Part shown: positions 1 through 57,880 of the stretch, piece by piece
How positions within the stretch are numbered: the first letter of the stretch is position 1
Layout of the letters: each line of letters starts with the position of its first letter
Origin: Cytophagales bacterium
GTDB lineage: Bacteria; Bacteroidota; Bacteroidia; Cytophagales; Thermoflexibacteraceae
Assembly (NCBI GenBank): GCA_947457925.1
Contig: CANGYA010000003.1
Coordinates: forward strand, 1 to 57,880
DNA: 57,880 nt
Direction: 5' to 3'
Notes under the pieces: generated by a model
Databases searched by the model: none
The model's input: the letters and a program-made list of their open reading frames with translations, nothing else
What the model was told of the DNA's origin: nothing
Translations under genes and position numbers: made by a program

Positions 1-1707
1 AATAGCATTTTCGGCTTTTACATAGTAAATATTGAGGTCATTACTAATGTTTTCGGTGGTGTAATTCAAAGTAATTTCAGCCGTTCTCGACCTTTCTGGC
101 TTGAGTTGTGGGTCTGAACCCGAACCCCGCCAACCGCCATACAACAAGCGTGGGGTAGGGTCTTGGAAAGCCTCTCCATAAAAGGCTTTGAATATAAAAC
201 TTTTGAACTTAGTAACATAACCCAAACGCAAAGTAGGGGCTGTGCCGTAAGCGGAGTTATTATCTACCCTAAACCCAAAATGCAAGCCGTTGCTGCTATT
301 AATTTGCCATTTTAACTGTGCATACACGCCTCTGTCTTCCCAATTAATGCGGTTGAGTGGGATAGGAGTTGTAGGGACAATAGGCGGAAATGCTACAGAT
401 GCTTTGGTCAAAAGTTCGGGATAAAAGAAATCACCCGAAGAAGTTTCGTAGGCTTTTTGCAAACTCTTAATTTCATATTTTAAGCCTGTAAAAAAAGTGA
501 GGTTGTTTAAAATACGGTATTCAAAGTCTTGGTTCACAGACCAACTTGTATTAAAAGACGACCAATAAGTCATTTGTAATACTCTTATACTTTCTTTGGG
601 GGCAATTTTGGTGTTGCCTATCACAGACGAGTCTTTGCCACTATTAGAAATATTGTAACCTTCTAAGTCATACGAACTTCTATCTACATAGCTTTCTCTG
701 TACCGCAACAAAGTTCTTGAAAATAATTTTTGTTGAATAATAGGTGTGTTGTAACGGGCATACGCACTCAATTAGGGTTGCATCCACTTGCCATTAGGCG
801 TAAGAGCATCGGCAGGGTACACATTGCCATAACCATTGTCTGTATGAAAATACTGTAAACCTAACTCTAATTTATCTACATACAAACGGGCATCTACGGC
901 TCTGTGGCGAATTGGCGAAGAATATTTACCCGCCAAATCTGGGTTATTGACCATATCTCCCCATAGTTTTTTATCTGCTAAATACTTGTCTTTCAACCAA
1001 AAACCATCATTTGGGTCAATAAATTGATTCGTATTACCATTTTCCATTCGCCCAGTCAAAGAAAAACGGAATTTATTTTTTTGGTAAAAGAAGTTCATAT
1101 CCGCAGTCGTGTAGCCGTTGGTACTACTGGTCAATGCACCTGTTAGGTTGAGGCTTCTTTGTTGTTGAATAGTTTTTTTGGTAATCACATTGATAACCCC
1201 CATGAAGGCATTTGCACCATAAATAGACGAGGCTGGACCAAAAACAACTTCTATTCTCTCTACATTGGAGAGGGGAAAAGCACCCCAAATATTGACTTGG
1301 TTAAAATAAAGGTTATTGTAAATAATACCGTCTATCATCACCAAAAACGGAGAACCTAAGTCTGTACGGTAGCCCCGAAAGTATGTTTTCATCAACTCAT
1401 CACCATAAGACAAAGCAAGGTCTATTTGTGGTAAATCTTGCATCACTTCCAACATATTTCTGTACCCACGCCTTTGTATTTGTTCAGCCGTAATGACCAT
1501 GATAGAGGCTGGCGTATCTCCTAATTTCTCGGCACTGTTAGAAGCCGTAACAACCTCCGTATTTAAGAGGCTAATCAATGTATTTTTGGGCTTTACTTTC
1601 AAGAGTTCTTGCACAGAAGAACTCATAATGGTGTCTATTTGTGAATAAGAGGGAAAAAAGGTAATGTTCAGTAAAACAATGCAGAATAGTCTTTTTATTG
1701 ATTCCAT
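1..1707 (-). pseudogene. TonB-dependent outer-membrane receptor, interrupted by an in-frame stop, 3' end beyond the window
   Basis: This is an outer-membrane TonB-dependent receptor for active uptake of a ligand I cannot name. I chose the ATG at 1707 because it opens a normal signal peptide (MESIKRLFCIVLLN, ending near SYSQ); an upstream in-frame ATG at 1764 would only add a poor leader. The plug domain follows at about residues 45-160, with AEQIQRRGYRNMLEVM, FRGYRTDLGSPFLVMIDG and IEVVFGPASSIYGANAFMG, all typical of cobalamin/siderophore-type plugs. The frame stops at TAA 772-774 after GKWMQP. The same frame then continues without another stop for 257 codons to position 1, and that stretch reads as barrel strands (LSAYARYNTPIIQQ, LLYGGWRGSGSDPQLKPERS). 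A single CAA-to-TAA change would explain it. Sequencing error is the main alternative to a genuine pseudogene. Confidence 0.85.
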
Positions 1708-2144
1708 AGACAGTGCAAGTAAGTATTGTGTAAGATTCTTTAAGTGTAGTTGATGAATTAGCACTTTGTGTAAATAAAAAGAGGCTCGAACAATGTATGT
1801 AAAAAAAGATAATGTTACAAGTTTAACAGCAAATTTTATTCTCTAATCATCATTTACAAGGTCAATCATGCTACATACTTCAAAAAGATTTTTATTTTTG
1901 CAGGACTACCTTGTTGAATGGCAAACATTTTCAGAAAATTACTTGTTGTGGCAAAGTATATTCAGTTTTCAATAGTAGATTTTTGTATTTTACAAAACTA
2001 TATTTGCTTATCTTGTAAGTAAGACTTTATTGATACTTATTTTTTTTGAATAAAAACCCTAAAAAACTGTTATTCAATCACTTGTAAGTATTTTCATTTA
2101 AAATTTACTAATTAATAATTGTGCATTGGCACGTATAAAAGATT
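1708..2144. other. AT-rich intergenic region between the divergent receptor and hslU
   Basis: I see no gene in this 437-bp stretch. It is very AT-rich and holds one good -7 box on the plus strand (1893-1900), but no repeat shared with the other intergenic regions. Confidence 0.6.
1893..1900 (+). promoter_or_regulatory. Candidate -7 promoter box (TATTTTTG)
   Basis: This is an exact match to the Bacteroidota -7 consensus TAnnTTTG. It lies about 245 nt upstream of hslU, which would imply a long leader, and I see no clear -33 TTG at the right distance. Confidence 0.3.
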
Positions 2145-3494
2145 ATGTTAGAAAACCATTTGTATCTCACTCCTCGCCAAATTGTTGCCGAATTAGACAA
2201 ATATATTATCGGACAACATGAAGCCAAACGCAATGTAGCCATAGCCCTCCGCAACCGTTGGCGGAGAATGAATGCAAAGGCAGATATGCGGAGTGAAATT
2301 GTACCGAATAATATCTTGATGATAGGTTCTACGGGGGTTGGTAAAACCGAAATAGCTCGCCGTTTAGCCAAAATAGCAGATGCTCCGTTTGTCAAAGTAG
2401 AAGCCTCTAAATTCACAGAGGTAGGCTATGTAGGGCGTGATGTGGAGAGTATGGTGAGAGATTTGGTGGAACAGTCTGTGAGTTTGGTGAAAACTCAACA
2501 AAAAGAAAAAGTAAAAGCCAAAGCTATGGAAGTGGTCGAAGATGTAATCTTGGACGCACTCATTCCACCTATTCAAGACGACAACAACCCCGATGCCCGC
2601 CTCAACGAAGCCACCAGAGAAAGATTTAGAGAAAAACTACGGAATGGCGAATTGGAGGAAAGAAAAATAGAAATTCATGTAGAACATGACGCAGGTTCAA
2701 ATGTAGGTGTAATTGGTGGCTCTGTTGATGAAATTTCTATGATGAATATTCAAGAAATGATTAGTAACATGGTGCCTCGCAAATCTAAAAAACGCAAGTT
2801 GCCTATAGCCGAAGCCCGCAAAATTTTGTTGGAAGAAGAAGCTGCCAAACTAATAGACATGGACGAGGTGAAGGCGATGGCTATTCAGAAGGCACAAGAT
2901 TCAGGCATTATTTTTATTGACGAAATAGACAAAATAGCCTCGTCTAACCGCAGTGGAGGAGGTCCCGATGTGAGCCGTGAAGGGGTGCAAAGAGATTTAT
3001 TGCCGATTGTAGAGGGCAGTGCTGTCAATACAAAATATGGTGTGATTCATACAGACCACATACTTTTTATTGCAGCAGGAGCTTTTCATATTTCTAAACC
3101 TTCGGATTTGATACCAGAGTTTCAAGGTCGTTTCCCTATTCGGGTAGAACTGAACAGTTTGACACAAGACGACTTTTACCATATCCTAAAAGCTCCAAAA
3201 AATGCCTTGACCAAACAATACCAAGCATTATTGGCTTCGGAGGGCGTAGAACTAACTTTTCAAGATGAGGCTTTGTCCGAAATTGCGAGTATTGCCTTCC
3301 AAATCAATAGTGAAATAGAAAATATTGGAGCAAGAAGGCTACATACTGTCATGAGTCATTTGCTCAACGAGTTTTTGTTTGATGTACCCGACCTGATTCC
3401 TGTAAACTCTAAGTTAGTTGTAAATGCCGAAATGGTGCAAAGCAAATTGGCAGGCTTGCTGAATAATAGAGATTTGAGCCAGTATATTTTGTAA
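2145..3494 (+). CDS. hslU: HslU, ATPase subunit of the HslUV (ClpYQ) protease
   Basis: HslU is the AAA+ unfoldase ring that feeds substrates into the HslV peptidase in the cytoplasm. The 449 residues match the family length. The N-terminus LTPRQIVAELDKYIIGQ is characteristic. Walker A (GSTGVGKTE) is at 61-69, the pore loop GYVG near 93, and Walker B (IIFIDEIDKI) near 254-263. The C-terminus ends in LSQYIL, close to the HslV-docking tail of the family. The ATG at 2145 is the only start that keeps the N-domain, and no Shine-Dalgarno precedes it. hslV is not adjacent and not in the window, so the usual hslVU pairing is broken here. A strong hairpin follows the stop. Confidence 0.97.
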   Translation: MLENHLYLTPRQIVAELDKYIIGQHEAKRNVAIALRNRWRRMNAKADMRSEIVPNNILMIGSTGVGKTEIARRLAKIADAPFVKVEASKFTEVGYVGRDVESMVRDLVEQSVSLVKTQQKEKVKAKAMEVVEDVILDALIPPIQDDNNPDARLNEATRERFREKLRNGELEERKIEIHVEHDAGSNVGVIGGSVDEISMMNIQEMISNMVPRKSKKRKLPIAEARKILLEEEAAKLIDMDEVKAMAIQKAQDSGIIFIDEIDKIASSNRSGGGPDVSREGVQRDLLPIVEGSAVNTKYGVIHTDHILFIAAGAFHISKPSDLIPEFQGRFPIRVELNSLTQDDFYHILKAPKNALTKQYQALLASEGVELTFQDEALSEIASIAFQINSEIENIGARRLHTVMSHLLNEFLFDVPDLIPVNSKLVVNAEMVQSKLAGLLNNRDLSQYIL

Positions 3495-3508
3495 AAAAGT
3501 AGCTGTGA

Positions 3509-3546
3509 TTTACACTTTCCAAATTTGAAGATTTGGAAAGTGTAAA
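3509..3546 (+). terminator. 16-bp perfect hairpin after hslU
   Basis: Perfect arms at 3509-3524 and 3531-3546 enclose a 6-nt loop. The core ACTTTCCAAAT recurs in the hairpin at 26214-26250, so this may be a repeated hairpin that also acts as terminator. There is no long T-run. Confidence 0.6.
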
Positions 3547-3646
3547 CTTATATTACACCATTATTGCATAAAAAATACATCATCACAGCTTTTTACTCTT
3601 TATTTTTATTTTCTTTGTAAATATTTTCATCATGTTTCTATAGTCA

Positions 3647-4843
3647 ATGCCATCTTCAAATCATCAAACCCAAAAAGTTGTTTATTTATTAAGCCACCCT
3701 ATACAATACTTTTCTCCTTTGCTTCAGCAACTAAGTAGTCAGCCAATGATAGACCTAAAAGTCTATTACTGTTCTGACCATGGTGTGAGTAATAAGATAG
3801 ACAAAGAGTTTGGAAAGGTTGTCAAATGGGATATTCCATTATTAGAGGGGTATGAATATGAATTTTTACCTAATAACAGCCCAAGTCCTTCTGTTGCAAA
3901 TTTTTTTGGCTTAGTAAATTGGCACATTATTTCACAATTATATACAGACAAACCTGCTATTTTGATTGTTCATGGTTGGGGCTACTTTACACATTGGTTG
4001 GGTATTATTATAGCTCGTTTATTAGGAATAGAGGTATGGCTGCGAGGTGAAACACCCTATAAACAAGTGGCAAAAAAAACTTTTTTAAGAGGACTCTTGC
4101 ATCGTATTTTTACAAAAAACGTCTTGTTCAGATGTGTTAATAAATTTTTATACATAGGTTCACAGAATAAAGATTTCTATACGTCATTAGGTATTGAAGA
4201 AAAAAAATTAATTTTTACGCCCTATTGTATTGACAATCAAAGATTTAGTACATCTTACGAACAGCTTACTCCCCAACGTCAGTCATTACGAACAGCTTTA
4301 CAAATACCAGAAGATTATGTTACGTTTTTATTTTGTGGTAAGTTTATAGATAAAAAACAACCTTTGTTACTATTAGAAGCCTACAATGCGATTCAACATA
4401 CCAACAAAGCATTGATTATGGTGGGTGATGGAGAGTTGAATCCTGAAATTCAAGATTATATTCGCACACACCTCAACTGCACTAATGTTCATTTGGTAGG
4501 CTTTAAAAATCAAAGTGAACTCCCTCATTATTATCTGATGGCAGATGTTTTTGTTTTACCTTCTACCATTGGCGAAACATGGGGCTTGGTGGTCAATGAA
4601 GCTATGAACTTTGAGCTACCTCTTATTGTATCAGATATGGTGGGCTGTGCAGATGATTTAGTGGAAAATGGAGAAAATGGGTTTACGTTTCAGAATGAAA
4701 ATGCTGTGGATTTAACCCAAAAAATGACTTATTTCATTGAAAACGCCAGCAAATTGCAAGTAGCAGGGCAGCAATCTGCTAAGAAAATCAAGGCGTATAG
4801 TTATGAAGTGATAGTAAAAAATATCATTAACAATTTGAAGTAA
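3647..4843 (+). CDS. Glycosyltransferase family 4 (GT-B fold)
   Basis: This cytoplasmic glycosyltransferase probably adds a sugar from a nucleotide donor to a lipid-linked or surface glycan; the sugar cannot be told from sequence. The 398 residues show an N-terminal acceptor half beginning VVYLLSHPIQYFSPLLQQL. The donor half carries FCGKFIDKKQP, MVGDGELNP and the EX7E motif in GETWGLVVNEAM near residues 306-317, followed by GCADDLVENGENGF. It is the first gene of a tightly spaced plus-strand run to 9232 (9 nt to the next stop-start region, then overlaps of 1-30 nt), which I read as one operon for a polysaccharide or O-antigen-like glycan. Confidence 0.9.
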   Translation: MPSSNHQTQKVVYLLSHPIQYFSPLLQQLSSQPMIDLKVYYCSDHGVSNKIDKEFGKVVKWDIPLLEGYEYEFLPNNSPSPSVANFFGLVNWHIISQLYTDKPAILIVHGWGYFTHWLGIIIARLLGIEVWLRGETPYKQVAKKTFLRGLLHRIFTKNVLFRCVNKFLYIGSQNKDFYTSLGIEEKKLIFTPYCIDNQRFSTSYEQLTPQRQSLRTALQIPEDYVTFLFCGKFIDKKQPLLLLEAYNAIQHTNKALIMVGDGELNPEIQDYIRTHLNCTNVHLVGFKNQSELPHYYLMADVFVLPSTIGETWGLVVNEAMNFELPLIVSDMVGCADDLVENGENGFTFQNENAVDLTQKMTYFIENASKLQVAGQQSAKKIKAYSYEVIVKNIINNLK

Positions 4844-4876
4844 TTTTAAATTTTGGTAATTAATTTTAAAGTATTT

Positions 4877-5905
4877 ATGCGTTTACTTTTATTAGGTTCA
4901 GATTATGGTTATTCGATAGAAAGACATTACTTAAAATACTTACGAGAATTAGGTATAGATGTAACCTTATTTGGTGTAGAGAACTTATATGCCCGATACG
5001 CATACAAAAATATATTGACAAAAGTCATTAATAAAATAGGCATCAACCAACATTTCTTCGCTGAAGTCAATCGTCAAACCATCGATTTTGTGAAGCAACA
5101 TCAGCCAACACATATTTTGGTTTTTAAAGGTATGCAGCTTTACCCACAAACTATTCAAACTCTCAAAAAATTAGGCTGTTTCATAGCCAATTATAATCCC
5201 GACCACCCATTTATTTTAACAGACAAAGGTAGTGGTAATCAGTATGTTACAGATGCAGTGCCGTATTATGACTTGCATTTTTGCTATTCTAAGTTATTGA
5301 TGCAAACAATAGAGAAAAATTATGGATTACCAACTGTATTTTTGCCTTTTGGTTATGAATTAAGCAATGAGGTGTATGAAAAAGCCTTACAACAAGAAGA
5401 AATTTTACAACCTTGCTTTATTGGCAATCCAGATAAAGAACGAATAGCTTTTATTAAATCTTTGTTGAAAGAAGGTATAACTTTAGCTCTTTACGGGCAT
5501 TACTGGGAAAGATATTTTAGTGCTACTACACAATTAACGTTGTATCCTGCTTGTTATCAGCAAGATTATTGGTTTACTTTGCAACGCTACAGAGTACAGA
5601 TTAATTTTTTGCGTAAGCACAATGTTGATTCTCATAATATGCGTACTTTTGAAATTGGGGCTATTGGTGGCGTGCAATTAGCCAATGACACTACCGAACA
5701 TAGGGAGTTTTTTGAGGAGGATAAGGAAATATTTCTATTCAAAACAACTTCAGAGTGTGCCGAAAAAATAAGGTTTTTATTAGCTTTGTTGCCCCAAAAA
5801 ATTAACGAAGTACGACTCAATGCACGCCAAAGAAGTGTTTTGGGTAACTATACTTATGCAAGTAGAGTACAGACTATTTTTAATACATTAAAAAACTATT
5901 CCTAA
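4877..5905 (+). CDS. CgeB-like glycosyltransferase
   Basis: This is a GT-B fold transferase of the CgeB/Glyco_trans_1_2 type. I prefer the ATG at 4877, which starts directly at the first beta strand (MRLLLLGSDYGYSIERHY), over the track start at 4853, which adds eight residues. The C-terminal half has CFIGNPDKERIAFI, LRKHNVDSHNMRTFEIGA and VQLANDTTEHREFFEE, the conserved CgeB donor-site region. Its TAA overlaps the next ATG by one base (TAATG at 5903-5907), which implies translational coupling. CgeB proteins are known as spore-coat glycosylation proteins in Bacillus but are widespread in glycan clusters of non-sporulating bacteria. The substrate is unknown. Confidence 0.85.
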   Translation: MRLLLLGSDYGYSIERHYLKYLRELGIDVTLFGVENLYARYAYKNILTKVINKIGINQHFFAEVNRQTIDFVKQHQPTHILVFKGMQLYPQTIQTLKKLGCFIANYNPDHPFILTDKGSGNQYVTDAVPYYDLHFCYSKLLMQTIEKNYGLPTVFLPFGYELSNEVYEKALQQEEILQPCFIGNPDKERIAFIKSLLKEGITLALYGHYWERYFSATTQLTLYPACYQQDYWFTLQRYRVQINFLRKHNVDSHNMRTFEIGAIGGVQLANDTTEHREFFEEDKEIFLFKTTSECAEKIRFLLALLPQKINEVRLNARQRSVLGNYTYASRVQTIFNTLKNYS

Positions 5906-6891
5906 TGAATGTAACTATTGACCCATACGTACAAGAATATATTGCAGGTACAAACGGAGTGATGTATGTAGATTTAATTGGTAAACTTAAAGAATATCCT
6001 ATTCCTGAAATTCCGATAGCGGATAGTAATAATGGGTTATTCTTAGATATTGGCATTGGTTGGGGGCGTTGGATGGTTGCAGCAGCACGCAAGGGGTATA
6101 TGCCTATGGGGATAGATATTAAATTAGAATCTTGTATTGCTTCTCGTAAAGTCTTACAACAATTAGGGCATAAGGGAATTACAATACAAGCTGACCTTAA
6201 AGCTTTACCTTTTCAATCTAATATTTTTGATAAAGTATGGTCTTTTAGTGTCATACAGCATACACATAGACAAAGAGCTAATAGTTGCTTAAAAGAAATT
6301 TATAGGATTTTACAGCCAGAAGGTTCTACTACTTTGGAATACCCTATTAAACATGGTATTCGTAATACCTTATTTACATTAAATCGTACTACCAATGAAG
6401 AAGATGATTATGATTCATGGTGTGTGCGTTATTATTCTGTTAAGGAGTTAGAAGAAAATTTTAATACTATCTTTGGAAATTTTTCTTATCACTCACACTG
6501 TTATTTTGGTATTGGAATATTACCAATAGATATTAAATACGTCCATACAAAATACAAACCTCTTGTACTATCTTCTTTATTTCTTACAAAATTATCTGAT
6601 TTTATTACGCCCTTGCGGTTAGTGGCTGATAGTATTTTTGTAGATGCAGTAAAACATATTGATGCACCTCTCAATACAATTCAAGAAAAGCAAACTCTAA
6701 CAGCAGCCTTTCAACGAAATGATTTATCTGAATTAGAGTTCTTAGAACATATTGTAGCCTGTCCTATTAATCAATCTACATTAACCTTAGATAGTCATCA
6801 AAAATATTTTGTCAATGAGGTGCAAGGAGTTAAATATCCAATTATACAAGGTATTCCTGTATTAATGGAAGAAGCTGCTATTAAATTGTAA
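5905..6891 (+). CDS. SAM-dependent methyltransferase with Trm112-like C-terminal domain
   Basis: This is a class I methyltransferase. Motif I is LFLDIGIGWGRW at about residues 46-57 and motif IV lies in DKVWSFSVIQHTHR. The last 60 residues (VACPINQSTLTLDSHQKYF, then VKYPIIQGIPVLM) resemble the Trm112p-like zinc-ribbon fold. The cysteines are reduced to one (ACPINQ), so zinc binding is probably lost. Its place inside a glycosyltransferase operon, overlapping the preceding stop by one base, suggests it methylates a sugar or a lipid-linked glycan. That is inference from context. Confidence 0.85.
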   Translation: MNVTIDPYVQEYIAGTNGVMYVDLIGKLKEYPIPEIPIADSNNGLFLDIGIGWGRWMVAAARKGYMPMGIDIKLESCIASRKVLQQLGHKGITIQADLKALPFQSNIFDKVWSFSVIQHTHRQRANSCLKEIYRILQPEGSTTLEYPIKHGIRNTLFTLNRTTNEEDDYDSWCVRYYSVKELEENFNTIFGNFSYHSHCYFGIGILPIDIKYVHTKYKPLVLSSLFLTKLSDFITPLRLVADSIFVDAVKHIDAPLNTIQEKQTLTAAFQRNDLSELEFLEHIVACPINQSTLTLDSHQKYFVNEVQGVKYPIIQGIPVLMEEAAIKL

Positions 6892-6917
6892 TTGTTAGTT
6901 ACTAATTAAATTTTTCT

Positions 6918-8069
6918 ATGAAAGTTTGTATTTCTTTGGGTGGTCGTTTTCATGCTTTTTATTTGGCTAAATACCTACAAGAACAAGGTTATTTATACCA
7001 TCTCTGCACAAGTTATCCGAAGTATGAGGTGGCTAAATATGGCATTGATACAAAGAAAGTAAGCACTGTGGTATCTAAAGAAATTATGCAAAGAGGCTAT
7101 AGGAAGTTAATGAAAAGAGAACTGACTGATATTTATTTATGCGATTGGTTTGATTACTGGGCAAGTAAACAAATCCCCTTAGATGCAGATGTTTATATCA
7201 TTTGGTCTGGCTTTGCCCTCAAGACTATTCAACGTATTAGAAAATATAATCCACAAGCTATCATTTTGTTAGAGAGAGGGTCTGCACATATTCTCGAGCA
7301 GAATAATTTGTTACAAGATGATAAGATGAATAAGGCTATTTCGCAAGATATGATTGATAAAGAAATAACTGAATACCAAGCTGTAGATATTATTAGTACA
7401 ATTAGCTTATTTGCAAAGTCATCTTTCTTAAAATATGGATTTCAAGAAGAAAAAATTTTTGTCAATAACATGGGAGTTGATTTGCAAGAATTTCCGTCTA
7501 TAGACAGAAAAATTAAAACTATAAACGAGCCTTTGGTTGTAGGTTATGTGGGTGTGATGAGTAAACAAAAAAATGTGCAAGGTTTAATTCAAGCTGTAGC
7601 TTATTTGAGAACGCAAAACATACCTATAAAATTATTACTTGTAGGAGGAATAGATACGACCAACTTCGATGCCCAGTCATTAAAGGAAGATTTTATTGAC
7701 TATCAACCCAGTATGCCTCAACGTGAGTTATATAAGATATATGCTCAAATGGATATTTTTGTACTGAACTCACTACAAGATGGTTTTGGTTTGGTACTTT
7801 TGCAAGCTATGTCCACTGGGTTGCCTATTATTGCCACTACAAATACAGGTGCACCAGATGTAGTAAAAGAAGGAGAAAATGGTTTTGTAATTCCTATTAA
7901 TGATGAGGCAGCTTTAGCAGACAAAATATTATTTTATTACCAAAATAGACTCAAAACACATGAGATGGGCATTAATGCTCGCAAAACAGCCTCTAATGGC
8001 TTCTCTTGGAATGACTATGGGCAAAGGTATGTTCAATATCTCGAACAGCTTATTAAAAAATCTAATTAA
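6918..8069 (+). CDS. Glycosyltransferase family 4
   Basis: A GT-B glycosyltransferase of 383 residues in the glycan operon. The donor half shows VVGYVGVMSKQKNVQGLI, LLLVGGIDTTN and LQDGFGLVLLQAMSTGLP, then TTNTGAPDVVKEGENGF. The usual EX7E catalytic/donor motif is altered: the first Glu is Asp and the second is Gln (DGFGLVLLQ). It may therefore have changed donor handling, although several active GT4 enzymes vary here. Only 2 nt separate its stop from the next ATG. Confidence 0.9.
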   Translation: MKVCISLGGRFHAFYLAKYLQEQGYLYHLCTSYPKYEVAKYGIDTKKVSTVVSKEIMQRGYRKLMKRELTDIYLCDWFDYWASKQIPLDADVYIIWSGFALKTIQRIRKYNPQAIILLERGSAHILEQNNLLQDDKMNKAISQDMIDKEITEYQAVDIISTISLFAKSSFLKYGFQEEKIFVNNMGVDLQEFPSIDRKIKTINEPLVVGYVGVMSKQKNVQGLIQAVAYLRTQNIPIKLLLVGGIDTTNFDAQSLKEDFIDYQPSMPQRELYKIYAQMDIFVLNSLQDGFGLVLLQAMSTGLPIIATTNTGAPDVVKEGENGFVIPINDEAALADKILFYYQNRLKTHEMGINARKTASNGFSWNDYGQRYVQYLEQLIKKSN

Positions 8070-8071
8070 CT

Positions 8072-9232
8072 ATGAAAGAACGTAATTTATTGATGGCAGT
8101 TTATAGCTCAGTAGAATACTACCCGCCTTCTCTTAATGCTTTAACAAATTTAAGTGTAGTTTTTGATAAAATTAGTATTTTATCAAGAAATGTAAAAAAA
8201 AATGAATGGAACTATACGAGTAATGTAGAAAATATTTTATCTGGAGAGTTTACGCCTATTCGTGAAGTTGAACAGCAACCCATGTATTGGAAGGTCATAT
8301 CTTTTTTACGCTATACATGGGAAATGTGGAAAATTATCAAAAACCAAAACCCCCAAGTTGTCATATTGTATGACCCCATTCCTACATTATCCTATTACCT
8401 AATTAGTTTATTATCCAATAAAAAGCATTTGGTATGGTATCATAACCATGACGTAGTAGAGATGTCGCAAGTAAGAAAATACTCGGTGAATTGGTGGGCT
8501 GCTAAAATAGAGAAAAAGTTATTTCAAAGTGTAAATATATTTTCTTTGCCAGCTCAGGAACGTAAATCCTATTTTGACATTTCGTTATTTAAGGGTAAAT
8601 ACTATTTTATTCCTAACGTGCCAGCCATAGCTCTTTATAAAAAGTTTTATACGCCTAAAACCTTACAAGATACTCTCAAACTGATTTATCAAGGAACCAT
8701 CGCAAAGGGGCATGGTTTAGAGGAAATCATAACAACTATTTTACCTCAAAAAATAAAAGATAAACACCTAGAATTACACTTAAAAGGTGTAATTAGTGAG
8801 AGTTACAAAACAGAGCTTTTGCAATTGGCAGCCACTCATGGGGTAGCAAATGTTCTTGTCTTTCATGGTTTTGGTGCGTACCAAGATGTGCCTAAAATAG
8901 CTTCTGAATGTCATATTGGTATAGCTATACATACAAACACCGATACGATGAATAAAACATTAGGTACATCTTCTAATAAAATTTATGAGTATGCAGCTGT
9001 GGGTCTGCCGATATTATTATACGATAATAGACACTTTAGAGAACATTTAGAAAAATATGACTGGGCGTACTTCACAGACCTTTCAGAAGAATCTCTGAAA
9101 AGCTGCCTGACAGCCATAGTAAATAGCTATACTGTAGTATCTGCACAAGCCCACGAAGATTTTTTGAAAGAACTAAACTTTGAGTCTTATTTTTTACCTG
9201 TACTAAAGGAAATAGAGCCTGCATTGCACTAA
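8072..9232 (+). CDS. GT-B glycosyltransferase, last gene of the glycan operon
   Basis: A 386-residue glycosyltransferase. The donor half has LKLIYQGTIAKGHGLEEII and HLKGVISESYKTELLQLA, and the late motif SNKIYEYAAVGLPILLYD is typical of GT4-like enzymes. The first half has hydrophobic stretches (VVILYDPIPTLSYYLISLL) that could associate with the membrane. It starts 2 nt after the previous stop and is followed by a hairpin that probably ends the operon. Confidence 0.85.
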   Translation: MKERNLLMAVYSSVEYYPPSLNALTNLSVVFDKISILSRNVKKNEWNYTSNVENILSGEFTPIREVEQQPMYWKVISFLRYTWEMWKIIKNQNPQVVILYDPIPTLSYYLISLLSNKKHLVWYHNHDVVEMSQVRKYSVNWWAAKIEKKLFQSVNIFSLPAQERKSYFDISLFKGKYYFIPNVPAIALYKKFYTPKTLQDTLKLIYQGTIAKGHGLEEIITTILPQKIKDKHLELHLKGVISESYKTELLQLAATHGVANVLVFHGFGAYQDVPKIASECHIGIAIHTNTDTMNKTLGTSSNKIYEYAAVGLPILLYDNRHFREHLEKYDWAYFTDLSEESLKSCLTAIVNSYTVVSAQAHEDFLKELNFESYFLPVLKEIEPALH

Positions 9233-9255
9233 AATAAAAGACGGTAAGAATTATT

Positions 9256-9294
9256 AAAAATCAACAAGAAATTTTTTATTTTTATGTTGATTTT
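9256..9294 (+). terminator. Hairpin after the glycan operon
   Basis: Arms AAAATCAACA and TGTTGATTTT enclose an AT-rich loop shortly after the stop at 9232. The T-tract lies inside the loop rather than after the stem, so confidence is moderate. Confidence 0.45.
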
Positions 9295-9354
9295 CGTATT
9301 TTGCTACAAGTTTGTCAAACATTCCTAATCAACCATCATAAAACAAAATAAGAT

Positions 9355-9873
9355 ATGAAAAAAAATGTTTTCTCCCTCTACTGTATCGTATTTTTTTTAG
9401 GATTTATTCATAGTATCGCAGCACAAAAACTACTTTCTGAACAAGAATTGGCTGCTGCTAAAGAATATACCTCCATAGAAACAGCCTTAACTGAGGCAGA
9501 CAAGGTATATAAGTTATCTTTGACGGGCATAAAGGCTTTACCTGCGGATATAGCAAAACTTCCTAACCTACAAGTATTAATTTTGTCGGGTGTGCAAGAT
9601 GCCGATTTGAAAAATATTTTGGGGCAAATAGCTAACTTGCCTATTCAGGAACTGTATTTAAGAGAATCCCAATTAACCGCATTACCCGCAGAAATAGCTA
9701 AACTCAAAAATTTGCGTCAATTAGATTTGTCTTTTAATAAATATACTACTTTGCCCGCAGAAATAGGACAGTGTAGCAAATTACAAACCTTGAATCTATT
9801 GGAAAATAAATTTGCACCCGAAGAAAAAGACAAAGTAAAAAAGATGTTACCGAATACAAATGTTTTGTTTTAA
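9355..9873 (+). CDS. Exported leucine-rich-repeat protein
   Basis: A 172-residue protein with a signal peptide ending near SIAAQ. It has about four leucine-rich repeats of the bacterial type (LPADIAKLPNLQVLIL, LPAEIAKLKNLRQLDL, LPAEIGQCSKLQTLNL). It is expected in the periplasm or at the surface, with a protein-binding role; no partner can be named. It stands alone between the glycan operon and a convergent transketolase gene. Confidence 0.85.
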   Translation: MKKNVFSLYCIVFFLGFIHSIAAQKLLSEQELAAAKEYTSIETALTEADKVYKLSLTGIKALPADIAKLPNLQVLILSGVQDADLKNILGQIANLPIQELYLRESQLTALPAEIAKLKNLRQLDLSFNKYTTLPAEIGQCSKLQTLNLLENKFAPEEKDKVKKMLPNTNVLF

Positions 9874-9903
9874 ATGACTGTTTTCAATAGAAATTTACAA
9901 TAG

Positions 9904-9941
9904 AAAGAGAGCTAATATTTTCATAAATATTAGCTCTCTTT
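9904..9941. terminator. Bidirectional 17-bp hairpin between convergent genes
   Basis: Perfect arms at 9904-9920 and 9925-9941 enclose a TCAT loop. They begin with AAAGAGAGC and end with its complement, so either strand carries a short U-tract. It lies between the LRR gene (plus) and the transketolase gene (minus). Confidence 0.8.
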
Positions 9942-9949
9942 GCAGTATT

Positions 9950-10792
9950 TTAATAATCTCCCAAAGTTTCTGGTAATTGTGCCAAAGCCTTAGCTAACTG
10001 TTCGTCATTAGGAGCTACCCCATGCCATTTGTGAGAACCCATCATAAAATCTACCCCAAAACCCATTTCTGTTCTCATCAAATTCATTACAGGCTTACCT
10101 TTTCCTGTCAATGTTTTGGCGTGTTGGAGTGCAGCCGTAATTTTTGCCATGTCGTTGCCTTCACTTTCCATTACTTCCCAACCAAAAGCCCGCCATTTTG
10201 CTGCCAAATCTTGTAAAGACATTACTTCTTCTACAGAACCGTCTATTTGCTGTCCGTTTACGTCTATAGTGGCTATCAAATTATCTACTTTGTGGTGTGC
10301 GGCATACATTGCAGCCTCCCAAACTTGCCCTTCTTGCTGTTCGCCATCTCCCATTAGGACATAAACTAAGTGATTGTCTTTGTTTAATTTTTTGGCTTGA
10401 GCAGCCCCCAAAGCAGCAGACAAACCTTGTCCCAAAGAACCAGAGGCAATTCTGATGCCCTCCAAGCCTTCTTCGGTAGCAGGGTGTCCTTGCAAACGAG
10501 AATTGATATGGCGGAAAGTAACCAGTTCTTTCACATCAAAATAACCGCAACGAGCCAGCGTAGCATACCAAACAGGCGAAATGTGTCCGTTTGACAAGAA
10601 AAATAAATCTTCGCCAATGCCGTTCATCTCAAATTTGGGTTGATGGTGCATGGCACTACCATAAAGAGCCACTAAAAAATCTGTGCAGCCCAAAGAACCG
10701 CCGGGGTGCCCCGACTGGCAGGCGTGTACCATACGCACAATGTCGCGACGAACTTGGGTAGCTAATTTTTGGAGGTATTCTGTATTTTGCAT
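9950..10792 (-). CDS. Transketolase, N-terminal (thiamine-diphosphate binding) subunit
   Basis: This is the N-terminal half of a split transketolase, which moves two-carbon units in the pentose phosphate pathway with thiamine diphosphate and a divalent metal. I take the ATG at 10792 (MQNTEYLQKLATQVRRDI); the upstream ATG at 10813 adds seven unlikely residues. Visible motifs are QSGHPGGSLGC, SNGHISPVWYA and the cofactor motif GDGEQQEGQVWEAA with its downstream asparagine (DVNGQQIDG). The C-terminal partner subunit is normally adjacent, but here no such gene lies on either side, so it must be elsewhere in the genome. Confidence 0.92.
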   Translation of the reverse strand: MQNTEYLQKLATQVRRDIVRMVHACQSGHPGGSLGCTDFLVALYGSAMHHQPKFEMNGIGEDLFFLSNGHISPVWYATLARCGYFDVKELVTFRHINSRLQGHPATEEGLEGIRIASGSLGQGLSAALGAAQAKKLNKDNHLVYVLMGDGEQQEGQVWEAAMYAAHHKVDNLIATIDVNGQQIDGSVEEVMSLQDLAAKWRAFGWEVMESEGNDMAKITAALQHAKTLTGKGKPVMNLMRTEMGFGVDFMMGSHKWHGVAPNDEQLAKALAQLPETLGDY

Positions 10793-10891
10793 AACGTAGA
10801 GGGATAAATACAACTCAAATCTTTATGGCAACAAAGTTTCAAACTTTACGACTGTAAACCAAACGATAGGCAAATAAAAATTAAGGCGGCA

Positions 10892-12892
10892 CTATGATAG
10901 ATTGATATAAAGTTTCTGTAAAAATTCACCTAAACTATCATCTTGGCTCAATCCTATTTTCTTTTTCATGCGGTTGCGTGCTATTTTTATAGCTCCATCT
11001 GTTACATTCAACAAGGCAGCAATTTCTTTGATGCTCAAATTCATTTTGATATAAGCACATTGGCGAAGTTCATTCACAGTCAAGGCTGGACAAATAGCAC
11101 TCAGTTTATCAAAAAATTGAGGGTGTACTTGCTCAAAGTGTAATTTGAATTTATCCCAGTCATTCTCCATTGTATTACTATGTTGTAACTCTTTTTTTAT
11201 GGATTGAATTTCCTTTTTGACCTCCTCTAATTGGTTGCTCAGGACTTTATCTAACAGTATATCAATACGTTGTAAAAATTCACTTTTTTGAGCTACCAGC
11301 AACGTCATACTCATGAGTTCTCTTTCTCTGTGTTCCAATTTTTCTTGTTGAATACGCTGATTATCTGCCTGTACTGCCAATACTTCTTTGGTGCGGGCAG
11401 CTACCAATATTTCAAGTTCGGAATTAATTTGTTTTTGCAGTTTTTCATTTTCTTGAAGTTGTGCAATGAGTTGCTCTTGTAGCTGCACTTTTTCACTACG
11501 TTCTTGTACTTTTTCGGCTAACTCCTGATTCATTTGTTGCTGTAAAACTTCATTCGTTTGTAGTTGCTCTATCAGTTGGTCTTGTAATAGTCTTGTTTCT
11601 TTTTCTTTTAATAAATTTTTATTTCTATGAAACAAATAACCACTTAATAAGCTGGTTGCTAAAACAATAATTGTAGCCACAAGCAAAATGTACTGCCGTT
11701 GTTTTTCTTGTTGCAATGTTACAATACGGCTTTCTTGTTGGGCTACCGTAACGGCGTGTTGAGCTTCCGCATATTCGGTTTGTAGGCGATGAATTTCTGT
11801 ATTTTTTTGAGAAGAAAACAAACTATCTTTAATGACTGTTGCCTTTTCTGTATAAAGCAAAGCATCTTTGTATTTTCCTTGTGCTGCATATAATTGAGCC
11901 AATAGTTGATACATAAACTCTTGTATCACAGCGTCATGGTATTGTTGGTTCAGTGCTATACCTTTGTTGAGTAATTTTTCAGCCTCTTGGTATTGTTTAT
12001 CAAAAAGTAAAATTTCTGCAATATTGGCAGAGGCATACATAATCCCTTCATTATTTTGCCTTTTTTCTTCAATCACCAATGCCTTTTTTTGATAATACAA
12101 GGCAGAGTCATATTTTTTAAGGTCTGTATAAGCCACACCAATATTAATATAAGCCCTTGCTAACTGTGAAACATCAGTAGTAGGATTAATGATAGCCAAA
12201 CTTTTTTTGTGGTATAACAAGGATTCTTGCAATTTACCCCAATGCCTATACATAGTAGCTAAAGATGAATATGCTAATATTTCTGCATCTACATCTTTTA
12301 TTTGTTGGAATATACTTAGTGCCTTTAAATTGTACTTTTCCGATTTTTCATAATTTTTTTGTTCATCATAAATAGCAGCCATATTACAATAGGCAGTAGC
12401 TATTCCATCTAAATCTTTAAGTTTTTCTCTTATTTGTAAAGATTTAAGATAATAAGCAATAGATTTAGGGTATTGGGCTTGTCGGCGGGCAGACACGCCC
12501 AGATGGTTGTAAGACTGTGCCTGTCCTTGTAAATCATTGAGTTGAATCTGAATGGCTAAGGCTTTTTTGTGCAACCGTACTGCCTCCGAATGGTTACCCT
12601 GAATGTCGTAGATAGTACCAAAAGAGTTGTAACAACTTGCAATACCTCTTTCATAATTAAGCCTTTCAGCAATCTTCAATGCGTGTTCAGAAACTGTCCG
12701 AGCCGAGTCTGTTTTATTGTACCAGAATTTCCTAGCTAATTGCAATGATAATTGAACTTTTAGTGTGTCATTATCCGATAATTTTTTGATTTTGCTATAC
12801 AAACTATCCGTAGGAGAACTCTGGGCATAGGTTGTATGTAGTAATAAGCATGGATAGACGAATAGAAAGATGTAAGAGAAAATTTTGAGCAT
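10892..12892 (-). CDS. TPR / coiled-coil / C-terminal HTH sensor-regulator
   Basis: A 666-residue membrane regulator. It has a signal peptide (ending near TYAQ), then about seven tetratricopeptide repeats over residues 60-370 (for example YNSFGTIYDIQGNHSEA and YINIGVAYTDLKKYDSA). A transmembrane helix follows near 400-420 (YILLVATIIVLATSLLSGYL), then a long coiled coil (LLQDQLIEQLQTNEVLQQQM). The C-terminus is LuxR/sigma-4-like, with LTVNELRQCAYIKMNLSIK and EIAALLNVTDGAIKIARNR. The TPR part should be periplasmic and the HTH cytoplasmic. The last 75 residues are closely similar to the end of the 7TM regulator at 55268-57173. The signal sensed is unknown. Confidence 0.9.
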   Translation of the reverse strand: MLKIFSYIFLFVYPCLLLHTTYAQSSPTDSLYSKIKKLSDNDTLKVQLSLQLARKFWYNKTDSARTVSEHALKIAERLNYERGIASCYNSFGTIYDIQGNHSEAVRLHKKALAIQIQLNDLQGQAQSYNHLGVSARRQAQYPKSIAYYLKSLQIREKLKDLDGIATAYCNMAAIYDEQKNYEKSEKYNLKALSIFQQIKDVDAEILAYSSLATMYRHWGKLQESLLYHKKSLAIINPTTDVSQLARAYINIGVAYTDLKKYDSALYYQKKALVIEEKRQNNEGIMYASANIAEILLFDKQYQEAEKLLNKGIALNQQYHDAVIQEFMYQLLAQLYAAQGKYKDALLYTEKATVIKDSLFSSQKNTEIHRLQTEYAEAQHAVTVAQQESRIVTLQQEKQRQYILLVATIIVLATSLLSGYLFHRNKNLLKEKETRLLQDQLIEQLQTNEVLQQQMNQELAEKVQERSEKVQLQEQLIAQLQENEKLQKQINSELEILVAARTKEVLAVQADNQRIQQEKLEHRERELMSMTLLVAQKSEFLQRIDILLDKVLSNQLEEVKKEIQSIKKELQHSNTMENDWDKFKLHFEQVHPQFFDKLSAICPALTVNELRQCAYIKMNLSIKEIAALLNVTDGAIKIARNRMKKKIGLSQDDSLGEFLQKLYINLS

Positions 12893-12974
12893 ACTAAAAG
12901 AGAGAATGGTTTAGCAATAAAGAAAAAGGAGTAAAATATTCTTATACCAATAAATTATATATTAACAATTATTC

Positions 12975-13110
12975 TAATACCAATTATAAATCAAATGCAG
13001 TTCAAAGATGTCATCTTTTTACGAGTGTATAACCTTGCAATTTTACTGTTTTTACAAAAGATGACATCTTTAGACTTTGAACTAAATACTACCTATAAGT
13101 TGGTATATTA
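12975..13110. repeat. Hairpin element with imperfect inverted repeats (MITE-like)
   Basis: The outer arms begin TAATACCAATTATAA and, on the other strand, TAATATACCAACTTATA. The inner arms contain GATGTCATCTTTT at 13007-13019 and its complement at 13056-13068, both preceded by AGTTCAAAG. It codes for nothing and looks like a short non-autonomous element. I see no second copy in the window. Confidence 0.55.
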
Positions 13111-13200
13111 TATCAGAAAATGGAATTTTGACTGTCATAAAGCTATAAAGTATTCAATAGTAAAAAAATAATTTGAAATATTTTTTCACAGTTATATAAA

Positions 13201-13238
13201 AACAAAAGCCTCTCTACAGTTGTAAAGAGGCTTTTGTT
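13201..13238 (-). terminator. Intrinsic terminator of the 13262-14272 gene
   Basis: Arms of 18 bp with one mismatch (13201-13218 and 13221-13238, core AAAAGCCTCT) sit 24 nt beyond the stop. A T-run follows on the minus strand. Confidence 0.8.
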
Positions 13239-13261
13239 CAATTACCAAAAATTATTGTCAA

Positions 13262-14272
13262 TTATTTATTTGCAGCAAGAGCTTGATGAATATCATCTTT
13301 TGTCAATTTATTAGCCACCAAGAAGTCATTATACAACTTTGCATATTTAGACTCAGTCGGATTGGCTTTTACTACTTCTTCATACATAGCTATTGCGTCC
13401 ATGAACAAACCATTGTCCTCAAAATAACGAGCAGCAATCAATTTGTTAATTGTTTCGTCAGGATTTACACAAATGGTTTTCAAATCTGCACGAATTTGTG
13501 CTGTTCTTTCTTCAGACACTTTTTCCAAAGAAACACCTTTTTCTAAGCCACTTAGCTTATCATCAGATACATTTTGTCCTTTTTCTAAAGGTACAGCCTT
13601 TAAAATCAAGTGTGAATGTTCTTTAAACGTAGCCAAAGGAATTTCAATGACTGTGCCTTCTCCTTTTACTGTTTGAGCAGCTACTACTTGTTCAGACAAA
13701 TCAAGCAACAAAACTCTATAGGCTTCTACTTTTTTCTCATCTGCACTTGGCTTTAGCACCCACTTTACGCCAATCGTGTTACCGTAAATTTTTACAGGTA
13801 CAGCCTCTCTGTTCAAATCTTGTTGTGCGTTGGCATCTTCTACGCCTAATGGTATCATTACCACTTGGTCGACACCACTACGGTCAACTGAACCTGTTTT
13901 GTTCATGTATTTAGACCTATTTTGTGTAGGAGCATCTCCGTCATCTTTTGTCAATTCGTTTACTACAAAAGACGCATATTTGCTTGTTAGACTCGAATTA
14001 GAATTTTTGAGTGCTTGGTTCATCAAGTCTTTAATTTTGTAAGTGCCTTTTGAGGTCAGTTCCACAGTTTTTCCGTTAGAATGTGATAAACCCAAATACG
14101 CACCTTCTACACTAATGGCTTCTGTGTCTTTAATCTTTGTACCTACTTTTACAGGAACACCATTAACTGTATTATTGCCTTTGCTGCCAAATACTTTAAA
14201 AGAATAATCTTGGGCGTACAAAGTTGTACCTGCTAACATAAGGGCTGTACAGATAAAAAATTTGCTATTCAT
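13262..14272 (-). CDS. Exported protein of unknown function
   Basis: I do not recognise a named family. The 336 residues begin with a clear signal peptide (MNSKFFICTALMLAGTTLYAQ). The first half (VFGSKGNNTVNGVPVKVG, IKDTEAISVEGAYLGLSHSN) looks like a beta-rich domain. The middle has a second beta domain (VKIYGNTIGVKWVLKPS). The last 70 residues are helical and TPR-like (YFEDNGLFMDAIAMYEEVVK). A perfect 20-bp palindrome lies upstream at 14329-14348, in the space shared with the divergent methyltransferase gene. Confidence 0.8.
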   Translation of the reverse strand: MNSKFFICTALMLAGTTLYAQDYSFKVFGSKGNNTVNGVPVKVGTKIKDTEAISVEGAYLGLSHSNGKTVELTSKGTYKIKDLMNQALKNSNSSLTSKYASFVVNELTKDDGDAPTQNRSKYMNKTGSVDRSGVDQVVMIPLGVEDANAQQDLNREAVPVKIYGNTIGVKWVLKPSADEKKVEAYRVLLLDLSEQVVAAQTVKGEGTVIEIPLATFKEHSHLILKAVPLEKGQNVSDDKLSGLEKGVSLEKVSEERTAQIRADLKTICVNPDETINKLIAARYFEDNGLFMDAIAMYEEVVKANPTESKYAKLYNDFLVANKLTKDDIHQALAANK

Positions 14273-14328
14273 GGCTATAGTAAGTTTATTGATGACAAAT
14301 GTGATACTTTTGTTTAACTTATTTACTT

Positions 14329-14348
14329 GTATCTTTACGTAAAGATAC
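14329..14348. promoter_or_regulatory. Perfect 20-bp palindrome in a divergent promoter region
   Basis: GTATCTTTAC followed by its exact complement GTAAAGATAC lies between the minus-strand exported protein (start 14272) and the plus-strand methyltransferase (start 14447). Length and symmetry suit a dimeric repressor site. No regulator gene is adjacent. Confidence 0.4.
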
Positions 14349-14446
14349 GAAACTGGTTGTATATTCGAAACAATTTGTAGCTTTATTTTAGGAAAAAGCC
14401 CTTTAAATTGACCTAAAAGTTACAAGCACTAAAAAAAGCTAAGAAG

Positions 14447-15193
14447 ATGAATAAATCTTTGCAAAAGTTGATTAAGGCTCTCCACCAAAAAAAATACAGA
14501 CAAGAGGAAGGTTTGTTTTTGGTAGAAGGAGAAAAAAGTGTGGTAGAACTCTTAAGCAGTACATTGCTAACAAAAGCTGTATTTTTTACGCAAAATTTTG
14601 CTTTACAACACAGTAATTTATTGCAAAAAATCGCAAAAACGGATACGGAGTTATGGCAAATTTCGGCAACTGTATTAGAACAAGTCGGTACATTACAAAG
14701 CAATGACGCAGCCTTAGCGGTGGTCGAAATGCCTGAAAATAAGGTGTTGCTTTGTCCCCAAAACTCTTATCAAATCGTATTGGCAGACGTGAGAGACCCC
14801 GGTAACTTAGGTACTATCATTCGGATAGCAGATTGGTATGGCATTCATCAAATTGTTTGCTCTCTCTCTACCGTAGATTGGTACAACCCTAAAGTAATTA
14901 TCAGTTCTATGGGGTCGTTTTTGCGTGTGCAGCCCTATTATTGTGAGCTACCTGCTTATTTTGAACAAAATGCACACCTGCCTATTTATGGTGCTTTGAT
15001 GAACGGTGCAAATGTGCATACCGTTCAATTTGCTCCGCAAGGCATCATTGTGATTGGCAATGAGTCGAATGGCATATCAACAGACTTATTAAAATACATC
15101 AAATATCCTATTACAATACCTCGTTTTGGTGGGGCAGAGTCTTTGAATGCGGGCATTGCTACTGCCGTAATTTGTGATAACTTACGAAGGTAG
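14447..15193 (+). CDS. TrmH/SpoU-family RNA 2'-O-methyltransferase
   Basis: This enzyme methylates the 2'-OH of a ribose in rRNA or tRNA using SAM. The N-terminal substrate-binding domain reads QKKYRQEEGLFLVEGEKSVV. The SPOUT domain has motif 1 (RDPGNLGTIIR), motif 2 (IVIGNESNGIS) and motif 3 (YPITIPRFGGAESLNAGIA), all intact and knotted-fold typical. At 248 residues it is a normal length. It is closer to the RlmB/TrmH-like group with an N-terminal eL30-type domain than to TrmL. The exact target nucleotide cannot be read from sequence. Confidence 0.92.
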   Translation: MNKSLQKLIKALHQKKYRQEEGLFLVEGEKSVVELLSSTLLTKAVFFTQNFALQHSNLLQKIAKTDTELWQISATVLEQVGTLQSNDAALAVVEMPENKVLLCPQNSYQIVLADVRDPGNLGTIIRIADWYGIHQIVCSLSTVDWYNPKVIISSMGSFLRVQPYYCELPAYFEQNAHLPIYGALMNGANVHTVQFAPQGIIVIGNESNGISTDLLKYIKYPITIPRFGGAESLNAGIATAVICDNLRR

Positions 15194-15279
15194 AGTTAAT
15201 TGATAACCAATTATTTAAAGGAACAAAGATGACACTGATATTCACTGTTTTTTAGTTTAATTATTTTTCATCTTTATTA

Positions 15280-15359
15280 GAGTTTATGAATAACTCCTTT
15301 TTAGCCCTCCCTTTGGGGAGGGTTGGGTGGGGCTATAACAAAAAGTTATTCATAAACTC
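15280..15359. mobile_element. MITE-like element, TIR family GAGTTTATGAATAA (copy A)
   Basis: Terminal arms GAGTTTATGAATAA and TTATTCATAAACTC bound 80 bp. An inner hairpin AGCCCTCCC/GGGAGGGTT lies within, and TA dinucleotides flank both ends (15278-15279, 15360-15361). Related copies are at 17164, 19361, 23783, 43569 and, partially, 46434. Confidence 0.8.
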
Positions 15360-15448
15360 TATTCTTTTAGCAAACTATAGTTACAAAAATACAGTTATAG
15401 ATAAGTCATTGTATCACAAAACACTAACTTCTTTAGCCAAAAAATACT

Positions 15449-16093
15449 ATGCAAGCAGAGCATCTTTCGTATCTTACACCTACTTTTTATTTGGATTATA
15501 AAAATACAGTGGTAGAAAACTATGTGGCAAAACATATTTCTATTGACGATACTCCCAAAGAGAAAGCTGTGAAATTGTACTATGCCATTCGTGATGACTT
15601 CAAGTACAACCCCTACGACATTAGTTTAAAACCTGAACACTTCAAAGCCAGTTATTTGCTACAACGTACAGACGGTTATTGTACAGAAAAAGCCCTTACG
15701 TTGGCTGCGTGTGCCAGAGCTGCGGGAATCCCAAGCCGTTTGGGGTTTTCTAATGTAACTAACCATATTGGCACAAGCAAATTGGAAGAAATGTTAGGCA
15801 CAAATGTTTTGGTTTTTCATGGTTATACAGAAATGTGGATAGAAGGCAAATGGCTAAAAGCAACGCCAGCCTTTAATGCCCAGTTGTGCCAAAAATTAGG
15901 TGTTGCTCCTTTGGAGTTTGACGGTGAGCAAGACTCTGTTTTTCAGGCTTATAATAATGGTGGAAAATTTATGGAGTACCTCCACGAATACGGAACTTTT
16001 GAAGATATGCCTTACCAACTCATGGTGAGTGAATGGAAAAAACATTATGAACACACCAATTTTTTTAAGGTAGGTATCAAAGAAAGGCAGTAA
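15449..16093 (+). CDS. Transglutaminase-like (papain-fold) protein
   Basis: A 214-residue cytoplasmic protein with a transglutaminase-like core. The catalytic Cys is in RTDGYCTEKALTLAACARAA and the His in FHGYTEMWIEGKW. The usual Asp position reads KATPAFN, so the third catalytic residue is uncertain. The preceding motif AIRDDFKYNPYDI is typical of the family. Such proteins act as peptidases or amidases; the substrate is unknown. A terminator hairpin follows directly. Confidence 0.85.
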   Translation: MQAEHLSYLTPTFYLDYKNTVVENYVAKHISIDDTPKEKAVKLYYAIRDDFKYNPYDISLKPEHFKASYLLQRTDGYCTEKALTLAACARAAGIPSRLGFSNVTNHIGTSKLEEMLGTNVLVFHGYTEMWIEGKWLKATPAFNAQLCQKLGVAPLEFDGEQDSVFQAYNNGGKFMEYLHEYGTFEDMPYQLMVSEWKKHYEHTNFFKVGIKERQ

Positions 16094-16099
16094 AAAAAC

Positions 16100-16130
16100 A
16101 AACCGACATCTACAAGAGATGTCGGTTTTG
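16100..16130 (+). terminator. Intrinsic terminator after the transglutaminase-like gene
   Basis: Arms AAACCGACATCT (16100-16111) and AGATGTCGGTTT (16117-16128) flank a 5-nt loop and are followed by T residues. It could serve both convergent genes. Confidence 0.85.
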
Positions 16131-16319
16131 TTATCGGATAGTTTCTACAAATTTTGCGAAGAAGAACTTTCCGTAGCTGGCTGTCTTATTAGCTAAAACC
16201 GTTTGAGGGTTTTTGATAATGTCCGACAGCACATAAGTTGTTTTGATGGAATAGACAGATAATGTGGCAAAGAAGCCTATTAGTATCATTCCTCCGATAA
16301 TCTTTTGTAATTTTTCCAT
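16131..16319 (-). CDS. Small single-pass membrane protein of unknown function
   Basis: I start this gene at the ATG at 16319, giving 62 residues. The longer frame from 16403 adds a leader without features. One transmembrane helix is clear (IIGGMILIGFFATLSVYSI), followed by a polar tail. No family is recognised. It is convergent with the transglutaminase-like gene and shares its terminator. Confidence 0.5.
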   Translation of the reverse strand: MEKLQKIIGGMILIGFFATLSVYSIKTTYVLSDIIKNPQTVLANKTASYGKFFFAKFVETIR

Positions 16320-16560
16320 AACTTGTTTTGAAAAAGTAGGTTGTATATGTTTTAACTGTTGTAATCTGCTATATAGACAACTAAAGTTCCCCAAAGGTTG
16401 CATAGGGAGAAAACTTTTTTTGTTAAAATTTATGTTGATAAGTGGGTACTAAAATTGAATAAACAATATAATATTTTAAGTAATTGAAAATCAATTTATT
16501 ATAGTCATGTAGGATAAAAAATAACTTAGTTTATTGTTGATGCACACCATACATATTGAG
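16320..16560. other. AT-rich intergenic region
   Basis: I see no gene or clear structure here, up to the terminator of the RNA locus that begins at 16562. Confidence 0.5.
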
Positions 16561-16561
16561 C

Positions 16562-16614
16562 AAAAAAACCGAAAGTGGCGGTTGCTCTAACCTTGCAACC
16601 GCCTGTCGTTTCGG
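16562..16614 (-). terminator. Strong intrinsic terminator of the RNA locus
   Basis: Read on the minus strand, an outer 6-bp stem (CCGAAA with TTTCGG), a small internal loop and a 9-bp GC-rich inner stem (GGCGGTTGC with GCAACCGCC) are followed by seven T. The outer stem uses 16609-16614, which are also the 3' acceptor strand of the tRNA-Gly-like structure, so the two folds exclude each other. Confidence 0.85.
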
Positions 16615-16679
16615 CAGGATTCGAACCTGCTAATAGCGAAGTGGCAGTTCGCCGTGTTTTCCAGATTCACCACGAAAAC
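16606..16679 (-). tRNA. tRNA-Gly(GCC)-like cloverleaf with a defective acceptor stem
   Basis: A 74-nt cloverleaf can be drawn. The D-arm is GTG/CAC with G18G19 in the loop. The anticodon arm is GCGAA-CTGCCAC-TTCGC, giving anticodon GCC at 16643-16645 with T33 and A37. A 5-nt variable loop follows, then T-arm GCAGG-TTCGAAT-CCTGC. The acceptor pairs for only five of seven positions (GTTTTCG against CGAAACG), with mismatches at positions 1-2; a further CTGT/ACAG helix continues outside. No CCA is encoded. It may be a degenerate tRNA or a tRNA mimic belonging to the larger RNA. Confidence 0.45.
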
Positions 16680-16727
16680 AGTTTTTCGCATAATTTATGC
16701 AATTTCTTTGCTACTAAATAAAATGCC

Positions 16728-16758
16728 ATCTTTGCTCTGCCAACTGAGCTACAAACCC
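16728..16758 (-). tRNA. tRNA-like 5' half (acceptor 5' strand, D-arm, start of anticodon stem)
   Basis: From 16758 on the minus strand: acceptor GGGTTTG, then TA, then a canonical D-arm GCTC-AGTTGGCA-GAGC, A26 and the stem AAGAT. It has no 3' half downstream, and the downstream T-arm at 16614-16630 does not match its acceptor. Its complement lies upstream at 16925-16958. Confidence 0.6.
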
Positions 16759-16793
16759 CTATTGTTTTTGTACTAATGAATTTCCTTACTAAG

Positions 16794-16876
16794 TTCTGTA
16801 GCATAGACTTTAGTCTGTGTTGGTAATATCTTGCTAATCAAGTATTTATTCACAGACTAAAGTCTATGCTACAGAA
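16794..16876. repeat. Hairpin repeat family TGTAGCATAGACTTTAGTC, copy in the RNA linker
   Basis: Perfect 26-bp arms (16794-16819 and 16851-16876) enclose a 31-nt loop. Related copies are at 42089-42166 and 36546-36615, with similar loops. Here it lies within the linker between the two tRNA-like halves and makes up half of it. Confidence 0.8.
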
Positions 16877-16924
16877 TTTAATAAGCTCTACATTCGTAAT
16901 TATTTTAAAATAATTATGAATTAG

Positions 16925-16958
16925 TGGGCTTGAGTGGATTCGAACCACTGCGTAAGAT
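16925..16958 (-). tRNA. tRNA-like 3' half (anticodon-stem 3' strand, T-arm, acceptor 3' strand)
   Basis: Read on the minus strand: ATCTT, ACGC, T-arm AGTGG-TTCGAAT-CCACT, acceptor CAAGCCC and discriminator A at 16925. The run before it (ATGTAG then TTACGC before the T-arm) resembles the 3' part of tmRNA. No matching 5' half exists in the 200 nt upstream on this strand; the match lies downstream at 16728-16758. Confidence 0.6.
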
Positions 16959-17131
16959 TTTGCATAGCAAAGCACTACATAAACTTGTGTTAGGCTAAGA
17001 CTGGGAACGAAAGGCTAAGACTATTTGGTAGTTAGCATTGCTGTCACGGCAACCTAAAAACCTGTCTATCTCAAAATGGCGATAGACATTTCATAAGACT
17101 TCGACTAAAACTAAGGCTATGTTCCTAATAA

Positions 17132-17139
17132 CAAATATA
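17132..17139 (-). promoter_or_regulatory. -7 promoter box for the RNA locus (TATATTTG on minus)
   Basis: An exact TAnnTTTG match on the minus strand would place the start of transcription near 17125, just ahead of the structured RNA. I see no convincing -33 TTG; a MITE copy begins 25 bp upstream. Confidence 0.45.
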
Positions 17140-17163
17140 AAGATTTTAAATTGATGGTAAGTA

Positions 17164-17251
17164 GAGTTTATGAATATTTTTTTGTTATACCAACCCTGCG
17201 AAACGTCGCACCGCCCACAGGGAGGGCTAAAAAAGAGTTATTCATAAATTA
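17164..17251. mobile_element. MITE-like element, family GAGTTTATGAATAA (copy B)
   Basis: The left arm GAGTTTATGAATA and the degenerate right arm TTATTCATAAATTA bound 88 bp flanked by TA. It contains the extra inner segment CCTGCGAAACGTCGCACC, also found in copy E at 43569. It lies directly upstream of the RNA promoter. Confidence 0.7.
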
Positions 17252-17267
17252 TAGTAGCTTTTCATCT

Positions 17268-17759
17268 TTATTTTTCATCTTTCAACATTTCCATTTCATT
17301 ACCAAAGAAAAAGCTAAGGTGTTGGTATTGGGCTATGTAGTTTTGTAGGTCTGTCGATTTTTCAAATTTTTCTTTGATATGGTCGGATAACGGAAAGAGT
17401 TTGATGTATTTAGGGCTAATTTTTTGAATTTTGTAAGGGTGAAAAAAGCCATTTCTTTGCAACAGATTGATATACAAAGTATCATTGACTTTGGATAAAT
17501 GCCCCGACATTTCGTTTTTTTCAAAGACTTGTAGCTCCTCGTTCAAGGTGTGCTGCACAATACGGTAATGTGTTGCGTCTTTTTTAGTAATCTCAATAAA
17601 CTCTTTTTTATTCTTCACATCGTCTTTCCATTTGCCCAACAAATCCTCGTCTATGGGCAACGTAGCCTCACTAATTGCTACAGGCGTTTGGTAAGGGCAA
17701 GCCGTACAAAGCAAAGCAAGCAGTAAGCCTAAAAGCCCTATTTTCAGTTTTTTTAGCAT
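17268..17759 (-). CDS. Lipoprotein of unknown function
   Basis: A 163-residue predicted lipoprotein: MLKKLKIGLLGLLLALLCTAC ends in lipobox CTAC, with the acylated Cys near residue 21. The rest (LLGKWKDDVKNKKEFIEITK, YRIVQHTLNEELQVFEKNEM) looks like a small beta-barrel of the lipocalin-like type common in this phylum, but I cannot assign a family. It is divergent from the histone-like gene. Confidence 0.8.
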   Translation of the reverse strand: MLKKLKIGLLGLLLALLCTACPYQTPVAISEATLPIDEDLLGKWKDDVKNKKEFIEITKKDATHYRIVQHTLNEELQVFEKNEMSGHLSKVNDTLYINLLQRNGFFHPYKIQKISPKYIKLFPLSDHIKEKFEKSTDLQNYIAQYQHLSFFFGNEMEMLKDEK

Positions 17760-17848
17760 ATTTTTTATGGAAAAAAAGAGAAATAATTTGTTATGAATGT
17801 AAAATTTATCAATTTTGAAGCCATTACAGTAAAATTAACAAAAATATT

Positions 17849-18055
17849 ATGGCTCGTTACGAAGAACTCGAAAATTTATTAACAAGTTTGAAAGAAGACT
17901 TTGACAGATTCTATGCAAAGGATAACCAAGCAGCAGGTACTCGTGTACGTAAAGGTATGCAAGACTTAGTAAAATTGGCTCAAACAGTAAGAAAAGAAGT
18001 ACAAGAAATTAAGAACAAGCAAGCCGAAGAAAAAAAGGCAGCAGCTAAAAAGTAG
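17849..18055 (+). CDS. Histone H1-like (Hc1-type) nucleoid protein
   Basis: A 68-residue lysine-rich protein (MARYEELENLLTSLKEDFDR, ending EEKKAAAKK) of the bacterial histone H1-like family common in Bacteroidota. It is expected to bind DNA non-specifically through its basic tail and contribute to chromosome compaction. A strong terminator directly follows, consistent with a monocistronic, well-expressed gene. Confidence 0.88.
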   Translation: MARYEELENLLTSLKEDFDRFYAKDNQAAGTRVRKGMQDLVKLAQTVRKEVQEIKNKQAEEKKAAAKK

Positions 18056-18066
18056 TTTCTACCCCC

Positions 18067-18102
18067 AAAATGACACTTTCTTCCGAAAGTGTCATTTTTT
18101 TT
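18067..18102 (+). terminator. Intrinsic terminator of the histone-like gene
   Basis: Arms AAAATGACACTTTC (18067-18080) and its complement (18085-18098) enclose a TTCC loop, followed by a T-run. Confidence 0.9.
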
Positions 18103-18199
18103 GCCCCTTGTTTATGTTAAAACGCATAAAAGTTGTGGAAACAGTTATAAATGTATTAATTTTGTATAAAACCAACTGTGTGCAATGATTGGCAGTCGT

Positions 18200-18241
18200 C
18201 TTTTCATCATGTAGAGTTTGCGAACTCTACATGATGAAAAG
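18200..18241. repeat. 19-bp perfect hairpin with a related copy at 35296
   Basis: Arms at 18200-18218 and 18223-18241 (core CATCATGTAGAGTT) enclose TGCG. It lies 70 nt before the PorP/SprF gene and codes for nothing. An imperfect relative is at 35296-35338. Confidence 0.7.
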
Positions 18242-18311
18242 ACGCAAAAAAATCATATTCATATCACACACACTATCTATATTTTACCTTACGCATTACA
18301 ACTTCTTAGAC

Positions 18312-19361
18312 ATGAGATTTTTATCCACAGCTTTATGTTGCTTAGGTTTTTTGGCGGTTACTTTTTCTGCATACGCCCAAGACCCACAATTTTCACAAGG
18401 TAGCTTTGCTACACCTCTCTACCTGAACCCAGCTTTTACAGGTAGCACTTCGCAGTGGCGAGCTACAGCTTTGTACCGCACCCAATGGGTCAGTGCCAAT
18501 AATAATTTTAAGTCGATGTATGCGTCTGTAGACCATAACATTTCAAGCCACCATAATGGTATAGGTCTGCGTTTTGTAAGAGATGAGGCGGGCAGTTACA
18601 TTACAAACATGGTTACGGGGCTTTATGCACACCATATTTCTTTTGGTAACTCTGTATTGTCTATGGGCTTGGGGGTTTCTTATGTAACCAAAGGTTTAAA
18701 TCCTAGTAACTACATTTTTAGAGACCAATTACGTATAGATGCGGGTAGCACCAACCCAACGCAAGAAACTTTTGGTAATTTGTCTTTTAATTTACCAAGT
18801 TTTTCGGGTGGTTTATTGTTCAAGAGTAATAATAAATTTTGGTTTGGCTTATCAGCAGACCACATCAATTCGCCAGCACAAGACAATGTAAACGGTGTGC
18901 CTTTATTGCCAATGAAATTTACGGTACATGGCGGTTTAAACCTACTTTCTTTGAACAAACATGGCGATGTATCGCAAGTAAGTGGTTATCCTAACTTTAT
19001 TTTTCGCAAGCAAGGTCCCTTCACACAGTTAGATTTAGGCATTAATATTTCAAAAGATGCGATGAAAGACGGTTGGGGCTACGTAGTAGGTGGGGCATAC
19101 AGAGGTATGATGATTAGCAGTTCGGTAGGAGATAACCGCAGACAAGATGCCTTAGTACTGTTAGGTGGACTAACTTTTGGTGATTATACGTTTAGCTATA
19201 GTTACGACATCACTATCTCTAAGTTTTTGCCTTACTCTGGTGGCACACACGAAATTTCATTGATTTTTGAGAACAATCTCAACAAATCGGACAGCCGAAA
19301 AGGAGGCATAGCCAACCCTATTTATTTGGAAAGATTCCCCAAAAAAGGTAAAAGGAAATAG
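18312..19361 (+). CDS. PorP/SprF-family type IX secretion outer-membrane protein
   Basis: This outer-membrane beta-barrel protein is associated with the type IX secretion system and gliding, often pairing with one secreted adhesin. I take the ATG at 18312, which opens the signal peptide MRFLSTALCCLGFLAVTFSA; the frame from 18189 adds 41 residues encoded by the upstream hairpin. Family hallmarks are DPQFSQGSFATPLYLNPAF directly after the signal peptide, the run of barrel strands, and LGLSADHIN-like and FSYSYDITISK segments near the end. It has 349 residues. The stop codon TAG is formed at the junction with a MITE-like element; without the element the stop would be TAA. Confidence 0.93.
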   Translation: MRFLSTALCCLGFLAVTFSAYAQDPQFSQGSFATPLYLNPAFTGSTSQWRATALYRTQWVSANNNFKSMYASVDHNISSHHNGIGLRFVRDEAGSYITNMVTGLYAHHISFGNSVLSMGLGVSYVTKGLNPSNYIFRDQLRIDAGSTNPTQETFGNLSFNLPSFSGGLLFKSNNKFWFGLSADHINSPAQDNVNGVPLLPMKFTVHGGLNLLSLNKHGDVSQVSGYPNFIFRKQGPFTQLDLGINISKDAMKDGWGYVVGGAYRGMMISSSVGDNRRQDALVLLGGLTFGDYTFSYSYDITISKFLPYSGGTHEISLIFENNLNKSDSRKGGIANPIYLERFPKKGKRK

Positions 19362-19440
19362 AGTTTATAAATAATTCCATAAAACCCTCTCCAAATGGAG
19401 AGGGCAGGGTGAGGTCATAAGAAAAAATTATTTATAAACT
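19361..19440. mobile_element. MITE-like element, family GAGTTTATGAATAA (copy C), in the PorP/SprF stop codon
   Basis: Arms GAGTTTATAAATAA and TTATTTATAAACTC bound 80 bp, flanked by TA at 19359-19360 and 19441-19442. The inner hairpin is CCCTCTCC-AAAT-GGAGAGGG. The left TA plus the first G of the element make the TAG stop of the upstream gene. Confidence 0.8.
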
Positions 19441-19466
19441 CTAATAATCAAAAGAAAGAATGTATC

Positions 19467-19540
19467 AATGTTTAGGTACGTTGGCAATGGTTGAAACGGG
19501 GCTGCCTAAGCCTTGACAAACGTACCTAAACATTTTTTTT
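19467..19540 (+). repeat. Hairpin with the GTTGGCAATGG/CCTTGACAA core, possibly a terminator
   Basis: Perfect 16-bp arms (AATGTTTAGGTACGTT at 19467-19482, complement at 19519-19534) are followed by eight T. The loop carries GGCAATGG and GGGGCTGCCTAAGCCTTGAC. The same core occurs on the other strand at 46499-46544 and in shortened form at 56170-56241. Confidence 0.7.
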
Positions 19541-19610
19541 ATTTAAACCATTAGTAATCAATTAGTTGTAAATAAAATTTGGAATACTCAAATTCTTTTC
19601 TATTTTTGCG

Positions 19611-19618
19611 ACTTGCTA
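19611..19618 (+). promoter_or_regulatory. Candidate -7 box for lysS (TATTTTTG)
   Basis: It matches TAnnTTTG exactly, 56 nt upstream of the lysS ATG. The nearest upstream TTTG is too far for a normal -33 spacing. Confidence 0.4.
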
Positions 19619-19673
19619 AACAAAAAGCCCATGATAATTCAGTAAAAGGGCTACGATAAAACACATTGATTTT

Positions 19674-21407
19674 ATGCAATTATTAAGTGAACAAGAGCTA
19701 TTGCGTCGTCAGAAATTAGATGAATTACGCAACTTAGGTATAGAGCCGTACCCTGCGGAGTTATTTGAGGTAAACGTATCGGCAGAGGACATTCAGAAAA
19801 ATTATGAAAGACGAAAGATTGACTATAAGGATATTTCAATAGCTGGTCGTATCATGGGGGTTCGTGTGATGGGCAGTGCAGCCTTTTTGGAGTTGCAAGA
19901 TGCCACAGGACGTATTCAGACTTACTTCAGACGTGATGACCTTTGCCCAACCGAAGACAAAACCCTATACAATACAGTTTTCAAAAGATTGTTGGATATT
20001 GGCGATATTATTGGTATCAAAGGCTATGTTTTTACGACACAAACAGGCGAAATTACGATTCATGTTACTGAATTTAAGTTATTGAGCAAGGCTTTGAGAG
20101 GGTTGCCGATTGTAAAAAGAGAAATAGACGAACAAGGCAACGAAAAAGTCTATGATGCCTTCGAAAATCCAGAACTACGCTACCGCCGCCGTTATGTGGA
20201 CTTGATAGTGAACCCTGAAGTGCGTGAAACTTTCCGCAAGAGGACGCGAATTGTGAAAGTGATGCGTGATTTCTTAGACGACAAAGGCTATTTGGAGGTA
20301 GAAACACCAATTTTGCAACCTTTGTATGGTGGGGCAGCTGCACGTCCTTTTAAAACGCATCACAACACATTAGACATGACTTTATATTTGCGAATTGCGA
20401 ATGAGTTATACCTAAAAAGATTGATTGTAGGCGGTTATGACGGTGTGTATGAATTTGCTAAAGACTTCCGCAACGAAGGCATGAGCCGTTTCCATAACCC
20501 TGAATTTACCCAAGTAGAGTTGTACGTGGCGTACAAAGACTATAATTGGATGATGGATTTGGTGGAAGAAATGGTCGAGAAAATTGCAATAGCACTACAC
20601 GGTAGCACACAAGTAAAAGTGGGCGAAAATGTAATAGATTTTAAACGTCCTTGGAAAAGATTTACGATGTACGGAGCTATTCAGCACTTTACAGGTGTAG
20701 ATGTAGCTAAAATGGACGAGGCAGAAATGCGTGTGGCTGCCGAAAAATTAGGTATCAGGACTGACGACAGCATGGGACGTGGCAAGTTGATTGATGAAAT
20801 TTTTGGAGAACATTGTGAGAAAAAATTGATACAGCCTACTTTCATTATGGATTACCCTGTGGAGATGTCGCCATTGGCAAAGAAACACCGCAGCGAAAAA
20901 GGTTTGGTAGAAAGATTTGAGGCAATTTGTAACGGAAAAGAAATTTGTAATGCCTATTCGGAGCTAAACGACCCAATAGACCAACGCAAACGGTTTGAAG
21001 AACAACTCGAATTGGGCAAAAGAGGCGACAGCGAAGCCATGCTTTTAGACGAGGATTTCTTGCGTGCCTTAGAACATGGTATGCCACCTACAGCAGGTTT
21101 GGGTATGGGCATAGACCGTCTGGCGATGATTATGACCAACAGCAACTCTATTCAAGATGTGTTGTTTTTCCCACAAATGAAACCTGAACCAAAAACAGAA
21201 AACGCAACTACAGAGGACTATAAAGCCGTAGGGGTACGTGAAGATTTGATACAAGTAGTCATGAAATTGGGTTATTTGACCATAGAGGAACTCAAAAAAG
21301 CCAACGCCAACAAACTGCACAATGACGTGTGCGGTATGCGTAAAAAAATGAAGTTGGAAAATGTGAAAAACCCAACGCCAGAAGAAGTGGCTGCGTGGTT
21401 AGCATAA
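19674..21407 (+). CDS. lysS: Lysyl-tRNA synthetase, class II
   Basis: This enzyme charges tRNA-Lys with lysine in the cytoplasm. An OB-fold anticodon-binding domain lies at about residues 55-165 ([20 protein letters not shown]). Class II motifs follow: motif 1 near 190 ([20 protein letters not shown]), motif 2 ([16 protein letters not shown]) and motif 3 ([16 protein letters not shown]). At 577 residues it is longer than the 500-residue norm because of a C-terminal extension of about 75 residues ([20 protein letters not shown]), a known feature of LysRS in this phylum. A 25-bp terminator hairpin follows. Confidence 0.97.
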
Positions 21408-21415
21408 AAGTTTCG

Positions 21416-21466
21416 TTTGCTTACAAAAAAGGCTTCGTTTGAAACGAAGCCTTTTTTGTAAGCAAA
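21416..21466 (+). terminator. 25-bp perfect terminator hairpin after lysS
   Basis: Arms at 21416-21440 and 21442-21466 contain AAAAAAGGCTTCGTTT and its complement. The A/T tracts make it usable on both strands. Confidence 0.88.
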
Positions 21467-21548
21467 TAACTCTGGATAAATAGGGTGAAGTACACGCCCA
21501 AAATCTCTATTAAACAAGCTGTTTTTCATTTTTTGTTACCAACTAAAT

Positions 21549-21655
21549 TTCTAATACTGTTCTTCTGCTAAGAGAACAGTACATTCGCCTTGAGGCGAAT
21601 ATCATACGTTTTAGCAACAAAAATCATTCGCCTAAAGGCGAATATACTGTTAGAC
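21549..21655. repeat. Cluster of short hairpins with ATTCGCCT/AGGCGAAT cores
   Basis: ATTCGCCT-TG-AGGCGAAT (21583-21600) and ATTCGCCT-AA-AGGCGAAT (21627-21644) flank an ACTGTTCT/AGAACAGT hairpin. A half copy of the TAAAGTCTATGCTACA repeat follows at 21672-21687. No coding capacity. Confidence 0.55.
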
Positions 21656-21689
21656 AAATAGCATTGAATTAAAGTCTATGCTACATTCA

Positions 21690-22442
21690 CTACAAAATTA
21701 CATATTTTCCTTTTAGCACTTTGATATTAGGCAATGTATGATTACTCTCAAAATAATTGTAACCTGCTTGTAGTTCTTTCCAAAAATTTATTTTTTGTGT
21801 ATCATTTTCAAAATCTTTATTTAATTTTTCCCAGTTTTGTGTAGTCAATTTAGTAGGGAAAATATGCACAGGAACTTTATTGCCACTGCTATACGCCTGC
21901 AATGCCACCCAATAAACTTCTTTCACAGGGTCATCTTCCAAAGGCATACAACCAATAGAAGCACAAGCCCCATGAATACAAATAGCTCCGCCTGTTTTCT
22001 TGTAAAATAAGTCGTATTGGTTCGGATAATTCACCAACATAGACAAATAATAGCTACTTTGGGCATTAAAATAGGTAATTTCATAAAAACCTTCGGGAAC
22101 TTGTTGGTCGCCTTGCTTATATTTTGCCCCTAAAGTACCTGACATATAGCAAATAGGAAAGGTTTTGACTAAGACATACTTTTGGGTTTTAGGGTTTTCT
22201 GCCCATAGTTCCAACTCACTTTCAGCCTTGAAAACCCGCATAAAAATTTTTTTAGCTGGATAAGGCAACTTTTTAGATTTAAACAAGGCTGCTAACACAG
22301 CATCTGTTTCTTTTTGTGCTGTTTTTACTCGGCTACTTTTCAGTTGCGTAGCCAATAAATCTTTGTTTTGGGCAAAAAGACTGCTTAAAGACATCAAACA
22401 GAGGCACAATAAACAGACAATTTTTACAACGTAATTGCTCAT
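21690..22442 (-). CDS. L,D-transpeptidase (YkuD/YafK type), exported
   Basis: A 250-residue periplasmic enzyme expected to form or cut L,D cross-links in peptidoglycan or attach proteins to it. After a signal peptide (ending LSSLFAQ), the catalytic signature is present: His in CIHGACAS and Cys in SIGCMPLEDD, spaced as in YafK-like enzymes. It starts 3 nt after the stop of the HD-domain gene and is almost certainly co-transcribed with it. Confidence 0.9.
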   Translation of the reverse strand: MSNYVVKIVCLLCLCLMSLSSLFAQNKDLLATQLKSSRVKTAQKETDAVLAALFKSKKLPYPAKKIFMRVFKAESELELWAENPKTQKYVLVKTFPICYMSGTLGAKYKQGDQQVPEGFYEITYFNAQSSYYLSMLVNYPNQYDLFYKKTGGAICIHGACASIGCMPLEDDPVKEVYWVALQAYSSGNKVPVHIFPTKLTTQNWEKLNKDFENDTQKINFWKELQAGYNYFESNHTLPNIKVLKGKYVIL

Positions 22443-22445
22443 TTT

Positions 22446-23690
22446 TTACACTAATTTGGGGTAACATAAAAAGTATTTTTTGACAATTTTACTCATTGCC
22501 TTGATGTTTGGCAGGTCGGCAGCTTCTGCAATATCTGTTATTTCGCCATTTTTACGCAATAACTTAATTTTTTGGCTACCCGCCTGATACGCTGCATTAC
22601 TTAATACGCCATGCACCACAAAAAAGTTAGCTTCTTCGGCACTGAAGCCCCCTGCTTTTTGTACATTTTGCAGTTTTTGTTGAATAAACTCTGCCGAGTG
22701 TTTTTCATTTTCCAAAGAAGTTTTAAATAAATTTCTTTGTAATAAACCATTACTAATTTGGCTCAAAACTTTGTCTGTACTTTTTGCCCATAATTTAATG
22801 CTACCCAATACATCATAGTCGTCCAAAGAAATGAAATGCTCAAAAACACTATCCGTTCCTTGTACCTGAATAGACTTTTCAAAGTCTTCTATGCCTCTCT
22901 TTTTGTCTAAAAAATAAGCTAAGGCGGGCATACTTTGTAAATTTTCTCCGTTCTGTACTAAAAATTTTGCCCTGCGAATAGCCTGAATCAGCATTTGCTC
23001 GGTGGCTACAGTCGTTTTGTGTAAATACACCTGCCAATACATCAACCTACGAGCATTCAAAAAACTTTCTATGCTATAAATGGCTTTTTCTTCCCATACT
23101 ATTTCATCATTTCGCACCTCCAACATACTAATTATCCTGTCACCTCCCACATTGCCTTCCACTACCCCTGTAAAAAAACTATCTCTTTGCAAATAATCCA
23201 GCCTATCCATATCTACTTGGCTGGATACTAATTGGTGTAAAAATTTTTTGGGGTATTGGTTACTAAAAATTTGTATAGCTACATTAAGTTTTTTATCAAA
23301 AATTGTGTTTAAATATTTCATTAATAACAAAGAAACTTTTTCATGGGCTATATTGTCTAAAATGCTGTGTTCTAAGGCGTGTGAAAAAGGGCTATGTCCA
23401 ATGTCATGCAGTAAAATCGCCAACAAAGCCCCTTCATATTCTTCTTCTGTAATTTCATGCCCTTTATTGCGTAGGGTGTCTAATGCCAGCCGCATCAGGT
23501 GCATAGCCCCCAAAGCATGGTGAAAACGGGTATGCAAAGCCCCGGGGTACACCAAATCGGACAAGCCTAACTGTTTGATACGCCGTAACCGTTGAAAAAC
23601 AGGGTGATTGATGACTGCCAACACCAATTCGTTGTAAATAGGCATGAACCCATGCACAGGGTCATTAATAATTTTTTGATGTTTGTTCAT
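22446..23690 (-). CDS. HD-domain phosphohydrolase (dNTPase/SAMHD1-like)
   Basis: A cytoplasmic metal-dependent phosphohydrolase. I take MNKHQKIINDPVHGF at 23690 as the start (the ATG at 23699 is three codons upstream); the track start at 23738 overlaps the promoter. The HD signature is complete: H in RFHHALGAMHLM, HD in ILLHDIGHSPFSHALEH, and a later D in SSQVDMDRLDYLQRD. The family includes nucleotide triphosphohydrolases, but the substrate here is not established. It is followed by the L,D-transpeptidase. An operator-like inverted repeat sits at its promoter. Confidence 0.9.
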   Translation of the reverse strand: MNKHQKIINDPVHGFMPIYNELVLAVINHPVFQRLRRIKQLGLSDLVYPGALHTRFHHALGAMHLMRLALDTLRNKGHEITEEEYEGALLAILLHDIGHSPFSHALEHSILDNIAHEKVSLLLMKYLNTIFDKKLNVAIQIFSNQYPKKFLHQLVSSQVDMDRLDYLQRDSFFTGVVEGNVGGDRIISMLEVRNDEIVWEEKAIYSIESFLNARRLMYWQVYLHKTTVATEQMLIQAIRRAKFLVQNGENLQSMPALAYFLDKKRGIEDFEKSIQVQGTDSVFEHFISLDDYDVLGSIKLWAKSTDKVLSQISNGLLQRNLFKTSLENEKHSAEFIQQKLQNVQKAGGFSAEEANFFVVHGVLSNAAYQAGSQKIKLLRKNGEITDIAEAADLPNIKAMSKIVKKYFLCYPKLV

Positions 23691-23723
23691 CTTGTCCATT
23701 AGTTTTGTGTTAAGACAAAATTG

Positions 23724-23756
23724 CAAAAATAAAACCACTAAGCCTACTTAGTGGTT
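23724..23756 (-). promoter_or_regulatory. -7 box plus overlapping operator-like inverted repeat
   Basis: On the minus strand TATTTTTG (23724-23731) matches TAnnTTTG about 30 nt before the HD gene. Directly upstream, AACCACTAAG (23733-23742) and CTTAGTGGTT (23747-23756) form a perfect 10-bp inverted repeat, well placed for a repressor or activator. Confidence 0.45.
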
Positions 23757-23782
23757 GCAGAGATATTTACAAAAAAGCATTA

Positions 23783-23862
23783 GAGTTTATGAATAATTTT
23801 TTGTTATAGCCCCACTCGACCCTCCCCACAGGGAGGGCTAAAAAGGAGTTATTCATAAACTC
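23783..23862. mobile_element. MITE-like element, family GAGTTTATGAATAA (copy D)
   Basis: It is 80 bp with full arms and an inner CCTCCCC-ACA-GGGAGG hairpin, flanked by TA at 23781-23782 and 23863-23864. It lies between the HD gene promoter and the end of the catalase-like gene. Confidence 0.8.
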
Positions 23863-23868
23863 TATTAC

Positions 23869-24879
23869 TTAAACTATTTTTTTAAATAATTCCTCGTTAG
23901 GTTCTATTAAAGATTTAGCATTTTTTTGATGTCTAAATTCAGAAATTTGTCTATAAATAATATACCTTGCCCTGTTCAAACTGCCCAAAGGTTTGTGTAC
24001 CTCAAGGGCGTGTTCTGGCGAAAAGCTCAAATGTTCGGCTAATTCAAATCTTTCGGGTGTATCAAAAGTCTGTTTTGGAATACGCAAGGTAGCTACTTTG
24101 ATGTAAGGCGACTCACTTTCCTGCCACTCCACTCCTGCATCATCTATAGGCATACTGTTCGTATTAGTTTGCAACTGCACCATAAAATCAAAAGTAGCTT
24201 CTGTCGTATTCAAATGTTGTTGTGCATTGGTAGTCAAGTAGTTATCTGTTAAAGGATTGGGCAATGCACTGCGGTAATTAGATGTAGGTACGATACTAAA
24301 CTTGATAGCCTGTGTGCCTAATTGGTAAGGCGTTGTACTCCAAAAACGAATATCTAACAAACTTGTATGATTTTGCGAAGCCTCTTGTAACTGCTTGACA
24401 ATCTTACCTTTACCTGTAAACAATAGTTTTAAAATGAACAATAAAGGGTGATATTTTACAGAATAATAGACAAAATCGTGAAATAATTTTACCGTACCTA
24501 TAGGAATGACAGGGTAATTGATTAATAAAAAGTCTTGTGTCGTTTTTTCGGCTTGGCTGTACCTCTCCCCTACTACACCCAACAATTTAATGGCAAAGCC
24601 TCTAATATCTTTGACCTTATCAGATTGGATATGCCCACTTGCATTAGACATACGAATCAGTGCTGAATAGGTACGAGGCTCTGCAAAAACACCTACTTTG
24701 AGGTTTTCAGGAATGTTTTGCTCCACCACAAACTCTGCTTTGAGCAAACCCAAACATTTTGGGTGGGCATCTCGCCTAACCGTAGTTCCTTTGTAAACCT
24801 CAGTTAGTTTGGGTTTTAGCAAAGCCAACATATTGTTGATGTACTCATCATCTTGGGAATAAGCATTAGAAGTTGCCAT
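23869..24879 (-). CDS. Catalase-family haem protein (small-subunit, y4iL/SrpA-like)
   Basis: A catalase-fold haem protein of 336 residues, shorter than true catalases. I prefer the ATG at 24879 (MATSNAYSQDDEY) over 24930. The distal region has RRDAHPKCLGLLKAEF, the core IRMSNASGHIQSDKVKDIRG, and the proximal haem-ligand region SLNRARYIIYRQISEFRHQK contains the tyrosine. Members of this group use peroxides or lipid hydroperoxides; the substrate is not known. Confidence 0.8.
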   Translation of the reverse strand: MATSNAYSQDDEYINNMLALLKPKLTEVYKGTTVRRDAHPKCLGLLKAEFVVEQNIPENLKVGVFAEPRTYSALIRMSNASGHIQSDKVKDIRGFAIKLLGVVGERYSQAEKTTQDFLLINYPVIPIGTVKLFHDFVYYSVKYHPLLFILKLLFTGKGKIVKQLQEASQNHTSLLDIRFWSTTPYQLGTQAIKFSIVPTSNYRSALPNPLTDNYLTTNAQQHLNTTEATFDFMVQLQTNTNSMPIDDAGVEWQESESPYIKVATLRIPKQTFDTPERFELAEHLSFSPEHALEVHKPLGSLNRARYIIYRQISEFRHQKNAKSLIEPNEELFKKIV

Positions 24880-24927
24880 AAGACTTGATTTAGTGTGTAA
24901 AAATAGATTGATATAAATGAGAATACA

Positions 24928-25097
24928 CAATGGACTTGTTTAGTTGCTTTTTTATAGTGTCATTTGGGAACACAGATGACACAGATTTTACGGATAAAAC
25001 ACTGATTTTTTAATTTTTTATCCGTAAAAATCAGTCTAATCAGTGTTATTAGTGTGCTAAACTTATGCTATTACGTTTCAACTAAACAAGTCCAATG
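24928..25097. mobile_element. 170-bp inverted-repeat element (MITE-like)
   Basis: The 19-bp termini (CAATGGACTTGTTTAGTTG and CAACTAAACAAGTCCAATG) are complementary except one base. Inside, a second inverted repeat contains TTTTACGGATAAAA and TTTTATCCGTAAAA. No ORF is present. It separates the catalase-like gene from yidD. Confidence 0.6.
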
Positions 25098-25130
25098 ATT
25101 AATTAGGAAATTAGTCTATAATTTTTTTAT

Positions 25131-25167
25131 ATAACCCCACAAGGGTTTTTAACCCTTGTGGGGTTAT
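25131..25167 (-). terminator. 17-bp perfect hairpin after yidD
   Basis: Arms ATAACCCCACAAGGGTT (25131-25147) and its complement (25151-25167) sit directly after the yidD stop. The CCCCACAA/TTGTGGGG core recurs at 37909-37936. Confidence 0.75.
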
Positions 25168-25168
25168 G

Positions 25169-25396
25169 TCAATGTTTACAAGGTTTATCTACTGGGTCAT
25201 AGCCACTTCCACCCCAAGGGTGGCATCTGCCTATGCGTTTCAAGCCTTTCCAGCCTCCTTGAAAAAATCCATATTTTTGGATAGCCTCTATCATGTATTG
25301 CGAACAAGTGGGCGTAAAACGGCACGCAGGCATGAGCATTGGGCTAATGGCTAATTGGTAAAATCTTACGAGTAAAACGGCTATTTTGGCTAACAT
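25169..25396 (-). CDS. yidD: YidD, membrane protein insertion efficiency factor
   Basis: A small membrane-associated protein that assists YidC-dependent membrane insertion. The 75-residue version from the ATG at 25396 ([19 protein letters not shown]) fits the family; an upstream ATG at 25438 would add 14 residues overlapping a helicase remnant. The hallmark motifs [14 protein letters not shown] and [13 protein letters not shown] are complete. It is not next to rnpA or yidC as in many genomes. Confidence 0.95.
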
Positions 25397-25430
25397 AAAG
25401 TTACTTGGGCGACAGTTTGTTATCTCTAAA

Positions 25431-25604
25431 TTAAGCAACTTGCTTCAGTAAGCAACTTTCTACAGGTAATTTATTTTGGCATTGCCCATCAACAGCAAGA
25501 ATGGTCTTGCCAGAGCCTGTTACAGCTTCAACAAGACCAATCCCTTTAGTAACTCTCCATTGTTCAATACATTCTTCTTGCCACTTATCTTGACTATTTA
25601 CCAT
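25431..25604 (-). pseudogene. N-terminal fragment of a DEAD/DEAH-type helicase
   Basis: A 57-codon frame starts MVNSQDKWQEECIEQW and contains EAVTGSGKTILAV, a Walker A motif with the preceding Q-motif-like tryptophan region, as at the N-terminus of superfamily 2 helicases. It then runs into an unrelated tail ending at TAA 25431-25433. The rest of the helicase is missing. Its end meets the long form of the yidD frame and its start overlaps the next gene by 11 bp. It is probably a decayed remnant of a phage, restriction or mobile-element helicase. Confidence 0.65.
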
Positions 25605-25971
25605 CATAACAAAAGTTAATTACACAATTTACATCGCATATTACTTCTATGTTCTCTCTTTTAATATTACCCTCAGCTAAGAAATCTTGTATGTAAGATG
25701 GTACATTTTCTTTAATTGTTGTAATACTAATAATTGTTTTTACTAAATTACCCGCACAATCAAAGTAATAAAATTGTTGCTTTCTACTATCTAAATTGAT
25801 AATATAAAAGTCAAATGATTTACAGATAACTTCTCTGTTAAAATCTATTACATTCTTTAAAAACTCTGTTTTATTACTTTCATAACCGACTCTGTAATAC
25901 CCTTGTCCGTACATTACATTAGCTAAACAAACCAATGTCATTATCAAAAAATACTTCATAGATGCTTTCAT
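25594..25971 (-). CDS. Small exported protein of unknown function
   Basis: It has 125 residues with a signal peptide ending VMYGQ (an in-frame ATG at 25959 is equally possible). No family is recognised. The body (YRVGYESNKTEFLKNVIDF, FYYFDCAGNLVKTIIS) has four cysteines, three near the end (VICDVNCVINFC), which could form disulphides. Its last codons overlap the helicase remnant, so the 3' end may have been created by that rearrangement. Confidence 0.55.
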   Translation of the reverse strand: MKASMKYFLIMTLVCLANVMYGQGYYRVGYESNKTEFLKNVIDFNREVICKSFDFYIINLDSRKQQFYYFDCAGNLVKTIISITTIKENVPSYIQDFLAEGNIKRENIEVICDVNCVINFCYDGK

Positions 25972-26213
25972 AGATAATTAAGATAGTGAAAATGTAAATG
26001 GATATTAAAATAGTAATAGAGTGTAAATGATATAGATACAAAATTTATTCTAATGATATTAATAGTTGATAAACTATTTTATATAATTATATTTATATAC
26101 GAACATAAACGCAATATGTTACTAAAATAGCTATAAATTATTTTATATTTTTACTTCTCTACATTTCTTGTTTTAAAGGATTAAAAAATTAGTTCATTAC
26201 TATTATAAACAAG

Positions 26214-26250
26214 AACTTTCCAAATCTTTTTAGACTTGGAAAGTTTACAA
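26214..26250 (-). terminator. Imperfect hairpin after the S9 peptidase gene, shared core with 3509
   Basis: AACTTTCCAAATC and GACTTGGAAAGTTT form an imperfect stem about 25 nt after the stop at 26275. The ACTTTCCAAAT core matches the hairpin after hslU. Confidence 0.5.
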
Positions 26251-26274
26251 TGTATTTAAAATCAGTACAAAAAA

Positions 26275-28692
26275 CTACTTTGCCTTTTTCACATACCTGT
26301 CTAACCACTCATTCATCTCCCAAAACATGTGGTTTACAGATTCTTTGGCTCTGTAACCATGACTTTCCAAAGGTAGCAACACATAACGCACCGTAGCACC
26401 CAAACCTTTGAGGGCATTAAAGTACCTCTCACTTTGTAGAGGAAAAGTGCCTGCATTATTGTCCAGTTCGCCATGTACCAACAACAAAGGTTCATTCATT
26501 TTATCGGCATTCATAAACGGCGACATTTCGTTGTACACTTTTGGTGCTTGCCAATAAGTTCTTTCTTCTTGTTGGAAACCGAATGGCGTAAGAGTACGGT
26601 TATATGCTCCACTACGTGCTATCCCTGCCCTGAATAAGTCGCTGTGTGTCAATAAATTAGCTGTCATAAACGCACCGTAAGAATGTCCGCCTACGCCTAC
26701 TCTTTTGGCATCTACAACACCCAAACGTACCCCTTCGTCTATTACGGCTTTTGCATTGGCTACTAACTGCTCTACAAAACTGTCGTTAGGTTCTTTGTCG
26801 CCTTCGCCTACAATCGGCATAGAGGCATCGTCCAAAACGGCATAACCTTGCGTAACAAACAAGATAGGCGAACCCCAAGACAAATACGTAAATTCATACG
26901 GTGAGCCTTGTACTTGGGCTGCTGCTGCTTTGCTCTTAAATTCTTCGGGGTATGCCCATACAAAAGTTGGTAAAGCACCATTTTCTTTTTTATAATCTGC
27001 TGGTAAGTATAATGTAGCCGTTAAGTCCAAACCATCTGCTCTTTTGTAACGCAGCTTTTGTTTTTGCACATTTTTGAGTTGTGGGTAAGGGTGCGGAAAA
27101 AATGTAATTTGTTTCAAATTATCTTTTTTCTTTTTCAAATCACGAATAAAGAAATTCGGGTTGTCCGTTTTACTTTCTCTGGACGTAACCAACAACTGTT
27201 TTTCGGCATCTAACACCGCTATAACTTGCTCATAATAAGGTGCTTCTGAACGGAAAAGGCGTTGAGATTTTTTAGTCGTCAAACTAAATTTATCTATAAA
27301 AGGTCTGTTGCCTTCGTCTGATGCTCCTTCGCCTACCATAAATACGCTGTTGTCTTTCTGAATGTCCAAGACATACCGCCCAAATTCATTGCGTTTCATT
27401 TGGGGCTGCCCCGGGTCATTGTACTTGTCTTCTGTACTTCTGTCAAATAAAACTACGGCTGGCGTGTTGGTTTTTTCTGGATTAATGAGTTTTGTTACAA
27501 TTTTACGATTTGCCCACCAAAATTCATTACAAATGGCAGTTTGGGCATTCCCCCATTGGATACCCGCAAAACGCAAAGCTGTAGCTGCTATTTCGGTAGG
27601 TGTGCCGTTGAATGGGGCTGTTAATGCAAAAACTTTGTCCCGAATAGCTGCTTCGGTTTTAGGATTACCGCCGTCTTGTGCCTCTACCCAATAGACTGTT
27701 GCAGGGGCATCTTCTCGCCAAGTATAGTTACGAGGTTCTTTTTGTACGGCATCAAAACCTACAGGAATGTTGTCTTGTAAAGGCAAATCAATGAGTTGTT
27801 TTACTACATTGCCTTTGGTATCATAAATTTCTATGTTTGTAGGAAAACGACCCGCAGGCACAAGGTACGAATATGGACGGTGTATTGTCCTCATTAACAC
27901 ATAGTTACCATCTGGCGATACTGTTGCACTCAACACTACACCAGCTTTGCCGATAGGCTGCACACTGCCGTCTAAACCCAATTTTACGACTTGCGAAGTA
28001 AAATAGTAGTCAAATAAATTTTCATCATATTTGTTTTTCAACAAGTCTTGAAAAGTTCTTGAAGGGGCTTTGCGGGCTATGTTTTCCTGAATCGTTGCTC
28101 CTGTGGGTACGGGGTTGGCAGTGGGTTTTTCGCCTCTGCCTGTGGGTACTGTTCTGATTAATAGGCTTTTACTGTCTGAAAACCAATCGAATGTATTAGA
28201 AAAAGTGGCATTTTGCCCTAAATTAGAAATTTTTGAGGCGGTTTGTGTAGTTAAATCTATTACCCAAATTTCTAATTGCGTATTAGTAACATTGATAAAT
28301 GCAATTTTGGTTTCATCTGGCGACCATTGCACCGCACTAATAGCCAAGGCGGTAGGCAAGTTTTTAATAGCTACAACTTCCTGATTAGCCACATTTTGTA
28401 CTTTAATACCTATAAAAGTATTGCTGCGAGTTTGGGCATAGTTGTTAGGGTTGATACGGTAGCCCGCCAAACGCAATTCGGGTTCGGCTAATTCTGTAAT
28501 AGAAGGTAGGGCTGCCCTTTCTAACAAAACCATGCGTTGCCCTTTGCTGTCCATACGCATAATAGGCGTAGGCTTTGCCTCCAATAAATCTAAAACAGCT
28601 TGTGGTGGCTTTTGGTAGTTGAGTTCTTCTTGGGCAGTGGCAGAAAAGCCTATTAGCCCCGCTAATAAGGTAAAAATAAACCTTTTTTTCAT
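26275..28692 (-). CDS. S9-family peptidase (prolyl oligopeptidase / glutamyl endopeptidase type), exported
   Basis: An 805-residue serine peptidase with a signal peptide (ending FSATAQ). A beta-propeller occupies about residues 60-520 (PDGNYVLMRTIHRPYSYLV) and an alpha/beta-hydrolase domain follows. The triad is visible: Ser in GVGGHSYGAFMTANLL, Asp in LDNNAGTF and His in ESHGYRAKES. The region GIARSGAYNRTLTPFGFQ is characteristic of the glutamyl-endopeptidase-like S9D group. It probably degrades peptides in the periplasm. It is monocistronic. Confidence 0.93.
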   Translation of the reverse strand: MKKRFIFTLLAGLIGFSATAQEELNYQKPPQAVLDLLEAKPTPIMRMDSKGQRMVLLERAALPSITELAEPELRLAGYRINPNNYAQTRSNTFIGIKVQNVANQEVVAIKNLPTALAISAVQWSPDETKIAFINVTNTQLEIWVIDLTTQTASKISNLGQNATFSNTFDWFSDSKSLLIRTVPTGRGEKPTANPVPTGATIQENIARKAPSRTFQDLLKNKYDENLFDYYFTSQVVKLGLDGSVQPIGKAGVVLSATVSPDGNYVLMRTIHRPYSYLVPAGRFPTNIEIYDTKGNVVKQLIDLPLQDNIPVGFDAVQKEPRNYTWREDAPATVYWVEAQDGGNPKTEAAIRDKVFALTAPFNGTPTEIAATALRFAGIQWGNAQTAICNEFWWANRKIVTKLINPEKTNTPAVVLFDRSTEDKYNDPGQPQMKRNEFGRYVLDIQKDNSVFMVGEGASDEGNRPFIDKFSLTTKKSQRLFRSEAPYYEQVIAVLDAEKQLLVTSRESKTDNPNFFIRDLKKKKDNLKQITFFPHPYPQLKNVQKQKLRYKRADGLDLTATLYLPADYKKENGALPTFVWAYPEEFKSKAAAAQVQGSPYEFTYLSWGSPILFVTQGYAVLDDASMPIVGEGDKEPNDSFVEQLVANAKAVIDEGVRLGVVDAKRVGVGGHSYGAFMTANLLTHSDLFRAGIARSGAYNRTLTPFGFQQEERTYWQAPKVYNEMSPFMNADKMNEPLLLVHGELDNNAGTFPLQSERYFNALKGLGATVRYVLLPLESHGYRAKESVNHMFWEMNEWLDRYVKKAK

Positions 28693-28874
28693 GTTTTGGT
28701 GTGGTAAAATAAAGATAAATTGAAAGTTAGTAAGGGTTTGTTAAGTAAAAATCAAATTTAGGGCAAAATGTTAAGAAATACGTGAAAGAAAATCTTAAAA
28801 AGGGTTAAAATTTATTTGTTGGGTATTCAAAATAAATTTAACAATTATTTGTGCTATAATTCTTTTAATCATAC

Positions 28875-28882
28875 TACTTTTG
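28875..28882 (+). promoter_or_regulatory. -7 box (TACTTTTG) implying a nearly leaderless mRNA
   Basis: An exact TAnnTTTG match ends 6 nt before the ATG at 28889, and TTTG at 28848-28851 could be the -33 element (23-nt spacing). The expected transcription start falls on or next to the start codon. Confidence 0.5.
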
Positions 28883-28888
28883 CCTATT

Positions 28889-29614
28889 ATGATAACTACT
28901 AAAAAAATGTTAGGAACAATTTTAATTAGTGCAGGAGTATTGTCTATAGTGGCAGGTGTAATCGTTATCCAAAGTGATAAAACGATGCCTACAGCTACGC
29001 CTATTGTCATCAGTAGCCGCGAAACAAGCACGACAAGCCCTATAACAACAGACAGTATGCCTATTGCCCCACCAGAACCTGCTGCAACGGCTGAAAATGT
29101 AGTGAACACCACAGCAATACCTGTGGAAACTACGATAAGAACAAGCAAAGAAACAGCCGAAGAAAAAGGTAAGGAGTTTACAAAGTTGATTATCAGCAAG
29201 TTTGATAAAAAATATTTTAAACTTAAAGAGTGGCGAAGTGATAAATACGAAGATGGCGTATATCCCGAAGCCAACAAATATCCTGATTTGGAGTTTGAAT
29301 TTACATTGAGAGAAACTAAAAGTATATTTGCGGTAGAATGTAAATGGCGAAAAAATTACTATAAAAACGGTGTGGAGTGGGCTAAAGAATACCAACTGAA
29401 TAACTACAAGACTTTTGCAAAAGATAGAAAGATACCTGTTTTTGTGGCTATAGGCGTGGGTGGTACACCCAATAATCCAGAAGAAGTTTTTATTGTACCC
29501 TTAGAGAAAATGAAAGACAACTTTTTGTCGCAAACAGAACTCAAAAAGTACGAAAAGGCAGACTTTAAAGATAAAAACTTTTTCTTTGATAGTAAAAACG
29601 AAACTTTGAAGTAA
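28889..29614 (+). CDS. Membrane-anchored PD-(D/E)XK nuclease-like protein
   Basis: A 241-residue protein. I use the ATG at 28889; an upstream TTG lies inside the promoter box. It begins with a transmembrane helix (MLGTILISAGVLSIVAGVIV), then a Thr/Pro/Ala-rich linker of about 60 residues. The C-terminal domain carries a PD-(D/E)XK pattern: PDLEFEFTL, then FAVECKWRK (E-C-K), then NNYKTFAKDRKIPVFVAIGV, as in Mrr-like or DUF-type restriction-endonuclease folds. Which side of the membrane the domain faces is not clear. No methyltransferase or helicase neighbours suggest a restriction system. Function is unknown. Confidence 0.65.
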   Translation: MITTKKMLGTILISAGVLSIVAGVIVIQSDKTMPTATPIVISSRETSTTSPITTDSMPIAPPEPAATAENVVNTTAIPVETTIRTSKETAEEKGKEFTKLIISKFDKKYFKLKEWRSDKYEDGVYPEANKYPDLEFEFTLRETKSIFAVECKWRKNYYKNGVEWAKEYQLNNYKTFAKDRKIPVFVAIGVGGTPNNPEEVFIVPLEKMKDNFLSQTELKKYEKADFKDKNFFFDSKNETLK

Positions 29615-29634
29615 ACAATCCTTATTCAAGTAAC

Positions 29635-29670
29635 TAACTCCTAAAAGCTACACATCTTTTAGGAGTTAAT
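29635..29670 (+). terminator. Intrinsic terminator after the nuclease-like gene
   Basis: Arms TAACTCCTAAAAG (29635-29647) and CTTTTAGGAGTTA (29656-29668) with an 8-nt loop lie 21 nt after the stop. Confidence 0.85.
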
Positions 29671-29767
29671 TTTTGTGTATGAACCTATGTTTAATGAAAT
29701 GTAAATTTAGTATATTGCTAAAAAAAGTTATGAACTAGCAACACTATACCATAACACACACCCCAGT

Positions 29768-30622
29768 ATGAAAAACACCTTAAAAATACTCACCCTCCTC
29801 AGCATTGTACTATTGGCAGGAGCAAGCACACACGAAACAAGCCCCAAAGGTTGTTGCCAACTACCTGCTATTCAGGAATTTGCTGCTTTGGCTGCTGATA
29901 AAGACTTTGTAAACCTGCATGAAAACCCTATGCCTTTTACCTACCAAACTGTCGGCGGTGAAATGATAACTTTTGATGCCACAGACGGACAAAAAGCCTA
30001 CGGTTTTATGATAAAAGCTAAAAAAGAAAGTAAAAAATACTTGTTTATTTTCCACGAATGGTGGGGACTGAACGACTATATTAAACAAGAAACAGAAAAA
30101 TACTACACCGCCCTCAAAGGCAAAGTAAATGTAATAGCCATTGACCTCTACGACTCCAAAGTAGCTGCAACAAGGGAAGACGCAGCCAAATTTGTGCAAA
30201 GTGTTTCAACTGAAAGAGGGAAAGCAATAGTAGAAGGGGCATTGAAATATGCAGGTGCAGAGGCTGAAATAGCTACATTGGGTTGGTGTTTTGGCGGTGG
30301 CTGGTCTTTGCAAGCTGCTTTGATTGCCCAACAGCAAGCCAAAGCCTGTGTAATTTACTATGGTATGCCCGAAAAAGATGTAGAAAAACTAAAAACCCTG
30401 AATGCAAAAGTCTTGGGCGTATTTGCTTCGCAAGAAAAACGTATTTCTCCCGAAGTAGTGAAGCAATTTGAGGAAAACATGAAAATCGCAAAAAAATCTG
30501 TAGTCGTAAAACAGTATGACGCAGACCACGCCTTCGCCAATCCAAGTAATCCGAAGTACAATAAGGAATTTGCCGAAGATGCCTTTGAACATAGTTTGAA
30601 GTTTATCAGGAAAAATTTATAG
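29768..30622 (+). CDS. Dienelactone hydrolase family protein, exported
   Basis: An alpha/beta-hydrolase of 284 residues with an N-terminal signal sequence (LSIVLLAGASTHE). The nucleophile is Cys in GWCFGGGWS near residue 176, typical of dienelactone hydrolases. The oxyanion-region motif FIFHEWWGLNDYIK and the catalytic His in DHAFANPSNPKYN are present. The natural ester or lactone substrate is unknown. Confidence 0.9.
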   Translation: MKNTLKILTLLSIVLLAGASTHETSPKGCCQLPAIQEFAALAADKDFVNLHENPMPFTYQTVGGEMITFDATDGQKAYGFMIKAKKESKKYLFIFHEWWGLNDYIKQETEKYYTALKGKVNVIAIDLYDSKVAATREDAAKFVQSVSTERGKAIVEGALKYAGAEAEIATLGWCFGGGWSLQAALIAQQQAKACVIYYGMPEKDVEKLKTLNAKVLGVFASQEKRISPEVVKQFEENMKIAKKSVVVKQYDADHAFANPSNPKYNKEFAEDAFEHSLKFIRKNL

Positions 30623-30634
30623 CCCCCACAAAAA

Positions 30635-30660
30635 GGCAAGTTGCCTTCGAACAACTTGCC
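30635..30660 (+). terminator. Hairpin after the dienelactone hydrolase gene
   Basis: GGCAAGTTG (30635-30643) and CAACTTGCC (30652-30660) form a 9-bp stem 13 nt after the stop. Confidence 0.6.
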
Positions 30661-30760
30661 ACCCTATCATTTAATTATTTTCTTCCTTGGTAGCTACTGT
30701 CTAAACAACTTTACTTTTATGCAAACAATATAGAACTGAAATTTAGGCTACAAATCTTAT

Positions 30761-31525
30761 TTATAGTGTCTTAAAAAGTTGAATAGTGTAGTCCAATAAC
30801 TGTTTATCTCCGCAATCTCCATGACCTGGTATCACAATTTGGACGGCTGGATACTCTTTTTTTACTTTTTCAACGGTTTTAGACCATTCTGCAACATTGG
30901 CATCTCCCAAATAACCTTTACTGGCATTGAGAGTTTTGATGAGGCAACCGCCAAATAATACATTTTCGGCAGCAAAATAGCCCACAACATTGTCTTTGGT
31001 GTGTCCTTCGCCAAAAAATTTAGCTGTAACTACTTGCTTACCTACTTTCAACAGCAGAGAATCTTGAAAAGCATTTTGTGGCACTACACCGCCTTTTTCT
31101 TTGACAAGGGCAATAGTTTTAGCATTGGCATAAGAGGGGATTTTTTGTGCGTGAAATGCCTCTAAACCTCCCAAACAGTCGTCATGAAAGTGTGTAGGAA
31201 TCACAGCTTTAATTGGACAATGGATAGTTTCATTTGCCCATTTGATAAGTTCCATAGCACTATTGTCGTTGGTGGGGGTATCGAAAACAATGGCTTCGTT
31301 CTGGTCTATGACCAATAGTCCATTACACGCCACTTTGCCAAAGTCATTGGTTTGGAGGTAAGAAATATGTTGAAAAGTATGTTCTGTAAGTTGTAAAATT
31401 ACTAGATTATTTGTTTTGTAAACAGTTTTTGGTGGGTTTATGGCTGTTTTGCTTGCCGTACAACTCCAATGTAAACAAATGGCAATGAAGATGCTTGTAA
31501 TGAAATATTTAAAATGAGCTTGCAT
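30761..31525 (-). CDS. Subclass B1 metallo-beta-lactamase, probable lipoprotein
   Basis: A zinc hydrolase of the B1 beta-lactamase group, 254 residues. All ligands are visible: HFHDD (His116, His118, Asp120 in BBL numbering), GEGHTKDN (His196), GGCLIK (Cys221, with the substrate-binding Lys224) and GHGDCG (His263). The loop GYLGDANVAEW includes the Asn233 position. These features separate it from generic MBL-fold hydrolases. The N-terminus (IAICLHWSC) looks like a lipobox, so the enzyme is probably anchored in the envelope. There is no integron, insertion sequence or regulator beside it, so it is probably a chromosomal, intrinsic gene. The activity spectrum cannot be read from sequence. Confidence 0.88.
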   Translation of the reverse strand: MQAHFKYFITSIFIAICLHWSCTASKTAINPPKTVYKTNNLVILQLTEHTFQHISYLQTNDFGKVACNGLLVIDQNEAIVFDTPTNDNSAMELIKWANETIHCPIKAVIPTHFHDDCLGGLEAFHAQKIPSYANAKTIALVKEKGGVVPQNAFQDSLLLKVGKQVVTAKFFGEGHTKDNVVGYFAAENVLFGGCLIKTLNASKGYLGDANVAEWSKTVEKVKKEYPAVQIVIPGHGDCGDKQLLDYTIQLFKTL

Positions 31526-31860
31526 ATTCTTGGGTATTTAGGTATTGTTGAATAAAAATTGAAAAGTGCAAATTTGATACATAAATCACAATAAAATTTA
31601 CATAATAAACAACACTTTTAGGTAGTGGTAAAAAAATGTATGATACTTAAATAATTAATTATGAATAACTTACAGCACACAGATAATGTCAGCAATGGAA
31701 TTGAGATTTGGCGAATAATCACGGATAAACCAAAAAAGCAGTTATTGTTTCAATTCTTGGTGTCATTATTCCGTAGCAATATTCTATCTTTTCTTGAAAT
31801 ACATTGACTTTTTTTGTAATTTATTCGATGTCAAAATAGAGATTTTTTGATGTAAATTTT

Positions 31861-31950
31861 AAATAACGTAAGTTGCGTAATGCCTGTAGAACGGACTAGG
31901 TGTCCCCGACTAAAGTCTGTTCTACAGGCACTACGCAACTTACGTTATTT
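31861..31950. repeat. Large hairpin repeat related to the TAGCATAGACTTTAGTC family
   Basis: Arms of 37 bp (31861-31897 and 31914-31950) differ at only two positions and enclose 16 nt. The ends are AAATAACGTAAGTTGCG. The inner part shares GACTAAAGTCT and CTACAG with the repeats at 16794, 36546 and 42089. Confidence 0.75.
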
Positions 31951-32032
31951 AGTCAATCTATTTCAGGAAAAGACAGATAATAACCTTCATTCTACTTTTA
32001 ACATTGTTCTTACTTAGTTTGCTGATTTTTAA

Positions 32033-32063
32033 TTGTTTATGCCAACTAATTTTTCTACTTTTG
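32033..32063 (+). promoter_or_regulatory. Promoter of the leucine dehydrogenase gene
   Basis: TTG at 32033-32035 and TACTTTTG at 32056-32063 are spaced by 20 nt, matching the Bacteroidota -33/-7 pattern. The leader would be about 120 nt. Confidence 0.6.
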
Positions 32064-32188
32064 CGTTAAATTTTAGAACCGATAACAACTATACCCTTCT
32101 GCAAAAAACATCACACTGTTTTTTGTGAATAGTAAAAAGAATAATTAACCAAAATTATTGTTTTAACCATAAACACACATCTTAACAC

Positions 32189-33295
32189 ATGACAACAACA
32201 GTAGAAGTTTTTGAAACACAAACCATTTCTATTTTTGACCAATTAGACGAACTTGGTCATGAACAAGTTGTATTCTGTAACGACCACGAAACAGGCTTGC
32301 GTGCCATTGTGGGTATTCACAACACTGTTTTAGGTCCTGCTTTGGGCGGAACTCGTATGTGGTCATATAAGTCTGAATCTGATGCGTTGAATGACGTATT
32401 GCGTTTGTCAAGAGGAATGACTTTCAAAAACTCTGTGGCAGGTTTGAATTTGGGTGGTGGCAAAGCCGTAATCATTGGCGATGCTCGTAAACACAAAACA
32501 GAGGCATTATTGCGTTTGTTTGGTCGTTTTATCAATAACTTAGGTGGTAAATACATCACTGCCGAAGACGTAGGCATGAGTACCAAAGATATAGAGATGA
32601 TAGCCTATGAAACCAACCACGTTTGCGGTTTACCAGAAAGCAAAGGCGGAAGTGGCGACCCCTCTCCGTTTACAGCTTTGGGGGTGTACGTAAGTATGAA
32701 GGCAGCAGCGAAAAAGGCGTATGGCAATGATAGTTTGGCAGGTAAAAAAGTAGCTGTGCAAGGCGTAGGGCATGTAGGCGAATACTTAGTGGCTCACTTG
32801 GTAAAAGAAGGTGCAAAAGTCTATATTTCAGATATTTACGAAGACAGACTAAAAGCTGTAGCTCAAAAATACAATGGTGTAGAAATTGTAGGTACAGATG
32901 CTATTTATGACCTTCCTGTAGATATTTACTCTCCTTGTGCTTTAGGTGCAACGGTAAATGACGAAACTTTACCACGCTTAAAAGCTCAAATCATTGCAGG
33001 TTGTGCCAATAACCAGTTGAAAGATGAACGTAAACATGGTCAAATTTGCTTGGACAAAGGTATTATATATGCTCCAGACTTTTTGATTAATGCAGGTGGC
33101 GTTATCAACATTGCTACAGAAGTAAACGGCAGCTACAACAGAGAATGGGCAACTTCGCAAGTAGAAGGTTTGTATGACCGTACTTTGCAAGTATTAGATA
33201 TTTCTTTGAAAGACGGCAAAAATGCCCAAATCGTGGCAATGGAAATTGCTTTGAAACGTATCAAAGATATGGCGAGAATTAAGAGTATTGGCTAA
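32189..33295 (+). CDS. Leucine dehydrogenase (Glu/Leu/Phe/Val dehydrogenase family)
   Basis: This NAD-dependent enzyme reversibly deaminates branched-chain amino acids to 2-oxo acids in the cytoplasm. The substrate half shows VLGPALGGTRMWSY and the catalytic-lysine motif GLNLGGGKAVIIGD, with the second active-site region in TAEDVGMSTKDIE. The nucleotide-binding Rossmann motif is VQGVGHVGEYL. At 368 residues it has the length of leucine rather than glutamate dehydrogenases. Its own promoter and terminator frame it as monocistronic. Confidence 0.93.
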   Translation: MTTTVEVFETQTISIFDQLDELGHEQVVFCNDHETGLRAIVGIHNTVLGPALGGTRMWSYKSESDALNDVLRLSRGMTFKNSVAGLNLGGGKAVIIGDARKHKTEALLRLFGRFINNLGGKYITAEDVGMSTKDIEMIAYETNHVCGLPESKGGSGDPSPFTALGVYVSMKAAAKKAYGNDSLAGKKVAVQGVGHVGEYLVAHLVKEGAKVYISDIYEDRLKAVAQKYNGVEIVGTDAIYDLPVDIYSPCALGATVNDETLPRLKAQIIAGCANNQLKDERKHGQICLDKGIIYAPDFLINAGGVINIATEVNGSYNREWATSQVEGLYDRTLQVLDISLKDGKNAQIVAMEIALKRIKDMARIKSIG

Positions 33296-33346
33296 GAATA
33301 GTTGGTGAATTATCACTACAATTTTTAATCATCTTTATATAATCTT

Positions 33347-33382
33347 AAATGTGTAATCTTTAAAAAAGATTACACATTTTTT
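33347..33382 (+). terminator. Intrinsic terminator after leucine dehydrogenase
   Basis: Arms AAATGTGTAATCTTT (33347-33361) and its perfect complement (33365-33379) enclose AAA, followed by T residues. Confidence 0.9.
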
Positions 33383-33404
33383 ATGTCTATTTTATACGAT
33401 AAAT

Positions 33405-34691
33405 TTACTTTTTCGGGGTTAATTGCTGCACCCACTCCGTTATAATAGCAAAAATTTCTTTGTACTTCGTCAAAGGTAAAGTAGCAGCCTTGTCGTCTAT
33501 GTCGTGGTAGGCTTGTATGCCTCCCAAACCATAGATAAAAAAAGAAGGCACACCTTTTTCTGTAAAGAAATAATGGTCTGAATTAGCTGCCTTGCCTCTT
33601 TTAATAAACCTTGAAAAGTATTTTTTTTCTTGGTTAATTTTATCAAAAACAGCAAATTGTTGCGGGAAAACAGTAGCATTAACAATTCCCAAACCTTCAT
33701 CACCTGTACCCACCAAATCCAAATTAACCAATAATTTAATTTTGGATAACTCAAAGGGCGGATTTTCTACAAAATATTTAGACCCCAATAAACCTGCCTC
33801 CTCTGCCCCAAAAGCTATAAAAACCACCGTATAAGGCGAATGATGAGCCGTATAATGTCTTGCCAACTCCAATAACATACTGATACCACTTGCATTGTCG
33901 TTTGCACCATAAAAAATAGCTTCTTTGCCCAATGTACCCAGATGGTCGTAATGAGCCGAAAAAACAATGATACTATCTGCATTTTTTTTGCCTTTTTTAT
34001 AGCCTACTATATTTTGTGTTTGGTACTTTTCTAATAGTTGGTTTTCTAAGGCAAACGTAATGGCTGCACCATTTTTGAGTTGTGGTAAATATTGGCTGTT
34101 TAGCTCAAATGTAGGTGGCAAATAGGCTTCATTAGACAAACTCATAGTAAGTTTAGGGCTACATTTTATCCAACAATTTGCTTGTAATAACCTCTTAATG
34201 AGCTGTTTAGATAGTTCAAAAACTTTCTTTTCATGCTTGCTTTCATACACCAATACTTTATTGGTAAAATTGATGTCTGTGGCTATACTTGGGTTTTCGG
34301 CATATAAAAAAGCACTGTCTAATAGATAAACATTGCCTTTTCCTATTCCCCCTGCACTTGCAGGCTGCACAATAAAGTCTTTGCCAGCTACTAATTTTTG
34401 CTCACCTATGTAGAGTGCAGGCGTATTAGGAAAGGTATTAATGTCAATAGGGAAAGTCTGAAAATAGTTTTTTTCATAGTTTTTCAATCCTATTTCCTTA
34501 AATTCTTTGGCTATAAACTTTGCAGCTAATTCGTGTCCATTAAATGTATAGCCTCGCCCCCAAAAAGAGGCACTGGCTAAGGTGTCTATGGTCTTGCGTA
34601 CTCGGTGTAAGTCTTGCCCCCAAGAGAGTTGTTGGAAAAATACGCACAAAATGTAGCTGATAATTACTTTTTTTCGTATCTTATACATCAT
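33405..34691 (-). CDS. M28-family zinc aminopeptidase, exported
   Basis: A co-catalytic di-zinc peptidase. I start it at the ATG pair at 34688-34691 (MMYKIRKKVIISYILCVFFQ), a good signal peptide; the longer frame to 34814 overlaps the divergent gene. The zinc ligands lie in FSAHYDHLGT, ANDNASGISMLLELARH, FGAEEAGLLGSKYF, NLDLVGTGDEG and SDHYFFTEKGVPSFF. It probably releases N-terminal amino acids from peptides in the envelope. Confidence 0.92.
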   Translation of the reverse strand: MMYKIRKKVIISYILCVFFQQLSWGQDLHRVRKTIDTLASASFWGRGYTFNGHELAAKFIAKEFKEIGLKNYEKNYFQTFPIDINTFPNTPALYIGEQKLVAGKDFIVQPASAGGIGKGNVYLLDSAFLYAENPSIATDINFTNKVLVYESKHEKKVFELSKQLIKRLLQANCWIKCSPKLTMSLSNEAYLPPTFELNSQYLPQLKNGAAITFALENQLLEKYQTQNIVGYKKGKKNADSIIVFSAHYDHLGTLGKEAIFYGANDNASGISMLLELARHYTAHHSPYTVVFIAFGAEEAGLLGSKYFVENPPFELSKIKLLVNLDLVGTGDEGLGIVNATVFPQQFAVFDKINQEKKYFSRFIKRGKAANSDHYFFTEKGVPSFFIYGLGGIQAYHDIDDKAATLPLTKYKEIFAIITEWVQQLTPKK

Positions 34692-34708
34692 TTCATTTTT
34701 TAGTTCAA

Positions 34709-34716
34709 CAAACTTA
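34709..34716 (-). promoter_or_regulatory. -7 box (TAAGTTTG on minus) for the M28 peptidase gene
   Basis: It matches TAnnTTTG about 18 nt before the ATG and lies between the divergent genes. Confidence 0.4.
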
Positions 34717-34724
34717 CAAATTAG

Positions 34725-35291
34725 ATGGAACTTTCTAAACTTTTGCCTATACCCGAAAAACTCGAAGTAGAGGAAACTCCAAGAGAAATCACGATTAAAT
34801 ACCGTTGGTTTCAACCAGTAGCCTATTTTTTAGTCTTTTTTTGCCTTTTCTGGGACAGTTTTTTAGTCTTTTTTTATAGTATGATGTTTGCAGGTGATGG
34901 CACGCCAACTTTTGCTATGTTGTTCCCTTTGTTGCACGTAGCCGTAGGTATTGCTTTGACTTGGTACACTATTTCTCTATTTGTCAATAAAACACACATT
35001 GTCATTACCAAACATGACTTATCTATTCAACACAAACCATTGCCTATGTTCTTTTTCAAAAAAAATGTGCAGTTAGACAGAGCAGAAGTACAGCAAGTCT
35101 ATATCAAGGAAGTGGAAAGTAGAGGAAAAAATGGGGTGAGTTATAGTTATGACTTACTATATTTAGATAAAAATTCACGTTCTAAAAAGATACTGAATGA
35201 ATCTGACAGTGAAATAGCTATGTATATTCGCCGAAAAATAGAGAAATATTTCGGTATTGAGGCAAAACCTGTAGAAGGAGAATTTCTTTAA
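34725..35291 (+). CDS. Membrane protein with a PH-like C-terminal domain, unknown function
   Basis: A 188-residue protein with two transmembrane helices (PVAYFLVFFCLFWDSFLVFF and LFPLLHVAVGIALTWYTISL). A beta-rich cytoplasmic-type tail follows (THIVITKHDLSIQHKPLPM, VQQVYIKEVESRGKNGVSY), resembling bacterial PH-like domains fused to membrane helices. I cannot assign a named role. It is divergent from the M28 peptidase gene. Confidence 0.8.
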   Translation: MELSKLLPIPEKLEVEETPREITIKYRWFQPVAYFLVFFCLFWDSFLVFFYSMMFAGDGTPTFAMLFPLLHVAVGIALTWYTISLFVNKTHIVITKHDLSIQHKPLPMFFFKKNVQLDRAEVQQVYIKEVESRGKNGVSYSYDLLYLDKNSRSKKILNESDSEIAMYIRRKIEKYFGIEAKPVEGEFL

Positions 35292-35295
35292 ATCC

Positions 35296-35338
35296 ATTTT
35301 CATCATGTAAGGTTTGCAAGCCCTACATAATGAAAAAT
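35296..35338. repeat. Imperfect hairpin related to the one at 18200
   Basis: ATTTTCATCATGTAAGG and CCCTACATAATGAAAAAT form an imperfect stem around TTTGCAAG, matching the 18200-18241 hairpin in sequence order and loop. Confidence 0.5.
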
Positions 35339-35377
35339 AGTAAAATTTACTAATTATTAATAGATTAATTATTTTCA

Positions 35378-35785
35378 ATGCGTTATTTTATTTTATTATT
35401 TTGTTTACTACTTACAGCTTGCGATAATACACAACCAAGTATTTACCCCGAAGTTCCTGTAAATATAGTCTTAGACCTTAATAATTTGCCCTATCAAAGA
35501 CTACAATTTGATGGCGGTTACGTCTATCTGAATGGCGGTATTCGAGGAATTATTCTCTACCGAAAAAATGCGGGGACTTATTATGCCTTTGACCGAGCTT
35601 GTTCTTTTCGCCCTACCAACTCTTGCGAGCAAGTAGAGGCACACAGCACAAATTTGTATTTAGAAGACAAATGTTGTCAATCTAAATTTGACTGGGAAGG
35701 TGTACCTACTTCGGGCAAAGCCTCACAACCTTTACTGCGTTATCGGGTGGGTTTATCCGGGAGTTTATTATATATTAACAACTAA
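35378..35785 (+). CDS. Rieske-like lipoprotein with a degenerate cluster site
   Basis: A 135-residue lipoprotein (lipobox LLLTAC). The fold is Rieske-like: YAFDRACSFRP, then LYLEDKCCQSKFDWEGVPTS, then PLLRYRVGLSG. The cluster-ligand histidines of the CXH and CXXH boxes are absent (ACSF, CCQS), so a 2Fe-2S centre is unlikely. Such degenerate Rieske-fold lipoproteins occur widely in this phylum with unknown role. Confidence 0.75.
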   Translation: MRYFILLFCLLLTACDNTQPSIYPEVPVNIVLDLNNLPYQRLQFDGGYVYLNGGIRGIILYRKNAGTYYAFDRACSFRPTNSCEQVEAHSTNLYLEDKCCQSKFDWEGVPTSGKASQPLLRYRVGLSGSLLYINN

Positions 35786-35965
35786 CTGCTAATACACAAT
35801 TAGTAATCAGTAAATTTTTAATTAAAATTTTTGTTAATTTATTCTTTTAAAAAACTAAGCTAACTTGTACTTACACTTTGTTAGTTGCTTGTTTAATTTG
35901 GAAAATCTAAAATAAGACTCATAGTGGGAGTTTAAACAAATTAGTTTCGGTTTCTACCTAAAAAA

Positions 35966-35995
35966 TTGTTATATAGCAAAAAAACAATACTTTTG
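35966..35995 (+). promoter_or_regulatory. Promoter of the YbjN-like gene
   Basis: TTG at 35966-35968 and TACTTTTG at 35988-35995 are spaced by 19 nt, a full match to the Bacteroidota promoter pattern. The leader to the ATG at 36082 is about 80 nt. Confidence 0.6.
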
Positions 35996-36081
35996 TTTTA
36001 TTAACCAACACATTATTTATCAAATAGTTTTGTAGGTAAGTAAAACAAATTTGATAATAGAAAGATTTTATTATTTTTTTC

Positions 36082-36525
36082 ATGGAAAATTTACAAAAAT
36101 ACTATGACTTGGTAGAAGAAGTCATCAAAGAATTAGGCGTAGAGCCTGCCCAATGTAAGGGCGAAGAAGCAGGTCAATGGAACTTACAAAAAGGTGATGT
36201 ACCTGTTTGGATAGACGTTTTTTATGACGAAAACAACAAAGGTTCTTACATTCAAGTAATGACTCCTGTGTGCGAAATTCCAACCATCAATCGTGAGGCA
36301 TTTTTCATAGAAGTATTGGAAGTAGGACATGATTTATTCGGAGTGGCTTTTACAAAATATGAAAATTGGTTGTACTTAAAATCTATTCGCGAAACAGAAG
36401 GTTTAGATAAAAGTGAGTTCAGAGCTACCATGAACCGTATTGGTACGTATGGCGAAGACTACGCAGCCCAGTTCCGCAAGTATTTTGGCGACAAAGCCCC
36501 CGGCGATTCTAGCAAAGACAATTAA
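36082..36525 (+). CDS. YbjN / CesT-like chaperone-fold protein
   Basis: A 147-residue cytoplasmic acidic protein. The pattern LQKYYDLVEEVIKELG, then WIDVFYDENNKGSYIQVMTP, then LYLKSIRETEGLDKSEF resembles the YbjN/type III-chaperone-like fold. The partner or client is unknown. Confidence 0.7.
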   Translation: MENLQKYYDLVEEVIKELGVEPAQCKGEEAGQWNLQKGDVPVWIDVFYDENNKGSYIQVMTPVCEIPTINREAFFIEVLEVGHDLFGVAFTKYENWLYLKSIRETEGLDKSEFRATMNRIGTYGEDYAAQFRKYFGDKAPGDSSKDN

Positions 36526-36545
36526 ATAGTTAGCCTATCTAAATG

Positions 36546-36615
36546 TAACATAGACTTTAGCCTGTGAAAAATAAGTATTTGATAAGCAATTATTCACAAA
36601 CTAAAGCCTATGTTA
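36546..36615. repeat. Hairpin repeat, TAGCATAGACTTTAGTC family (reverse-oriented copy)
   Basis: Arms at 36546-36566 and 36595-36615 (AACATAGACTTTAGCC and complement) carry one compensated change and enclose a loop that matches the reverse complement of the 16794 copy's loop. Confidence 0.75.
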
Positions 36616-36651
36616 TGTTATTATCATCAAACTATCAAAACCTATTTCACC

Positions 36652-37122
36652 ATGAAAAAGACACTTTTTATTATAGCTGCACAATTATTTTTTTGTAGTA
36701 TTTTATTTGGACAAAATAAAATAGAAATAGTACATTTTCATAGTAAAAATGAACTGAAAAAAGCTGATTTGTATGCAAAGTATCCACACTTTGACGAAAT
36801 AGCTTTTCCAAGTATGCCCAACAAAGCCGAAAAACACCAACTTTTAGAAGACGAATGGCATCGGTTGTGGTCGGGTTTTATAGATTTTTACCATGCTAAA
36901 GGACTTTTTCCTGATAAAAAATACAAAATAGACGTTTGTTTACACTTTGACGAGAAAGGACATATTGACTATTTGGGTTATTATTTTAATAAAGAGTCTG
37001 CCTTTACAGAAAAGTTTATCGCCTATTTTACAGAATATATGCAGACTTTTACATTTAAAGCCCAATCTGGCGTGAAATTTTCTAAATGTGGTCGTTTGGA
37101 AATTTTTGAGAAAAATAAATAA
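36652..37122 (+). CDS. Small exported protein of unknown function
   Basis: A 156-residue protein from the ATG at 36652 (MKKTLFIIAAQLFFCSILFG), which opens a signal peptide; the frame from 36610 begins inside the repeat before it. The body (KYKIDVCLHFDEKGHIDYLG, FIAYFTEYMQTFTFKAQSGV) looks like a TonB-C-type or periplasmic binding fold, but I cannot assign a family. Confidence 0.7.
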   Translation: MKKTLFIIAAQLFFCSILFGQNKIEIVHFHSKNELKKADLYAKYPHFDEIAFPSMPNKAEKHQLLEDEWHRLWSGFIDFYHAKGLFPDKKYKIDVCLHFDEKGHIDYLGYYFNKESAFTEKFIAYFTEYMQTFTFKAQSGVKFSKCGRLEIFEKNK

Positions 37123-37210
37123 TTGATTGGCTATCAATGTGTTAAATTCAGACTTATTAAAGTTTTTGTGAAAACTTATTGGCATACAGTTATACAAAAC
37201 TATTCTCTTG

Positions 37211-37218
37211 TATCTTTG
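37211..37218 (+). promoter_or_regulatory. Candidate -7 box (TATCTTTG) for the DUF420 gene
   Basis: Exact TAnnTTTG match 58 nt before the ATG; the -33 element is not clear. Confidence 0.4.
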
Positions 37219-37275
37219 TTGTGAATATATCCTGCAAGATTTGCGGAGATATAGCCTCATAAAATTTTTAACTAT

Positions 37276-37818
37276 ATGCAAGTTATCATTAAAGAAAACA
37301 AAACTTTAACAAGAGTTATCGGGGTTGTTTCTGTACTTATTCCCCTTGTGGTGGCTTTGTTGTTTTATGCACAACGCACAGGCAACAGCATTGGCAATGC
37401 CAATGTAGGTATGTTACCACACATCAACGCAGTGCTAAATTCAAGCACTTTTATAGCTTTATTAGTAGGCTTTTTTGCAGTTAAAAACCAACGAATAGAG
37501 TTGCATAGAGTTGCTATGGGTGTTGCATTTACACTTTCTTCTTTGTTTTTAGTGTCTTATGTTATCTATCATTCGCAAGGACACCAAACAGCTTTTGGCG
37601 GAGAAGGTTTTATTCGTTATGTGTATTTCTTTACGTTACTTACACATATTTTACTGTCTATAGTTGTTGTACCATTTGTACTTTTTGCTTTGTATTTTGC
37701 TCTTTCTGGACAAATAGCCAAGCATAAAAAAATTGTAAAATGGACTTTTCCAATTTGGTCTTATGTGGCTTTTTCGGGTGTAATGGTTTATTTAATGATT
37801 AGTCCGTATTATCAATAG
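37276..37818 (+). CDS. DUF420 membrane protein (cytochrome oxidase assembly-type)
   Basis: A 180-residue protein with four to five transmembrane helices (VIGVVSVLIPLVVALLFYA, FIALLVGFFAVK, LTHILLSIVVVPFVLFALYF, YVAFSGVMVYLMI). Histidines at helix ends (MLPHINAVLN, ELHRVAMG, YHSQGHQ, LTHILLS) match the DUF420 pattern. The family is linked with haem-copper oxidase assembly in Bacillus (CtaM); the role here is inferred from family. Confidence 0.88.
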   Translation: MQVIIKENKTLTRVIGVVSVLIPLVVALLFYAQRTGNSIGNANVGMLPHINAVLNSSTFIALLVGFFAVKNQRIELHRVAMGVAFTLSSLFLVSYVIYHSQGHQTAFGGEGFIRYVYFFTLLTHILLSIVVVPFVLFALYFALSGQIAKHKKIVKWTFPIWSYVAFSGVMVYLMISPYYQ

Positions 37819-37832
37819 TTAGCCAGAATATA

Positions 37833-37936
37833 GGAAAGTGCCTTCAGGCAACTATTAAAGAATAGAAAATTAATAAATTGCCAAAAGGCAACTTTCCATT
37901 AAAATTTGCCCCACAAAGGTTCTAACTTTTGTGGGG
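37833..37936 (+). terminator. Two consecutive hairpins after the DUF420 gene
   Basis: First, GGAAAGTGCCTT at 37833 pairs with AAGGCAACTTTCC ending 37897, with inner GGCAA/TTGCC arms. Second, CCCCACAAAGGTT (37909-37921) pairs with AACTTTTGTGGGG (37924-37936) and shares its core with the hairpin at 25131. Confidence 0.6.
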
Positions 37937-37961
37937 TTTCAGTTGTAATAGAAATATAAAT

Positions 37962-39767
37962 ATGAAATTTTTTACTACCAATCAAATTACCCTACTGTTT
38001 CTTTGTTATTTGTTTACTTGTCAAACCATCATTGCACAAGAAATTCAATGGGCTTGGCGAGTTTTGGGAGTATCTTCGGAATATAATACAGGAACAAACC
38101 GCAAACCACACAGTGCCAAACAGTTGTTAGCTGCTCCTAATGTACTACCTGCCCACCAAAATAGCCCTTGTGCATGGCAACCACGCCCACAAAACGACAA
38201 AGAATGGGTAAAAGTTGGCTACCGCAACCCCCAACCCGTCCAACAAATCATTGTAGCAGAAAACTCTTGGGCAGGAGCTATTGAAAATATATTTTTATAT
38301 GATACGGAAGGTAATGAATTTGAAGTTTTCAAAGATACAGTTACTACTACAAACAAAGATACTTGTCGAGTTTTCACTTTAACCATTCCTTTAACAGCTT
38401 ACAAAGTAGCAGCATTAAAGTTACAGTTGAACTTGTTAAAAGTAAAAGGTGTACCTCAAATAGATGCAGTAGGCATTAGCCAACAAATACACCAACAGTT
38501 TTCATTCATTCAATTACTACCTACAGAAGAAAAAGTAACGATTGAGGCACTTCCAGCAACTATCAACAGCCCTTACAATGAAATATTGCCTATGATTTCC
38601 GCAGATCGCAATACTTTGTATTTTGACCGTATAGACCACCCCGAAAATACCAAAGGTACATGGAAAAATGATGATATTTGGGTAAGCCAACTGCAAAATG
38701 GCACTTGGCAACCCGCCAACCGTTTACCTGCACCGTTGAATAATGCAAAAAATAACTATGTGTGTGCGGTGTTGGCAGAAGGTAAACAATTACTATTGGC
38801 GAATGATTACGCACAATCGGAACAAAATGCAGGGGGAATTTCTATTTCGCAACGTAAAAACGACAGCACTTGGACTTTTCCTGAAAAAGTACGTATAGAA
38901 AATTACTATAATTTAAGTCCTTATGCAGAATTTCATATTGCAACTACGCAAAACGTATTGCTGATGGCAGTGGAAAGAGAAGACAGTGAAGGTGGCAGAG
39001 ATTTGTACGTCAGTTTTTTGAAAAGTGATAAAAAAACATGGACAAGCCCAAAAAATCTGGGCAATGTACTGAACACCGCAGGCACTGAATTATCGCCGTT
39101 TTTGGCATACGATAATACGACTTTGTACTTTGCCTCCAATGGTTTTAGTGGTTACGGAAGTGTAGATGTATATATGACAAAACGATTAGATGATACTTGG
39201 ACGAATTGGACTACGCCTGTTAATTTAGGACAGCCGTTTAATACCAAAGACTGGGACGCAAGTTATACGCTGGATGCACAAGGCGAATATGCTTATTTCA
39301 TGGCTTTTCAAGGGGCAAACCATAGTAATATTTTTCGGGCAAAATTACCAACGCCTTTAAGACCTTCTACGCCTGTAGTAGCTAAAAATGTGCAGGAAGA
39401 GTTGGGTTTTACGTCTTTGGAAAAAGGAAAAACTTTCCGCCTCAATCATATTATTTTTGAACAAGGAACAGCTAAATTATTAGACACTTCTTTTGAAGAA
39501 TTAGATAATTTAGTGGTACTTTTACAAGAAAATCCTTTGATGGAAATAGAACTAAGAGGACACACAGACATAGACGGCTCACCCATAGACAACATGAAAC
39601 TGTCTAAAGAAAGAGTGCAGTTGATTAAAGAGTATTTGACTAAAAAGGGTGTGCCTTCGCAGCGTATTCATACAAAGGCTTTTGGTTCTCAACAACCTTT
39701 GACAAGACAAAGAGATGAAAACAGCAAGCAGCTGAATAGACGAGTAGAATTAAAGATTTTGAAGTAA
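37962..39767 (+). CDS. OmpA-family protein with PD40 (TolB-like) propeller
   Basis: A 601-residue outer-membrane or periplasmic protein. The ATG at 37962 opens the signal peptide (MKFFTTNQITLLFLCYLFTC). A discoidin/beta-sandwich-like N-domain is followed by PD40 propeller repeats (LPMISADRNTLYFDRI, LSPFLAYDNTTLYFASNGF, SVDVYMTKRLDDTWTN). The C-terminal 110 residues are an OmpA peptidoglycan-binding domain (ELRGHTDIDGSPIDNMKLS, RIHTKAFGSQQPL, NRRVELKIL). Similar proteins accompany PorP/SprF-type T9SS proteins, but here the nearest one is 19 kb away. Confidence 0.9.
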   Translation: MKFFTTNQITLLFLCYLFTCQTIIAQEIQWAWRVLGVSSEYNTGTNRKPHSAKQLLAAPNVLPAHQNSPCAWQPRPQNDKEWVKVGYRNPQPVQQIIVAENSWAGAIENIFLYDTEGNEFEVFKDTVTTTNKDTCRVFTLTIPLTAYKVAALKLQLNLLKVKGVPQIDAVGISQQIHQQFSFIQLLPTEEKVTIEALPATINSPYNEILPMISADRNTLYFDRIDHPENTKGTWKNDDIWVSQLQNGTWQPANRLPAPLNNAKNNYVCAVLAEGKQLLLANDYAQSEQNAGGISISQRKNDSTWTFPEKVRIENYYNLSPYAEFHIATTQNVLLMAVEREDSEGGRDLYVSFLKSDKKTWTSPKNLGNVLNTAGTELSPFLAYDNTTLYFASNGFSGYGSVDVYMTKRLDDTWTNWTTPVNLGQPFNTKDWDASYTLDAQGEYAYFMAFQGANHSNIFRAKLPTPLRPSTPVVAKNVQEELGFTSLEKGKTFRLNHIIFEQGTAKLLDTSFEELDNLVVLLQENPLMEIELRGHTDIDGSPIDNMKLSKERVQLIKEYLTKKGVPSQRIHTKAFGSQQPLTRQRDENSKQLNRRVELKILK

Positions 39768-39854
39768 AAAAGGTTATGCTGAATTTGTCATGCCGTAGGG
39801 TTTGCAAATAAAATTTAACTAAAAAATTTATTGATTAATAAAGATAGAAAATCT

Positions 39855-41378
39855 ATGTTATATAAATATATATGTTTTGTTTTAGCATTTTTCATGCTTA
39901 ACTTCATAAGTTTTTCACAAAAATTAACTGTGGCAGATTCTTTACGGACAGTAGTTTTGCGAGATTCGGCAAGAATAGCAGCCAAAGACTCTTTGTGTCG
40001 GTTTATTGATAAAATGATGTCGCATGAAGATATGCAGCACGCCACTTTTGGTTTTTCGGCAATGTACGCCAAAGCTGATACAGTGCTTTTTTCGTACAAT
40101 GGACAACAAAGTATAGCTACGGCTTCTGTGATGAAAGTAATTACTACGTCCACTGCATTGAATTTATTGGGCAAAGATTTTCGTTTCGAAACAACATTGG
40201 AGTATGACGGAGAGATAAAAGACTCTGTTTTATATGGCAATTTGTATATAAAAGGCGGCGGCGACCCTACTTTGGCAAGCAACACCGACAAAATTCGTGA
40301 GTTATTGTGTGAATGGTACTATGCAGTAGAAAAATTGGGTATTAAACGCATTACGGGTAGCGTAGTAGCAGACGAAACTATTTTTGATAACCAAGCTGTA
40401 CACAACCGTTGGGCGTGGGAAGACATTGGAAATGGCTACGGTGCAGGCAGTTATGGCTTGAATTTTCACGATAATTTATACTACCTCACTTTGAAAAGTG
40501 ATAAAGAAGGAGATACGACACATTTGTTAAGTGTATATCCGTCACAAGACAGTTTGATACTCTATAACCAATTAGTTGCAGGGGCAAAAGACAGTGGCGA
40601 TAACAGTGTAATTTATGCTTCACCTTACTCCAATACAGTCGTTATTTCGGGTGCTATTCCGCCCAACCGCCAAGAATTTACAATAAAAGGAGCTATTCCC
40701 AATCCGCCTTTATATGCAGCACAGAGATTTCACCAATTACTGTTAGCCAATAGCATAAAAATTGATAATCAACCTTTTACGGTACAGGCAGCTCGTCTGC
40801 AACGCAAGAATTTACCTACACAACGCCAAAGTTTTTACACCTATTCTTCGGCTACTTTGGACAAAATTATTAAAACTACCAACGTAAAAAGTAATAATTT
40901 GTATGCAGAATCTATACTACGTATCATGGGCAATAAACTTTGTGAAAAAGGAGCTACGGCTTCAGGCGTGAGAGTAATTACAGAGTATTTGGCATTGAAT
41001 GGGATTAATTTGAATGGCTTTTTTATGGAAGATGGCAGTGGTTTATCACGGTTTAATGCTATTCGCCCCGAACAACTTTTAAGAATTATGCAACTTCAAA
41101 CTCGTAGCCCTTATTTTGAAACTTTTTACCAATCTTTGCCTATAGTCGGGCAAACAGGCACACTGCAAAACATAGGCAAAAACACCATAGCCGAAGGAAA
41201 AATTCGGGCAAAAAGTGGCTCAATGACCAGAGTACGTTGCTACACAGGCTACGTAACCACACAAACAGGTGAGTTGTTGGTTTTTGCGGTCATGGCAAAC
41301 AATTATGGAGGCAAAGGCAGTGATATTATCAGACGAATGGAAAAAATCATGGTGCATTTGGCGGGTTTACCGTTTTAG
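39855..41378 (+). CDS. dacB: D-alanyl-D-alanine carboxypeptidase/endopeptidase (PBP4, S13 family)
   Basis: A periplasmic penicillin-binding protein that trims or cuts peptidoglycan cross-links. I take the ATG at 39855 (MLYKYICFVLAFFMLNFISF). The three active-site motifs are present: SXXK as SVMK near residue 92, SXN as SNN in NVKSNNLYAES, and KSG in GKIRAKSGSMTRVR. The family insert between the first two motifs (GNLYIKGGGDPTL, SYGLNFHDN) is intact. It ends 3 nt from the convergent gmk stop. Confidence 0.93.
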   Translation: MLYKYICFVLAFFMLNFISFSQKLTVADSLRTVVLRDSARIAAKDSLCRFIDKMMSHEDMQHATFGFSAMYAKADTVLFSYNGQQSIATASVMKVITTSTALNLLGKDFRFETTLEYDGEIKDSVLYGNLYIKGGGDPTLASNTDKIRELLCEWYYAVEKLGIKRITGSVVADETIFDNQAVHNRWAWEDIGNGYGAGSYGLNFHDNLYYLTLKSDKEGDTTHLLSVYPSQDSLILYNQLVAGAKDSGDNSVIYASPYSNTVVISGAIPPNRQEFTIKGAIPNPPLYAAQRFHQLLLANSIKIDNQPFTVQAARLQRKNLPTQRQSFYTYSSATLDKIIKTTNVKSNNLYAESILRIMGNKLCEKGATASGVRVITEYLALNGINLNGFFMEDGSGLSRFNAIRPEQLLRIMQLQTRSPYFETFYQSLPIVGQTGTLQNIGKNTIAEGKIRAKSGSMTRVRCYTGYVTTQTGELLVFAVMANNYGGKGSDIIRRMEKIMVHLAGLPF

Positions 41379-41381
41379 GTT

Positions 41382-41951
41382 TTACACCGCCAAAAAATCA
41401 CGTACCATTTTTTCTGCCTTTTCAAAAGCCTTTGACAAATCTTCATTCAGAATTACTTGGTCAAAGAAAGGCTCAAATTGGAGTTCTGCATCGGCTTTTG
41501 CCAATCTTTCTGCCTTTTTTTCGGGAGTTTCCGTATTTCTACCTTCCAACCGTTTGGCTAAAGTTTCTACCGAATCCACTTTGACAAACACCGCTAAGGC
41601 ATTTTCTTGAAAATATTTTTTGAGATTTACACCGCCTTTTACATCTACATCAAAAATTACGGCTTTTCCTGCTTTGTGCAGTCTTTCTACTTCGGCTTTG
41701 AGTGTACCATAATAGAGTTGCTCGTACACTTGTTCGTATTCCAAAAACTCGTGGTGCTTAATTTTATCGATGAAATCAGTAACGGACAAGAAATAATAAT
41801 CTTTACCATCTGTTTCGTTAGGTCTGCGTGTGCGTGTGGTGGCAGACACCGAAAAAGCTAATTGCGGGAAATGCTGTAGCAAATGCTTCACGATTGTGGT
41901 TTTTCCTGCACCCGAAGGAGCAGAAAAAATAATGACTTTACCGTTTTCCAT
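41382..41951 (-). CDS. gmk: Guanylate kinase
   Basis: Phosphorylates GMP to GDP with ATP in the cytoplasm. At 189 residues it is full length, with the P-loop SAPSGAGKTT at 10-19. The GMP-binding region SVSATTRTRRPNETDGKDYYF and the lid region RLEGRNTETPEKKAERL are complete. It is convergent with dacB with no room for a separate terminator. Confidence 0.97.
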   Translation of the reverse strand: MENGKVIIFSAPSGAGKTTIVKHLLQHFPQLAFSVSATTRTRRPNETDGKDYYFLSVTDFIDKIKHHEFLEYEQVYEQLYYGTLKAEVERLHKAGKAVIFDVDVKGGVNLKKYFQENALAVFVKVDSVETLAKRLEGRNTETPEKKAERLAKADAELQFEPFFDQVILNEDLSKAFEKAEKMVRDFLAV

Positions 41952-42088
41952 GTGTGTTTTGGCGAAAAGTCTTACAAATTTGCTATAAAAAAATGGTATT
42001 TGAAAAAAAATGCTTAAAAATACACCATTCTTAACATTCTGTTAATATTGAGTAAATTCTTTTTTAAGCATTAGAGATTATTAAGGTC

Positions 42089-42166
42089 TGTAGCATAGAC
42101 TTTAGTCTGTGCTTTTAATAGCTTGACAATCAATTAATTAGTTCACAGACTAAAGTCTATGCTACA
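42089..42166. repeat. Hairpin repeat, TAGCATAGACTTTAGTC family
   Basis: Perfect 23-bp arms (42089-42111 and 42144-42166) enclose a 32-nt loop homologous to the loop of the 16794 copy. It lies between the gmk promoter region and the glycosyltransferase stop. Confidence 0.8.
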
Positions 42167-42197
42167 AAATCTTTATAACCTCTATTTTGAAAAAAAC

Positions 42198-43295
42198 TTA
42201 CGCCAACATACCATCTAATTGTTTACGATAATCGTACTTACTAATAGCCTCGTTTTGTGCATTGTTGCGTAATTGTGCTGCTTTTTCAGGGTTTTGGAAC
42301 AAATCTATGAGCTTTGCAGCCAAATCTTCGTAGTTTTTATTTTCAAAATGCAACCCTGTTACTTGGTCTGTAATAATTTCGGCTGTTCCGCCAGCTTTAG
42401 CCCCCACCACAGGCACTCCGCTTGCCATTGCCTCTATAGTTACGTAGCCATAGGTTTCTGTAGTAGAAGCCATAACAAAAATATCTAAAGCCTTGAATGC
42501 AATTTGCACGTCTTGTTGGAAAGGGCGAAAATGCACATAAGCATTAATATCTAATTCTTTGACTAAGTTGTATAAAAATTGTGGATATTGGCGTGTATCG
42601 GCGTGGCTTTCTTCTCCTATTACTACTACTTCTACATTAATACCTGCTTTACGTACTAAAGGCAAAGCTCGTAGCAAATACTCTTGTCCTTTAGAAGGGT
42701 CTAAACGTCCAATAATTCCTGCTAATAAAGTATTTTGTGGTACATTCAGTTGTTCTCTTGCCTTTTCTTTGGATAAATGATGATTAGTAAATTGTTGAAT
42801 ATCAATGCCAAAAGGAATGACTTGTATTTTTTCGGCAGCAATGTTTGTGCGTTGTAAGGTATTTTCTTTAAGCCAAGGCAAAGGACTTATCCATTTATAT
42901 AGTTGGCTGTAGTAGAAGGTATGTAGTATGTCTTTTTTGTCTATGCCTATTTGCATTTGTTGAGGATAAATGAGTTTACAAGGCAAACCAACTATTTTTT
43001 TAGTCAATGCCAATAAACTTATATCTTTTGAATGTCCAATAAAAAAATGGGTAATTTCATTTTTTTGTACCATTTTTTTTAGTCTAAACATTGCCATTAT
43101 GTCTGCATACTTCCACTTGGTCGTAAAAGGCTGGTAGGGTAGTTGGTTTGTTATTGCATATTGTTCTATTCTGCTGTTTGTGGGGCAAAAAATAATCACT
43201 TCTTTGCCTGCTTGCTGCAGCCAAAGGGCTAATTTGCCCATGAATAACTCCAAACCTCCCCACGACAAACTATTGCAAAGAATACCTATTTTCAT
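42198..43295 (-). CDS. Glycosyltransferase family 4
   Basis: A 365-residue GT-B enzyme. MKIGILCNSLSWGGLELFMG is the typical GT4 glycine-rich start. The donor half has GIIGRLDPSKGQEYLLRALP, and the intact EX7E motif lies in TTETYGYVTIEAMASGVP, followed by GAKAGGTAEIITDQVTGLHF. It is alone, 33 kb from the glycan operon. Acceptor and sugar are unknown. Confidence 0.92.
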   Translation of the reverse strand: MKIGILCNSLSWGGLELFMGKLALWLQQAGKEVIIFCPTNSRIEQYAITNQLPYQPFTTKWKYADIMAMFRLKKMVQKNEITHFFIGHSKDISLLALTKKIVGLPCKLIYPQQMQIGIDKKDILHTFYYSQLYKWISPLPWLKENTLQRTNIAAEKIQVIPFGIDIQQFTNHHLSKEKAREQLNVPQNTLLAGIIGRLDPSKGQEYLLRALPLVRKAGINVEVVVIGEESHADTRQYPQFLYNLVKELDINAYVHFRPFQQDVQIAFKALDIFVMASTTETYGYVTIEAMASGVPVVGAKAGGTAEIITDQVTGLHFENKNYEDLAAKLIDLFQNPEKAAQLRNNAQNEAISKYDYRKQLDGMLA

Positions 43296-43362
43296 TTGGG
43301 TATAAAATAATGTGATTGTATAATAATTACTCCAATACTATTAAACTAAGAAAAGTCTTTTA

Positions 43363-43503
43363 AGTGTCGCAGGCACGTAATATTTATAGTAATCCTATTT
43401 TCTTCTCACCCGAAGTGCCGTAGGCATGACATATTTCGTGCCTATGGCACTTAGAGGGAGTTTGTATTATTTTTTACTATAAATATATCGTGCCTAACGG
43501 CAC
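43363..43503. repeat. Nested palindromic element
   Basis: The outer arms (AGGCACGTAATATTTATAGT and its near complement ending CGTGCCT) enclose an inner hairpin AAGTGCC-GTAGGCA against TGCCTAT-GGCACTT. GTGCC words occur six times. No coding capacity and no second copy in the window. Confidence 0.6.
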
Positions 43504-43568
43504 TAAAAACTACTTTTTTTAGCCGAACAGCATTGGAATAAAGTCTATGCTACAAAATTTTGATAATA

Positions 43569-43663
43569 GAGTTTATGAATAATTTTTTGTTATAGCCCCA
43601 CCCAACCCTGCGAAACGTCGCACCGCCCACAGGGAGGGCTAAAAAGGAGTTATTCATAAACTC
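43569..43663. mobile_element. MITE-like element, family GAGTTTATGAATAA (copy E)
   Basis: It is 95 bp with full arms, flanked by TA at 43567-43568 and 43664-43665. It carries the extra CCTGCGAAACGTCGCACC segment seen in copy B. Confidence 0.8.
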
Positions 43664-43686
43664 TAATGTCTATCATTTTATTTTGC

Positions 43687-44793
43687 TTACTTTTTCTTTG
43701 GTTTCAAAGGTACAATTATATCTTTTTCTGTAAGCCCGCCAACGACTTCTACACATTCTGTAGAAATGATACCTGTTTGAATGGTTTTGATAGAATCACT
43801 GTTTTTTAATTGTACTTTATTACCGTAACCTAAATAATTTCTTGGAATTAATAAGACATTTTGTTTTTCCCCAATTACAATATTTCCTTCTAACTGCGTC
43901 CCTATAATTTTAAAATCTAAACTATCTTTGAAATTGACTTTGCAAATAAACGACTGCGTACTTTCGTCGAAGGAAGGTAAAATTTCATAAACTTGCCCTT
44001 TATAGGTTTTATTTTTTTGTGTATTCAACTGAATAACAGCTTCTTGACCTACTTTTACTTTGGCAATACTGTTTTCATCTATATTCAATTTTGCGTAAAT
44101 TTGTTGTGAATTACCTATTACTGCAATAACATCTCCACGCCGTACAAAGTCGCCTGTTTGTTTCATTTTTTTATAGACTTTTCCGCCTACAATAGCACGA
44201 ATTGTATTGTAAGTGCTGTTGATACTATTAATATCAGATAAAGTTTTTTGTGTAACTAACTGTTGCTCTGCTTGTAATTTAAGCCCTTCATATTGGGCTT
44301 GTAGTTGCAGTAGTGTGTTTTTAGAGGTTTCTGTGCTTAGTTTCATGTTGTCGTATTCGGCTTGTGAAACACTCTTTTCTTTGATAAGAGCCTCATAACG
44401 AGCTAATTGTATTTCATCTTTTCGCAATTTCTCTTTGGCAGTTAAAATATTGGCTTCTATTTGTTTGAGGGCTGGAGAGTTGGCAGAGGCATTGATTTGG
44501 GCAATACGGAGTTGTTCGGCTGCCCCTACGCTGTTAGCTATATTATTTTTGTTGTCTATCACTGCTAAAACTTGGTTAGGTACAATTTGGCTGCCTTCTT
44601 CAAAAGACAAAGAGAGAAGATAACCGTCTGTTTGGGCTGTTAAATTGTATTTATTATCTGGTTCTAAAATGCCCGAAGCAAAAACGGTTTCCGTAATATT
44701 TTTGCGAATAGGTGTAACTTCTACGGACTGTGAAGAATTGCAACTTGCCCAAAATACCACAGAAAAAAGTAAGAAAAAAGTAATTTTTTGCAT
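43687..44793 (-). CDS. RND/ABC-type efflux periplasmic adaptor (HlyD family), lipoprotein
   Basis: A 368-residue membrane fusion protein with a lipobox (VFWASC). Domains in order: barrel-sandwich half (NKYNLTAQTDGYLLSLSFEE), a long alpha hairpin at about residues 85-185 (ANILTAKEKLRKDEIQLARY), the second lipoyl half (GGKVYKKMKQTGDFVRRGDV), then a beta-barrel (GQVYEILPSFDESTQSFICK). It normally links an inner-membrane pump to an outer-membrane channel. No pump or TolC gene is adjacent, which is unusual. Confidence 0.9.
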   Translation of the reverse strand: MQKITFFLLFSVVFWASCNSSQSVEVTPIRKNITETVFASGILEPDNKYNLTAQTDGYLLSLSFEEGSQIVPNQVLAVIDNKNNIANSVGAAEQLRIAQINASANSPALKQIEANILTAKEKLRKDEIQLARYEALIKEKSVSQAEYDNMKLSTETSKNTLLQLQAQYEGLKLQAEQQLVTQKTLSDINSINSTYNTIRAIVGGKVYKKMKQTGDFVRRGDVIAVIGNSQQIYAKLNIDENSIAKVKVGQEAVIQLNTQKNKTYKGQVYEILPSFDESTQSFICKVNFKDSLDFKIIGTQLEGNIVIGEKQNVLLIPRNYLGYGNKVQLKNSDSIKTIQTGIISTECVEVVGGLTEKDIIVPLKPKKK

Positions 44794-44869
44794 GAGTTTG
44801 TTCGTTTGATAGGCAAAATAAACAAATTATTGCCACTAAAAAAACCTTGTTTAGTTTTATTCGGGGACT

Positions 44870-45001
44870 GTACCGTACCCTTTAGGGTGCAAGGTCAGTT
44901 TGAGTACAATTAGATGTATTTTTTATATAATTACAATAATAAATAAACTTTTTAATTTGATAAATTATATTATTAACCTTGCACCCTAAAGGGTACGGTA
45001 C
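44870..45001. mobile_element. 132-bp inverted-repeat element (MITE-like), family GGTGCAAGGT (copy 1)
   Basis: Perfect 26-bp arms (44870-44895 and 44976-45001) begin GTACCGTACCCTTTAGGG. The AT-rich interior next to the right arm matches the copy at 55063-55168 over about 60 nt when reverse complemented. Confidence 0.75.
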
Positions 45002-45109
45002 ATTTTTTACTACATAACTCTATTTATTTAGAATTTTTCTAAACAAAACTACATTAATGAGGTTTTTAAAAGAAAAATTAAGAATTTTGCGTATTATTTC
45101 CGCATATTT

Positions 45110-46435
45110 ATGACGACTACACATATACAAACGCCATTGGTGGACACAGTAGCTACACAATTTGCTGCTTTTGAGAACAAATTGAATGGAAAAAAGCAAC
45201 AGCCTTTTCATATACTTCGCCAAGAGGCATTACAAACTTTTCGCACTACAGGTTTTCCTACGACCAAACACGAAGAATGGAAATATACCAATCTGAAACG
45301 TATTGTAGAAAAAGTTTACGAACAACCCACAACTGTTAATACAAGTGCTATTGAAAAATATTTGTTGCCTTTAGAGGGTTTAGCTGCTAATGTTTTGGTG
45401 TTTGTTAATGGGCAATACCAGCCTGCTTTGTCTAAAATTACGCCACAAGCCCAAATCACTATTTTGCCTTTGGCAGAAGCCTTGCAAAGTAAAGTTGAAT
45501 TAATCAACAAATATTTTGGTAAATATGCTACAAATAGCAAAGATGCTTTTGTGGCAATGAATACGGCATTTGCAGAGCAAGGCGTATTTATTCATGTGGA
45601 AGCAAAGACGGTAGCTAATGCACCTATTTACATTCAACATTTGACGGATACAACAGAACAAAACGTATTGGTGCAGCCTCGTTTGTTGGTGATTGCCGAA
45701 AAATTTAGTGAACTAACAATCGTAGAAAAATTTAGAGGACTTGGGCAAAAAGCAGCATTGAATAACGTAGTGCGTGAAATTATTGTAGAGGACAATGCCC
45801 ATGTCAATCATTATGTTCTTCAAAATGAATTGCCAACGGTTTCGCACATCAACCATACGGTAGTGCAACAAGCAAGTAACAGCCTTTACAACAATGTTAC
45901 GGTGTCTTTGAACGGTGAAATTGTCCGCAATAGCTTGGATATTGTCATTGCAGGGCAAAATTGCGAGTCGCATTTGTTAGGGTTGTACGCCCCAACAGGC
46001 AACACACATATAGACAACCATACTTTGGTCGACCACCAACAGCCTAATTCTTACAGCAATGAAATGTATAAAGGTTTGATGGACGGCAAATCTGTGGCGG
46101 TGTTTAATGGTAAAATTTATGTACGCCCACACGCCCAAAAAACCAATGCGTTTCAGTCTAATAAAAACATTTTGTTGTCGGAGGCTGCTTCTGTAAACAC
46201 CAAACCACAATTAGAGATTTGGGCAGATGACGTAAAATGTTCGCATGGTTGTACTACGGGGGCATTAGACGAAGAACCTATGTTTTACTTACGCAGTAGA
46301 GGCGTACCCGAAAAAGAAGCAAGGGCATTGCTCATGTTTGCCTTTGTAGAAGATATTTTAGACAAAATTACGATTCCATCATTAAGAGAACACATCGAAA
46401 ATTTAATGGCGGAAAGATTACAAATGAGTTTGTAA
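45110..46435 (+). CDS. sufD: SufD, Fe-S cluster assembly scaffold subunit
   Basis: SufD forms the SufBC2D scaffold complex that builds iron-sulphur clusters in the cytoplasm. The 441 residues show the SufD N-terminus (GFPTTKHEEWKYTNLKRIVE) and the beta-helix core (IDNHTLVDHQQPNSYSNEMY, AVFNGKIYVRPHAQKTNAFQ). The C-terminal signature is KCSHGCTTGALDEEPMFYLRSRG, shortened here. sufB, sufC and sufS are not in the window, so the usual operon is split, or they lie elsewhere. Confidence 0.95.
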   Translation: MTTTHIQTPLVDTVATQFAAFENKLNGKKQQPFHILRQEALQTFRTTGFPTTKHEEWKYTNLKRIVEKVYEQPTTVNTSAIEKYLLPLEGLAANVLVFVNGQYQPALSKITPQAQITILPLAEALQSKVELINKYFGKYATNSKDAFVAMNTAFAEQGVFIHVEAKTVANAPIYIQHLTDTTEQNVLVQPRLLVIAEKFSELTIVEKFRGLGQKAALNNVVREIIVEDNAHVNHYVLQNELPTVSHINHTVVQQASNSLYNNVTVSLNGEIVRNSLDIVIAGQNCESHLLGLYAPTGNTHIDNHTLVDHQQPNSYSNEMYKGLMDGKSVAVFNGKIYVRPHAQKTNAFQSNKNILLSEAASVNTKPQLEIWADDVKCSHGCTTGALDEEPMFYLRSRGVPEKEARALLMFAFVEDILDKITIPSLREHIENLMAERLQMSL

Positions 46436-46490
46436 ACTATAACCTCACCCTACCCTCTCCATTTGGAGAGGGTTTTATAAAATTACTCAC
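46434..46490. repeat. Partial copy of the GAGTTTATGAATAA element (copy F)
   Basis: ATAACCTCACCCTACCCTCT and GGAGAGGGTTTTATAAAATT match the reverse complement of copy C's interior, but both terminal arms are lost. It begins at the sufD stop codon. Confidence 0.6.
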
Positions 46491-46498
46491 TTTTTATA

Positions 46499-46544
46499 CG
46501 ATTGTCAAGGCTTAGGCAGCCCCGTTGCGACCATTGCCAACGTT
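46499..46544. repeat. GTTGGCAATGG/CCTTGACAA repeat, minus orientation
   Basis: CGATTGTCAAGG, then GGCAGCCCCGTT, then CCATTGCCAACG is the reverse complement of the core at 19478-19519. The ends match the arms of the element in the 7TM regulator gene (56170-56241). Confidence 0.65.
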
Positions 46545-46579
46545 TAAGTAGTTATACATTTACTCAAAATTTTACGATT

Positions 46580-46822
46580 ATGAAAATACCTGTTATCAAA
46601 CAATTAGTAGAAACTTATACATTGGAGCAACTCACACAAGCCGAAACTGCTATTGCGGAAGGAGAACAACCTGCTATTGAAGTACATGGTGATGATGAAG
46701 GTGAGCAACTTACACACGCCTATGCAGCTATGTTTATTCGCAAGCTGATAGACGAACAAAATTTGCCTTTCCAAACGGCTTTAAGAGAATATACCAAAAT
46801 GGTACGTGAGGCTATTAATTAA
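46580..46822 (+). CDS. Small conserved Bacteroidota protein (DUF6952-like)
   Basis: An 80-residue acidic protein from the ATG at 46580 (MKIPVIKQLVETYTLEQL); the longer frame from 46502 is encoded by the repeat before it. The motif AIEVHGDDEGEQLTHAYAA is one I associate with a small family seen near suf genes in this phylum. Two repeats separate it from sufD. Function is unknown. Confidence 0.7.
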   Translation: MKIPVIKQLVETYTLEQLTQAETAIAEGEQPAIEVHGDDEGEQLTHAYAAMFIRKLIDEQNLPFQTALREYTKMVREAIN

Positions 46823-46951
46823 TTTTGTATAAGTAACAAGAAACAATAAAACTTAGTGTACTTCTTTGTGTAAATGCCTGTAAATGAACCACAAGAACAC
46901 AAGTTCACTAAGAAAATTAGGCAAATTTATTTTTTTTTATTTGCTTTTAAA

Positions 46952-46994
46952 AACGCAAAAAGACTTCTCTATTATAGAGAAGTCTTTTTGCGTT
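46952..46994. terminator. 20-bp perfect bidirectional terminator
   Basis: Arms at 46952-46971 and 46975-46994 (AACGCAAAAAGACTTCTCTA and complement) with a 3-nt loop lie between convergent genes. Confidence 0.88.
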
Positions 46995-47008
46995 AATGGT
47001 TGTTATTC

Positions 47009-50000
47009 TTATTTTTTCACAACTCTTTTTATGGCTACTTTTCCTTGTGTTTCCACTGTTAAAAAGTACACGCCGTCTGCCAATTCGCTAAGGTCTATTA
47101 CTTGGCGAACTTGTAGCTGTTGAGTCTGCACCGTTTGTTCTTGCAACAACCTACCTGTGGCATCTGTTAAACGAAACACTACTTTTCCTGCTTTTTCTAT
47201 GTTTCCTTCTACCAATATTTTGCTGTCTGTTGGGTTCGGGAATAAAGTCAAGCTGTTTTGCAAGTTCTCGTCTATAGTGCCTGTAGGCGTTGGTGGTGTA
47301 AAGAAATACGCTGCTGAAGGTGTAGAACTACAACCGTTTTGTGTAACAAGTACCGTATAACTTCCTTGTTGTGTTGGTGTGAACTGTTGGCTGGTAGCTC
47401 CTGCAATAGCCGTTCCATTCAAAAACCATTGGTTACCTGTAGCACTGCTTGAGGTCAATGACTTGGCATCTGTAGTCAATGTTATTTGTGGACTACTTGG
47501 CAATGCGTTGATAGTAAATGGATTACTACTATTAGAAGATTGTTGGGTGCTATTCGCAAAGATACGTACTCGGTAGTTTGTACCACTCAAAGACAAATTT
47601 TGTGGAATTGCAACCGTTATACTGCCATTACTTGTACCTGCTTGGTTGGCTATATAATTGCCATTGAACACACCTCTTTCATCTGATAATTCTACAAAAA
47701 ACACATTATTTGCATTGAAAGTACCGTTGGTAGTGTATTGCACCGTAAACGTACCGCCACTACAAATTGGTGTATTGACACTGATAGCAGATAAATTGAC
47801 CCTTGCCCATACCTCAAAACTTAGGCGAATAGGTGTGGCAGGGTTATACATATCATTACCATTTTGGGTAATTTCTATGGTAATAATGCCCGTACCTGTA
47901 GGTGTAATACTTGTGCCATTGATAGTAGCTTGCCCTGCTACCACATTGAAACTAACAGGTAGATTTGAGTTTGTAACTACGTTAATAGTTTGACTATCTC
48001 CAATAAACATATTGCTAAGGCTTGCTTGTAAGGTAATTTGTTGGGCAAGTTTCAAGACGGCAATATTGCTTGTAATTGCTGTGGCAGGATTCCAAAAATC
48101 ATCTCCACTTTGCGAGAAAGTCAATAGAATGGGTTGGGCAGCATTGTTAATCGTCAATGTATTGCCATTGATAGTGGCATTGCCTGACGTAACGGTAATA
48201 TTGACAGATAAACCCGAAGTAGCCACTGCCGATACGGTTTCGTTGCTTAAAGGACGAGTAATACTTGGTACAACTACATTCGTAATTTGTTGGTTAGCCT
48301 TCATCACATTGAAAGTACGACTAATAGGCGTAGCTGCTGCGTAATTCGCTGTTTCTGGGACTGTTGCTGTAATGGTAACACTGCCTATAGCTTTGTTCAA
48401 ATTCACCGTATTGTTATTGGTAATTGTTGCAATATTTTGCCCTTGCGTTACGGTAAATACCACAGGATTACTCGAAGAACTATTGGCACTTACCGAAAAA
48501 CTACCACTGTTCCATGCTCTATCCGCTATAATTGCAAAATTGCTAATAGTTTGGGTGGCTTTACGTACTGTGAATGTACGGGTAACTGGCGTAGCAGCTA
48601 AGAATCCACTGCCTCCGTTTTGAGTAGCTCTTAGTGTAACTGCACCAATGCCTGTGAGTGTAACAGAACTACCATTTACTACAGCATTTCCACTTACTAA
48701 AGTAATAGTAACGGGTAAGCCCGAAGAAGCTATTGCCCTTACGGCAAAAGGTTGAGTGCTAAATTCTCTGTCTGGGATACTGTCAAACGTAATAGTTTGG
48801 GTACGTAAAGGCGGTGGTGGTGGCGTATCTGTTTCTACAGTAATCGTAAAGTTACGCACCAATGTATTTGTGCCACAAGTTGTACCGCCGTTGTCCGTTA
48901 AAGTTACGGTAATCGTAACAACTCCCGTTTGTCCTGCTACAGGTGTATATTGTAAAGTGCCTGTAGTAGCGGGGTTAGTGTACGTAATGGTAGGGTTAGG
49001 CACTATGGCGGTGTTAGAACTTGTAGCCGTAATGGTCAAGGTTTGTCCTGTATCTCCTGTAGAAATGCCAGTTAAATTGATGGTTTGGGCAGTCGCATTA
49101 AGCAATACACTTTGGTTATTGATAGCATTGATAGTGGGTGCATTGTTAGCGGGATTGACTGTTAAAGTTACGGTATTAGAAGTTACAGAAGGCGTACAAG
49201 CTCCACTCACAACAACTCTGTATTGGCGACTATTCATGGCATTACTTACCGCAGCCAAATTTAATATTGCTCCATTTGCTCCTGCTATATCTGCCATTGT
49301 ACCACTACTATTGTCTTGCCATTGGTAAGTTAAATTTGTTCCTGTGGCTGCTACTGTAAAACTTGTATTTGTTCCAGAGCAAACCGTTTGGTTTGACGGT
49401 TGTGTGGTGATTGCTGGTAGAGAATTTACTGTCAATGTAACAGCATTCGTAGTTAAAGAACAAGAGGCATCATTCACTATTACTCTGTATTGGTTATTAT
49501 TTTGTGCCAATGTAGCTGTTGTTATGGTCAATGTTGCATTGGTTTCGCCTGTCAAATTACTAAAAGACGTACCGCCATTGGTGCTTACTTGCCATTGATA
49601 GCCTATTGTTGTACCACTTGTAGCTGCAACGCTAAACGTAGCATTATTACCTACGCACACGGTTTGGTTACTTGGATTAGTATTGATAACTAAACTCGTA
49701 GAGAGGGTAAGAATAGCTGCATTAGACGTAATACTACAAGTACCCAGTGTAATCACCACTCTGTATTGGTTGTTGTTCATGCCTGCCGTAGCTACAAAAT
49801 TCAAATTTGCGTTGGTAGCCCCTGCAATATTGTTAAAAGAAACACCGTTGTCTGTACTCAACTGCCATTGGTACGTAAGCCCTGTGCCTGTAGTTATGGT
49901 ACTGAATGTAACATTACTATTTGCACAAGCTGTTTGTGAGCTTGGTTGTGTAGTAATGATTGGCGAAGGATTGACTGTTAAAGTAACTACCGAAGAAAAT

Positions 50001-53000
50001 ACCGTACAAGCCCCTTCTATGATACGTAAACGATAACGGTTGTTATTTTGTGTAGTTGTTGTACTTGTCAAAGCAAGAGTAGGATTCGTAGCACCTACAA
50101 TATTGACAAAAGAAACACCACCATTTGTACTTACTTGCCATTGGTAAGCTAACGTGCCTGTACCTGTGGCTGCTGCACTGAAGTTAGCCGTTGCACCTGC
50201 ACAAACAGTCTGGTTCGTAGGCTGCGTATTGACAACAATGCCTGTACCTATGAGCAAATACGCAACTTCAGAGGTTGTATTACAAGTATTTTGTGTAACA
50301 ACTACTCTGTATTGGTAATTATTCATACTTGCTGTTACACCATTGATAGTCAATGTTGCATTTGTTTCTCCTGTCAAATTTGAGAAACTTCCGCCATTAT
50401 CTACACTACGTTGCCATTGGTACGTAGTGCCTGTACCCGCCACAGCCACACCAAATGTAACATTTGCTCCTTCACAAACAGTTTGAGAAATGGGTTGTGT
50501 ACTAATAGTAGGCAAAGGGTTAATGGTAGCAGTAACCTTCGTTCTGCCAGATACAAAACAACCTGTCCCCGTTGCATATACCAAATCGAAGAAACTATTG
50601 TAAACCGTTGTAGAAGGTGTACCTGTAACGGTATTAGCAGAGCCTGTAATGGAGATAGCCCCACCTGCACCCACAAACGGATAAACTACCCCCGTAGCTA
50701 AACTTGATAAACGTCCTACAGCACCATCTCCTACTATATCTACATTAATCAAACGATAATTACCCGCCGCAGGTATCGCAATATTGAGAGGTACATATAC
50801 TTTTTGGTTAATCATATCGGCAGTAAGCATAAACGTTACAGGACTACCAATGACTGTTCCCAAATCATTGTAGAGTTGTACAGTTAAATTTCCTGCTAAA
50901 GAGGGGTAAACATAAGCCCCTATAATAGTACCTGCCCCTGTAGTGCTGAAAACAAGTCCTCTATTGCGTACTGTTGTATTGGAATATGTACCAAACGCAT
51001 CACTATTACTTACAATACCTATATTTCTGTACAAACTACTTGCATTTTCATCTTGCACAAAATAATCTGTAGTCGCACTGATAGACGGTGTTGTAAAAGT
51101 AGTCCCACTGCCTACTAAGTCATTATTGGCATTGAACCAACGCAGCGTATTGCCTGTAGTGCCTACAGTAGCCGACAAAGTAACAGTACCCGTACCGCAA
51201 CGGCTTGCACCTGTACCTGTAGGGGCTGGCGAAGTAGTTACATTGATTTGAATGGGTGTAGAAGTTGTACTTGCCCCACCATTAGCACAAGTAATAATAC
51301 ATCTAAACCATGTATTGCTAAACAGAGGTACTGTTTGTAAGGTAGCTCTATTGGAACTGTTAATGTTGGTGTAGGTTACGTTGTCTGCCGACTGCTGCCA
51401 TTGGTAAGTATTATTCAATGTGCTTGGTGGAGTTCCTAAACTTAAGTTAGCACTACTACCCGCACATACTGTTGTGGCAGTTGCAGTGGTTGTGGAGGCA
51501 GTAGGCGTGCCTGCACAAGTAGTATTCACAGATGACCATGCAAAATATTCTCCATTAGTCGTTATCAAATTAGCTAAGCCTGTTGTAGTACGGTTAATGA
51601 CTGTGTTGTTAGGAATAGCCCCTGTGCCTGTAGTAGCAGAGGCAACTCTCCAAGTACCTGTCAGCGTAGTAGCTTGAGCTATGCGTAAGTCTTCTTGCAA
51701 ACCTCCAATCTGGTCTGAACCGCCATACGTAGAATTATTGGCAGGAAATTGTATGGTAGCAGTGGCAGGCAAATCCGTTCCGCCGTTGAGTTGTACTCTG
51801 TAGCTCCGAACTCCCATCACTGCACCAATAGGGGCTTGTAATGTGCCAGAAGGAGCAGGTTCTATAGATACAGTAACAGTTTGCCCTGTCCAATTTGTTG
51901 AATTACTGAAAACAACAGTACGTAAAGCATTGGTAGAATAGTTTGCTCCATTATAGGCAGTACCTACACCCAAAGGAAAACGCCTCGCACCAGCATTAGT
52001 TGTACCAAAGTTAATGCGTAAAGGACCTGCAATGTATGAACCATGTGTGCTTGAAGGAATATCTGTATTCGGTGTAGCTCCGCTTGTCATATTTGCGTTA
52101 TTCTTCATATCTACTGTTAGTAGATTAGTGAAAGACGTAATTACAATGCCTCTTGTCAAGACCAATGGTACGGTTGTATTAGTAGTTCCAAAACCACTAC
52201 CTACTGTGAGTGGGTAGTTTAACTGCACATGGTCATGCGTAATAATACGTAAAGTACCTGAAATGGTGCGTACTCCACCTACCAACGGAATTTCATGTTC
52301 GGGTATAATAACCCCTTGCGAGCCTGTCTGCCCAACAGATGTTGCATAAGCCACCTCTATAGTATTTACAAGATTCATTGTACCCCAAATCGGTGCTGCT
52401 GTTAATTTGCTGTGTACAGTCCGCACTATTTTTAGGTCTTGTGTACCAGCTACATTTGTACCTAAAGTTAAATTACCATTCGGGTTTACATCGCCTCTAA
52501 TCAAGTGAAACTGATTAGAAACTACTACAGGAGAGTTGTAACTAACACCTGCATCATTCAAATGCACGATACCAGCAATATAACCATTTTGGATTGTACC
52601 TGTATTGGTAAATGTAGAGTGTTGTCCACCTATCCATGTAAGGGTAGATACGTTGGTAGCTCCCACACCAATAAAGTTAATCGTACCTGCATTACTAAAA
52701 TTTCCTCCTACATATACATTTTTACCTGTGGAGGTTGCCATCGTATTCAATAAGCCACCTGTACCAATAGTTACATCACCAAAGGCATTTAACATAGCCA
52801 ATAATGCCCCCGAAGTAGTAGGGTAGTTTAATGTGCCATTGATAGCAATATTCTGGCAACGACCAATATTGACATCACAAGTAACAGTAGCCCCTGCGGG
52901 TATCACTACATGATTGTCTGCTGTAGGGACTACACCACCCACCCACGTACTTGCTGCACTCCAAAGCCCACCTGTAGGTGTAGCCGTAATGGTGGTAGGC

Positions 53001-53773
53001 ACAAATTCTTCTACTTTAAAATCATCTATCCAAACATTGTGATTGCCGAAAGAACCTGTTACTTCTATCCCTATTTTTGTGGTAGCTGTTCGGTAGCTTT
53101 CTGGGACAATCACCGTAATACGTTGCCAAGGAGTAGTAGCAGTCATAGTGCCTGTAATACCAGCTTCGGGTACTATAGTCATAATACTCTGCCAAGTAGC
53201 TCCATTGTCATTAGAGGCTACAACACGTAAATTTACTCTGTTATTGGTAGTAGCAAATCCACCTTGATTAAAAGGAGAGTTGGCAAAAAAGCACCAAAAA
53301 CGGACATAAGGACTGCCTGCACTTGATAAATCTATGGTGGGTGATTCCATACGGCGACTACCCATAGCACTTGACGAGCCTCCGTATCTGTAGTCATTGA
53401 ACCACAGAACACCTGTGCCAGAAACAGCCGATGAAGGTACTGTACCTGCGGCGGCACCCGAAGGAGCAATACTCCAAGCACCCGCACCCAAATTGGTGTT
53501 TTTTTCCCAGTCCTGCTCTCCATTCGTTATTCCGTCTGGTATGCCATCACCTATTTGGTTGATTTTGCTTTGTGTCCAACTTCGCCCAATAGGAATGTTA
53601 TCGGCACTCCCTCTGGGAGCTAAGCCTGCGGTGGCTGTTGTTGAGCCAGTAAAACTTCCGTCAAAATTTTGGGACAAATATACTTGTGCAGTAACATCGA
53701 GGCTTACAAGCCCGAAACACAGTAACGTAACCATACGCCACCATGTGAAAAGTTGAGTAGTAGGTACTAACAT
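47009..53773 (-). CDS. Giant multi-domain T9SS-secreted surface protein / adhesin
   Basis: At 2254 residues it is the largest gene in the window. A signal peptide (start 53773, or the ATG at 53734, [17 protein letters not shown]) leads into a jelly-roll-like domain ([15 protein letters not shown]). A repeat-poor beta region follows, then seven Ig-like modules; five share the pattern [12 protein letters not shown]...YQWQ. A cadherin-like module comes next, then four modules beginning [11 protein letters not shown]-like (MBG type). The C-terminus is a T9SS type A sorting domain ([38 protein letters not shown]). It should be exported through T9SS and attached at the surface, with a probable role in adhesion or gliding. 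The long antisense frames across it arise from its Thr/Ser-rich codon pattern. Confidence 0.93.
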
Positions 53774-54006
53774 AAATAGGTTGTAGAATTGGTGAAATCA
53801 ATAATCTGTTTGTTGATTATCGGAAATAATAAAGGAGATGGAATATAAAATGAATAGTTTGAAGCCTATAACTTTTCATATTCTTTGTGTAATTTAGATA
53901 GTGAATAAGGTAAGAGTCGTTAATTTTAAACCTTATTACTATAAAATACAAGTTTATTCGCAAAATATTTGTTAATCTACTACTCACCAAAGCCTACTAC
54001 CACTTG

Positions 54007-54723
54007 CTATTCGAGGAGTTTTACAACTATAAATTCTACACGCCTGTTCGCATTGTGTTCTGTTCCCGTACACCGCACTCCATTGCTACAGTGGTTTACC
54101 AAACGGCTTTCTCCGTAGCCTTTACCCCATAATCTATTGGCGAAGATGCCCTTACCCACTAAATACGCCACAATTTTGTCTGCCCTTTCTTGTGATAACT
54201 CTAAATTATAGGTGTCATCTCCACGCGAATCTGTATGCACAGCTATTTCTACCGTTAGTTGTGTATTATTGGCTAAAATGGTATAAAATTTCTCCAAAGC
54301 AGGGTTGGCTTCTACCGTAAATGCTGTATCATTGACATTAAAATTTATTTTTTCTACCAAAAGAGCCTTACCCAAAAAAATTTCTTTCAAAGGTATTTGC
54401 AAACTGTATTGTTTGCGGTGTTGTACCGTCTGAAACTCTATGGGCGAAGACATAGAGAAATAATGCCTGTGATAGGCTATGATTTTATAGGAATGGTGAG
54501 GGTCAAGAATTAGACTAAATTTTCCTTGTGAGTTGGTCTGCACTGTATCTGTACTTTTGTTTTGCAGAGAGGTTATCAAGACTTTTGCAGCCACAATCGG
54601 CTCATTATTATCTTCATTATACACAAAACCATCTACTACATAGAATTTTTGAGGAGAAAAGCCTACTGAAACAAATTGATTAACTATAAAAAATACAAAT
54701 AAAAATAAGTAGCTTTTTTTCAT
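54007..54723 (-). CDS. OmpA-family protein with carboxypeptidase-regulatory-like domain
   Basis: A 238-residue envelope protein. A signal peptide is followed at about residues 28-110 by a carboxypeptidase-regulatory-like beta-sandwich (YVVDGFVYNEDNNEPIVAAK, TNSQGKFSLILDP). An OmpA peptidoglycan-binding domain occupies about 125-238 (TVEIAVHTDSRGDDTYNLEL, NRLWGKGYGESRLV, NANRRVEFIVV). It lies just upstream of, and codirectional with, the giant adhesin, so it may anchor or support it. Confidence 0.9.
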   Translation of the reverse strand: MKKSYLFLFVFFIVNQFVSVGFSPQKFYVVDGFVYNEDNNEPIVAAKVLITSLQNKSTDTVQTNSQGKFSLILDPHHSYKIIAYHRHYFSMSSPIEFQTVQHRKQYSLQIPLKEIFLGKALLVEKINFNVNDTAFTVEANPALEKFYTILANNTQLTVEIAVHTDSRGDDTYNLELSQERADKIVAYLVGKGIFANRLWGKGYGESRLVNHCSNGVRCTGTEHNANRRVEFIVVKLLE

Positions 54724-54757
54724 TGCTGGAAGTATAACTGTAGAGTTCTCTAATAAA

Positions 54758-54765
54758 CAAATATA
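54758..54765 (-). promoter_or_regulatory. -7 box (TATATTTG on minus) for the OmpA gene
   Basis: Exact TAnnTTTG match 35 nt before the ATG at 54723; no clear -33 element. Confidence 0.4.
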
Positions 54766-55062
54766 GAAAACTCTATTGATTAAACTACTGCCGATGGAAT
54801 TTTTGATAAAAAATGTTGTTTTTACTACTTTTTGTTTCCTTCAAATCATCTTTAAAAGCTCAATAGCTCTATGGAAAAATGAAAATATTTTGGAAAAACC
54901 TATGATAGATTGATTAAGTAAACACAGATAGATAATTTGCTGGTGTTGGGGATAAAAGTGTAAGAAAATAGTTGAATTAACTCTATAGGAGTAAAATATA
55001 TTGCTCTGATGAAATTTTATTGTGGTGTTTTTCTATAAATTAAAGTAAGTTGCATACTCGTC

Positions 55063-55168
55063 AGAGTGTAAGGTCAATAATATAATTTAAAAAAATTAAA
55101 AGTGAGCTAATTATGACAATTATACAATAAATATGATTTAAAATAATCTTAAATTGACCTTAAACTCT
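55063..55168. mobile_element. Inverted-repeat element, family GGTGCAAGGT (copy 2)
   Basis: Arms AGAGTGTAAGGTCAAT (55063-55078) and ATTGACCTTAAACTCT (55153-55168) differ at one position. The interior (AATAATATAATTT, AAATTAAAA) matches the reverse complement of the element at 44870-45001. Confidence 0.65.
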
Positions 55169-55267
55169 AAAAGATGTGATAAATTTCATGCTACACAACT
55201 CACATTAAATATGCTATTTCTACGGAATTAAAATTTAACTCAAACAATTTCTTTTATTTATAAAAAA

Positions 55268-57173
55268 ATGTGTAAAAAAATTATTTTTTGTTTGCTTCTC
55301 TCTTTTCAAGCATTTTTGCTTTCTGCCCAAAATTCATATATTTTGCAAAACAAAGCTTTTGATGACCTAACAACTTTTGACATTTTAATAGACAAGAACT
55401 ATACATTTGAGCAAATTTACAACAATAAAACAAAGCCTTTTGTAAGCTATTCAGGTAAATATGATTTCAAAGGTATTGATTATTGTTGGCTAAGATTTAT
55501 AATAAAAAACCCTTCAACCTATACAAAATACGCCTATTTATCTGTTGTGCCTGCCTTACATAACGTATTGTATAGCTATAATACAGATACTAAAAGTTGG
55601 CAAACTTTGCATACAGGTATGGAAGTAAACACCGAAAGAAGGAAAAATGATGTGATGCCTTGCGTATTTCGTGCCAATAGCCAAGATACTTTTTTTCTTA
55701 AAGTTAAAGTACAGCAATTAGCCCAACAGCCCTATAAAGTAGGTTTTAAGATTAAGATAGAACAAGAAAAATATTACTTAGAGCATGAACAGTTTATGTT
55801 GTTGTTGTGGGGGGCTACTCTACTTACTATTTTAGTGTTTTTTTTCTATAATCTTTATATTTATTTTATTTTTAAAGACACTACTTATTTATATTATTTA
55901 ATCACTTTGTTAGGTGGAATCATCTACATTACTGCAAATCATACATATTTCAACATATTGCTATCTGCCCGACTCTTTCATACAGAAGTAAATAGCTATG
56001 GAAACATTTATTTTTTTGACCTCAATGCAGGGTTTGCAAGAATGGGTGTTGCGATTATTATGACAGGTTTTGTACAGTTTGCACGTACTTACTTACAACT
56101 CTCGTGGCAATTTATATTTTGGAATACGGTATTAAAATATATGTTAGTGTCGTGCCTTAAAATGTTATACGATTGTCAAGGTCTTCGACCATTGCCAACG
56201 TATTTTAAACCGTTGGCAATGGTCGAAGACCTTGACAATCGGTGCAAGAGGTATAACAATTCATAGCACGACCCTATTATATATTTTTTGTGGCACTATC
56301 CTTATAGATATTTTGCTTACTTTAAGTGGTGTTTACTATGTAGATAATTGGGTGATATTGCCCCTAAATATCTTGATTATCATGATTATTTTGTTGTTAT
56401 TTTATTTAGGAATTATCTCTTTGAGAAAAGGCTATACGCCTGCACTCTATTTTTTATTGGCAAATACCGCCCCTTTATTGTTTATTTTAGTGCTAACAAT
56501 TTATTTAGTTTTCTACAGGTCTTATGGGCAAGTAGCTACCCTACTGCCAAATTTGGCTGTTATTCTACAAACATTGACGTTTGCAGTAGCCTTAGTAGCT
56601 CGTGTCAATAATTTGAAAGAAGAATTGAAAGAAAAGCAGTTGGAAGCACAAGTGTTACGCAGTGAAAATCAACAAATGGTGGCACGAAACCAATTCATCG
56701 AGCTTGAAAATGAGTATATTTTAGCTGAAACAATACTCGAAAAAAATCAAAAACAAGAACTACAAGCCAAATTGGAGGCGAATCAACGTGAACTTGCCTC
56801 TAACACCCTTTATTTGTATCAAAAAAATGAAATGCTGACAAATTTACAGAAGCAAATCGAGAAGTTATCACAAAAAAATCTTCACCCCAATAAAGAAGAA
56901 TTGAAAACAATTCAGGCAACTATCAAAAATGGTTTACATCTTGACACAGATTGGGAAAAATTTAAACTACATTTTGAGCAAGTTCACCCTAATTTTTTCA
57001 AGGAATTGTTAGAAAAATATCCAACACTTACTAACAATGAAATTCGTTTGTCTGCCTATCTTCACCTCAACTTATCGACCAAAGAAATAGCTAAATTGCT
57101 TGGCATTAATCCCGACAGTGTGCATAAAGCAAAAACAAGATTAAACAAAAAACTAAATAGTCTGGCTGAATAA
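55268..57173 (+). pseudogene. 7TMR-DISM sensor with C-terminal HTH, split by a MITE-like insertion
   Basis: The intact gene would encode 591 residues. It has a signal peptide (ending LLSAQ) and a 7TMR-DISM extracellular domain (FVSYSGKYDFKGIDYCWLRF), then seven transmembrane helices, a coiled coil and a C-terminal HTH (EIAKLLGINPDSVHKAKTR). A 128-bp element at 56147-56274, with a duplicated TA, interrupts helix-coding sequence and shifts the frame. Upstream reads to 56146 (...VLKYML). Downstream resumes at 56277 (LYIFCGTILIDILLTL). Removing 130 bp joins them in frame. As it stands, the upstream part would end at 56266 after 332 residues, giving a sensor without its regulatory domain. The C-terminus closely matches the TPR regulator at 10892-12892. 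Confidence 0.85.
56147..56274. mobile_element. 128-bp MITE-like element inside the 7TM regulator gene
   Basis: Outer arms GTGTCGTGCC... and ...GCACGACCC carry about 26 bp of imperfect repeat (TTATA next to the core). The core is a perfect 31-bp hairpin (56170-56200 and 56211-56241) around TATTTTAAAC. TA flanks both ends (56145-56146, 56275-56276); TTA is also possible as target repeat. The core matches the repeats at 19467 and 46499. Confidence 0.82.
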
Positions 57174-57192
57174 AATGTAAAATTACGTAGTT

Positions 57193-57232
57193 AGTTACCG
57201 TAGGGTGGGCTGAATCCCACCCTACGGTAACT
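57193..57232 (+). terminator. 17-bp perfect hairpin after the 7TM regulator gene
   Basis: Arms AGTTACCGTAGGGTGGG (57193-57209) and complement (57216-57232) with a 6-nt loop lie 20 nt after the stop, with a weak T-run. Confidence 0.65.
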
Positions 57233-57442
57233 TATTTTAAATTATTGATAATCAATATTTTATATTTTAAAATAAACTTTTTTTTGCCTTGTCCCTATTT
57301 TGTCCCTACCCATTTTTAGGTAAAATATAAACTATACTTGTTATTTGTCTTCATGTTTTAGGCAAGACTATCCGTAAAGCAAAAGAGCTTTTTATCGTTA
57401 CGCCTCATGTGTAAAATCTATCACTCTAAACCATTTTAGACA

Positions 57443-57880
57443 ATGTACAATCAATCAAACAAAGGCTTATTCGTAGGCTTATTCTTCTTGCTAATTGCAT
57501 TTGCTTGTTCAGAAAGTCCGAAGCCAGCTACTGCCATTACCATCACAAGCACAGACTTTGCAGCCTCGCAGCAACCAAATACTTCCGCAAAGTTCATATC
57601 TTTTGAGAAAGGAAAATTTACGGCTACCCCTACCGAAGGAGAAAAGCAAGTTTGGGATTTTAGCACCTACAAATCCAGCACTGCAACGGCAGGCACAACT
57701 AACTATTTAGCACCACAAGCCAATACAATGTTCAAAACGGCTACCTACGGGCTAAAATATGTTTCAAGGGTATTGGGTTTAAACCTTAATATTACCAATC
57801 ATTATGAAATTTCGAGTAATGGTTATTATAATTTAGGTTCGCAAATTCAGCAATCTTCTACTTCGTTGGGCAATGGCATC
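57443..57880 (+). CDS. Lipoprotein, partial (continues past the window)
   Basis: An open frame from the ATG at 57443 runs to the end of the window (146 codons, no stop). The N-terminus MYNQSNKGLFVGLFFLLIAF is followed by a lipobox (AFAC), so the product should be lipidated. The rest (KFISFEKGKFTATPTEGEKQ, VWDFSTYKSSTATAG) is Thr/Ser-rich and looks like a beta-rich surface domain, perhaps a HmuY-like fold, but the part seen is too short to assign a family. Confidence 0.75.
   Translation, partial: MYNQSNKGLFVGLFFLLIAFACSESPKPATAITITSTDFAASQQPNTSAKFISFEKGKFTATPTEGEKQVWDFSTYKSSTATAGTTNYLAPQANTMFKTATYGLKYVSRVLGLNLNITNHYEISSNGYYNLGSQIQQSSTSLGNGI

Follow-up and report, generated by a model that had tools for sequence, protein, structure and literature searches.

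A candidate DUF7873-linked family of structured RNAs combining a permuted tRNA-like module with a second tRNA-like

Introduction

Several described RNAs carry the halves of a tRNA-like fold in reversed order. In two-piece permuted tmRNA, the 3′ half comes first in the gene, and an acceptor helix and a long helix join the two halves. Circularly permuted tRNA genes of algae and archaea, in which the 3′ half also lies upstream of the 5′ half, become ordinary tRNAs. In YrlA, a bacterial Y RNA, the tRNA-like module is attached to a longer helix that replaces the anticodon stem. Among known permuted tRNA mimics, the bacterial Y RNA comes closest to the RNA described below; its tRNA-like module is a documented circular permutation of tRNA (PDB 6CU1; PMC11472068). 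Other RNAs read or imitate tRNA contacts. In T-box riboswitches, the codon triplet of the specifier forms Watson–Crick pairs with the anticodon and is followed by a purine that stacks on U33 instead of pairing with it, and a separate discriminator element reads the NCCA end of the tRNA (PMC7583486). The dicistrovirus IGR IRES contains an intramolecular mimic of a codon–anticodon pair.

The RNA gene described here lies in a window of 57,880 nucleotides, contig C3 of a 329-contig genome of a Cytophagales bacterium. It shares the upstream 3′ half with permuted tRNA genes, but its broken end carries a codon-like triplet inside a long helix; the joined halves do not form a tRNA with a 7-nt anticodon loop, the broken end running instead into the long helix. 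It shares an internal codon–anticodon pair with the IGR IRES, but with full tRNA-like folds, in a bacterium and with no coding region seen attached. No description of this RNA, nor the word DUF7873, the protein family with which it is associated below, was found in the literature searched, a body of text largely outside subscription papers.

A permuted tRNA-like module on the minus strand

On the minus strand of the window, a T-arm/acceptor 3′ half lies upstream of a matching acceptor/D-arm 5′ half. This reversed order had been claimed by a first-pass annotation and is borne out, with both halves paired in an unguided fold. The acceptor helix joins GGGTTTG (5′ strand, 16752–16758) to CAAGCCC (3′ strand, 16926–16932) through 7 bp including one T–G pair, and the 3′ strand runs on into the discriminator A (16925) and C74 (16924), the element as a whole spanning 16924–16932. 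Next to it in the 3′ half is the T-arm, AGTGG TTCGAAT CCACT (16933–16949); the D-arm of the 5′ half, GCTC AGTTGGCA GAGC (16734–16749), was recognized from the sequence and from model-aligned homologues. An anticodon-type stem of 5 bp, AAGAT (5′ strand, 16728–16732) with ATCTT (3′ strand, 16954–16958), is followed by a long helix of 8 bp, CTTTGCTA (5′ strand, 16965–16972) with TAGCAAAG (3′ strand, 16706–16713). The acceptor, the anticodon-type stem and this inner helix are as first described, whereas the fourth helix, then counted as 8 bp, is present but has 12 bp with wobbles (5′ strand, 16974–16985; 3′ strand, 16692–16703). The AAGAT strand and the 3′ strands of the long helix and of its outer part were assigned from both the minimum free energy (MFE) fold and the homologue alignment, and GGGTTTG from a pairing test at fixed positions.

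The MFE fold of minus-strand positions 16681–17000, computed without guidance, contains the acceptor, the T-arm, the D-arm, the 5-bp stem and both the 8-bp and the 12-bp helices. The 301-nt stretch 16700–17000 gives z = −7.4 against shuffles, a score that proves little by itself because a palindromic repeat in the spacer contributes much of it and because the MFE structure of this shorter stretch loses the anticodon-type stem. The proof offered for the permuted pairing is comparative, from the sequences of homologous units. Viewed by eye, both halves resemble the two ordinary tRNA-Phe genes of the genome.

The spacer between the halves (16759–16923) is long in the window, and approximately 16785–16890 of it consists of a repeat that recurs at about 41 other sites of the genome (86 matches, most sites being matched on both strands). 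Because some 100 nt of the spacer thus belong to a genome-wide repeat, its length is not a property of the gene; in 38 of 41 units the spacer measures 19–51 nt.

Remaining elements of the window unit

The bounds of the unit given by the first-pass annotation hold, its −7 box and its hairpin followed by T7 both being present, but the spacer repeat and a complete tRNA-like within the unit had been missed. The promoter-like box TATATTTG (17132–17139, minus strand as for all features here) fits TAnnTTTG, which we take to be the Bacteroidota-type promoter consensus, and sits just upstream of helix P1. P1 is formed by GGAAC (5′ strand, 17121–17125) and GTTCC (3′ strand, 17004–17008), the latter inside the conserved motif TTAGCCTTTCGTTCCCAGTCTTAGCCTAA; it was assigned by eye here, the P1 script having missed the window unit. 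The 5′ domain that P1 encloses contains a hairpin, GTCTATC/GATAGAC (17064–17087), seen in the sequence and in the MFE fold.

Behind the permuted module, a codon-like triplet GGC (16725–16727), followed by A, is complementary to the anticodon GCC of a downstream tRNA-like. This complete but divergent tRNA-Gly(GCC) at 16605–16680 (anticodon 16643–16645; Rfam 44 bits) is the only tRNA that ARAGORN and Rfam report in the window; it lies between the permuted 5′ half and the terminator hairpin and differs from the ordinary tRNA-Gly(GCC) of the genome. The terminal hairpin GGCGGTTGC-AAGGTTAGA-GCAACCGCC (16577–16603) presents a loop GGT (16590–16592) complementary to the discriminator A, and the T7 run (16562–16568), read from the sequence, ends the unit. 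The next downstream minus-strand open reading frame of at least 60 amino acids in the window encodes 90 amino acids without a Pfam family. The best explanation is a structured RNA of about 560 nt as the product of this gene.

Homologous units and covariation of the permuted core

Homologues were sought with a covariance model (R1) of the permuted arrangement, built from the window unit only with a shortened spacer and run on 390 genomes of the order. At E ≤ 0.1, R1 has matches in 146 genomes, and most among the matches listed are nothing but ordinary tandem tRNA junctions. Such junctions are a class of false positives for R1 and for a second model, R2. Units were verified by eye in 17 genomes, the window genome included. 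R2, run at full sensitivity on 15 genomes of one family, gave further units, one from Aureispira was picked up when named genomes were scanned with a pattern, and loci of DUF7873 (PF25283 in Pfam, a family of unknown function) gave three more. In all, 44 units were collected, with 41 (scripted rows only) where a test required it; those beside divergent DUF7873 paralogues (L311–L314) were kept apart from the 44. We dropped matches over intact tandem tRNAs and matches limited to model positions 41–113, except G125/L178, where a full unit is visible. Of 40 matches, those in L173, L191, L196 (two), L197, L198, L199, L204 and L205 were left out as unverifiable units, and two in L203 are duplicates of L175. 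When R2 was run across the phylum and across the class (395 genomes each, E ≤ 1e-7, with stricter filters), none of the 35 loci examined proved to be a further true unit, an absence that weighs little because the window unit, with its long spacer, was itself missed. A search of a phage collection with the DNA of one unit (L160) gave no match.

Homologous units were located on contigs whose titles name Cytophagales, Microscilla, Microscillaceae, Bernardetia and Flexibacter, and some genomes hold two or three units, about 450–530 nt apart. The elements common to the units are a 5′ domain, the permuted tRNA-like module, a second tRNA-like and a terminator hairpin. With Rfam 15, eleven loci with such units show nothing but tRNAs. 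In a synteny comparison of the window locus with a same-genus genome, only a SpoU methylase gene matched strongly; the unit of that genome adjoins DUF7873.

Across 29 units aligned by fitting to the model, 90.6% of cells in the permuted core are paired, against 42–48% in controls slid by 1–3 columns, and 37 of 44 pairs are changed on both sides. The T-arm is paired in every case (100%), the long helix in 89.5% of cells and its outer part in 85.6%, with all 12 outer pairs changed on both sides. The anticodon-type stem follows at 81.4%, its last drawn pair being disrupted in 24 of 28 sequences. The model also joins the halves by a weak helix of 3 bp (72.5% of cells), which overlaps the codon triplet and is incompatible with the codon contact. 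Independently of the drawn structure, the acceptor halves taken at fixed positions form all seven pairs in 40 of 41 units and six of the seven in the remaining one, with 27 distinct acceptors; when halves are swapped between units, on average 4.6 of 7 positions pair, 7/7 is reached in 6% and at least 6 in 26%. A search for the 5′ strand gives the same result. The compensatory changes that the first-pass annotation had proposed to look for in relatives are thus found.

P1 was tested by strand swapping, since RNAalifold predicted no pairs in the 5′ domain, probably through misregistration of P1 by MAFFT. All five pairs form in 32 of the 37 units (among 41) that have both motifs, compared with 7.7% for swapped strands. 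TAnnTTTG occurs in the corresponding 130-nt upstream stretch of 15 of 41 units and in 10% of random stretches.

A predicted codon–anticodon contact within the transcript

The triplet behind the 5′ strand of the anticodon-type stem, at approximately the position where an anticodon loop would start, reads as the reverse complement of the next tRNA-like's anticodon, as with GGC and GCC in the window. A lenient test, which allows the triplet anywhere within a 12-nt stretch and three readings for 8-nt loops, finds a match in 43 of 44 units; after near-identical units are collapsed, 31 of 32 match, against 6.8 ± 2.2 and a maximum of 16 in 20,000 shuffles. A strict test restricted to 7-nt loops and six start positions gives 35 of 36, or 28 of 29 collapsed (shuffled mean 5.2, maximum 14). 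The offset of the triplet is identical in 18 of 31 collapsed units and reaches 10 in L172, where the match lies farther off. The single exception to the match is L174_1501, which has an 8-nt loop. Anticodon loops were read by hand in L266, which is cut by the contig end, and in L277 and L281, whose second module is permuted as well.

Among the 7-nt loops there are 13 types of anticodon, 12 of which have G or C at position 34. A T precedes the triplet in 22 of 31 collapsed units and an A follows it in 21 of 31, as if the pairing were extended to A37 and U33. Units beside the divergent DUF7873 paralogues (L311–L314) have no such anticodon contact when inspected by eye. Beyond Cytophagales and Aureispira, also by eye, Rhizobium phage Y1_11 is without the contact and Vibrio phage D497 may have it.

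The terminal loop and the 3′ end of the permuted module

The hairpin after the second tRNA-like carries a loop AGGNNAG in 34 of 41 units. The N of GGN is the Watson–Crick partner of the permuted module's discriminator in 40 of 43 units (A–T, T–A and G–C), or 21 of 23 after collapsing, with a shuffled mean of 11.7 and a maximum of 19 in 20,000 shuffles; the window has GGT facing a discriminator A. Among the misfits, the script picked another hairpin in L163, whose loop AGGTGAG would fit, and L277 and L281 show T·G at the loop and discriminator. The discriminator of the second tRNA-like does not covary with GGN (24 of 43; collapsed 9 of 23).

From its sequence, GGN could pair with N73-C74-C75 of the permuted module, whose 3′ ends look like tRNA gene ends. 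All 41 Cytophagales modules encode C74 but only 10 of the 41 encode CC, so the loop contact suggests a matured, CCA-added 3′ end.

Association with DUF7873

DUF7873 occurs in 31 of 390 genomes of the order and in 17 of the 17 genomes picked with R1, the window genome included (Fisher p = 1.2e-21, uncorrected for phylogeny). Adding the units found later in family f14 gives 21 of 22 genomes, the exception being G169, which is 79% complete. Genomes whose unit was found via DUF7873 were left out of this count. Within the order, 11 of 30 DUF7873 loci have an RNA-model match directly downstream of the gene; in the window genome (G000), DUF7873 is on contigs C59 and C16 and does not adjoin the RNA. 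An AlphaFold model of DUF7873 (mean pLDDT 80.5) has no Foldseek match in the PDB at E ≤ 0.001, and a DUF7873 profile search of PDB sequences finds none at E ≤ 1.

Related modules in phages and Actinobacteria

A tblastn search for DUF7873 returns 73 phage records and 4 actinobacterial replicons. Nine records were inspected, seven phages and two Streptomyces plasmids, and an R2 match lies downstream of DUF7873 in eight (best E from 8e-13 to about 2e-5); the Microcoleus phage has no R2 match there. Because R2 also responds to tandem tRNAs, pairing was checked in these modules. All 12 scripted modules pair 7/7, with a script that sought the best-pairing 5′ strand with at least 6 pairs. Two modules in a row are present in the Klebsiella, Gordonia, Arthrobacter and Streptomyces records, the first Gordonia module having been recognized by eye only. 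The second Klebsiella phage module is ambiguous because ARAGORN calls an ordinary tRNA (anticodon TTA) over its 3′ half.

Of the 12 modules, 8 encode CCA behind the discriminator. When GGN is compared with the last permuted module, a choice made after the loops had been seen, it fits that module's discriminator in 7 of 8 loci; with the first module instead, the fit would fail in three loci. The misfit is Rhizobium phage TM30. Some phage copies lie within tRNA clusters.

Comparison with T-box, tmRNA and Y RNAs

In kind, the two contacts resemble those made by the specifier and the discriminator of a T-box riboswitch, but in cis, and pairing of a specifier-type triplet with a tRNA anticodon is indicated by covariation within one transcript. 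An alternative reading of the RNA is a T-box-like switch that would sense the charging or integrity of a tRNA-like 3′ end, alter the terminal hairpin and control downstream transcription or DUF7873 activity. The A behind the specifier-like codon (21 of 31) and the G or C at anticodon position 34 (12 of 13 kinds) are in line with this, as is the N73-dependent GGN loop within the terminator hairpin, which resembles the NCCA pairing of the T-box antiterminator (PMC7583486). We nevertheless consider the switch unlikely, since the hairpin closes the RNA with no regulated gene identified behind it, and since the loop contact is made with the permuted module and the codon contact with the other tRNA-like. 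Unlike the tRNA of a T-box, both of these partners are encoded in the same transcript. The window unit ends in a terminator and is not the leader of an aminoacyl-tRNA synthetase or amino-acid gene, and the Rfam T-box model has no match at its gathering score in the window or in eleven loci with units.

The first-pass annotation had likened the unit to permuted two-piece tmRNA. The common points are the 3′ half placed first in the gene, a long helix under the acceptor domain that joins the halves together with the acceptor helix, and a triplet matched by a tRNA-like of the same transcript, and one could imagine a relative whose reading frame is very short and which itself supplies the tRNA for the first codon. 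TAA or TGA stands as the third codon in 15 of 31 collapsed units. The same position (codon+6..8) is, however, TNA in 24 of 31, with TTA 7 and TCA 2 beside TAA 8 and TGA 7, which argues against selection as a stop. The genome also has a normal one-piece ssrA elsewhere, the D-arm is canonical and no tag is seen, both as the annotation had noted, and the only tmRNA model listed at E ≤ 10, cyano_tmRNA, scores 13.1 bits against a cut-off of 70. A tmRNA relative is thus very improbable, and what stands of the annotation is an apparently new, permuted two-half tRNA-like gene with a promoter-like box and a terminator that is no tmRNA variant. A tmRNA with a minimal tag was also considered and rejected: many of the first 30 units, viewed by eye, seemed to show a stop two codons on, which became TNA with more units.

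We give slightly less credence still to a bacterial Y RNA of the YrlA type, binding Ro60/TROVE. Here the permuted tRNA-like module is in common, and the TROVE gene of the genome (C228:1692–2417) directly adjoins an array of RNAs with permuted halves. The window RNA is on C3, with no Ro60 gene nearby, and goes with DUF7873 instead of TROVE. The array motif GTCGT..TACTTCG has 3 exact matches at the array locus (L065) and 0 in the window, and the second tRNA-like, the codon contact and the terminal GGN loop are not seen in the C228 array. By the array motif and context, the Y RNA identity was rejected for the window RNA; it is likely for the separate C228 array.

Debris of a tandem tRNA duplication, in which one copy's 3′ half and the next copy's 5′ half remain and the outer halves are lost, has almost no probability left: identical tandem tRNAs do mimic the permuted core and give full-length model matches, and the halves look like tRNA-Phe by eye, but 44 units keep paired halves with many compensatory changes together with the 5′ domain, second tRNA-like and terminal loop, and the downstream tRNA-likes called by ARAGORN begin behind the 5′ half, not over the halves.

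Discussion

Comparison among the units shows, at the level of sequence, a P1-closed 5′ domain, a long helix that extends the anticodon-type stem of the permuted module, complementarity between the triplet and the anticodon, and a match between GGN and the discriminator. The features that define the proposed DUF7873-linked family, namely a permuted module with a 7-bp acceptor, the triplet, the GGN loop and a DUF7873 gene, are all found in the window unit or, for DUF7873, elsewhere in its genome, and the unit is probably a member of this family, with a fold in which two tRNA-likes would form a clamp. The permuted module would hold the second tRNA-like through codon–anticodon pairing, and its own 3′ end (N73-C74-C75) would dock in the terminal loop. 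Its acceptor ends are probably cut by tRNA-processing enzymes and supplied with CCA, with the pieces held together by the helices. DUF7873 probably binds the RNA.

Both tRNA anticodons and 3′ ends are common points of attack. Since the two contacts cover the anticodon and the 3′ end, some phage copies lie in tRNA clusters and the anticodons vary between units, one may guess, speculatively, at a tRNA-mimicking RNP that serves as a decoy or sensor for anticodon and 3′-end damage, for example in phage–host conflict. A broader picture, which we hold only tentatively, is that of a self-contained RNA reader of the T-box type, made of two tRNA-likes, one of them permuted and probably cut and CCA-tailed. 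It would check one tRNA-like at its anticodon and the other at its 3′ end, and together with DUF7873 it may sense tRNA damage or charging, or act as a decoy for either, among bacteria and phages belonging to several phyla.

Within the reach of the searches made, the units appear to represent an undescribed class of large structured RNA that unites permuted tRNA mimicry, an internal contact covarying over 13 anticodons and a contact to a tRNA-type 3′ end. PF25283, a protein family without known function, gains a likely RNA partner, and phage tRNA clusters become places to look for further members. Two questions can now be put to the test: whether a bacterial tRNA-like can be assembled from two pieces encoded in permuted order, and whether codon–anticodon pairing may build an RNP outside the ribosome and T-boxes.

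Variation among the DUF7873-linked RNA units

The spacer of the window unit contains a palindromic, MITE- or REP-like repeat of approximately 100 nt (16785-16890), which recurs at about 41 further places in the same genome, G000. In the unit from the same genus, the spacer likewise contains an inverted repeat, whose core is similar (L154, approximately 698-800).

Within the second tRNA-like module, 8-nt anticodon loops occur in one unit each of loci L168, L169, L170, L175, L178 and L194, and in two units of L174. The loop reads ATTTCCAG except in L194 (ATGCAGGG) and one of the L174 units (CTCGTAGA), and we take these modules to be reminiscent of frameshift suppressors.

G000 also encodes a divergent DUF7873 paralogue (C16:21769-22533), and a tRNA-like at C238:565-635 (L064), similar to module two of the divergent unit at locus L312, is perhaps part of another unit of this type. 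In genomes G056 and G107, where DUF7873 is a paralogue with approximately 40% identity, the second tRNA-like (Leu, TAA) of the units (L277 and L281) is in permuted order too.

Other tRNA-like genes and putative Y RNAs

Two further tRNA-like genes of G000, approximately 120 nt each (C47:6088-6206, L060; C115:11919-12037, L059), share GTCAAAYAAGATTTACTTCTATGCCT in place of the ordinary anticodon arm. Genome G001 has two mutually identical, odd tRNA-Cys-like genes, each on a separate small contig (C52:17621-17695, L152; C49:16414-16488, L153).

Permuted tRNA halves are also found in the units of a phage array on the minus strand of an IMG/VR contig (L258, around 3443-3513; GGGCCGAAG..GGTTATC..CTTGCCC), which, judged by motif likeness, resemble Y RNAs. 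In G000, an RNA array combining the motif GTCGT..TACTTCG with permuted tRNA halves (C228:400-1400, L065) adjoins a Ro60/TROVE gene (C228:1692-2417). The same motif with tRNA halves is present in L208, L210, L221, L233, L278, L283 and L284, and a related pattern has matches in eight IMG/VR stretches. The C228 array is likely to represent Y RNAs of Bacteroidota, of the YrlA kind.
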